Position numbers and translations under genes: made by a program. The notes below the pieces were generated by a model. It had not been told where the DNA came from. It worked only from the letters and a program-made list of their open reading frames with translations, and did not search any database. Source: an uncultured Chlorobiaceae bacterium (GTDB lineage: Bacteria; Bacteroidota; Chlorobiia; Chlorobiales; Chlorobiaceae). Taken from it: a stretch of DNA of 36,637 nt. Positions 1 through 36,637 of this stretch are shown in pieces (within the stretch, counting starts at the first letter, position 1; each line of letters opens with the position of its first letter). The stretch spans positions 1-36,637 of the forward strand of contig CAIQGA010000049.1 of NCBI GenBank assembly GCA_903871235.1, written 5' to 3'.

Positions 1-88
1 CGCTCGATTCAATCACGCCGTTGTACTTGCCCTGCAACCGCTTCAGCGCTCTCAAAGCGTCAGCCAGCTTTTCGTTTGGCTTTGCCAT
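1..88 (-). CDS. Fic/Doc-family protein, N-terminal fragment (cut by window edge)
   Basis: The reverse strand reads from an ATG at 86-88 without a stop to the window edge. The 29 visible residues begin MAKPNEKLADALRALKRLQG, which I recognise as the N-terminus of a group of Fic-domain proteins (family knowledge, not searched). Fic proteins usually AMPylate target proteins and often act in toxin-antitoxin or regulatory roles. The catalytic HPFx(D/E)GN motif would lie outside the window, so activity cannot be judged. A good promoter lies upstream at 141-169. No clear Shine-Dalgarno sequence precedes the ATG. The call rests on N-terminal resemblance only. Confidence 0.5.
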   Translation of the reverse strand, partial: MAKPNEKLADALRALKRLQGKYNGVIESS

Positions 89-140
89 CTTTTTTCATGA
101 ATTGGTGTTACCTTGCCATGCTACTTTGATCTTCTTCTGT

Positions 141-184
141 AAGATAACTTTGTTATTGCCGTTTGTAAAACTTTGTTATTGCCG
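141..184 (-). promoter_or_regulatory. Promoter and direct-repeat operator of the Fic-like gene
   Basis: On the minus strand a -35 box TTTACA (164-169) and a -10 box TATCTT (141-146) are separated by exactly 17 bases. A perfect 16-base direct repeat, AACTTTGTTATTGCCG on the plus strand, occurs at 146-161 and 169-184, a period of 23 bases. One copy fills the -35/-10 spacer and the other sits just upstream of the -35 box. This arrangement suggests an operator for an autoregulator, possibly the Fic-like protein or a partner. The promoter match is seen in the sequence; the regulatory role is inferred. Confidence 0.5.
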
Positions 185-283
185 ATGATTCAGCAAAAGG
201 ATGTTGTTGGCTACTGCCTGAAATTATTGTGAAAAATACTCTTCGTAGCGGCGTTGAGACTGGATGAAAACGATTACACCGGA

Positions 284-596
284 ATGAAAAAATCTTTTAT
301 CTTGACACCGGCAAATCAACACCATCGTCACAACCTGCCGGGCCTTTGCGGGAGAGAGTGCACTCGTCTGGCTCTACGGCTCACGACTCAACGACACACG
401 TCATGGCGGCGACATTGACCTGCTGATTGAGCCACAAGAGAGCGTCAATTTGCTGCTCCGTGCACGCATCAAAACCCGTCTGGAACAAACGCTCAGCCTC
501 CCTGTTGATCTGATGGTCAAAAACCCCGGTGTCACCGACAATCCCTTTCACTCAATTGCTCTCGCTCAAGCAAAACCACTGGAAATCACGCCATGA
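284..596 (+). pseudogene. MntA-like minimal nucleotidyltransferase (antitoxin), frameshifted at its 5' end
   Basis: From about 306 to 596 one frame encodes a small nucleotidyltransferase of the MNT family. It has the motif GS-x9-DID: G at 378-380, S at 381-383, Asp codons at 411-413 and 417-419. MntA enzymes AMPylate and so neutralise HepT HEPN toxins, and the next gene looks like HepT. The motif frame has a stop at 303-305 and no ATG, GTG or TTG before the motif. A natural start, ATG at 284 leading into a plausible LTP segment, lies in a frame one base off. The gene therefore appears broken by a single-base frameshift near 305-312, or this is a sequencing error. The stop TGA (594-596) overlaps the ATG of the next gene. 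Confidence 0.6.
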
Positions 597-1118
597 AGTC
601 AACAACATCAGAATTATTATTCTCAGAAAAGCAGCATCTGGCGAACCTCCGTTGAAGCAATCCAGCGTTGCGTTTATTTCCTTGATGCGTCTCAAAAAGG
701 AATTGCATGGCCTCTCACTGAATCGGTGTTGAATGTGCGAAAAAGGGACAACGATCTCTTTGAAGCCTTGGCCGCAATCAATGAGCGATTTGCCAAGCTT
801 CAGGACACGCTGGGTTCAGCCATGCGCCACAGCATAGTATTCTCGGGTGAACAAACGGACAGCTTCATTAAAGTGCTGGCTATCTTCGAAAAAAACCAGG
901 TCATTCGTTCCGTTGAAGAGTGGCAAGTGGCCCAAACGGCAAGAAATCTGGCGGCTCAAGACTACGAAATCAGTTGCAGCGACGTTGCCGACCACTTCAA
1001 CACCCTGCACACTCTGACGCACATCCTCTACCAGATCGCCCGTCGCTTTATTGTTTACTGTGAACAAGAGCTGGCAAAATACTCACCAAAACGAACTCAT
1101 TTCTCAAATATCCAGTAG
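593..1118 (+). pseudogene. HepT-like HEPN toxin / NTase substrate-binding protein, frameshifted and lacking the catalytic His
   Basis: An ATG at 593 overlaps the stop of the MntA-like gene and gives 20 residues before a TGA at 653-655. The homologous frame then continues one base off from about 639 to 1118. An internal GTG at 726 could give a 130-residue product. That part is a helical HEPN-type protein with the segment RNLAAQDYE. HepT toxins carry RX4HXY, in which Arg and His make the RNase site and Tyr is AMPylated by MntA. Here the pattern is RX4QXY, with Gln (CAA at 957-959) in place of His. Frameshift and lost His together argue for a dead toxin. The pairing with the upstream gene is typical of an MntA/HepT module. 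Confidence 0.6.
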
Positions 1119-2176
1119 GTGTGTGTCACTCCGTCCTGGGTAGTATACTGTGCAGGGCTCAGCGAAAAACGATCCTTCGCATCGAGCTTGCCGTTTATCA
1201 TGTAGTAGATATCCGAAAGCACCTGCCGAGAAGTCGCAAAGTAGTCATGCCCAAGAGAGCCGTTATCCACGTTGGTAACATCGACGGTATCAATGCCAGG
1301 ATGAACTAACGGATATCGGTCCACCCCGCCGAGCCTCACGTATCCGTTAACATCTTTCGAAAGCTGCATCGCCCTGTCATTCCGGGAGACGTAAAGCGTC
1401 ACCTTGGCCTCGGAGCGAGTCAGAACCGGGGCTAAATCCCGTTCGAAAATTGTGGCGTCAACATCGGGCGCAGCCATAATGATCAACCTGAAACGGTCTT
1501 TGAGTTCGGGGGCATCAGTCATCAGCCCGGCAAAAGCGTTGACGGCCTCACGGTTCCCCATGCTGTGCGCAAGGATGCAAATGCTTTTAGGCAATGCGTT
1601 CTTCGCAAGCTCCTTCAGGAAGGATTTCAAGTTTTTCGATGACCAGTCGATATTGTTCTGGTCCACCACATATCCCAAAACCTTACCATTCGACGGCCAA
1701 CTGAAAAAGATAGCGCTCCCCCTAAAATTGAGGTCGCTCTTGACTTGTGCCATCGTCACCGCCGCTTGCTCAAAGGTCGTGTTAAAACCATGGACGTAAA
1801 GCAAAATATCCTTGTTGGCACCCGGTTTTTGCGTTCCGAAAAGTTCTGTCAGGAGCTCCGTTTCGCTCATCCCCGATTTGAACTGCCGAAGCACAAAACA
1901 CTTCAGGCTGTCACCCGCCAAATCATCTTTCTGCAATCGCCCTATGGCATAGGCTGGCGGCCGGGAGAATTTCAGATATCCGCACGTCATGGAAGCGCGT
2001 CTGTTGCCGTAGAGCTTCCCATGCTCAACGTCCCCAATGAAATCGCGGTCAGTCACATAGTACTCCCCGACCGTGGCCGGGCGGATATTGCTTTCAATCG
2101 TCTGTTCTGTGGCGCATCCGGAAACAAGAAAAAGGGTTATCAAGGCCATCAGCCTGTACATCCAGGAGTATTTCAT
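1097..2176 (-). CDS. Alpha/beta hydrolase lipoprotein, DUF900 family
   Basis: This 359-residue protein starts at an ATG (2174-2176) followed by a short signal segment ending in a lipobox LVSGC, with Cys21 as the expected lipidation site, so it is probably anchored in an envelope membrane. The frame extends upstream to 2230, but that would bury the signal peptide. Downstream is an alpha/beta hydrolase domain of the DUF900 type: an oxyanion-hole strand with VHGFN (about 129-132), the nucleophile elbow AHSMG with Ser205, an Asp in APDVD (about 237) and a candidate catalytic His in GHDYF (about 310). A complete Ser-Asp-His triad is therefore present. The substrate is unknown. It converges with the HEPN remnant, and the two 3' ends overlap by 22 bases. 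Confidence 0.7.
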   Translation of the reverse strand: MKYSWMYRLMALITLFLVSGCATEQTIESNIRPATVGEYYVTDRDFIGDVEHGKLYGNRRASMTCGYLKFSRPPAYAIGRLQKDDLAGDSLKCFVLRQFKSGMSETELLTELFGTQKPGANKDILLYVHGFNTTFEQAAVTMAQVKSDLNFRGSAIFFSWPSNGKVLGYVVDQNNIDWSSKNLKSFLKELAKNALPKSICILAHSMGNREAVNAFAGLMTDAPELKDRFRLIIMAAPDVDATIFERDLAPVLTRSEAKVTLYVSRNDRAMQLSKDVNGYVRLGGVDRYPLVHPGIDTVDVTNVDNGSLGHDYFATSRQVLSDIYYMINGKLDAKDRFSLSPAQYTTQDGVTHTYWIFEK

Positions 2177-2371
2177 CTGATAAAGTTTCAGGTTCCCTGC
2201 CTCGAAAAGACATGACCAGCAGGCGGCCAAAAAGGGCGTAATTTCACAGAAGTTATGTACAAAAAATAGCGTTGATTTGCAACTTCAGAAGCCAAAATAC
2301 GATAGCAGACCATCTACGGGTACTCACAAGCTGAACAATAAGTTTGGTGGTGATTTTTCTGTGACTGATAT

Positions 2372-3193
2372 TCACAGAATCCGGGGCAGCCCCATGAATA
2401 TCCTGAAAAACGTTTTTGCCAGCGGCTCATACCGCAAGCGACGGTTTCGCCCCTCTATGGCCCGTATTTTCGGCACAAGAACCGCCGCCACCTTTTCAGG
2501 CTTTTCCGCAATAACCCGTAAAAACCTCCCCGCCGATTCCGTCGCATCGCGAAGCAGCAGTTCTGTCAGCACAAGAGCCGGACTCAACTCATGAACTCCA
2601 ATACTCGTTACCCCTGCCGCCTTTAACTCCCCCGAAAGAAAGTGGGTCACTTCAGCCACCCCCCGTTTCGACGCCTTGTGGGGCACCGCTGAACGCGACA
2701 AAGCCGCCCCCACCGGGGAAAAGCCCATGTTAAAAATATGATAGCACGGTTTTTTTGTCGAGGGCTGGCGCTGCATCACCCTGACAGCCTCAGCACACAT
2801 AACAATGGTGCCCGAAAGGTTGGTCGAGCATGTTTCGCGAATATCTTCCCCGTCCAGCTCCCACAACGGTCGCTTCAAGAGCCCCGCCGTCCCTGCATTG
2901 TTAATCCAGCGATCCACCCTTCCAAGCCGCGAAACCGCAAAATCGGCAAGCAATGTTCCAGCGGAACGCTCGCCCACGTCGCAGGCGATGCCATACACCG
3001 CCCCTCCCGGCACAGCAAGCCTGAGGGAGTGCAACGCATCCTCTACACCCTGCCGATTTCTGCCGCAGAGCACAACACGGTCACCCGCAGCAAGAAACCC
3101 TGACGCCAGAGCGTAGCCCAACCCTTTGCTTCCACCGGTGATAACAACACCAAGAGAGCGTTCTCTATCCTTTATTGTACACGCTGACGCCAC
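2372..3193 (-). CDS. Short-chain dehydrogenase resembling chlorophyll b reductase (NOL/NYC1-like)
   Basis: A 273-residue classical SDR. The cofactor motif TGGSKGLG is at 19-26, CDV near 71-73 and NNAG near 98-101. Several blocks recall plant NOL chlorophyll b reductase: KGLGYALA, WINNAG, HIFN, HELSP and a C-terminal LVPKIRAI, where NOL has LVPNIRSI. A chlorophyll-type substrate is plausible in a green sulfur bacterium but is inferred. The active-site YxxxK reads H172-KAS-K176: the catalytic Tyr is His (codon at 2678-2680), while Ser159 and the Lys remain. The start is a GTG that shares one base with the stop of the cas6 fragment upstream, and no clear ribosome site is visible. It may be a variant enzyme or a non-catalytic binder. 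Confidence 0.7.
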   Translation of the reverse strand: MASACTIKDRERSLGVVITGGSKGLGYALASGFLAAGDRVVLCGRNRQGVEDALHSLRLAVPGGAVYGIACDVGERSAGTLLADFAVSRLGRVDRWINNAGTAGLLKRPLWELDGEDIRETCSTNLSGTIVMCAEAVRVMQRQPSTKKPCYHIFNMGFSPVGAALSRSAVPHKASKRGVAEVTHFLSGELKAAGVTSIGVHELSPALVLTELLLRDATESAGRFLRVIAEKPEKVAAVLVPKIRAIEGRNRRLRYEPLAKTFFRIFMGLPRIL

Positions 3194-3429
3194 TACAGAC
3201 CCTGTTCAACCTTCACCATAACAAAACCCATTGAATTTTTTTCACCAAACCCGCACTCATAACCAACCTCCATCAACTCACGCGGAGCCCTCAACCTGAA
3301 CGGCGCAAGCGTTCCCTTGATCTTTGTCTCATCAGAACGCCCCTCCTTCAACGTAAGGAGCTTCTGAACCTTCCCCTGCATCCGCCCAACATAAGCCGCA
3401 TCAAGAGCAAAACCAAACTGCCTTGGCAA
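3193..3429 (-). pseudogene. cas6: cas6 remnant: C-terminal part of a CRISPR-repeat endoribonuclease
   Basis: About 75 residues match the C-terminal end of Cas6 RAMP endoribonucleases, which cut CRISPR precursor RNA. The match includes a GKVQKLLTLKEG-like segment, IKGTLAPFRL and the hallmark glycine-rich end GYECGFGEKNSMGF. A full Cas6 is about 220-270 residues. Upstream the frame runs without homology to a stop near 3516, and the only nearby start is a TTG at 3427-3429. The N-terminal ferredoxin-like domain and the usual catalytic region are missing. No CRISPR repeats, other cas genes or array were seen in the window. I read it as a scar of a lost CRISPR-Cas locus. It is not expected to process RNA. 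Confidence 0.7.
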
Positions 3430-3462
3430 GGGTTGAGTTTTCGAAAAAAATAAAGCGATTGT

Positions 3463-3496
3463 CTGGCCGAGCTGTAGCTCGGCGTTCCCGGGCCAG
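3463..3496. repeat. REP-like palindromic element
   Basis: The 18-base sequence GCCGAGCTGTAGCTCGGC (3466-3483) is a perfect inverted repeat of 8 bases with a 2-base centre. It is followed by GTTCCCGGGCCAG, and the outer CTGG (3463-3466) can pair with CCAG (3493-3496). Short palindromes of the AGCTCGGCGTTCCC type are, from general recollection, dispersed in many bacterial genomes as REP-like elements. There is no T-run on either side, so it is not a classic terminator. Copy number in this genome cannot be seen here. The rest of 3430-3772 shows no gene I can support. Confidence 0.45.
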
Positions 3497-3771
3497 GTAG
3501 AGCATCGGTGACCTTATTGAGTGAGCAGGGGTTCGGAAAACTGGATTACCGGATACATCAAAAAAAAATGTAAGTTTCGGGCAACTGCGGTAGCGAATGG
3601 CGACACACCCACTGCGATACATGAACATCTGATGCTTTTGAACGCGAACACATAGAGAATCTTGCCGACTGCACACACGATCGTTGCAGTAGCCAGGAGA
3701 GTGAGGCGAAACCTCGTTGGCATTGAAATTGTGCCAAAGTACTCTACAACGGGAAAAACTGAGCTGAAACA

Positions 3772-3779
3772 AAAGGAGG
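3772..3779 (+). promoter_or_regulatory. Strong Shine-Dalgarno of the restriction endonuclease gene
   Basis: AAAGGAGG lies 3 bases before the ATG at 3783-3785. It is a near-perfect SD in a window where many genes have weak or no SD, and it fixes the start of the PmeII-like gene. Confidence 0.7.
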
Positions 3780-3782
3780 AGA

Positions 3783-4544
3783 ATGAAACCACTTGACCTG
3801 AACGACGTATCGGCCTACGTTAAAGAGAACATCGGCACTTTGTATCAGAAAAAAATTGAAGTTCTTGATACGTTTAATTTCTCTGAAATGCTGGAACAGC
3901 AAAACTTCTACCTCTTCAGCTTAAAACGGGCTCAGAATATCGGCAAGATTGTCAGGGATCTTCTTGATGCCCACATCTCGTCAAACGAGGAGACTGTTTT
4001 TGGTGACTGGCTGGAAGGGCTGGCCATTTTTATCAATGAAAAAGTGTACGGCGGATGGAAATCGGGCATTGCGGGCATTGACCTTGAATTTGACAAGGAG
4101 GGGAAGCGCTTTATCGTCAATATCAAGTCGGGGCCGAATTGGGGGAACAGCAGCCAAATTGCCAAAATGAAGTCTGACTTCAAGACTGCGGCAAAGACGT
4201 TGCGCACGAGTAACTCAAAGCTTCAGGTTGTTGCGGTTAATGGCTGCTGTTACGGAAGAACCACCACTTCGGATCAGGGTGACTATTTCAAGTATTGTGG
4301 CCAGACCTTTTGGGAGTTTATCTCTTCAGACCCACATCTCTACACCGAGCTTATCGACCCGCTGGGTCACAAGGCACAGGAAAAAAACGAGGAGTTTCAG
4401 GACTCCTATGGCCGGATGCTCAATAAATTCACCTTTCAATTCGGGAGCGAGTATTGCGACGACAGTGGTGCTATCAACTGGCAAAAACTCGTAGCCTTCA
4501 ATTCATCTGCGATCCCGTCGCCGGAACGCCGATCGACGACATGA
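3783..4544 (+). CDS. PmeII-family type II restriction endonuclease, orphan
   Basis: A 253-residue protein whose core GIDLEFDKEGKRFIVNIKSG, followed by NWGNSSQ, I recognise as the PmeII group of type II restriction endonucleases. The PD-(D/E)xK nuclease signature is likely formed by Asp100 and Lys115 in the NIK segment, with Glu79 in GDWLEG as a possible extra ligand. The start is supported by a strong SD. No DNA methyltransferase gene accompanies it in this window, which is unusual for an active type II enzyme. The C-terminus (about IPSPERRSTT) may be altered compared with family members; I cannot test this. It stands between the cas6 scar and mnmA, consistent with a transferred or decaying defence locus. 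Confidence 0.65.
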   Translation: MKPLDLNDVSAYVKENIGTLYQKKIEVLDTFNFSEMLEQQNFYLFSLKRAQNIGKIVRDLLDAHISSNEETVFGDWLEGLAIFINEKVYGGWKSGIAGIDLEFDKEGKRFIVNIKSGPNWGNSSQIAKMKSDFKTAAKTLRTSNSKLQVVAVNGCCYGRTTTSDQGDYFKYCGQTFWEFISSDPHLYTELIDPLGHKAQEKNEEFQDSYGRMLNKFTFQFGSEYCDDSGAINWQKLVAFNSSAIPSPERRSTT

Positions 4545-4576
4545 AGAGCCTGTATTATTATAATTTAATGTAACCT

Positions 4577-5662
4577 ATGAGCGCAAAGAAAAAAGTTGTT
4601 GTTGGTATCTCGGGCGGGGTTGATTCTGCCGTTTCGGCATGTCTGCTTGCCCAAAAGGGCTACGCGGTGACAGGGTTGAATATCCGGGTGCTCGACTCTC
4701 TTGATGAGAGCACGTCGCTGAAGCCGTCGCCGCTTGTGATCAGTGACCATCCCGATTTTCAGATTCCCGTTTTTACCCTGAACCTGAGCCAGAAGTTCAG
4801 AAATGATGTGATTGGCTATTTTCATGAGGAGTATCTTGGTGGCAGAACGCCCAACCCCTGCATGGTCTGCAACAAGAAGATCAAGTGGTTTGGCCTCTTT
4901 GAGGGGCTGAAGCTGATTGAGGCTGATTTTGTTGCTACGGGCCACTTTGCGGCGACGGCTTTCAGTGACGGGAGGTACCGGCTCTATAAGGGGGCTGATG
5001 CGGAAAAGGATCAGAGTTATTTTCTCTGGATGCTTACCCAAAGCGATTTGGCAAAAACCCTCTTTCCACTGGGGGAGCTGACCAAACCGGAGGTTCGTGA
5101 GCTGGCTCGCTCGTTTGGTGTCAGGGCGGCTGAAAAGAAGGAGAGCCAGGAGATCTGCTTTGTGCCGCAGGACGATTATTGCAGTTACCTTGCGGGTGCG
5201 ATTACCGGTTTGGCCGAACGGGTGGCGGAAGGCGATATTGTGGATGAATCGGGCAAGGTGATTGGCAAGCACCACGGCTATCCCTTTTATACCATCGGCC
5301 AGCGCCGGGGGCTCGGTGTTTCGGCCAAAGAGCCGCTCTATGTCACGGCGCTCGACAAGGAGAATAACCGGATTGAGGTTGGCAAAAAGTCATCCCTTGA
5401 GTGCCGGTCGCTGGTTGCTTCAGGAATCAACTGGATCGGCATTGAGGAGCCAGGAGGCGCAATTGAGGCCACGGCGAAAATCCGCTATCGTGATCGCGAG
5501 ACTCCCTGCACGCTTGAGCCTCTTGGCGCGGGGACGGCAAAAGTCTCATTCTCTTCACCAAAAAGTGCTGTGGCAAGAGGGCAGGCAGCGGTCTTTTACC
5601 GCGACCGCGAAGTGCTCGGCGGCGGCTTTATTTCGGAAGTTATTCACCCATCCAAACGGTAA
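4577..5662 (+). CDS. mnmA: tRNA-specific 2-thiouridylase MnmA
   Basis: MnmA adenylates and thiolates U34 of tRNA-Lys, tRNA-Glu and tRNA-Gln in the cytoplasm, using sulfur passed on from a cysteine desulfurase. The 361-residue product has the PP-loop SGGVDS at 12-17, the first catalytic Cys in NPCMVC (Cys95) and the second in SQEICF (Cys194). Both correspond in spacing to E. coli Cys102 and Cys199. The conserved GQRRGLGV block begins the central domain, and a C-terminal beta-barrel follows. Length is normal. The ATG at 4577-4579 is the natural start. The esterase gene begins 15 bases after its stop, so the two may be co-transcribed. Confidence 0.95.
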   Translation: MSAKKKVVVGISGGVDSAVSACLLAQKGYAVTGLNIRVLDSLDESTSLKPSPLVISDHPDFQIPVFTLNLSQKFRNDVIGYFHEEYLGGRTPNPCMVCNKKIKWFGLFEGLKLIEADFVATGHFAATAFSDGRYRLYKGADAEKDQSYFLWMLTQSDLAKTLFPLGELTKPEVRELARSFGVRAAEKKESQEICFVPQDDYCSYLAGAITGLAERVAEGDIVDESGKVIGKHHGYPFYTIGQRRGLGVSAKEPLYVTALDKENNRIEVGKKSSLECRSLVASGINWIGIEEPGGAIEATAKIRYRDRETPCTLEPLGAGTAKVSFSSPKSAVARGQAAVFYRDREVLGGGFISEVIHPSKR

Positions 5663-5677
5663 CCATTGTTTTGTATT

Positions 5678-6355
5678 ATGCTGCAACGACGCCATCTTTC
5701 GCTGACCTATCTTGAACTTGCTCCGCAAAAAGCGGAAAACGCTCCACTTATAATAATGCTGCACGGTTATGGCAGCAACGAAAAGGATTTGATGCAGCTT
5801 GCTCCCTCTCTGAGGCCGGAGTTCCGCTACATCAGTGCACGGGCACCGCAGGAGATGGATTTTGGCATGTTTGCCTGGTTCCCTCTTGAGTTTACCCCGA
5901 CCGGAATCAGGGTGGATCATGGTGAAGCACAACGGGCGGCTGAACAGTTGATCGGTTTTATAAAAGAAATTATTGCCGAGTACCAGCCTCTGGGCAACAA
6001 GGTGTTTTTGATGGGCTTCAGCCAAGGAACGGTGATGAGCTATTTGATGGCTTTTCTTGCTCCGGAGCTGCTGCATGGCGTCATTGCCTGTTCGGGGCAG
6101 TTGCCCGATAAAACCATGCCGCCGGAAGCCCTGAAAGCTGCACTGCGCAAGCTCCCCTTTTTGGTGATGCATGGCAGCTTTGACGAGGTACTGCCGATTG
6201 CAAAGGGGCTTGCAGCAAAAGCGTGGCTGGAGGAACATGTTGAGGATTTCACCTGGCGCCAATACCCGATAGCGCACCAGATTTCTGACGATGGCATTGA
6301 GCTGATGTGCTCCTGGCTTGAAAAGAGGGTGCCTCACGCTGCTGAAAAAGAGTAA
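5678..6355 (+). CDS. Carboxylesterase/phospholipase-type serine hydrolase (Abhydrolase_2)
   Basis: A 225-residue cytoplasmic alpha/beta hydrolase of the small carboxylesterase/lysophospholipase family (PF02230 type). The oxyanion-hole segment is LHGYGSNEKD, the nucleophile lies in GFSQG (Ser115), and the acid is Asp169 in HGSFDEVLP. The His is in PIAHQIS (about 200). No signal peptide is present. A TTG 12 bases upstream would extend the protein by four residues, but the ATG at 5678-5680 is preferred. Substrates of this family range from short acyl esters to acylated proteins, so the physiological substrate is open. It probably shares a transcript with mnmA. Confidence 0.85.
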   Translation: MLQRRHLSLTYLELAPQKAENAPLIIMLHGYGSNEKDLMQLAPSLRPEFRYISARAPQEMDFGMFAWFPLEFTPTGIRVDHGEAQRAAEQLIGFIKEIIAEYQPLGNKVFLMGFSQGTVMSYLMAFLAPELLHGVIACSGQLPDKTMPPEALKAALRKLPFLVMHGSFDEVLPIAKGLAAKAWLEEHVEDFTWRQYPIAHQISDDGIELMCSWLEKRVPHAAEKE

Positions 6356-6424
6356 TCATCCGGGCCTAAGCTGTATATTCTCTTTTTTTAACCACCGCCA
6401 CGCTTTAACTCGAAAAAACATCGA

Positions 6425-9400
6425 ATGAAGGACACACTACTCGAACTGCTCAAAGAGCGCATTCTTGTGCTTGATGGTGCGATGGGCACCATGATTCAGC
6501 GCCATAAATTACAGGAAGCTGATTATCGGGGCACACGGTTTGCCGACCACTCGCATCCGCTTATCGGGAACAACGATATTCTTGTACTGACCCGCCCGGA
6601 TATTATTTATGCACTCCATTGCGACTTTCTTGAAGCTGGTTCCGACATTATCGAAACCAACACCTTCAATGCCAACCCGATTTCGCAGGCTGACTACAAT
6701 GCCTCTGAGCTGGTGAAGGAGCTGAATGTTGAGGCGGCCCGCCTTGCGCGAAAAGCGGCGGATGAGTATACCGCACGCACTCCTGATAAACCCCGCTTTG
6801 TTGCAGGCTCCATCGGCCCGACCAACAAAACGCTCTCGCTCTCGCCGGATGTGAACAATCCCGGCTTCCGGGCGGTCACTTTCGAGGAGGTGGTTGAGAA
6901 TTACACCCTGCAACTTGAGGGGCTTATGGAGGGTGGCGTTGACTTGCTGCTTGTTGAGACGGTCTTTGATACGCTGAACTGCAAGGCGGCCCTTTTTTCA
7001 ATTGAAGAGTTTTTTAACCGTACCGGCGTGCGCGTACCGGTGATGGTCTCCGGAACGGTTGTGGATGCCAGCGGGCGAACCCTCTCCGGCCAGACAACGG
7101 AGGCGTTCTGGATCTCCATCGCCCATACGCCCGACCTGCTCTCGATCGGGCTCAATTGTGCCCTTGGTTCAAAACAGATGCGTCCGTTCATTCAGGCTAT
7201 GGCTGGAATTGCCGAGAGCTATGTGAGCGTCTATCCCAATGCGGGGCTGCCGAATGAGTTCGGTGAGTATGACGACTCCCCCGCCTATATGGCCGAGCAG
7301 ATTGCCGATTTTGCCACCTCAGGTTTTGTCAATATTGTGGGTGGCTGCTGCGGCACCACTCCGGGCCATATCAAGGCGATTGCCGAGGCGGTCAAACATA
7401 TCAAGCCGCGCCAGCGCCCTCTGAAAAAGCATGAGTTACAGCTCTCCGGCCTTGAGCCGCTTCTGGTCAACCGCACAACCGGCTTTATCAATGTGGGTGA
7501 GCGCACCAATGTGACCGGATCAAAAAAATTCGCCCGCCTTATCAAGCAGGGAAACTACGACGAGGCGCTCTCGATTGCCCGCCAGCAGGTGGAGAGTGGT
7601 GCGCAGGTGATTGATGTCAATGTGGATGAGGGTATGCTTGACTCTGAAGCGGTAATGAAGGAGTTTCTCAACCTGATTGGCTCCGAGCCGGAAATTTCAC
7701 GCGTACCGGTGATGATCGACAGCTCGAAATGGTCGGTCATTGAGAGCGGCCTGCGCTGCGTTCAGGGCAAAAGTATTGTCAACTCCATCAGCCTCAAGGA
7801 GGGTGAGGAGCTTTTCCGCGAGAGGGCACGCAAGGTGTTGCAGTACGGTGCGGCCGCCGTGGTAATGGCTTTCGACGAAGCAGGACAGGCCGACAGTTTC
7901 TGGCGCCGCATTGAAATCTGCAAACGCGCTTACGACATTCTGACACAACAGGTGGGCTTCCCTGCGGAGGATATTATTTTTGATCCCAATGTGCTGACGG
8001 TTGCCACCGGTATTGAAGAGCACAACAACTATGCGGTCGATTTTATCCAAACTGTTGTGTGGATAAAGGAGAACCTCCCTTATGCAAAGGTCTCCGGCGG
8101 TATCAGCAATGTCTCCTTCTCGTTCCGTGGCAACGAAACGGTTCGTGAGGCGATGCACGCCGCCTTCCTCTATCACGCCATTCAAGCCGGGCTCGACATG
8201 GGTATTGTGAACGCAGGCCAGCTTGCCATCTATGAGGATATTGAGCCTGAGCTTCTGGTGCGGGTTGAGGATGTGCTGCTCAACCGTCGTCTGGATGCGA
8301 CTGAGCGCCTCGTCAGCTTTGCTGAAACTATTCAAAATGGCGGTGAAAAAACTGAGGCCAAGGCGGCTGAATGGAGAAGCCTGCCGGTTGAGGAGCGGCT
8401 GCGCCACGCACTGATCAAAGGGATTGTGGAGCATATTGAGGAGGATACCGAAGAGGCACGCCTGCTCTATCCAAGCCCGCTCCAGGTGATTGAGGGGCCG
8501 CTGATGAACGGGATGAACGCCATTGGTGACCTCTTTGCCGAAGGGAAGATGTTCTTGCCGCAGGTAGTCAAAAGTGCCCGTGTGATGAAACGCTCGGTTG
8601 CCGTGCTGCTGCCGTACATCGAAGCGGAGAAGGCGCTGAACAAGGATACCCGTGCGGCGGCCAAGGTGCTGCTGGCAACGGTCAAGGGGGATGTGCACGA
8701 TATCGGCAAGAATATTGTCGCTGTTGTGCTTGCCTGCAACAACTACGATGTGGTCGATATCGGCGTCATGATGCCGTGCGACAAGATTCTTGAAGCCGTT
8801 GAGCGCGAAAAAGCTGACCTGCTTGGCCTGAGCGGCCTCATCACCCCTTCGCTCGACGAAATGGTGCATGTTGCCAGCGAGATGGAGCGGCTTGGCATGA
8901 AAATCCCGCTCCTCATCGGGGGGGCCACCACCTCAAGAATGCACACTGCCGTAAAAATTGCGCCGGTCTATTCAGGCCCGGTTGTTCAGGTGCTCGATGC
9001 CTCCCGGAGCGTGCCGGTGGTCAACAGCCTGCTCAATGGGGCGCTCAGCCCCGCTTACATTGCCCAGCTCAACATGGAGCAGGCCGGACTGCGCGAAAGC
9101 CATGCGTCACGCACCTCCGCCATCAAGTACCTGTCGCTCCAGGAGGCACGTAACAATCGTCCTGCGCTTCCGACCGTCATCTACAAGCCGCTGAAACCGG
9201 GCATTACCCTCTTTGAAGAGGTTACAGCCCCGGAACTGCGCCCCTATATCGACTGGACTCCCTTTTTCATGGCATGGGAGCTGCATGGCCGTTACCCGCA
9301 GATTCTTGATGATGCGAAGTATGGAGTGGAAGCAACAAAGCTCTTCAACGACGCCAACAGCCTGCTTGACCGGATTGAGCATGAGCAACTGCCAATCCTG

Positions 9401-10144
9401 AAAGGTGTTGCGGGGCTCTTTCCGGCTAACAGCTTGGGGGATGATATTGAAGTCTACACCGACGAGAGCCGCACAACTATTCTCACCACCCTGCACACCC
9501 TCCGCCAGCAGCAGGAGAAGAGTGCCAGTGAACCCAATCTCGCTTTGGCCGACTTTATTGCTCCCGTCAGTTCGGGGCTGGTTGACTTTATTGGAGGCTT
9601 TGCCGTCACCGCCGGGCTCGGCATTGAGAAATTGCTCAAGGAGTTCAGCGACCAGCAGGACGATTACCGCCGCATTATGACGCAGGCACTGGCCGACCGT
9701 TTGGCCGAAGCCTTTGCCGAGATGTTGCACGAGCGTGTGCGCAAGGAGCTGTGGGGCTATGAAACTGCCGAAAAGAGGCCCGGTTGTGCCTGCCATCCCC
9801 TTCCTCCATGCGAACCACTCTGTATCAACGAGCTGCTTGCAGAGAAGTACCAGGGGATTCGCCCAGCTCCCGGCTATCCCTCCTGCCCCGATCATACGGA
9901 GAAAGCGGAGCTTTTTACCCTGCTGAATGCGGAAACCAACACCGGTATCACGCTGACCGAAACATTTGCCATGAAACCGGCGGCCTCAGTCTGCGGTCTC
10001 TACCTGGCCCACCCGCAGGCAAAATACTTTATGCTTGGCAAAATCGGACGTGACCAGGTTGAAGAGTACGCCGGACGCAAAGGGATGGAGGTTAAGGATG
10101 CGGAAAAATGGCTTGCACCGGTACTGAATTACGATCCTGTATAA
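6425..10144 (+). CDS. metH: Cobalamin-dependent methionine synthase
   Basis: MetH transfers a methyl group from 5-methyltetrahydrofolate to homocysteine through cob(I)alamin. The 1239-residue product has all four modules in the usual order. The homocysteine-binding domain (about 1-325) has zinc Cys in GGCCGTTPG near 305. The pterin-binding domain (about 350-620) contains [14 protein letters not shown]. The cobalamin module (about 650-900) has the His ligand in DVHDIGKN near 757 and a [11 protein letters not shown] segment. The C-terminal AdoMet reactivation domain has [15 protein letters not shown]. Length is close to E. coli MetH (1227 residues). The 69-base upstream gap is too short for a cobalamin riboswitch, and none was seen. 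An intrinsic terminator follows. Confidence 0.97.
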
Positions 10145-10172
10145 AGTGACTTTCCGGCATTAACCGCCTTTC

Positions 10173-10220
10173 AACCCGGAGCAATTGGTACGATACCGTA
10201 CACGCTGCTCCGGGTTTTTC
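10173..10220 (+). terminator. Rho-independent terminator of metH
   Basis: An 11-base stem AACCCGGAGCA (10173-10183) pairs perfectly with TGCTCCGGGTT (10206-10216), followed by a T-run. It lies 29 bases after the metH stop. The A/T-flanked stem could also stop transcription arriving from the convergent HD gene. Confidence 0.85.
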
Positions 10221-10240
10221 ATGGCAACAGTGCAAAAAAA

Positions 10241-10783
10241 CTACCACTTCACCATTGGCAAGGGACTGAGCGGATGGCTTTTCAGCCGTTTGAGCATGAG
10301 CTGGGCAAGCAAGGCATGAAACCCGGCATTTGGAAAGGCATCAAGCACATCTGAAACAAAATCATCCTTCAAACGGTAGCGCAACAAACCGCCCGAAAGA
10401 TCTATCCTGTCGGCCTTTCTGAACACTTCAACCAGCCACTGGGGATTTGCCCGATAGCGGGTAAGCTTGTGGTGCTCACCAATCATGGCATCTATCTCCT
10501 TGCACCACGAAGCTTTAAAATTTTTTTCCAGATAACGCTGTGCCAGCAGTTGGGAGAAGGGAAGGTAGTCAAACGTTTTTTCCGTCCAGATGCCGAGATC
10601 ATGAAAAACGGCGGCAATGGCAATTTTATTCTCTGCCGCTACCGCTTTATCGCCAGCAAGTGCCAGGCAGAAATTAAACACACGCATACAGTGGTTGCGG
10701 TAGGCGTTGTAATCGGGGCCGAGTGGTTGACGATACTCTTCGAGCACTTCGTCAAGCAGGGCGCATTCATTGAGCACATTCAT
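10241..10783 (-). CDS. HD-domain metal-dependent phosphohydrolase family protein
   Basis: A 180-residue cytoplasmic HD-superfamily protein. Metal-binding and catalytic positions are visible in order: His in YRNHCMRV (about 32), the HD pair in AAVFHDLGIW (about 60), the EHHK pair (about 103) and KADRID (about 128). HD proteins hydrolyse phosphate esters, often nucleotides, but the substrate of this single-domain member cannot be told from sequence. It is convergent with metH and shares the intergenic terminator region. No neighbouring gene suggests a pathway. The start is an ATG at 10781-10783 with an acceptable length for the family. Confidence 0.7.
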   Translation of the reverse strand: MNVLNECALLDEVLEEYRQPLGPDYNAYRNHCMRVFNFCLALAGDKAVAAENKIAIAAVFHDLGIWTEKTFDYLPFSQLLAQRYLEKNFKASWCKEIDAMIGEHHKLTRYRANPQWLVEVFRKADRIDLSGGLLRYRLKDDFVSDVLDAFPNAGFHALLAQLMLKRLKSHPLSPLPMVKW

Positions 10784-10902
10784 TTCCTATGGTTTCAACT
10801 TCGTTTCCAAACCTTGAACATAACTCATGAAAGCTGAAATCAGGTGAACTCTTTTTTCACCTCGGGGCGACTTTAGAACATCTCCTCACAATGTATCAGA
10901 AA

Positions 10903-10932
10903 TAAAAAAAGCCCTGCGCTAACACAGGGCTT
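10903..10932 (-). terminator. Rho-independent terminator of the beta-barrel gene
   Basis: On the minus strand AAGCCCTG (10932-10925) and CAGGGCTT (10916-10909) form an 8-base stem with an 8-base loop, followed by a run of T. It is about 64 bases downstream of the stop codon at 10996. Confidence 0.85.
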
Positions 10933-10995
10933 CACTGCTGACGACAAAGGCTGTAAAACCTCCCTCAGCAAAAAAAACAAACAAAACTACTGAAA

Positions 10996-11565
10996 TCAGA
11001 AGTAGTAATGGGCTCCAAGACCTACACGAACACCGGAGTTGTCATAAATATCATGATCATCCGTTGGATCGTCCTTGGCGCTGGAGAAAAGATAGCCAAC
11101 TTCAAAGTTGAGACCAAGTTCAGAGATTCCCGGGAAGTTATACTCAACACCAATGAGTGGTTTCACACCCCAGAAAGTGTTGGTATAGTCATTCTCAGGA
11201 GAGAGCTTATCCTTATAATCGTAGTTCCCAAGGCCACCCTCAAGACCGACATAGAAGCGGCTGTTCTCCTTGACAACAGGGGCATACATAACCTTTACCG
11301 TTCCAGTAAGCGTGGAGTTATCGTACACTTCAGCATTATCGTTATACTTGTAACTCCATGCGTTATAGAAAATATTGCCCTCGATACCAACATTGTCATT
11401 CACCCAGTAACGGCTGCTGATTCCATCCTCCCATCCGCTCTCACCAGCATCCACACGCTGATAACCAATACTGAGCTTACCAACATTACGGCCTTCTGCT
11501 GATGCTGTGCCCGCGCAAAGCATAAGAGCAATAGCGGCCAGTCCAACTGCTTTTCTCATTGACAT
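10996..11565 (-). CDS. Outer-membrane beta-barrel protein
   Basis: A 189-residue secreted protein. The signal peptide runs from MSMRKAVGLAAIALM to the cleavage motif ASA just before EGRNVG. The mature part alternates aromatic and polar residues, has many Gly/Tyr/Asn turns and ends GLGAHYYF, a terminal Phe typical of BAM-recognised outer-membrane barrels. With about 165 mature residues an eight-stranded barrel is likely. The start at 11563-11565 is chosen because GGAG lies about 6 bases upstream and because it begins a clean signal peptide; the frame runs 11 codons further upstream. A promoter and a structured leader precede it and a terminator follows, so it is monocistronic. Function beyond membrane location is unknown. 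Confidence 0.8.
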   Translation of the reverse strand: MSMRKAVGLAAIALMLCAGTASAEGRNVGKLSIGYQRVDAGESGWEDGISSRYWVNDNVGIEGNIFYNAWSYKYNDNAEVYDNSTLTGTVKVMYAPVVKENSRFYVGLEGGLGNYDYKDKLSPENDYTNTFWGVKPLIGVEYNFPGISELGLNFEVGYLFSSAKDDPTDDHDIYDNSGVRVGLGAHYYF

Positions 11566-11601
11566 AATGATTCTCCATTTTTTTTCTTTATAGACCAAAA
11601 A

Positions 11602-11646
11602 GTCTCCATTCAGCCTTCACCTCCGGTGTTTCCATGGCTGGACGAC
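11602..11646 (-). ncRNA. Candidate structured 5' leader or attenuator of the beta-barrel mRNA
   Basis: Read on the minus strand, this stretch folds by eye into one long irregular hairpin. GTC (646-644) pairs with GAC (604-602), TCCA with TGGA, and GCC with GGC. The tip is CACCGGAGGTG, where CACC pairs with GGTG. The structure is followed by five T residues (11601-11597), like an intrinsic terminator. It lies between the predicted promoter (11667-11694) and the start codon (11565). It could be an attenuator, a leader stabiliser or the terminator of the lipoprotein gene further upstream. No known riboswitch class was recognised. Confidence 0.4.
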
Positions 11647-11666
11647 TCATTTTTACTCACGATCCA

Positions 11667-11694
11667 AATATACTATTTGTATTTATTATCTAAA
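11667..11694 (-). promoter_or_regulatory. Predicted promoter of the beta-barrel gene
   Basis: On the minus strand TTTAGA (11689-11694) and TATATT (11667-11672) are separated by 16 bases in an A/T-rich stretch. A transcription start would fall near 11660, giving a leader of about 95 bases that includes the hairpin at 11602-11646. Confidence 0.4.
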
Positions 11695-11777
11695 ACAAAA
11701 ATTAAGCCGTAAAAAAAATGAACAAAATTCTATACTCCCCCTGAATGAATTCACCCCCATCCACCCTTTCTGCTTTT

Positions 11778-12515
11778 TTATTCCTTGCCTCCTCTGCGTT
11801 GGCTTCCCATCTCCTTTTCCAGATCGACCTCTTTAATGGTATAACCTGCAGGCACCTCAAATTTTGAAGCAGGAACTACGGCGTTTTCCTCAATTCTGGC
11901 AGCCTTGACCGTTATGGCACCCATCTGGGTCTTGAGGGCAATTTTTTTGTAGAGCACACCGTAAACCCTCTGCTCTTTGTTCTCCTTGTTGAGCGAGACA
12001 GAATATTTTGTACCTGTAACACCTGCAATAACTTCCGAACCCTCTTCACGATAGTCGAAATCCTTTTTCATTTGTTCGCCAATCTCCGCACCCATCTTCA
12101 TGGCCATCTCCTTGATCTTTCTGATGTCTGTTTTTGTCGCTACCTTGCTGGTCTCATCCTTGCCATTGACAATTTTTTCAGCTTCGTAAGAGATCATAAA
12201 ATTGCCATCGGTGATATCCACCCGTTTTTCATGCGATTTCATACCCATCATATTCGAATCCGTTACGCTCTCTCTTGCCTCCCTGCGCCCGTAATCATCG
12301 AAGTAAAGGGTTGTGACGCTCTTTATCCCCATAATCACCATTGGCTCATAGGTAACGATACCCGACTGCAACTCGTAGCGCCCGGGAGTTGAGGTGGAGG
12401 AGGATTCCGCCGAAGTTCCAGGTTTTACTGAATCTGTTTTTTTTGAGCAGCCAGGAAGCAACGCCAGAGTTGAGAGGAGCAAAAGAGCTGTTGTGCTTTT
12501 CAAAGTTAATTTCAT
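11778..12515 (-). CDS. Putative lipoprotein of unknown function
   Basis: A 245-residue protein with a lysine-containing N-terminus, a hydrophobic core and the lipobox LLPGC (Cys23), followed by a Ser/Thr/Pro-rich linker (about 24-44). It should be exported and lipid-anchored. The mature part is charged, Lys/Glu-rich and mostly beta-like, with one amphipathic stretch rich in Met and Lys (about 130-150, KEMAMKMGAEIGEQMKK). I do not recognise a domain. It has its own reading unit with roughly 330 bases of non-coding DNA upstream. The beta-barrel gene lies downstream on the same strand, but the predicted promoter between them suggests separate transcription. Confidence 0.65.
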   Translation of the reverse strand: MKLTLKSTTALLLLSTLALLPGCSKKTDSVKPGTSAESSSTSTPGRYELQSGIVTYEPMVIMGIKSVTTLYFDDYGRREARESVTDSNMMGMKSHEKRVDITDGNFMISYEAEKIVNGKDETSKVATKTDIRKIKEMAMKMGAEIGEQMKKDFDYREEGSEVIAGVTGTKYSVSLNKENKEQRVYGVLYKKIALKTQMGAITVKAARIEENAVVPASKFEVPAGYTIKEVDLEKEMGSQRRGGKE

Positions 12516-12846
12516 TGGAGTCGATAGTGTTGTGTTAAGAGAGGTTTTTACGATTCAACGTACACATATCACTGCGGATTGTCAAATTTTTACACAGCAC
12601 TGAACGATTCACAGCACTCTGGTGCAGTACCCCGATTATCTTCCATTTTCAATCACACGCAACATCCCTGCACCAGAAAAAAAATGCGGTTGAACTCATA
12701 ACCCGTAAGGAAAAAAGGGCGACAACAGTTACCGAAAAATGGGGATTTTTCTGATTTATTGCTTGAATTGAAAGAATACTTTGTATTTTGAGGAATACAA
12801 TTTTTCTCTAACGTACACTTCAATAAACCAATAAATAACAAATACC
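12516..12846. other. Divergent intergenic region upstream of the chlorosome gene
   Basis: This A/T-rich stretch lies between the divergent lipoprotein and csmB-like genes. I see no credible gene in it. A -10-like TACAAT occurs at 12796-12801, 46 bases before the csmB ATG, without a well-spaced -35. Around it the words AATAC (12775), GTATT (12783) and AATAC (12794) form two nested inverted repeats that could be an operator. No Shine-Dalgarno precedes the csmB start. Confidence 0.35.
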
Positions 12847-13107
12847 ATGGCAAACGAACCAATCAATGATTTCTCAGTTGCGCTCAACAATCTTTTGAAA
12901 ACTGTCGGCACACTTGCTCAGCAGCAGGTTGACTTAATCAGCCTCGGAATCAAGGCCGCAGGCCAGGTTATTGAGCCTCTTGTCAAGACCTCTACCGACC
13001 TGGTAGGAAGCGCTGTCAAAATCTCTTCTGACCTTATTGGCAACGTTCTGAACACCGTCGGACAGGTTTTCCAGAACGTCACATCAGCTCTTGCTCCTAA
13101 AAAGTAA
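12847..13107 (+). CDS. csmB: Chlorosome envelope protein, CsmB/CsmF family
   Basis: An 86-residue protein with the pattern of small chlorosome envelope proteins B and F: an NxxLKTVGxLAQQQVDLISLGIKAAGQVIEPL block, a repeated amphipathic middle, and a C-terminus ending QNVTSALAPKK. These proteins sit in the lipid monolayer around the bacteriochlorophyll aggregates of the chlorosome. As I recall, CsmB and CsmF are about 75 residues; this one is longer, apparently because of an imperfect duplication around TDLVGSAVK and SDLIGNVLN (about 49-70). CsmB versus CsmF cannot be decided without alignment. Isolated by a promoter region and a strong terminator, it is probably monocistronic. It is the best taxonomic marker in the window. 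Confidence 0.85.
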   Translation: MANEPINDFSVALNNLLKTVGTLAQQQVDLISLGIKAAGQVIEPLVKTSTDLVGSAVKISSDLIGNVLNTVGQVFQNVTSALAPKK

Positions 13108-13123
13108 GTTGCTTGTTTTTTTG

Positions 13124-13161
13124 AAAAAGCACCTTATGCGTTTCGCACAGGGTGCTTTTTT
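13124..13161 (+). terminator. Rho-independent terminator, usable in both directions
   Basis: AAAAAGCACC (13124-13133) pairs with GGTGCTTTTT (13151-13160) and a T-run follows. It ends csmB transcription. Its A-rich left arm gives a T-run on the other strand, so it can also end the minus-strand L,D-transpeptidase operon, whose last stop is at 13165. Confidence 0.85.
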
Positions 13162-13164
13162 TGT

Positions 13165-14844
13165 TTACAGTCCACAGTTTTCTGTTTTGTATTGCGGGAG
13201 AGGTGTGTTGAGCGCCTTCAATACCTGGTCATCACGATTGTAGACATCTTCATGGAAGCGAAGGTCGCCACCTTCATCCATGGCAGTCAGGTAAAGAAGG
13301 TAGACCGGAATCCGCCTGGGCAAAAATACCATTCTTGTTTTCCCCCCCTTGATTGCCGCAAGAATCTTCTCTTTGCTCCAACTGATGCTGTCCTGCAACA
13401 CCAAAGCAGCAAGATCCACAGGGTTTTGAACTCTGACGCACCCTGAGCTGAACGTTCTTGTGCTCTCGTTAAAAAGTTCCTTGCCTGGCGTATCGTGCAG
13501 GTATACAATATAGGGGTTCGGCAGCATAAACTTGACTCTCCCCAGTGCACCCTGATCTCCGGCACTCTGCTGAAGGCGGTAAGGAAAGTTCGCCGCAGAA
13601 TACTGTGACCAGTTGACCGATGCAGGATCAACGACACTGCCGTTCAAGGCAATAATCTTCAGATGTTTATGGTAAAGATAAGAGCTGCTTTTGCGAAGAG
13701 CGGGAAGGGCATCTTTGGCAAGAATGGTTGGCGGAATAACCCATTGGGGATTGAGGATAACATACTGCATGTCAGCCTTGAACAGCGGGGTTTCCCGGCC
13801 GGGTTTACCAACAATAACCTTTGTACTCCACCGGTTGCGACCATTTTCGACATAACGCAGGGTAAAATCGGCAACATTGACTAAAATGCAGGTCGGTTCA
13901 AGGTCACCTAAAAACCATCGGCACCGTTCAAGGTTGAGGCGAATCTCATCAATACGACGCGCCACAGGAACATTCATAATACGGAGGGTAGCCGCTCCAA
14001 CCACACCATCAGCCTCCATACCGTTCCGCTTCTGAAAGCGTTTGACGCCGTCAACCATCTCTCGGTCGTAGACCATTGAGGTATCCGCACTCAAGACTGA
14101 AATATCACCCGACACCTTGAGACGCTGACGCAGCCGAACAACACGGCTCTCTCTTGCCCCCTCCTGCAACTTGGGACCCTCCGCCACAATCGGCCAACCG
14201 CCTTCACGCGCAATGGTGCGATAGCGTGCAAGCCCTTTTTTGAGCTGATCATAAGCCGGGTGCTGCAATCGAAGCTCTTTCATGGCTGCAGCAATCTGTT
14301 GGGAGGCAATGGCTCGGTTGAGTTTATAGTCGAGAGCGGTGCGGCCCCTGTCTTGACGCAAATCCCAGTGAATATCAAGGGTTTCGGGATCAACCTTTCC
14401 ATAACGGAGATGACTTGCAAGGGTAAAAAAGGATTCGGTCAGGAGGATGTCGTAACAAGCCATCTGCTGAGGAGTTGCGGGCGGCTTGCCATAAAAGTTT
14501 TTGATTTCACTGAGGTGATAGTCGGCTGGATCAAAACCATCATCAAGAGATTCCTCAACCGCATTCACCAGTTCGGCCACCATCGAGGGCGTTGTCCATA
14601 CTGGCTGAAACCCCCTCGCTGCGTAGAACCGCTCAAGCCGGATATTGAAAAGAGCCCTTGCAGTGCCACCTTCGGGGCTTTTCTGCTGAATCAGCCAGTC
14701 AAAACGATCGTGAATCTTCAGGGGTATTATACCCGCTGGAGGTGCACTCTGCGGCTGAAGCGGTTCCATCTGGCTGGCTACGGGTTTTACCGAAACAGGT
14801 TGTACCGGACTGAAGGCAAGCCAAAGCAGAAGAATTCCAATCAT
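13165..14844 (-). CDS. L,D-transpeptidase with peptidoglycan-binding domain (YcbB/LdtD type)
   Basis: A 559-residue exported protein. An N-terminal hydrophobic segment (MIGILLLWLAF) acts as signal or anchor. An alpha-helical scaffold domain follows, then a PG_binding_1 domain (about 225-275, with LRQRLKVSG and VKRFQKRNGMEADGVV). A YkuD catalytic domain is at about 305-490, with the catalytic Cys in SSGCVRV (near 467) and its His in YLHDTP about 17 residues before. The layout matches YcbB-like enzymes that make 3-3 cross-links in peptidoglycan or attach proteins to it. It starts 15 bases after the stop of another YkuD protein, so the two form an operon. The bidirectional terminator lies immediately downstream. 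Confidence 0.85.
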   Translation of the reverse strand: MIGILLLWLAFSPVQPVSVKPVASQMEPLQPQSAPPAGIIPLKIHDRFDWLIQQKSPEGGTARALFNIRLERFYAARGFQPVWTTPSMVAELVNAVEESLDDGFDPADYHLSEIKNFYGKPPATPQQMACYDILLTESFFTLASHLRYGKVDPETLDIHWDLRQDRGRTALDYKLNRAIASQQIAAAMKELRLQHPAYDQLKKGLARYRTIAREGGWPIVAEGPKLQEGARESRVVRLRQRLKVSGDISVLSADTSMVYDREMVDGVKRFQKRNGMEADGVVGAATLRIMNVPVARRIDEIRLNLERCRWFLGDLEPTCILVNVADFTLRYVENGRNRWSTKVIVGKPGRETPLFKADMQYVILNPQWVIPPTILAKDALPALRKSSSYLYHKHLKIIALNGSVVDPASVNWSQYSAANFPYRLQQSAGDQGALGRVKFMLPNPYIVYLHDTPGKELFNESTRTFSSGCVRVQNPVDLAALVLQDSISWSKEKILAAIKGGKTRMVFLPRRIPVYLLYLTAMDEGGDLRFHEDVYNRDDQVLKALNTPLPQYKTENCGL

Positions 14845-14859
14845 AGGTCACCCCACAGG

Positions 14860-15591
14860 TTATGAAAACTTGCCAGAAACAGGCTTGTTCCGGGCAAGAT
14901 CAGGAACAAAAAGAGTTGATTTAGCGGCGTATTCCTGGCCATCGTGGTAAATAAAGAGGCAACTCCCCCCCTTGATAAGATCAATAACCTGCTGAAAGCA
15001 ATCAAAAGAGAGCGCCGGGCACCCTTCACTTCTGCCGAGACGTCCATACCTTTTGATAAAATCATAAGAGACATAGTTCGCTCCATGAATAACAATGCTT
15101 CTTGATTCGGCATTATCGTTAATCCCCCTCTCCATACCCTGAAGCTTGAGCGAATAGCCATTTTTGCCATCGTAGGTTTCGCCGGTTGTATAAAAACCAA
15201 GACTGCTCTGACGGGAGCCCGGAACATTGGAAAAACTGTCGGCATAATTTTCACCACTGCCACTGCCATGCGCAACAAGCGCTGAATAAAGCAACTGGCC
15301 CCGGTTGACGTCAATAACAAACAGGCGCTCATCAACAGAAGGTCTGTTGAAATCAATAACCGTCAAAACCCCGTCACGACTTACCTTGCCCTGCTCTTTG
15401 AGGAGGCGATACCCCTCTATAGCCATCGTGAGAACACTGGAACTTATCCTGCCACTGAGTTCAGGAAATCTGGAAAATACAGAACTGTTTTTTTTAAAAG
15501 GATTTACATTAAAAGAAAGCGACTGTCCCTGTACTGGAAAGACCAACACAAAGCACAGAACAAATACCATCATCAATCGAGTCATAAGCAA
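14860..15591 (-). CDS. Murein L,D-transpeptidase catalytic-domain protein (YkuD_2 type)
   Basis: A 243-residue secreted protein with a signal peptide (about 1-22, ending VQG) and a single YkuD_2-type domain. The motif IVIHGANYVS supplies the His, and GRSEGCPAL supplies the catalytic Cys near residue 191. The segment SSLGFYTTGETYDGKNGYSL is characteristic of the family. Such proteins act on peptidoglycan cross-links in the periplasm; whether this one transfers or hydrolyses is unknown. It lies upstream of the larger transpeptidase in the same operon. The start could also be the ATG two codons in; the difference does not affect the signal peptide. Confidence 0.8.
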   Translation of the reverse strand: MLMTRLMMVFVLCFVLVFPVQGQSLSFNVNPFKKNSSVFSRFPELSGRISSSVLTMAIEGYRLLKEQGKVSRDGVLTVIDFNRPSVDERLFVIDVNRGQLLYSALVAHGSGSGENYADSFSNVPGSRQSSLGFYTTGETYDGKNGYSLKLQGMERGINDNAESRSIVIHGANYVSYDFIKRYGRLGRSEGCPALSFDCFQQVIDLIKGGSCLFIYHDGQEYAAKSTLFVPDLARNKPVSGKFS

Positions 15592-15950
15592 CTTCAGTCA
15601 AGTTACATCGGCTCACGCGCTGAACGTTCAGCCGACAAATTACATAAGAATAAAAACACTACGCCATGTCATCCTCGTGCAGAGGAATGGCGATCATAAT
15701 CATAAGAGAGCCAACAAAGATAAAATTTTTTTTGTAATGGTCAAATCGAGTGACTTCGTGCCGAAATTTCGGCCCTTCCTGAAAGAATCACCGATGGTGG
15801 CTGAAACTGCACCGGAACTTCAGCTCTTTTGCAGAAAAGCCTGACAGGGAAAAGATGGAATGATCTTCATCAAGCTCCTTTTGGTGGTACGATGCAGCGT
15901 TGGGATACCACTCCCGGAACTCTTTGGACTTGAAAATTCCTTTGAACGAA
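15592..15950. other. Intergenic region with a hairpin and a palindrome, no supported gene
   Basis: About 360 bases separate two minus-strand genes. An imperfect hairpin lies at 15662-15692: CGCCAT pairs with ATGGCG, and, beyond a 4-base bulge, TCCTC pairs with GAGGA around GTGCA. A perfect 14-base palindrome GCCGAAATTTCGGC lies at 15760-15773. Neither has a T-run. A minus-strand reading frame at 15788-15973 begins only with TTG, has no recognisable motif and overlaps the SIMPL gene, so I do not call it. Confidence 0.4.
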
Positions 15951-16685
15951 CTACCTGACGGCGGGCGAAGCAATAAAGCGCCAGCGTGAAGTCACCGTAA
16001 CCACAACGTCCTGCTCGGAAGGTGCTATTTCAGTTTGCGCTGGAGCCGCCTTCAATGCCATCATCTCCATGACTGGTCTGCCAGCGTACGGTGGCTGACT
16101 GACGCCAACCTCAATCAACTGGCCAAGACGTCCACCCGCCGCACGGGCCATAACCGCAGCATCCCTTCGTGCATTGCCAACGGCAGCGGCAAGCGCCTCC
16201 TGACGAAGCTCTTCATAACGGCTCGATGAAAAGGTAATACTCTGCACCTCATCAACTCCGGCCTGGACAGCGGCATCAATTGCCCGGCCAATTAACCCCA
16301 GCGAGCGCACCTTCACCATAAGGGCGTGGCGCGCAGTGTAACCCTTCAACAGGCTCTTCCCCTGCAACTGATCCCACTCCCAGTTTGGTGAGACCGTGTA
16401 ACTGGCCGTTGGGGCATCTTCGAGAGGTACCGTCGCCAGCCGGAGTGCAGCCTGCACACGGCGATACTTTTCGGCAGTCTCGGCAGCAGCCCTCTCCGCA
16501 CTTTTTGCATTCGACTGCAGTACAACAACGAACTCCGCCATATCAGGCTTTACCGACACCTTTCCTGACGCTGATACCACCACCTGACTCTCTTCAGCAT
16601 GAGCCGTCAGAGAAAAAAACGACACGGTGACCAGCAACCATACACTGCAAAAAATCAGCTTCGTTTTCATTGATATGTTTTTCAT
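15951..16685 (-). CDS. SIMPL-domain (DUF541) periplasmic protein
   Basis: A 244-residue protein with a signal peptide ending TAHA before EESQVVVSASG, followed by a SIMPL/DUF541 domain. The opening VVVSASGKVSVKPDMAEF, the middle AAVQAGVDEVQSITFSSS and ARRDAAVMARAAGGRLGQL are typical of the family. SIMPL proteins are periplasmic or outer-membrane-associated; some bind and stabilise partners or form ring-like assemblies, but the role here is unknown. The first ATG (16683-16685) is used; a second ATG five codons in (MKTKLIF) gives a tidier signal peptide. It stands alone. Confidence 0.8.
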   Translation of the reverse strand: MKNISMKTKLIFCSVWLLVTVSFFSLTAHAEESQVVVSASGKVSVKPDMAEFVVVLQSNAKSAERAAAETAEKYRRVQAALRLATVPLEDAPTASYTVSPNWEWDQLQGKSLLKGYTARHALMVKVRSLGLIGRAIDAAVQAGVDEVQSITFSSSRYEELRQEALAAAVGNARRDAAVMARAAGGRLGQLIEVGVSQPPYAGRPVMEMMALKAAPAQTEIAPSEQDVVVTVTSRWRFIASPAVR

Positions 16686-16765
16686 TACTATTAGATATTC
16701 TTCCGTAACGCCATATTATTTATTGTATTACGGAATCAATTACTGTGGGGTGGTGAAGGGACTCG

Positions 16766-16800
16766 CCGTGAAAAGGGCACGCCATGGCGTACCCTTACGG
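16766..16800 (-). terminator. Terminator-like hairpin after the membrane protein gene
   Basis: On the minus strand AAGGGTACGCC (16796-16786) pairs with GGCGTGCCCTT (16783-16773) with one mismatch around a CCATGG centre, and then reads TTTTC. CCGT/ACGG flanks can extend the stem. It begins 15 bases after the stop at 16811. The T-run is short, so efficiency is uncertain. Confidence 0.55.
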
Positions 16801-16810
16801 GGTTTTGTGG

Positions 16811-17338
16811 TTAATTCTTGTACAACTCTTTGAGCTGGAACAAAATGTACCAACCAATAACGGCTCCGATAATTCCACTGACAATGCCAGTGAGAGAAAG
16901 AACACTTCCAATCAAACTGACAATGCTTGCATAAAAAAGCAATCTCCAGGCACCCTGGGTACGCTGGAATAATCCTGGCACGGCCATAATCTCCATTATA
17001 ACGGTAACAATTGAAACGGCAAGTCCGACAATTGTACCATAGCCCCAGGCAAATCCGTAACTATACCCTCCCATCATCGCAAATGGAGAAAGAATGGCAG
17101 TAAGACCCAGAGCTGCCAGAATAACTGGCAACGCCATAACCGCAAAAACAATAATCAGATATGGCGAAACCTTCGCAAGAAACTCCTTGACCTCTTGCGG
17201 CAAGGCAAATGGGGCTTTCTGCACCATATACTCATCAAGAATTCCTTCGAGCTGCAACAAAATTCCCTTCAAATCTGACGTTGCCTGAGACTTTTGCCCA
17301 GAACCCCTGTTTTCCTCATTGAAATTATTTTCTGACAT
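16811..17338 (-). CDS. Integral membrane protein of unknown function (about four TM helices)
   Basis: A 175-residue protein. A soluble, polar N-terminus (1-50, Asn/Gln/Ser-rich) is followed by four hydrophobic segments at about 58-80, 98-118, 130-150 and 151-168, and a short basic end ELYKN. The third segment is preceded by FQRTQGAWRLLFYASIVS, and the fourth contains GIVSGIIGAVIGWYILFQL. I do not recognise a named family with confidence. A DUF4282-type membrane protein lies 82 bases upstream on the same strand, so the two may work together at the membrane. The ATG at 17336-17338 is the natural start. Confidence 0.65.
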   Translation of the reverse strand: MSENNFNEENRGSGQKSQATSDLKGILLQLEGILDEYMVQKAPFALPQEVKEFLAKVSPYLIIVFAVMALPVILAALGLTAILSPFAMMGGYSYGFAWGYGTIVGLAVSIVTVIMEIMAVPGLFQRTQGAWRLLFYASIVSLIGSVLSLTGIVSGIIGAVIGWYILFQLKELYKN

Positions 17339-17419
17339 AAGTCTATACGTTTAAGGTGAAGATCCCCACCGCAAGCAGCAGGATATCGGTTATTGAAAGA
17401 AGTTCACTAAAATATGCGG

Positions 17420-17728
17420 TTACTTGTGCTCGCCCTGCTCAACCAGCTTGGTTGTATTCTCTGCAATACGGAATGTTGCCACAAGAGCTTCGAGCGCAAG
17501 CCTTGCAGAGAGTGTCAAAAGAATGAACAGAACTGGTGAAAAAAGAATGGTTAAAAGCCCCGTTCCAACATTGTATTTTAAAGAAGAAAACCCCCCGATA
17601 AGAAAACCAAGAGAGGTAACAGCCGAAAAAATTATTCCGGCCACATAAAGATACTTTATGATTTGCAGGGTAATAAACTCCTTGAATGAAAAGTCAAAAA
17701 GCTTGCCAAAAAAACTGCTTGTATCCAT
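17420..17728 (-). CDS. DUF4282-type small membrane protein
   Basis: A 102-residue protein opening with FFGKLFDFSFKEFITLQIIKYLY, the pattern of DUF4282 proteins: an FDFSF patch and then two transmembrane helices. The helices are at about 24-46 and 54-78, followed by a helical charged tail (RIAENTTKLVEQGEHK). DUF4282 proteins have no established function. It has the same orientation as, and lies just upstream of, the four-helix membrane protein, suggesting a small two-gene membrane unit. The start ATG at 17726-17728 fits the family N-terminus. Confidence 0.7.
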   Translation of the reverse strand: MDTSSFFGKLFDFSFKEFITLQIIKYLYVAGIIFSAVTSLGFLIGGFSSLKYNVGTGLLTILFSPVLFILLTLSARLALEALVATFRIAENTTKLVEQGEHK

Positions 17729-17852
17729 ACGACTCTTTTTGTTTAGTTATTTGTTTAAACCAAAACGACAACCGCCTGCAAGAAGAAGCAAGAGATCCCT
17801 GCAAACCCGAACAAACCAAAGCAACACGCCATGCTGAAATTATATCGCAAAT

Positions 17853-17987
17853 TTACAAAAGAGATCTATATTCACCAATAATAATCGGAATTGCCATAAA
17901 AAAAGTAACCGCAACAAGAGAGCCTTCACCTGAAACAACTTTTAGAATACTTTCTGTTGCCTGTGAGATGACCATACATAATTCCAT
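17853..17987 (-). CDS. Possible 44-residue single-pass membrane peptide
   Basis: A short frame from ATG (17985-17987) to TAA (17853-17855) encodes 44 residues with one hydrophobic segment, SLVAVTFFMAIPIII, followed by GEYRSLL. It lies upstream of the two membrane-protein genes on the same strand, in a 340-base gap that is otherwise empty. There is no convincing SD and I recognise no homologue, so it may be chance. The segment reads like a genuine membrane helix next to other membrane genes, which is why it is listed. Confidence 0.22.
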   Translation of the reverse strand: MELCMVISQATESILKVVSGEGSLVAVTFFMAIPIIIGEYRSLL

Positions 17988-18067
17988 TCAAAGAGAACAA
18001 TGCCTGCTTGCCATTTTCCGGTCAACTTCGCGGCAACTTTTCTCTCAGAAATTGAACCATCACCAGG

Positions 18068-18871
18068 ATGAATAGAAGTCGAACATTCTTTTACAGCGGC
18101 AGGCAGAGAGCTATAACTGAGCATGCTGCGGCGCTGATTATTAACGAAGCGCACCGTGCCGCAGCCGATCACGGACAATTTTCACTGGTGCTTGCTGGCG
18201 GCAACTCTCCAACAATCCTCTACAAAAAACTTGCGCAGGGGATTACAACAGAGAGCCTTGAGCACTACGGGTTTACGGTGCCCGGCAGCAACCCGGGATG
18301 CAAGCAGACCCTTCACTTTCTGCCGCCGAACATAATGCTGTTCCAGGGAGACGAGCGGTGCGTCCCGCCCGACCATCCTGACAGCAATTACCGGATGGCA
18401 ATACATACATTACTGCCACACTCCGGCATTGCTGATGATCACGTGTTCAGAATGGCCGCCGAAAAGGAGGATACAGAAGAGGCCGCCAGAAGCTATGAGT
18501 CGAGCATCCGCACGTTTTTCTCAACCCAAGGGAGTTTGTCGCCGCAAGGTTATCCGCTCTTTGACTTGATTCTGCTCGGCCTCGGCGATGATGGCCATAC
18601 CGCATCACTGTTCAGCGATAACGCCAAAGCGCTTCAAGAGCAACAACGATGGGTGATTGCGGTCAATGCGCCACAGGCAAAGCCACCGGGAATGCGGCTG
18701 ACTCTCACGTTGCCAGTCATCAACCATGCCCGGAACGTGCTTTTTTTTACCACTGGCCGCGAAAAATGCGAGCTGGCAAAAAAAATATTTCTGGAAGAGG
18801 AGAAGAGCGTGCCTGCCAGCCTTGTTCAACCCGAAAATGGCGGACTCTTCTGGTTTGCCGCTCAACCATAG
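18068..18871 (+). CDS. pgl: 6-phosphogluconolactonase
   Basis: Hydrolyses 6-phosphogluconolactone to 6-phosphogluconate, the second step of the oxidative pentose phosphate pathway. The 267-residue product shows the SugIsomerase/NagB-type fold signatures: [13 protein letters not shown] near 40-52, [20 protein letters not shown] near 90-110, and [14 protein letters not shown] near 168-181, with the family's His. Length is normal. It converges on zwf, and the two 3' ends overlap by 10 bases (18862-18871). All three enzymes of the oxidative branch are therefore grouped, though pgl is on the opposite strand. The start ATG at 18068 is the first usable one. Confidence 0.93.
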
Positions 18872-20298
18872 ATGCCATGCACCGACTCCGGGCCCCATGA
18901 ATGAACGGGATAAAAGTCCGGAATTTGAGCGCCAAAAGCCACCCTGATGGCATCAATAATAGCCCATGAGTATTCGACACTGTCCTGGCGGATAAAGTTC
19001 ATCTGATCACCCGTCATGGCATCAAGCAGCAATCGGTGATAGGGGGTCACACCAGCCTCGGTAAATGAGGTCTTGTAATCGAATTTCATAAAGACAGGAT
19101 CGGTAATGAGCGCTTCACCCGGACGCTTTGCCCCGAACTTTATGGCGATGGTCTCTTCCGGCTGGATGCGAAGAATGACCTGGTTGGCGGTATAGCAACA
19201 GCTCTCGGCTGTGCCGAAATAGTTCTGGGGAGGGCACTTGAAGGTAATTACAATTTCGGTCACCGTTTCGGCCAGATTCTTTCCCGCCTTGACAAAAAAG
19301 GGCACATCCTTCCATCGCCAGTTATCAACAAAAAATTTTATTGCCGCAAAAGTTTCAACCGTTGAGTTTGGCGCAACGTTTTTTTCAGCACGGTATCCCT
19401 CATACTGGCCAAGAACAACCGCTCCATTCACACTATGGGGCGTAATGGGACGAATTGAGCGAAGAAGCTTCGCTTTTTCGTCGCGCACCGCATCGGCTGA
19501 AAAATTGACTGGTGGCTCCATGGCAACCGATGCAAGAAGCTGAAGCGCGTGGTTCTGCATGATATCGCGCAGCAGGCCAGCCTCTTCGTAAAAAACACCC
19601 CGATCACGAATCCCGAACTCTTCGGCAATGGTAATGGCGACATTGTCAATATTGTGGCGGTTCCACAAGGGCTCAAAAATTCCGTTTGAAAAGCGGAAAA
19701 CCATGATGTTCTGAACCGTCTCCTTGCCAAGGTAGTGATCGATTCGAAAAATCCGCTCTTCATGGAAAACATTTCCGATAACCCTGTTGAGCTCACGCGC
19801 CGTCTGCAGGTCACTGCCGTAGGGTTTCTCCACAATAATTTTCCGCCAGCTCCCCGATAAGCCATCTTTTTCGCCAAGCCCTGCATGGTCGAGGTTGCCG
19901 ACAATAAGCGGCGCAAGGGCAGGAGACGTTGCAAGATAAAAAAGGAGATTAGGACTGGAGGCCGACCCGGGTGCGCCATCCATAATCTCTTTATGCAAGG
20001 CGTGATACTCCTCTTTGCGGGCAAAATCTACACCCACATAAAAGAGCCGGGCGGAAAAGGATGCAAAAGCGGCTTCATTCTGCGTGTTTTCAGGGAATAA
20101 AGCGGCCATTTTTTCGTGCACCTTTTCACGAAACTCGTCGTGAGAGAGCGGGGCTCGCCCGACGCCAATAATGCGGTACTCATCGGGAAGATGACCCCAA
20201 CGGGCAAGCTCATAGAGTGAGGGAAAAAGTTTGCGGGCGGCAAGGTCGCTGTGCGCACCAAAAATGACAAGGGTACAATTATCCGGCTTTAGCGGCAT
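18862..20298 (-). CDS. zwf: Glucose-6-phosphate 1-dehydrogenase
   Basis: Oxidises glucose 6-phosphate to the lactone with NAD(P)+. The 478-residue protein carries the G6PD signature RIDHYLGKE with the catalytic His (about 187), the substrate-binding EKPYGSDL segment, and the C-terminal G6PD domain. The start at 20296-20298 gives [14 protein letters not shown]. The frame is open a further 44 codons upstream, into gnd, without homology. The usual coenzyme motif GASGDL reads GAHSDL here, with Ser where the second Gly is expected. [11 protein letters not shown] then follows normally. gnd is 19 bases upstream in the same orientation. The 3' end overlaps pgl by 10 bases. Confidence 0.94.
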
Positions 20299-20317
20299 GG
20301 TTTTGTTGCCCGGGTTA

Positions 20318-21214
20318 TTATTTGTCGAGAAAGGCGTGTCCTCCGAACTCGTGACGCAAGGCTGCAACAGCGCGGTCAGAGAAATTTTCGTCTGAGCGTG
20401 AACGGTAACGGCTGAAAAGTGAGGCTGCAATCACCGGAATTGAAACCTCATGCTCAAGGGCGGCTTCGAGCGTCCAGCGCCCCTCTCCGGAATCGGCAAT
20501 TGAGCCTTTGAGATACCCAAGCTTTGGATCCTTCTGCAGTGCACTCTCCATCAGCTCCATCAGCCATCCACGGATCACGGAGCCATGGGCCCAGACCCGG
20601 GAGAGCGCTTCAAGATCAAAATCATAGCCACTTGCATCAAGCAAATTGAACCCTTCGCCGATTGCCTGCATCATGCCATATTCAATACCGTTATGCACCA
20701 TTTTGGCAAAATGGCCGGAACCGGATCGGCCCATATAGCCGTACCCCTTTTCCACACAGAGGTCACAGAGCAATGGTTCAAGAAGGTCATAGGCCGCTTT
20801 TTCGCCACCGACCATGATACATGCACCATGCCGCGCCCCTTCAAGGCCGCCGCTTGTGCCTGCGTCAAGAAAATGTATCCCCTCTTCACGGAGGCGCGCC
20901 GCCCGTCGTTCGGAATCCTTGTATTGCGAATTCCCGCCATCGACCACAATATCCCCCCTGTCAAGAAGAGGAAGAAGCTGCTCAATGGTACTATCAACCG
21001 GAGCACCGGCTGGCACCATCAACCAGATCAGACGGGGAGAATCGAGCATACCGGCAAGCTCCGGCAGTGAACCGGCAGCAACCGCCCCTTTGAGCGCCAG
21101 GGCAGCAACAGCCTCCCCGGCAAGGTCATACACCACAAGGTCATGGCCACACTCCAGCAGATGCTCCGCCATATTGAAACCCATTTTTCCCAACCCCACC
21201 ATGCCAGCTTTCAT
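20318..21214 (-). CDS. gnd: 6-phosphogluconate dehydrogenase, short NAD-type (decarboxylating)
   Basis: Decarboxylates 6-phosphogluconate to ribulose 5-phosphate. At 298 residues it belongs to the short (YqeC/GndA-like) class rather than the 470-residue class. The Rossmann motif GMVGLGKMG is at 4-12, and [28 protein letters not shown] and [13 protein letters not shown] (active-site Lys and substrate contacts) follow in order. Members of the short class often prefer NAD+. zwf follows after 19 bases, so gnd-zwf is an operon. Directly upstream of the ATG (21212-21214) there is no SD, only a tandem heptamer array. Confidence 0.93.
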
Positions 21215-21223
21215 AACAGTAAT

Positions 21224-21342
21224 CAGTTATCAGTTGTCAGTTATCAGTTGTCAGTTGTCAGTTTTCAGTTGTCAGTTTTCAGTTATCAGTTGTCAGTTGT
21301 CAGCAATCAGTACTGACTACTGACGGCTGATTACTGACAACT
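21224..21342. repeat. Heptanucleotide tandem repeat array (CAGTTNT)
   Basis: Eleven uninterrupted 7-base units of the form CAGTTNT (N = A, G or T) run from 21224 to 21300. Two degenerate units follow (CAGCAAT, CAGTACT), and then four units in a shifted GACNNCT-like form (21315-21342). The array fills the gap between the gnd start (21214) and the glycosyltransferase stop (21300), and continues into the last codons of that gene, so its final residues (about VVSNQPSVVSTDC) are repeat-encoded. Such arrays change length by slippage. Confidence 0.9.
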
Positions 21343-22460
21343 TTATCAACCAGCTCCTGATACCGCTCAATCACGAAGCCATTGACTGAAGACCACGACT
21401 GCGTCTCCGCATAAGCAAGTCCTGATGCTTTCATTTTTCGATAGGTGGAAGAATTATCGAGCAATTCAAGACATCTTGCATAAAAATCACAAACACTGCC
21501 TTCATGCACAACAACTCCACCCGTTGATCGGTCAGCAATATCACGGCATCCACCAACGTCAGAAACAACAACAGGAAGACCTGATGCAAGGGCTTCGAGC
21601 GCAACATTGCAGAATGCCTCAGTTGTTGAAGGAAAAAGAAAAATATCTCCAGAGGCGTAGGCTTCGGGCAACTCTTCGCCGGTAAGATAGCCGGTAAAGA
21701 CCGCTTCAGGCATTCTTCGCCGCATAGCCTCCTCTTCAGGCCCGGAACCGATCATGACAAAACGTACCCGGTCAGCATACTCGCCCTGCATAAAACGATC
21801 GTAAACCCTCATAACAACCTCAATATCCTTGTAGAGCACAAAACGTCCGGCATACACAATAACGCTGCGACCTGTTGCATTCCATGCTGAACGCAGTTTT
21901 TCGGAACGGCGGAAGGGATCAAAAAGCTCTTTATCAATCCCCCTTGACCAGATTTCGATGTTTCTGATAGCGTAATCCGCCAGTTTCAGCCGGACACTCT
22001 CATTCGGAGCCAGAACAATATCGCAGTTGTTGTAAAACCAGGTCAAATATTTCCAGGCATGTTTGACCGCAAACCCAAGATGGTAATAACTGAAATAGGA
22101 GGGGAAATCGGTGTGAAATGCGGATGCCACAGGAATACCCTTTTTTCTTGCATGGAGAAGAAATGCCCGGCCGATAATATCAGGTGTTGAAATATGGACA
22201 ATATCGGGCGCAAACGCCTCGAGCTGCCGACCTGTTTCAGCCGTGAAGAACCCGAGTTTGTAGTCGGGATAAAGCGGAATCGGCACAGAGGGCATCCGGT
22301 GGACACTCAATCCGTTGTGATTATCACCGACTGAAACATCAGGCGACCAGACTGCTACCTCATGACCGTTTTTTCGGAATGAAGCGACCAGTTGATAAAT
22401 GGATTTTACGGCACCGTCCTTGTCCCTGACATAAGTCCCCGAGTATAAAGCAATCTTCAT
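21300..22460 (-). CDS. GT4-family glycosyltransferase (SqdX / alpha-mannosyltransferase-like)
   Basis: A 386-residue GT-B glycosyltransferase. The N-terminal domain has the acceptor-side motif SAFHTDFPSYFSYYHLG near 115-132 and IWSRGIDKELFDP near 190. The donor-side GT4 motif VYAGRFVLYKDIEV is near 215. The EX7E region is in PSTTEAFCNVALEALASGLPVVV near 292-315. These resemble sulfoquinovosyltransferase SqdX and lipid mannosyl/glucosyltransferases, so a lipid glycosylation role is plausible but not proven. The ATG at 22458-22460 (MKIALYSG) is preferred over a TTG three codons upstream. The last codons are made of the tandem heptamer repeat, suggesting the original C-terminus was altered by the array. 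Confidence 0.8.
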   Translation of the reverse strand: MKIALYSGTYVRDKDGAVKSIYQLVASFRKNGHEVAVWSPDVSVGDNHNGLSVHRMPSVPIPLYPDYKLGFFTAETGRQLEAFAPDIVHISTPDIIGRAFLLHARKKGIPVASAFHTDFPSYFSYYHLGFAVKHAWKYLTWFYNNCDIVLAPNESVRLKLADYAIRNIEIWSRGIDKELFDPFRRSEKLRSAWNATGRSVIVYAGRFVLYKDIEVVMRVYDRFMQGEYADRVRFVMIGSGPEEEAMRRRMPEAVFTGYLTGEELPEAYASGDIFLFPSTTEAFCNVALEALASGLPVVVSDVGGCRDIADRSTGGVVVHEGSVCDFYARCLELLDNSSTYRKMKASGLAYAETQSWSSVNGFVIERYQELVDKVVSNQPSVVSTDC

Positions 22461-22593
22461 AAGAGACAAAATATAAAGGCCATAGTGATTCAGCTTCCTT
22501 GCTGACGATATCCTGAAAAAAACCTCCGGCTTGCCAACAAGCCTGAACCAAAGGTAACATTTCCCCGGAAAAATCCATCATCCCCCATGCCAA

Positions 22594-23064
22594 TCACTTA
22601 ACCGGCAAAGAGAGTTTTGCTATTTTTGGTTTAACCAGCCTCTTGTAACTTTCATAAGAGAGCCGCAGCAGCTCTGTATGGGCTCCGGCATTGAAGGCGA
22701 TTTCATCATCATCTTCAAGCTCTTCCGATACATAGACCTCCATTCCATAGAGGTTGCCGAAAGGGGGCATGGCACCGATCTCGCATTCAGGAAATAGTCC
22801 GGCAAATCCTCTCTCTCCGGCCAGCTCCACCTTTCCCGCTCCGGTCAGTGCATGTAAAAGCTTAAAATCGAGCTGACGGGAAGCTGGCAAAACAACCATG
22901 GCCATTGTTCCGTCAAGAGTGACAATGACGGTTTTGGCCAACTCCTTTCCCGGAACATGAGCGGCAGCGGCTATCTCCTGAGCTGTGTAGGCCGGAGAGT
23001 GGCTCACGACAAAATACTTGACGCCGTGGCTGTCAAGAAACTCCCTTAATTTGCGCAGTGGCAT
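22594..23064 (-). CDS. YbaK/EbsC-family aminoacyl-tRNA deacylase
   Basis: A 156-residue single-domain protein of the YbaK/ProXp family, which hydrolyses mischarged aminoacyl-tRNAs in trans. Visible family features are SHSPAYTAQEIAAAAHVPGKELAKTVIV with the conserved Lys (about 41), and GAMPPFGNLYGMEVYVSEEL near 101-120. The start ATG at 23062-23064 has a good SD (GGGAGGT about 6 bases upstream); the frame is open further upstream but without that signal. Which amino acid it edits cannot be told. It appears monocistronic, with the patatin gene 132 bases upstream on the same strand. Confidence 0.82.
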   Translation of the reverse strand: MPLRKLREFLDSHGVKYFVVSHSPAYTAQEIAAAAHVPGKELAKTVIVTLDGTMAMVVLPASRQLDFKLLHALTGAGKVELAGERGFAGLFPECEIGAMPPFGNLYGMEVYVSEELEDDDEIAFNAGAHTELLRLSYESYKRLVKPKIAKLSLPVK

Positions 23065-23196
23065 AATACCTCCCTTTGTTAAACCGTGACAAAACGACAA
23101 AAACAACTAAAGCTACTCACCCTCAAAACCGGGTTCTTATACCAGATACCATACCAGCAACGACGACAACGTAATTCTTCCCAATAAAGTAACATA

Positions 23197-23985
23197 TTAC
23201 TGTAACTCGACCAAGCCGGACAAGGATCTCTCTCTTTCCACCCATGCTTTCAGCGCAGGAAGGGCTGCCCGATAGCCAGCCTCCATAATATCGGGAATCT
23301 GGGCGGTATCGATCAGGCTGAAATTTGAAAGATCGGGTAAAATAGACAAATCGGCCACATCTATCTGCAATGCCGTCATGTTGGAAATGGTACTGTAAAA
23401 GGCATTCAGCAGAAGATCGATAATATGTTCAGGCTTTTTGAAGACACGGCGGGCCAGAAGATCGACACAGACAATCGAAACTGCGCCGCTTTCAACGAGC
23501 GGAGAAACCGGCACATTTTCCATGAGCACACCGTCAACAAGCAGTGAACCCGCCCACTCGACCGGCTTGAAAAGACCTGGAATGCAACTGCTTGCCATCA
23601 CGGCGAGAGCCACATCACCTTTGGCAAGAATAACTTTTTTCCCGGTGCCGATATCAGTGGCAACGATTGAAAGCGGAATCGGGGCATCCTCAATATTTTT
23701 ATCGCCCAGCAGAGCACCGACAATACCTGCGATTTTTCGGTTTGAGAGCAGGCCGTACTGCGAAAGCGCCAGACTGGTCATGTCGAGCCAGTCGAGGTCG
23801 AAAACAATAGCACGGATCTCCTGCCAGCTTTTGCCAAAAGCATACAGTGATGCAATAAAAGCGCCGATACTCGTTCCACTGATCATTGATACCGTGATGT
23901 CAAGTTCAGTCAGGGCCCTGAGCACCCCGACATGAGCCGCGCCAAGGACGGCTCCTCCCCCGAGTGCAAGAGCAATTGTTTTCAT
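23197..23985 (-). CDS. Patatin-like phospholipase (RssA/YchK type)
   Basis: A 262-residue patatin-domain acyl hydrolase. All elements of the Ser-Asp dyad are visible: the oxyanion-hole glycines [14 protein letters not shown] at 9-22, the nucleophile elbow GTSIG with Ser39, and the catalytic Asp in [14 protein letters not shown] (about 156). No signal peptide is present, so it is cytoplasmic or membrane-peripheral. Substrates of bacterial patatins are phospholipids or acylglycerols; this one is uncharacterised. The neighbouring aldehyde dehydrogenase, also minus-strand and 52 bases downstream, may share a transcript and could process fatty aldehydes, but this is conjecture. Confidence 0.85.
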
Positions 23986-24037
23986 ACTGAATCAAAAATA
24001 AAAGGTTCCCGGTCAAGCTGCCGGAGAGTGAAAAACA

Positions 24038-25426
24038 TCACTGGAAAAAGGTGACAAAAGGTTTGAGCAGCCTGTACTTCCACCAGCGATAGGGTGGGTA
24101 ACGGATGGCGGGATCGGGAGAAAATGAGCGGCGCAGAACGCTCCGCTGAAAGGAGAAGGTTTCAAACCCCGCCCGACCATGATAAGCACCGAATCCGCTG
24201 TTGCCGAGTCCACCGAAAGGGAGAGAGTGAAGAGCCGCCTGAAAAAAGAGGTCATTGATGCACACTCCACCCGAACGGGAGTGACGCACAACCAGCTCCT
24301 GTACATTCCGATCAGAAGAAAAAAGATAGATCGCAAGAGGCTCATCAAGAGAGCGGATAAGATCGAGAGCTTCTGACAGCTCCGAATAAGCAATGACGGG
24401 CAGAAGGGGCCCGAAAATCTCCAATTGCATGAGCGGAGAGTTCACACTCACTCCCCGGAGAATAGTGGGCGCAATGTAGCGCTCAGCATGATCGCTCTGG
24501 CCCCCGCACCAGACTGAAGAATCGTCAAGCAGTTTTTTGAGCCGTTGAAAGTGATCGCTGTTGACAATGCGGGGATAATCACGACTCAGGCGAGGATCAT
24601 GACCATAAAAGTCGGTGATGGCCTCCTGCATGAAGTGAAGCAGCTCCTCCTCCCGATGCTCATGCACCAGCACATAATCGGGCGCAAGACAGGTTTGGCC
24701 TGCATTCAAAAACTTTGCCCAGACAATCCTGCGCGCCGCAACCCTTATGTCAGCACTTTTTTCAACAATGCAGGGAGATTTTCCTCCCAGTTCAAGCGTC
24801 AACGGGGTGAGATGGCGGGCGGCGGCAAGCATCACTTCGCGACCAATCGCAGGGCTGCCCGTATAAAAGATATAGCCAAACCGCTCGGCAAGCAGAGCCT
24901 TTGCCTCTTCGGCACCTCCCTCAACCACCCTTATCGCATTCTGATCAAGATAGTGGCCCAACCCTTCGGCAATGAGTGCCGAGCTGCAGGGCGCATGTTC
25001 AGAGGGTTTAACCACCGCACAGTTTCCGGCAGCAATGGCGCTGATGAGAGGTGCAAGCGAGAGGTTGAAGGGATAGTTCCAGGCCCCGATGATGAGCACT
25101 ACGCCATAGGGTTCCGGAGAAAAAGAGGCTTTTGCCGGTTGATAGATGAGCGGAATGGAAGCCCTGCGCGGCTTCATCCATGAGGCGATGTGCTTGAGTG
25201 CAAAACGAATTTCGCCAAGGAGATATCCCGTTTCGGTCAAAAAAGTCTCTGCCGCCGACTTCCTGAAATCGTGATGCAGGGCGGCAGCAATATCATGCTC
25301 TCGCTCAATGAGAAAGGCACGAAGTGCGTGAAGCTGCGAAATCCGCCACGACAAATCGCGGGTCACGCCGCTCTCAAAGGTTTCCCGCAAAAGCGCCAAC
25401 TCAAAAAAACGCGGATCATTCTGCAT
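24038..25426 (-). CDS. Aldehyde dehydrogenase, ALDH3-like family
   Basis: A 462-residue NAD(P)-dependent aldehyde dehydrogenase of the class 3 / fatty aldehyde type. It shows PYGVVLIIGAWNYPFNLSLAPL for cofactor binding, FYTGSPAIGR, the general-base Glu in LELGGKSPCIV, and the catalytic Cys in NAGQTCLAPDYVL. A C-terminal PFGGLGNSGFGAYHG block follows, then a hydrophobic/basic tail (WWKYRLLKPFVTFFQ) that may touch the membrane, as in fatty aldehyde dehydrogenases. The start MQNDPRFF at 25424-25426 fits family length; a GTG at 25463-25465 with GGGAGG just upstream is an alternative giving 13 more residues. The frame is open far upstream without homology. It is divergent from terC. Confidence 0.88.
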   Translation of the reverse strand: MQNDPRFFELALLRETFESGVTRDLSWRISQLHALRAFLIEREHDIAAALHHDFRKSAAETFLTETGYLLGEIRFALKHIASWMKPRRASIPLIYQPAKASFSPEPYGVVLIIGAWNYPFNLSLAPLISAIAAGNCAVVKPSEHAPCSSALIAEGLGHYLDQNAIRVVEGGAEEAKALLAERFGYIFYTGSPAIGREVMLAAARHLTPLTLELGGKSPCIVEKSADIRVAARRIVWAKFLNAGQTCLAPDYVLVHEHREEELLHFMQEAITDFYGHDPRLSRDYPRIVNSDHFQRLKKLLDDSSVWCGGQSDHAERYIAPTILRGVSVNSPLMQLEIFGPLLPVIAYSELSEALDLIRSLDEPLAIYLFSSDRNVQELVVRHSRSGGVCINDLFFQAALHSLPFGGLGNSGFGAYHGRAGFETFSFQRSVLRRSFSPDPAIRYPPYRWWKYRLLKPFVTFFQ

Positions 25427-25631
25427 AAAGTGAAGAGATAGCACAACATTATCGCTGAACTTCACGGGGCCTCCCAGGAAAAGAGAGTAGAGCACAATGT
25501 AACGAAAAAGAGCTTCAGCAATGCCCTTCCCGGCACTCATCATCCCTGATTTTTTGCCAGAGCACAATCCGTTCACTACATTACTCTCTGAAATTGCGCT
25601 TTTGCAAAAACCAATTACCCTTATTTCACCA

Positions 25632-26393
25632 ATGATGGAATGGATTACACAGCCTGAAGCCTGGATTGCCCTGGCAACCTTGACGGCTCTCGAAATTGTA
25701 CTCGGTATCGACAACATTATCTTTCTGTCAATCATTGTCGGGCGTCTGCCGGAAGAGCAGCGGGGCAAAGGGCGAGTTTTCGGTCTGGGGCTCGCCATGC
25801 TGAGCAGAATCGCCCTCCTGCTCTCGATAACCTGGGTTATGGGGCTCACCTCCGGCCTCTTTACCCTGCTCAATCATGCGGTTTCAGGACGTGACCTCAT
25901 TTTGATTGGCGGCGGACTCTTTTTACTTGCAAAAAGTACCCAGGAGATCCACCAGAGCCTTGAAGGGGCTGAAGAGGAGGGAAAAAAAAGCGGTTCCGCC
26001 AAAACGTTTGCTGTCACCATGGTGCAGATTGCCATCATTGATATTGTCTTTTCGCTCGACTCAGTCATTACCGCTGTCGGACTTGCCAAAGATGTTGAAG
26101 TGATGATCATCGCCATCATGATCTCAATTGGAATCATGATGCTTGCGGCCAAATCGATCAGCGATTTTGTTGAAGCGCACCCGACCATCAAAATGCTTGC
26201 CCTCAGCTTTCTTATTCTTGTCGGAGTCACCCTGCTTGCCGAAGGAGCCGGTTTTGAAATTCCGAGAGGGTACATCTATTTTGCCATGGCCTTTTCCATG
26301 TCGGTTGAAATGCTGAACATCCGACTGCGCAAAAAAGCAGCGAAACCCGTCCATCTTTATCCAACCATGAATATTAACGGCGACGGCGCCTGA
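25632..26393 (+). CDS. TerC-family integral membrane protein
   Basis: A 253-residue protein with about seven membrane helices and the TerC signatures. ALEIVLGIDNIIFLSIIVGRLP comes near the N-terminus and IAIIDIVFSLDSVITAVGLAKDVEV in the middle. Both contain acidic residues (Glu/Asp) within membrane segments that are thought to bind metal ions. TerC proteins are linked to metal ion homeostasis, including manganese export that helps metalate secreted proteins, and to tellurite resistance in some operons. No other ter genes are near. The start is one of two adjacent ATGs at 25632/25635; the open frame extends 37 codons upstream without homology. Confidence 0.85.
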   Translation: MMEWITQPEAWIALATLTALEIVLGIDNIIFLSIIVGRLPEEQRGKGRVFGLGLAMLSRIALLLSITWVMGLTSGLFTLLNHAVSGRDLILIGGGLFLLAKSTQEIHQSLEGAEEEGKKSGSAKTFAVTMVQIAIIDIVFSLDSVITAVGLAKDVEVMIIAIMISIGIMMLAAKSISDFVEAHPTIKMLALSFLILVGVTLLAEGAGFEIPRGYIYFAMAFSMSVEMLNIRLRKKAAKPVHLYPTMNINGDGA

Positions 26394-26408
26394 AGAGAGT
26401 GACAAAAA

Positions 26409-26440
26409 CCGCAAAAGAGGGCCACTCGCCCCTTTTGCGG
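26409..26440 (-). terminator. Terminator between the convergent terC and RNA methyltransferase genes
   Basis: CCGCAAAAGAGG (26409-26420) can pair with CCCCTTTTGCGG (26429-26440) with one imperfect position. On the minus strand the stem is followed by GGTTTTTG, a terminator for the methyltransferase operon. On the plus strand there is no T-run. Confidence 0.65.
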
Positions 26441-26442
26441 CT

Positions 26443-27246
26443 TCAGGAGAGCGTCAGTCGCTCCATCAGAATTGCGGCAGAGACGGAGGCATTGAGCGAT
26501 TCAACCCGCACGCTCTCACCTCCGTGGGGTATGCGCACCAGCCGGTCGGCCATCGCCCTTACCGTTTCGCTGATGCCGTTGGCTTCATTGCCGATCACCA
26601 GCACCAGTTTTTCGGGCCAGGAACTGAACTCTCTGAAATCCTTTCCCTCAAGTGAAGAGCAGACAATACAATACCCCTGCTTCTGAAGCTGCCGGAGTTC
26701 CACCTGAAGGCACTCTACGCCGTAGTGGCGGATGGCATAAATACTCCCGGCGCATGAGCGAACCGCCTTTGCGTTGTAACGATCGGCTGTGCCGGAACTG
26801 CACACCATTGCATCAGCCCCAAACCAGACGGCCGTTCTCAGGATAGTGCCCACATTCCCAGGGTCCTGAACGTCATCGAGCGCAACGACAAATGATTTTT
26901 CCATCGCTCGCCCGTCTGCTTTACAGTCAGGCGACAGGGTGGAATAGTGGCGAAAAACGCCGAAAATCCCCTGAGACGAGGAAGTTTCGGCAAGCTGCGA
27001 GCACTCTTTTTCGCTGATCGAAAAAAGCTTTCCCTTATGGATTTCTGCAAAACTGACACTCTCCCCCTCCCTGACAATCAGGGCAACAAGCATCTCCTCA
27101 GCAGGCAGGTTCAGGCAAAGTTCCCTGACCGTACGAAGCCCCTCTGCAAGAAAGAGCCCCTCCTGATCCCTGAACTTTTTTTGATGGAGCCGGGCATACT
27201 GCCTCAGTTTCGCCTTGCTCAAAGCGGCGATCGGCATCGGCCTCAT
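26443..27246 (-). CDS. TrmH/SpoU-family RNA 2'-O-methyltransferase
   Basis: A 267-residue SPOUT methyltransferase. The N-terminal substrate-binding part has KLRQYARLHQKKFRDQEGLFLAEG, typical of the TrmH/RlmB group. The C-terminal knot has the three SpoU motifs: DDVQDPGNVGTILRTA (motif 1), VIGNEANGIS (motif 2) and VRIPHGGESVRVESLNASVSAAILM (motif 3). It methylates a ribose 2'-OH in rRNA or tRNA; which site cannot be told from sequence. Its first codons overlap the upstream gene's stop by 4 bases, so translation is likely coupled. A terminator follows the stop codon. Confidence 0.88.
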   Translation of the reverse strand: MRPMPIAALSKAKLRQYARLHQKKFRDQEGLFLAEGLRTVRELCLNLPAEEMLVALIVREGESVSFAEIHKGKLFSISEKECSQLAETSSSQGIFGVFRHYSTLSPDCKADGRAMEKSFVVALDDVQDPGNVGTILRTAVWFGADAMVCSSGTADRYNAKAVRSCAGSIYAIRHYGVECLQVELRQLQKQGYCIVCSSLEGKDFREFSSWPEKLVLVIGNEANGISETVRAMADRLVRIPHGGESVRVESLNASVSAAILMERLTLS

Positions 27247-27806
27247 GAGAGCCCTCCCGCCCTTTTGAGGCTTTCAATAACCGATTTCGGGTCATGCGAA
27301 AAATCCGCCGGAGGCACGCCGATACCCCGTGCAAGGGCGGCTCCATCAAGCTCAACAGAAAAGCCATCCTCCGAATCTTCGCCGGCACCGTTCATGCTGC
27401 GGCGAATATAGGCGTCAAAACTCTCTCTTTCCATTGAGTGAGCGTCCAGAATAGTCGGTTTCTCGGCCTCACTTGTACCAGCATCCTCAATGAATGCGGC
27501 CACCTTCCCGCGCCTCCCCGTTTTTCCTCCCATGAACTCCTCATCCACACCATACTCGCTGAGTCGCTCCTGCATGATACCGCCGCGCTTCTGCATTGCA
27601 CGCCGCATCGAAACGGTCTCAATCTGCCGACGCTCTCCAAGGAGAAGACGCACAACAAAGGCACTGCCGATCAAAGCCGCCGCAACAATAAAGCAGAGCA
27701 GAATCAGCTCAAGACGAAGGCCAAAAAGCGCAACCACCACCACTTCAGCCACCATGAGCCCGGCAAAAAGGGCAAGCAGCAGCTTCAAAAAAAAACGTTC
27801 GTTCAT
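27243..27806 (-). CDS. Hypothetical membrane-anchored protein coupled to the RNA methyltransferase gene
   Basis: A 187-residue protein. Two adjacent hydrophobic helices (about 7-25 and 30-52) are followed by a charged cytoplasmic part with a conserved-looking ERRQIETVSMRRAMQKRGGIMQERLSEYGVDEEF segment and an acidic, low-complexity end. I recognise no family. The ATG at 27804-27806 is chosen because it opens the hydrophobic segment; the frame continues upstream only from a TTG. Its stop overlaps the methyltransferase start by 4 bases, so the two are co-expressed, but a functional link is not evident. Confidence 0.65.
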   Translation of the reverse strand: MNERFFLKLLLALFAGLMVAEVVVVALFGLRLELILLCFIVAAALIGSAFVVRLLLGERRQIETVSMRRAMQKRGGIMQERLSEYGVDEEFMGGKTGRRGKVAAFIEDAGTSEAEKPTILDAHSMERESFDAYIRRSMNGAGEDSEDGFSVELDGAALARGIGVPPADFSHDPKSVIESLKRAGGLS

Positions 27807-27983
27807 AAGTTTAAGAGCTTTATTGACAATCCACGAGAATTTAACTCTTCTTGACGAGATATCCCCAAATGTCTCTGTGAGCGCCAACAACAAGCTCTGC
27901 TATTACTCGCTGACCGGTACGCAAAAGCAGTGGTCTACATGGCTCCAAACGAACCTGGTGTACGGTGAATTGACCCGCCGGGC

Positions 27984-28018
27984 AAAAAAAAACCGGCAGG
28001 AGAGAAAACTCCTGCCGG
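27984..28018 (-). terminator. Strong rho-independent terminator of the second beta-barrel gene
   Basis: On the minus strand CCGGCAGGA (28018-28010) pairs perfectly with TCCTGCCGG (28001-27993) around an 8-base loop, followed by nine T residues. It is 30 bases after the stop at 28048. Confidence 0.92.
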
Positions 28019-28047
28019 AAAGAACGGTGTAGAAAAGAGAGGCAACC

Positions 28048-28656
28048 TTAGAAACTGTACCTGATACCGGCAAGAATCCTGCTGCCAGAAATAGTCAAAT
28101 CCGCAGTCCCGTAGCCACCAAGATCAACAACAGCGACATCTGCTGTTTTGAAATAACGATAGCTAAGATCAACGATAACGTTCTCTGAAACCTTGATGCC
28201 AAGACCGGCACCTGCCTGCCAGGCAAACACGGTGTCATCAAAGATATCAACACTATTTTCACTTCCGTTAACTGAAGCAAAACCAAGACCTGCGGTCAGG
28301 TATGGAGAGACTCCGGAATTGTTCACGGTAAAATCATAATAACCATTCGCCATGAACGACCAGGCGGAAACATCAACATTGGTATCTACAGGTACCCCTA
28401 ACTCGGCGTTTATATTATAAGACTGATAGCCAACAGCACCCTCAAGACGACAGTTGCCGGACTTAATACCAACCGCAACATCAACAGGAATTCCTGCGCT
28501 ATATCCAAACATATTATCGACGGTAACCCCCAAGACTTTCATATCGGAGTCATTCAGCAAACCCAAACCTGCCGAAACACTGACGTAAGGAGTAGCCAAC
28601 GCTGGTGTGGCCCACAGACCAGCGAACAACAAAGGCAACAACAATCTTTTTTTCAT
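28048..28656 (-). CDS. Outer-membrane beta-barrel protein (OMP_b-brl type)
   Basis: A 202-residue protein with a signal peptide (MKKRLLLPLLFAGLW, ending ALA before TPYVSV). A predicted eight-stranded barrel of the Opa/OmpA-like class follows: repeated patterns such as VSVSAGLGLL, GNCRLEGAVGYQ, FMANGYYDF, SPYLTAGLGFASV, WQAGAGLGIKV, VIVDLSYRYF and a last strand SRILAGIRYSF with terminal Phe. No enzymatic motif is seen. It is unrelated in detail to the barrel at 10996 but similar in size. It is monocistronic, with a strong terminator and an A/T-rich upstream region. The function is unknown. Confidence 0.82.
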   Translation of the reverse strand: MKKRLLLPLLFAGLWATPALATPYVSVSAGLGLLNDSDMKVLGVTVDNMFGYSAGIPVDVAVGIKSGNCRLEGAVGYQSYNINAELGVPVDTNVDVSAWSFMANGYYDFTVNNSGVSPYLTAGLGFASVNGSENSVDIFDDTVFAWQAGAGLGIKVSENVIVDLSYRYFKTADVAVVDLGGYGTADLTISGSRILAGIRYSF

Positions 28657-28966
28657 TTTTTCAGTTTATTTAATGTTTAAAAAAACACCTCAAGCCCCGC
28701 CATATACTAAGTATTTATATGTTATTCTCAAAAAAAAACATATTCTACCGCCTTTAAGTATACTGTTTCCATCGATCACCTTTGACTCGGCCAACATTAG
28801 CAGGCTCAAACAGCCAATGAAGAGAGCATTCACGGGCAAAACTTACCTGCACCATGTCGTTGCATACAGTTTCGCTTGCCCGATTTGCAGCAGGTAAACC
28901 CCAAATTTATGCACTGTCCCGTTCACCGCTTTGACGCCCCGATCCACCTCAAGGGGCACCTGTACC
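28657..28966. other. Intergenic region with a short coding-like remnant
   Basis: The left part (28657-28770) is A/T-rich and probably holds the promoter of the beta-barrel gene. The right part contains a minus-strand frame, GTG at 28957-28959 to TAA at 28843-28845 (38 codons), reading with coding-like composition (for example VDRGVKAVNGTVHKFGVYLL). I do not recognise it; it may be a gene remnant or part of a dispersed repeat. No SD or other feature supports translation. Confidence 0.3.
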
Positions 28967-29740
28967 TTACTTTACCCTTTTCAGATAGCCATCGGGAGCA
29001 ACCGTAATCAGTAGTTTATGCTGGATACTTTTATCAATCTCAAATTCAGGATGAGTTTTGAGGTACTCCCAAACGGCTGTTTTCGGATTATTGCCCGGGC
29101 CCCAGGGACGATCGGGGAACATTTCTTTCGGCATGTCTTCAACGACAGTATCAAATACAACACAGTAGCTATCCCTGCTTGTTAATGGAGCATAAGCTTC
29201 AAGTTCAGCAAGCACATGGTCGTGAGTATGGTTGCTGTCCAGAAAAACCAAAATGCGCGAATAGTTTGCTGCAATGGCATAAACCTGCCCGATAATTTCA
29301 GGCGCAATGCTGGAGCCCTGAATCATCTGGATGCGCGAAGCCATAGGATGCGCCTCAATAGCTGCACGGTTATGCGCGCGGATATCAATATCAATACCAA
29401 GTACTTTGCGGCGTGACTCCCTCGGATTGAGAGTTATTCCACTTTCGATAGCGTCGGTCATATCAAGCAAAGCGAGCATGGATGCGCTTAAAATGAGCGA
29501 ACCACCGTGGGCAATGCCCGTTTCGATGATCAGATCGGGCTTGATTTCCCAAATCAGTTCCTGCATGGCAACCATATCCTGAGGGTACTGGATGATAGGA
29601 CGACCAAGGCAGGAAAAGTTATAGGAATATTTTGGCTCAGTTGTAGAACGCAAAAACTCCTGACCTGCTGAAATCATGGCTCCATTATGCGCATTTGCGG
29701 CGATTCTGCCGATTACTTCCTGCTCAAATTCATTATTCAT
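28967..29740 (-). CDS. CmcI-like methyltransferase family protein ("cephalosporin hydroxylase" type)
   Basis: A 257-residue protein of the CmcI/rhamnosyl O-methyltransferase family, often mis-titled cephalosporin hydroxylase. It shows a Rossmann-like SAM site (LIIETGIAHGGSLILSAS near 69-86), VLGIDIDIRAHNR near 111-123, and the acidic metal/SAM segment LVFLDSNHTHDHVLAELEAY near 163-182. Family members in polysaccharide clusters are thought to O-methylate sugars. It is the last gene of the operon, and its ATG (29738-29740) overlaps the preceding gene's stop by 8 bases. A TTG two codons upstream is an alternative start. The sugar target is unknown. Confidence 0.75.
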   Translation of the reverse strand: MNNEFEQEVIGRIAANAHNGAMISAGQEFLRSTTEPKYSYNFSCLGRPIIQYPQDMVAMQELIWEIKPDLIIETGIAHGGSLILSASMLALLDMTDAIESGITLNPRESRRKVLGIDIDIRAHNRAAIEAHPMASRIQMIQGSSIAPEIIGQVYAIAANYSRILVFLDSNHTHDHVLAELEAYAPLTSRDSYCVVFDTVVEDMPKEMFPDRPWGPGNNPKTAVWEYLKTHPEFEIDKSIQHKLLITVAPDGYLKRVK

Positions 29741-30806
29741 TGTCAATGCACCTATAGTTAAAAGTATTCCCCGTCATATTTTTAATTTCCTGAAGGTAGT
29801 TTGAATTCATCACCCAGATGGTCGATCCGGAAACAAGTGTTAGTAAAGCATCAGCGGGTGAAGAAACCTTTAACCCTGTTGCGGGTAAATATTTTCCCTG
29901 CTTTGCCGGATTAATATCGATCACGGTGTTTATAGATATACCTTCACGTTTTTTAAGTAGCGAAAATATGACCCCTTTGGATGCGCCACCCCAAATGGCC
30001 TGTTGATTCTGCGCTGTTCTGCACTGTTCTGCCCTGTTCTCCCCCTCAAGACAACAGAGAAAGTCATTCGGAAACTCAACAGTGTGCAAGCTATCATATT
30101 CTGGTTGTCTCAAGCTGGATAAATCAGCAACAACATAGAGATACTGGTCTCCAAATACCGCTCCACTGTCAATAACATTTCCAAACATGCGATAAAAATT
30201 CTCGCGGCGGAAGTAATTAACATGCTCGTAAAAAATATCAAACCACGCTCGCCTTGAGCAAATCCAGTCAAAATCAGGCACCTCAATGTATATTAACCCC
30301 GAACCTCCATTAGCTTCTTTCAACTGAACTAAAAAATCAAACGGGTCTTGAATATGCTCCAGCACATGACGCAAAATGATACCGTTAGCCTTGATCCCTA
30401 ATGCTGATTCAAAATAGTGCGATTCAATACGAGAATTTGTTCCTTCATAAGCAGGATCAAATCCGATAATATCAATACCTTTTTCAAGAAGTTTTTCAAG
30501 AAAATAACCTTTTCCACATCCGACTTCTACTAATCCATCTCGACCCATTGATTGCTCAACAATTTCGGCAACACATTTGAGATGATCCTGAAACAAGGGA
30601 CTGAGAGCCTGTTCATTCTGATAATGCGCATCATACACCATCAATTCAGGATTAAATAAGGCATTATAAACCAAACCCGTCTCCATATCCTCGACAAGGC
30701 GAACATCACCTTTCGGACAGCCTATCGCTTCAGCCTCATTGTCATACATACGATTTTGAAAAATCGGAAGCTGTTCAATGCTATATAAATCACGAAGCGT
30801 TTTCAT
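29733..30806 (-). CDS. SAM-dependent methyltransferase with C-methyltransferase-type C-terminal domain
   Basis: A 357-residue protein. The SAM-binding motif I is LVEVGCGKGYFLEKL near 92-106. LRHVLEHIQDPFDF follows near 145-158, then EVPDFDW, and FYEHVNYF near 191-198 with the Glu-His pair seen in sugar C-methyltransferases. The end (about 268-345, WGGASKGVIFSLL and VIDINPAKQGKYLPATG) matches the C-MeT C-terminal domain (PF08484 type). It lacks the N-terminal zinc domain of the other C-methyltransferase in the operon. An acidic, Gln-rich loop ENRAEQCRTAQNQ (about 255-267) is encoded by a 10-base tandem repeat. The start overlaps the upstream reductase stop by 4 bases. Confidence 0.78.
   Translation of the reverse strand: MKTLRDLYSIEQLPIFQNRMYDNEAEAIGCPKGDVRLVEDMETGLVYNALFNPELMVYDAHYQNEQALSPLFQDHLKCVAEIVEQSMGRDGLVEVGCGKGYFLEKLLEKGIDIIGFDPAYEGTNSRIESHYFESALGIKANGIILRHVLEHIQDPFDFLVQLKEANGGSGLIYIEVPDFDWICSRRAWFDIFYEHVNYFRRENFYRMFGNVIDSGAVFGDQYLYVVADLSSLRQPEYDSLHTVEFPNDFLCCLEGENRAEQCRTAQNQQAIWGGASKGVIFSLLKKREGISINTVIDINPAKQGKYLPATGLKVSSPADALLTLVSGSTIWVMNSNYLQEIKNMTGNTFNYRCIDNE
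30007..30043. repeat. 10-base tandem repeat inside a methyltransferase gene
   Basis: Three full units of GCNCTGTTCT (30011-30020, 30021-30030, 30031-30040), with partial units on both sides, lie within the coding sequence of the gene at 29733-30806. The unit length is not a multiple of three, so gain or loss of one copy shifts the frame. Confidence 0.8.
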
Positions 30807-31648
30807 AACAATCCCATACTATTATCCAATTTTTGACGTTCTCCCCAAAAGGCCATAGGTTCATATTCCGGATAGGGATAAACCCCTAATTTCAGAGTAA
30901 TATTCCATTGCTCATCACAAATCATTTTTTCGACCAGATTACGAACTGAAATTGGCTTTCCAGAACACACATTGACAATACCAATATCCTGCTGCTTCAG
31001 CGCAAGTAACACCAATTTTTCTGCAATATCAGTAACTGGAAGATAATCACGCAACTGCTCACCTCCCGACATATTAAACTGAGAAAATCCGTCTGCAACT
31101 GCCTTTTTTAATTGCGGAATCAAGGAGTTTTCAGGTTGACCATCGCCATACATATAAAAAAGTCGAGTCCATATAAGATTAAATGGAACATGCGCCTTAT
31201 AAAACTGTAACTGTTTTCTTAAAAGGTCTTTCGCAAAACCGTATGAATTACCTGGGCGGGTTTCCATCCCTTCCGAAAGGGCTCCTGATTGCATCCCGTA
31301 TTCAAAACAGGTACCAGACACAACAACTGTCTTGAGCCCCTGCTCTATCAATTGCGCAAGAAAAGTATACTGAATTGGCACTTCACGCTCAAAATGGTGC
31401 AATGAATTGTAATTGGGTAAACCTTGCCATGCAAGATGAATCATTACATCCGGTCTGCCCAAAGCTTCAAAAGCATTATTCGACGGGCAACTCATATCCA
31501 TTTGAGTCCATCGGCAATTACATATTTCAGGCAACTTTTCGACATCTTTGCGTGTAACTGCAACAACTTCTACATCATGTTTGCTTAATTCTGCAAGTAC
31601 GTGACGACCAACAAAACCAGAAGCACCTGTGACAGCAACTTTAATCAT
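30803..31648 (-). CDS. NAD(P)-dependent nucleotide-sugar epimerase/reductase (extended SDR)
   Basis: A 281-residue extended SDR. It has the cofactor motif TGASGFVG at 8-15, IHLAWQG near 71-77, SGTCFEYG near 111-118 and the catalytic Tyr-Lys pair in NSYGFAKDLL (about 136-140). Proteins of this size next to 4,6-dehydratases and C-methyltransferases usually reduce the 4-keto group of the nucleotide sugar, so it is the likely last enzyme making the CDP-6-deoxyhexose. Epimerase activity is the alternative. It overlaps both neighbours by 4 bases, showing tight translational coupling. Confidence 0.8.
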   Translation of the reverse strand: MIKVAVTGASGFVGRHVLAELSKHDVEVVAVTRKDVEKLPEICNCRWTQMDMSCPSNNAFEALGRPDVMIHLAWQGLPNYNSLHHFEREVPIQYTFLAQLIEQGLKTVVVSGTCFEYGMQSGALSEGMETRPGNSYGFAKDLLRKQLQFYKAHVPFNLIWTRLFYMYGDGQPENSLIPQLKKAVADGFSQFNMSGGEQLRDYLPVTDIAEKLVLLALKQQDIGIVNVCSGKPISVRNLVEKMICDEQWNITLKLGVYPYPEYEPMAFWGERQKLDNSMGLL

Positions 31649-32871
31649 ACAATATTAAGATCAGGTACAGCAATTACAAACATCCCCCCCCATTCCCTGA
31701 TATAAGCAAGTTGACTCATCACTTCATCCTTCAAATTCCAGGGAAGAATAACAACATAGTCAGGTCGCATTTCACGGAGTTTCGACTCACCGACAATGGG
31801 TATTCTGGAACCAGGCATAAACTTGTTCTGTTTCGCCGGATTTTTATCGACCACATAGCCAATATAATCAGGGCGTATACCGGCATAGTTCATAAATGTA
31901 TTGCCTTTGGCTGCTGCTCCATAAGCAGCTACAGACTTGCCCTGGCGTTTGGCATTAATAAGGAATTCCAGAAAATCGTCCTTGAGCTTTTCAGCTTGTA
32001 CCTGAAAAACAGAATAGTACGAAGCCGTCCGCATCCCTGCCTGCTCCTCTTTCTGAAGCAGTTTAGCCACATTCTCGCTGACTGTATGGCGGCCTGTGCC
32101 GGAGCGCTGGGCGAAAACACGCAAGCTGCCTCCATGTGTGGAAAGTTCCTCTACATCAAAAACAGTCAGACCATTGACCGCAAAAATACGATGCACCGCA
32201 GTAAGCGAGAGATATGAAAAGTGCTCATGGTAGATGGTGTCGAACTGGTTCTGCGCAATCAGGTTGAAGAGGTGAGGAAACTCGAAGGTAGCCACACCAT
32301 CCGGTTTAAGCAGCATGGCAAAACCAGCGACAAAATCATTGATGTCTGGCACATGGGCAAGCACATTGTTGGCAACGGTCAGGTCAGCCTGAAGGCTCTG
32401 AGCAACAAGCTTTGTGGCCAGTTTGATACCAAAAAATTCTTCAACGATGTCAATACCTCTGGCCCGTGCAGCACTGGCGGTACTTGCTGTGGGTTCAATG
32501 CCGGTACAGGGAATGCCGAGCACTTTGATGTACTGTAAAAGATAGCCATCGTTGGCTGCAACCTCAATCACATGGCTTTGTTCATGCAACGAAAATCGAT
32601 GGGCCATATCAGCGACATACCGCTCGCAATGCGCAAGCCAACTGCTGGAAAAGGCACTGAAATAGGCATAATCGGCATCGAACAGTGTATCGGCATCTGC
32701 GAAGTCTTCAGTCTGCACAAGCCAGCACTGTTCACACACAAGAACCCGCAGGGGAAACCATTGCTCTGGCCTGTGAAGGGTCTCCCCCGTGAGATAAGCG
32801 TTGGAGGGCGGAGCGCTGCCAAGATCTATCAAGGTCAACTGCAACTCTGATTGACAATGGCGGCACTTCAT
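31645..32871 (-). CDS. Nucleotide-sugar C-methyltransferase (zinc-finger type)
   Basis: A 408-residue three-domain C-methyltransferase of the TylC3/TcaB9 type, which methylates carbon 3 of 4-keto-6-deoxy nucleotide sugars. The N-terminal zinc-binding domain has CRHC (3-6) and CEQC (46-49). The SAM domain has VIEVAANDGYLLQYI near 101-115 and the catalytic region IYHEHFSYLS near 214-223 with the Glu-His pair. The C-terminal domain has AAYGAAAKGNTFMNYAG near 318-334. All key elements appear intact, and length matches the family (about 410). It lies after the epimerase and before the reductase, which fits a pathway order of epimerise, methylate, reduce. Confidence 0.85.
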   Translation of the reverse strand: MKCRHCQSELQLTLIDLGSAPPSNAYLTGETLHRPEQWFPLRVLVCEQCWLVQTEDFADADTLFDADYAYFSAFSSSWLAHCERYVADMAHRFSLHEQSHVIEVAANDGYLLQYIKVLGIPCTGIEPTASTASAARARGIDIVEEFFGIKLATKLVAQSLQADLTVANNVLAHVPDINDFVAGFAMLLKPDGVATFEFPHLFNLIAQNQFDTIYHEHFSYLSLTAVHRIFAVNGLTVFDVEELSTHGGSLRVFAQRSGTGRHTVSENVAKLLQKEEQAGMRTASYYSVFQVQAEKLKDDFLEFLINAKRQGKSVAAYGAAAKGNTFMNYAGIRPDYIGYVVDKNPAKQNKFMPGSRIPIVGESKLREMRPDYVVILPWNLKDEVMSQLAYIREWGGMFVIAVPDLNIV

Positions 32872-33431
32872 AACACGACTCCCTGAAAACCAGTATTGAT
32901 CATAGGATGTTCTTTATCTCGAATGGACTGTTCGGTAACTGGTAATGGCCATTGAATGGCAAGCCTTTGGTCAAGGGCATTCAGCGCCCCTTCTGCATCA
33001 GCTCGATATGGCACTGTATGAAAATAAAGCATTTCACAATTGTCGGTCAAAGTCTGAAACCCGTGGGCAAAGCCTTCCGGGATAAAAAACGTTTTATGGT
33101 TGGATGCACTAAGAATTTCGGAATGCGAATGCAAATAAGTCGGTGAACCAATCCGAACATCAACCGCCACATCAAAAACCTCACCTTTCAAACACATCAC
33201 AAACTTGGTTTCTGCATGGGGCGCATACTGAAAATGCATTCCACGCACAGTACCGGCGGTTCCAGTCAAGGTATGGTTGATCTGGGCAATGGCTTTTCCA
33301 TTGAGCAGTTCCGAGAGATCATTCTGACAAAACAGGCGTTCCAGATACCCCCGACTGTCACCCAGCGGCTTGCGCCTGATGAGTTTCAACCCCTGAAGAG
33401 GCGTCTCGGTACAATCAAATCGACTATTCAC
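32868..33431 (-). CDS. RfbC-like nucleotide-sugar 3,5-epimerase (dTDP-4-dehydrorhamnose 3,5-epimerase family)
   Basis: A 187-residue cupin of the RmlC family. GDSRGYLERLF near 24-34, the catalytic-His segment TVRGMHFQYAPHAETK (His at about 66), DVAVDVRIGSPTY near 87-99 and FFIPEGFAHGFQTL near 115-128 are typical, and a Tyr in MLYF near 134-137 fits the general acid. The classic substrate is dTDP-4-keto-6-deoxyglucose, but here the flanking rfbF/rfbG genes supply CDP-4-keto-6-deoxyglucose, so it probably epimerises C3 (and perhaps C5) of the CDP sugar. It overlaps both neighbours by 4 bases. Confidence 0.85.
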   Translation of the reverse strand: MNSRFDCTETPLQGLKLIRRKPLGDSRGYLERLFCQNDLSELLNGKAIAQINHTLTGTAGTVRGMHFQYAPHAETKFVMCLKGEVFDVAVDVRIGSPTYLHSHSEILSASNHKTFFIPEGFAHGFQTLTDNCEMLYFHTVPYRADAEGALNALDQRLAIQWPLPVTEQSIRDKEHPMINTGFQGVVL

Positions 33432-34501
33432 AGGCTCTGTCCGGTTGCTTCATAGTGATGAATCTGTTGCTGGCTTGCAGCAATCATATTCTGACCATTC
33501 CTCCATGCCTGATGCCAGTCGAGAGTCATGGCAAGGGCTCTCTCCAAATCCCATCGGGGATACCAATTCAGAAGCGCTTTGGCTTTTGAGCTGTCGAGCT
33601 TGAGCATTGTGGCTTCGTGAGGCTGAAAATTTGCATCATCACACTGCCAGGAGGCGCCAGGCACCTGCCTGCACAGGTAATCAACAATCCATTGAACCGA
33701 ACGCGCATCACTGTCGTCAGGGCCAAAGTTCCATGCTTCAGCAAACCGCTCACCCTTGTCATGCAGGGCTTCGGCAAGCATGAGATAGCCTGCAAGCGGT
33801 TCAAGGACATGCTGCCACGGGCGTACAGCGTGAGGTGATCGAATAGTCAACCGATCGGCAACATCGAGTGCCCGGAGAAAGTCAGGAATAAGGCGGTCGG
33901 TCGCCCAGTCTCCACCGCCAAGAACATTACCTGCTCGCGCAGTGGCAAGCTGAATGCCGGCATCCTCCATGAATGAACGGCGCCACGCTGCCGTGAGAAT
34001 CTCGGAACAAGCCTTGCTGCTTGAATAAGGGTCAAAGCCTCCCATTGGCTCGCTCTCGCGATAGGGCCAGACCCATTCCCGATTTTCGTAACACTTATCA
34101 GTCGTCACATTGACCACTGCCTTAACTCCCGGTGTTTGCCGAACAGCTTCAAGCAGGTTTACCGTACCCATAACATTAACTGCGTATGTTTCTACAGGTG
34201 CCTGATAGGAGTAGCGTACAATCGGTTGTGCTGCAAGGTGGATTATAATATCTGGTTGTGCTCTCTGCATGGATTGTTCCAGCATGGCACCATCGCGAAT
34301 ATCAGCAATGGTACTTTCTGCAAGATGCTGCGGCAAGGCACAGACCGCAAATAAACTCGGTTCTGTTGGAGGGGTAAGGGCGTAACCGTACACCGCAGCC
34401 CCCATATCGGCGAGCCAGAGCGACAACCAGCCACCCTTGAATCCCGTGTGACCGGTAAGAAAGACCCGCTTGCCTTTCCAGAAGTTTCTGTTTACTGCCA
34501 T
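33428..34501 (-). CDS. rfbG: CDP-glucose 4,6-dehydratase
   Basis: Converts CDP-glucose to CDP-4-keto-6-deoxyglucose using bound NAD+. The 357-residue protein has TGHTGFKGGWLSLWL near 16-30, HLAAQPIVRYSYQAP near 86-100, VNVTTDKCYEN near 129-139 and the catalytic YSSSK (about 162-166). These signatures distinguish it from dTDP-glucose dehydratases. The ATG at 34499-34501 overlaps the end of rfbF (CAATGGCAGTAA), giving translational coupling. The frame continues 10 codons upstream without homology. It is the second committed step of the sugar pathway encoded by this operon. Confidence 0.92.
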   Translation of the reverse strand: MAVNRNFWKGKRVFLTGHTGFKGGWLSLWLADMGAAVYGYALTPPTEPSLFAVCALPQHLAESTIADIRDGAMLEQSMQRAQPDIIIHLAAQPIVRYSYQAPVETYAVNVMGTVNLLEAVRQTPGVKAVVNVTTDKCYENREWVWPYRESEPMGGFDPYSSSKACSEILTAAWRRSFMEDAGIQLATARAGNVLGGGDWATDRLIPDFLRALDVADRLTIRSPHAVRPWQHVLEPLAGYLMLAEALHDKGERFAEAWNFGPDDSDARSVQWIVDYLCRQVPGASWQCDDANFQPHEATMLKLDSSKAKALLNWYPRWDLERALAMTLDWHQAWRNGQNMIAASQQQIHHYEATGQSL

Positions 34502-35265
34502 TGTTTCCAGGGGGCTTTTCCTGATTGCCAAAGCTCTTCGAGAGAGTTTTTGTCACGCAAGGTGTCCATCGGCTGCCAGAAACCGTGATGCTCCCAGGCC
34601 ATGAGCTGCCCTTCGGCCGCAAGACGTGCCAACGGTTCACCTTCCCAGCTTGACAGATCACCTTCAATCCGCGCAAGCACTTGTGGTGAAAGCACAAAAA
34701 AACCCCCGTTGATCAGACCGCCATCTCCACGGGGTTTTTCAGTAAACCCGCTAACAAGAGGGCCCTGCATTTCCAGAGCGCCGTAACGGCCTGGCGGCTG
34801 CACTGCCGTCACTGTCGCCAGCTTGCCGTGCGCCTTGTGGAAGGAAATCAGCGCTGAAATATCTACATTGGCCACACCATCCCCGTAGGTAAAGCAAAAA
34901 GCCTCCTCTGTTTTGATGTAATCAGCAACACGCTTCAGTCGCCCGCCCGTCAGGGTATCATCGCCGGTATCGATCAGGGTTACTTTCCACGGTTCAGCCT
35001 TGCGCTCGTGCACCTCCATGGTGTTACTGGCCATATCGAAGGTAACATCCGACATATGCAAAAAATAGTTGGCAAAATACTCTTTGATAAGATAACCTTT
35101 ATAGCCGCAGCAGATGACAAAATCATTCACTCCATGTGCTGAATAGAGTTTCATAATGTGCCAGAGGATGGGCCTGCCTCCAATATCGATCATTGGTTTT
35201 GGTTTCAGGTGGGTTTCCTCGGAGATACGGGTACCGAGCCCACCGGCAAGGATGACGGCTTTCAT
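34492..35265 (-). CDS. rfbF: Glucose-1-phosphate cytidylyltransferase
   Basis: Makes CDP-glucose from CTP and glucose 1-phosphate. The 257-residue protein starts with the nucleotidyltransferase signature LAGGLGTRISEETHLKPKPM (6-25). It continues with DIGGRPILWHIMKLYSAHG, FCFTYGDGVANVD (metal-binding Asp near 130) and GGFFVLSPQVL, all typical of RfbF. Length is normal. It starts 12 bases after the stop of the glycosyltransferase upstream and overlaps rfbG by 10 bases. Together with rfbG it commits glucose 1-phosphate to CDP-6-deoxy sugars. No rfbH dehydrase is present in the window, so 3,6-dideoxy sugars are not expected. Confidence 0.94.
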   Translation of the reverse strand: MKAVILAGGLGTRISEETHLKPKPMIDIGGRPILWHIMKLYSAHGVNDFVICCGYKGYLIKEYFANYFLHMSDVTFDMASNTMEVHERKAEPWKVTLIDTGDDTLTGGRLKRVADYIKTEEAFCFTYGDGVANVDISALISFHKAHGKLATVTAVQPPGRYGALEMQGPLVSGFTEKPRGDGGLINGGFFVLSPQVLARIEGDLSSWEGEPLARLAAEGQLMAWEHHGFWQPMDTLRDKNSLEELWQSGKAPWKQWQ

Positions 35266-35277
35266 ACGTGCTTTTCC

Positions 35278-36408
35278 TTAAAGACGGTTGAATTGTTCAG
35301 AAAGCTGTGCGTGACTAACCAATGGATCTGCCGGGTCATTGCTGACCAATCGGGAGTTCCGCTGAAGAATTTGCAGGGCAGATTCAGGAAGGCTGGCTTC
35401 AAGGCGTGCAGATGTCCAATCCGACGATTGCAGAAGGGCATCGAACGCAGCCGCCCAGCGCAAAGCCTCCAATTCACCAGCCGCAAAATTTTCTCCCCTG
35501 CCGAGCAGACGGCTTGCGATCATATAGGCATCGAGAAAATTACCGGAATTGAGGTGAAGACGCACGGCTACCCGCATTCGTCCGCTGATGAATTTCTCAA
35601 GTTTTGCTTGAAGGATAGACTCATCAGCATGGGAGAGCTGGGCCATCTGCCTTGCAACTCCAATTGCATATTCGAGTCCGCCACGGGCTCGATCCCAGTG
35701 CTCCATCGCCTCAATGGAACCTGCATTGACCCGAACAACTGCAACAGGATGCCGCGTACAAAAAAGGTAATGGGAGTGTGCTGACTGCAGAATGATATTG
35801 CCTTGACGAAGAAGACGACAAAACTGCACAAATGGCCAGAACGCATGCCGATGACCAGAATCCAGAACATCAAGTGCGGAACGTCGGTATACCGCACATT
35901 CAGGAAAGATATTTCTGTCAATAATGAAATTAAGAGCGGTTACAATCTGACCCTTTGGCAATGTGTAGATTTGGTCAAGTTCAAAAAATTTGCCTTGTGC
36001 CCGATCAGCGACGGCGTCATAATACCAGTGCGGTGAAAAAATAGCTGCCGCTTCCGGTTGCTGGTCGAGCAGGCGAAGCACCGTCTCAAGATGATCGAGG
36101 TGGAAAAAATCGTCATCAGCAAGGTAGGCGCAGTATTCTGTTTCTGCGGCGCGGTTGGCATTCAGCAAATTTCTTTCTCCAGTCGCAGGCCCCTGATTAA
36201 CGCGGTATCGCAAAGGCAGCTTATCAGCAAACCGCCTGACAACATCAGCAGTATCATCGGTTGAACGATTGTCGGAAACAAGAATCGTAATTCCTGCAAT
36301 ACGATCAATCCGCTCAAGAAACCATCCCAACTGATATTCAAGAAAACGGGCACGATTGTACGTAGGAATACAGACCGTCAGCTTTTCAAAAAGAGTAGCA
36401 GTAGACAT
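35278..36408 (-). CDS. GT2-family glycosyltransferase
   Basis: A 376-residue GT-A glycosyltransferase. The N-terminal catalytic domain (about 8-230) has TVCIPTYNRARFLEY, ILVSDNRSTDDTADVV and the metal-binding acidic motif YLADDDFFHLDH (near 93-104). The C-terminal 150 residues are helical, Leu/Arg/Glu-rich, without membrane segments, and I do not recognise them. It is first in the operon, 12 bases before rfbF, and probably transfers a sugar during O-antigen or capsule assembly, possibly the CDP-derived sugar made by the following genes. The ATG at 36406-36408 is the natural start. A TnpB-type element ends 64 bases upstream and may have displaced the original promoter. Confidence 0.85.
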   Translation of the reverse strand: MSTATLFEKLTVCIPTYNRARFLEYQLGWFLERIDRIAGITILVSDNRSTDDTADVVRRFADKLPLRYRVNQGPATGERNLLNANRAAETEYCAYLADDDFFHLDHLETVLRLLDQQPEAAAIFSPHWYYDAVADRAQGKFFELDQIYTLPKGQIVTALNFIIDRNIFPECAVYRRSALDVLDSGHRHAFWPFVQFCRLLRQGNIILQSAHSHYLFCTRHPVAVVRVNAGSIEAMEHWDRARGGLEYAIGVARQMAQLSHADESILQAKLEKFISGRMRVAVRLHLNSGNFLDAYMIASRLLGRGENFAAGELEALRWAAAFDALLQSSDWTSARLEASLPESALQILQRNSRLVSNDPADPLVSHAQLSEQFNRL

Positions 36409-36472
36409 TCACTGGTTTTTTGTACTGTGGCAAGATTCTTCAACAAACTAAGACTATTTTGAACGGTGATGT

Positions 36473-36637
36473 TTGACATCCTCCTCGCCCTAAAGTACGA
36501 GGATTCCTACTGCGTCAGACACCCCGTGGTGCTGATCGCTTCGGCGAGTTCCTGGCTCGCTGATGGCCTTGGAGCACCATTCACTTGACAGGCTGAAAGG
36601 GCATGTCCTGCCCTCTGTATATTGAGTGCTGCGTTCA
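36473..36637 (-). mobile_element. Right end of an IS200/IS605-type element with omega-RNA scaffold region
   Basis: Read on the minus strand, the tnpB stop codon is followed by AATCCTCGTACTTTAGGGCG and AGGAGGATGTCAA. CCTCG pairs with CGAGG around ACTTTAGGG. This is the hairpin and end sequence that I know from right ends of IS605-family elements carrying tnpB. In such elements the 3' end of the tnpB transcript becomes the omega RNA scaffold, and the first bases beyond the element serve as guide. By this logic the element ends at 36473. The left end and any tnpA lie outside the window. Confidence 0.7.
36507..36637 (-). CDS. tnpB: TnpB RNA-guided nuclease, C-terminal fragment (cut by window edge)
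   Basis: The minus strand reads 42 codons and a TAG stop (36507-36509) from the window edge. It begins NAALNIQRAGHALSACQVNG, the pattern seen right after the third RuvC Asp in TnpB proteins (usually DxNAAxNI.RAG). The variable tail runs to AEAISTTGCLTQ. TnpB is an RNA-guided DNA endonuclease encoded in IS200/IS605 elements that helps retain the element. Whether the complete gene is intact cannot be judged. Its 3' part overlaps the presumed omega RNA, as is usual. Confidence 0.72.
   Translation of the reverse strand, partial: NAALNIQRAGHALSACQVNGAPRPSASQELAEAISTTGCLTQ

Follow-up and report, generated by a model that had tools for sequence, protein, structure and literature searches.

The locus described here raises the question of whether an SDR that has exchanged its catalytic Tyr for His is still an enzyme, and on which kind of substrate it would act. 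In SDR textbooks the Tyr of the YxxxK motif is the proton donor. The window, i.e. the whole stretch of 36,637 nucleotides that was analysed, represents contig C49 in a genome of 3.3 Mb and 234 contigs from an uncultured Chlorobiaceae bacterium. Each of the 20 relatives that bear a name is a MAG from uncultured Chlorobiaceae or Chlorobium, so the DNA is that of a green sulfur bacterium. The gene encoding this protein, here called His-SDR, and the other features are listed in Table 1; its real start is possibly a few codons off the listed GTG, and the N-termini vary among relatives.

Table 1. Coordinates of the features discussed (window positions, unless a locus is named)
Feature	Position	Strand	Evidence or context
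SDR gene (His-SDR), 273 aa, GTG start	2372..3193	(-)	PF00106 match and orthologues
Residues 18-29, ITGGSKGLGYAL, with the TGxxxGxG cofactor motif	3107..3142	(-)	Conservation in covering loci
Asn125 codon, candidate catalytic-tetrad Asn	2819..2821	(-)	Asn in 66/66 covering loci
Ser159 codon, candidate catalytic Ser, 13 residues before His172	2717..2719	(-)	Ser 60, Thr 5 of 65 loci
His172 codon CAC, place of the SDR catalytic Tyr	2678..2680 (read 2680-2678)	(-)	Pairs with Tyr in 1vl8 and 6hno
Lys176 codon, K of the HxxxK motif	2666..2668	(-)	Lys in 66/66 covering loci
ORF of 78 aa, immediately upstream of the His-SDR gene	3193-3429	(-)	Match to PF01881 (E 1.4e-14), restricted to the C-terminus of Cas6
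EcoO109I-type restriction endonuclease gene	3783-4544	(+)	PF14511, E 5.2e-81
Phe-SDR, C. limnaeum	L094:5899-6675, L165:1328-2104		Near cruB and bciD
Phe-SDR, G007	L180:6974-7747		Near cruB and bciD
Phe-SDR, G274	L174:1-597 with L191		Near cruB in bciD region
Phe-SDR, G017	L190		About 7.5 kb from bciD, cruB-like stretch between

The protein matches the classical SDR profile PF00106 with an E-value of 5.7e-27 (94.9 bits against a curated cut-off of 26.6), and among the matches listed from NCBIfam only SDR models were found, all far below their cut-offs. The TGxxxGxG and NNAG motifs as well as the Ser, Lys and Asn of the family are present, the Ser with some uncertainty of register, and the catalytic Tyr is absent. 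Here, the YxxxK motif reads HKASK, and in phmmer alignments His172 pairs with the YxxxK Tyr of two solved SDRs, 1vl8 and 6hno; one transition (CAC to TAC) separates the codon from Tyr. A sequence-only reading of this DNA had proposed the exchange, its motif, its codon and the single transition, and the ORF and the alignments confirm all four. The register of Ser159 is uncertain by one residue: it matches the Ser of 6hno, and the Ser of 1vl8 falls on Phe158. Structurally, the AlphaFold2 model has a mean pLDDT of 62.6 and is poor in the active site, where residues 158-178 stay below 50.

The His site was read in 67 loci from 66 genomes, 66 of which (65 genomes) cover the site; locus L209 of genome G020 ends before it, and genome G058 is represented by two pieces, both covering it. 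His172 is present in all 66 covering loci, i.e. in 65 Chlorobiaceae genomes, which greatly exceeds chance, and is encoded by CAC in 40 and by CAT in 26 of them, so that the codon drifts and the residue stays. Lys176, Asn125 and the NNAG motif (residues 98-101) are each found in 66/66 covering loci, and residue 159 is Ser or Thr in 65/65. For cofactor binding, Gly20, Gly24 and Gly26 are each conserved in 64/64, Thr19 in 63/64 and Arg45 in 64/64 covering loci. Eleven pairs, hand-chosen among relatives, showed dN/dS values of 0.10-0.51, eight of them below 0.20. Since His172 is fixed in the covering loci and dN/dS is below 1, it is a selected residue and no mutation; purifying selection keeps the His-SDR and its lineage-fixed His. 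Whether green sulfur bacterial orthologues share the His had been named by the sequence-only reading as the point to be checked, and they do. A single transition could have turned Tyr into His, but a sporadic mutation, a sequencing error or a pseudogene in the window strain has a negligible probability and was rejected, given His in every covering locus, dN/dS below 1 and an internal stop in none of the matches listed.

The function that we favour, tentatively and with slightly less than even confidence, is the following: the Chlorobiaceae possess a lineage of classical SDRs, NOL/NYC1-like by comparison with provisional sequences, which carries His for Tyr throughout and would still perform NADP(H) hydride transfer using His172. 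Mechanistically, NADP(H) would bind at TGxxxGxG and Arg45, and Asn125, Ser/Thr159, His172 and Lys176 would form the putative active site. Within the latter, His172, with its pKa lowered by Lys176, may act as proton donor or acceptor instead of Tyr. The substrate would be a bulky carbonyl or alcohol; owing to a NOL-like C-terminal block it is possibly a tetrapyrrole, which is a guess by analogy. Against this reading stand the low-confidence model around the His, the lack of a pigment operon in the neighbourhoods compared, the 20 Chlorobiaceae genomes and the 12 other genomes of the order that are without the gene, the altered Ser loop and the long branches outside the His clade.

For the origin of the exchange, a tree of 61 rows was calculated from a 63-row alignment minus L008 and L092, which are duplicates of L091 and L180. 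The 22 His rows form one clade with a support of 100/100, whose long stem measures 1.8 changes per column. The set that is sister to this clade (the whole at 99/96) comprises Tyr-bearing SDRs, the actinobacterial L160 and a 9-row Phe group, the latter supported by 100/100 and placed among the Tyr rows with moderate support (94/89 and 90/59). For the joins outside and around the His clade the tree programme gave a warning of long branches coming together. It is therefore more certain that the His rows are monophyletic than which rows stand next to them. The Tyr to His change would have happened once, before the split of Chlorobium and g2. The Tyr SDRs, with YGTTK or YGTSK and a NMEGxGSxG loop, are found in many Chlorobiaceae, including the window genome, which has one copy of this NOL-like paralogue (L091 on G000:C60). 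It belongs to the same superfamily with about 30-37% identity, but differs from the His-SDR in this motif, in its separate clade and in the NMEGxGSxG-type Ser loop, which is replaced by NMGFSxxG in the His-SDR. The only other His row of the tree, L002 (G000:C134:21289-21870), is an SDR of the window genome with HSTAK. It has HxxxK at the same motif as the His-SDR, but is FabG-like, with SiaM and 3-oxoacyl-ACP reductases as best PDB matches, and lies distant on the tree. Thus, SDRs acquired His at the Tyr place on more than one occasion, and the His-SDR lineage is not unique in this respect.

In an extract of the plant SDR inventory, NYC1/NOL is given as chlorophyll b reductase (PMC3541173). 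For the comparison, provisional Arabidopsis NOL and NYC1 stretches were used instead of database records. These are classical SDRs like the His-SDR, with 32-42% identity over 234-286 aa to the 22 His rows, and the blocks HIFN, SPGxVxTxLL and LVPxxR are common to both. With the best piece per row and without L002, the median score of the provisional NOL was 163.5 bits with the His rows (22), 114 with the Tyr rows (30) and 113 with the Phe rows (10), that of the provisional NYC1 148.5, 127.5 and 119.5 bits, respectively. In a tree that includes them, and from which the long branches L002, L003, L004, L006 and L007 were also omitted, the provisional sequences join the His clade at 97/95; NOL and NYC1 do not form one group there, and the NOL join is flagged as a possible long-branch artefact. 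On the contrary, NOL and NYC1 carry the catalytic Tyr where the His-SDR has His172, and there is a GAGS loop where the His-SDR has NMGFSxxG. Unlike the plants, the hosts of the His-SDR are not known to make chlorophyll b, and 62/66 of them are without bciD. The grouping and the scores agree with the NOL resemblance proposed from the sequence, with the provisional sequences on the other side of every comparison, so that a NOL/NYC1-like nature of the His-SDR can be taken as a lead. Since the exchange is a fixed feature of the lineage and no mutation, the function of the His-SDR may well differ from that of the plant pigment enzyme. A literature search found nothing on SDRs with Tyr replaced by His or on chlorophyll b reductase in green sulfur bacteria or Chlorobi, by which its absence from print is not established.

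The distribution of the family was determined using a 29-row profile (A1), with carriers defined by E<=1e-40. Here, 66/86 Chlorobiaceae genomes carry the His-SDR, over the two genera Chlorobium and g2, the latter holding C. limnaeum; 11 of the 20 non-carriers have a completeness of 90% or more and a contamination of 5% or less. An earlier search at 1e-20, which counted weaker paralogues in, had matched 54/61 Chlorobiaceae genomes. At the carrier threshold the His-SDR was found in 0/308 other Bacteroidota genomes sampled and in 0/12 genomes of the same order outside Chlorobiaceae, one of which is presumably the chlorosome-bearing Chloroherpeton. At E<=1e-25 three of these 12 have weaker matches, all bearing Tyr. 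A tblastn search of plasmids was negative at 1e-20. At 1e-12 it yielded 26 records, each of them an SDR or without annotation, with 33.5% identity for the best one; a single scan of viral contigs found no His-SDR.

Does the His-SDR act on bacteriochlorophyll e (BChl e)? According to the sequence-only reading, the enzyme could act on bacteriochlorophyll intermediates with a 7-formyl or 7-hydroxymethyl group, and the NOL-like sequence, in the provisional comparison, would be in line with this. Furthermore, the His-SDR is present (L070) in C. limnaeum, which produces BChl e (PMC5473272). As bciD query, the C. limnaeum radical-SAM frame adjoining cruB and a BchF paralogue was used (L165:5121-6329:-), named by this context; an excerpt of PMC3613366 describes the cruB-bciD-bchF2 cluster. 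The frame named bciD matched an NCBIfam radical-SAM model above cut-off, and the one named cruB had no Pfam match. At E<=1e-60, bciD is present in 9/86 Chlorobiaceae genomes, and the window genome has no match; the latter contains two BchF paralogues compared with three in C. limnaeum. The His-SDR occurs in 4/9 bciD-positive against 62/77 bciD-negative genomes (Fisher p 0.029, and p 0.013 for 65 good genomes, kinship being ignored in both), and 5/9 bciD genomes are without it. In C. limnaeum itself the His-SDR lies about 1.2 Mb from bciD, and the cruB-bciD region holds a different SDR, with Phe. The His-SDR is also present in G014, which we take to be the BChl c producer C. tepidum TLS. Due to this distribution, the lack of a bciD match in the window genome and the presence in G014, a role on 7-formyl pigments is unlikely. 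As reductase or oxidase of the C7 formyl or hydroxymethyl group in BChl e metabolism the His-SDR is a very improbable candidate, which was rejected since the gene is neither confined to nor linked with bciD. Probably, it is not the BChl e 7-formyl reductase, and BChl c synthesis probably does not depend on it.

The different SDR of the cruB-bciD region, here called Phe-SDR, is NOL-like as well and has FGTAK or FGTTK in place of YxxxK (FGTAK in C. limnaeum and G007). In several bciD clusters it is found close to cruB (Table 1). In G042, cruB and bciD share one contig and the Phe row is on another (L178, L185); in G054, G299, G315 and G060, bciD occurs with neither cruB nor Phe-SDR in the stretches examined; G003, G031 and G049 have Phe rows and no bciD match. 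Within the bciD neighbourhoods examined, the Phe-SDR goes with cruB, and as a candidate for BChl e or isorenieratene metabolism it is to be preferred over the window gene. The Phe-SDR (L094, L180) has in common with the His-SDR that it is a Chlorobiaceae SDR with a replaced catalytic Tyr, but the replacing residue is Phe, pigment genes are near, and it sits with the Tyr paralogues on the tree. This position (94/89 and 90/59) suggests a probably independent loss of Tyr. Further Phe-type copies are L198, L199 and L200 (from G031, G049 and G007); in L198 and L200 the tetrad column of the alignment no longer holds Asn, and in L199 the motif Lys is replaced by Asn, so by sequence their active sites look like they are decaying.

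A wider idea would join both lineages: a NOL/NYC1-type family of pigment-binding SDRs of the Chlorobiaceae would have lost Tyr twice, once to His, in a lineage that most Chlorobiaceae possess, and once to Phe, in a lineage associated with the carotenoid/BChl e cluster. We regard this as improbable. If it were true that the His and Phe SDRs act on tetrapyrroles or carotenoids, a re-engineered chemistry in pigment turnover, by a His/Lys proton relay or as non-redox work, would result, and plant chlorophyll b reductase would have its bacterial sister branch in the His lineage.

An active SDR on a non-tetrapyrrole substrate, such as an isoprenoid quinone, a lipid or a sugar, is somewhat less improbable, yet still unlikely. 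The gene neighbourhood bears on this: in 21 chosen loci the neighbours vary between lineages, and no operon with a pigment gene was seen in these 21 neighbourhoods. Due to this variation, a function based on an operon was rejected. In close relatives the SDR precedes an NDUFA9/NmrA-like gene, which follows 3' on the same strand in 23/79 loci examined (L010-L017, L039-L050, L057, L079/L080), where the 79 include repeat copies of the same genomes and many loci with short flanks. The eight best-scoring relatives (L010-L017) all show this arrangement; a 24th locus, L083, has a distant match of 26% to this neighbour. The window genome has only a 48% paralogue of it, and in five other genomes tested (G014, G010, G026, G001, G051) the gene lies away from the SDR, which makes the pairing weak evidence of a shared function. 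Furthermore, an excerpt of PMC6166724 describes the photosynthetic pigment pathways of the Chlorobiaceae as complete. As far as this excerpt goes, a missing step of biosynthesis is less likely than an accessory role, a role in turnover or a non-pigment substrate. Against a substrate other than tetrapyrroles stands that the His-SDR is confined to phototrophic Chlorobiaceae in the samples searched, and that the nearest families in the provisional comparison act on chlorophyll.

The serious rival is a pseudoenzyme, which we consider doubtful and yet well short of unlikely to the point of dismissal: the SDR chemistry would be lost, and the protein would be a sensor or scaffold that binds NADP(H) and perhaps pigment. 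A residue usually deemed essential is lost, the stem of the His clade is long, and a related lineage has Phe at this place, so the family tolerates the loss of Tyr. HSCARG and NmrA carry His for Tyr. In an extract of PMC3793261, both are SDR members that act as regulators via NAD(P) sensing. However, the His-SDR keeps Lys176, Asn125 and Ser/Thr159 in every covering locus, in contrast to L198, L199 and L200, and the place of Tyr is taken by one fixed residue, His, rather than by varying ones. The conservation of Lys, Asn and Ser favours an enzyme, i.e. hydride transfer with His172, over the pseudoenzyme. The lineage represents a natural test of His replacing Tyr while the other catalytic residues stay. 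It bears on the origin of plant chlorophyll b reductase and on a possible undescribed pigment-handling step in green sulfur bacteria.

In the window, the SDR gene is flanked on one side by a DUF900 alpha/beta hydrolase and on the other by the Cas6 C-terminal fragment of Table 1. The nearest strain, G011 (94% identity), has a stretch like the Cas6 fragment too. Here (L079:5035-5979 and 6893-8752), upstream, an AIPR gene (PF10592) lies between the SDR and this fragment, and the NDUFA9/NmrA-like gene follows just downstream; at the corresponding places the window is without both. AIPR is linked with phage defence. The DNA homology between the window and G011 stops at the SDR stop codon, around window position 2376.
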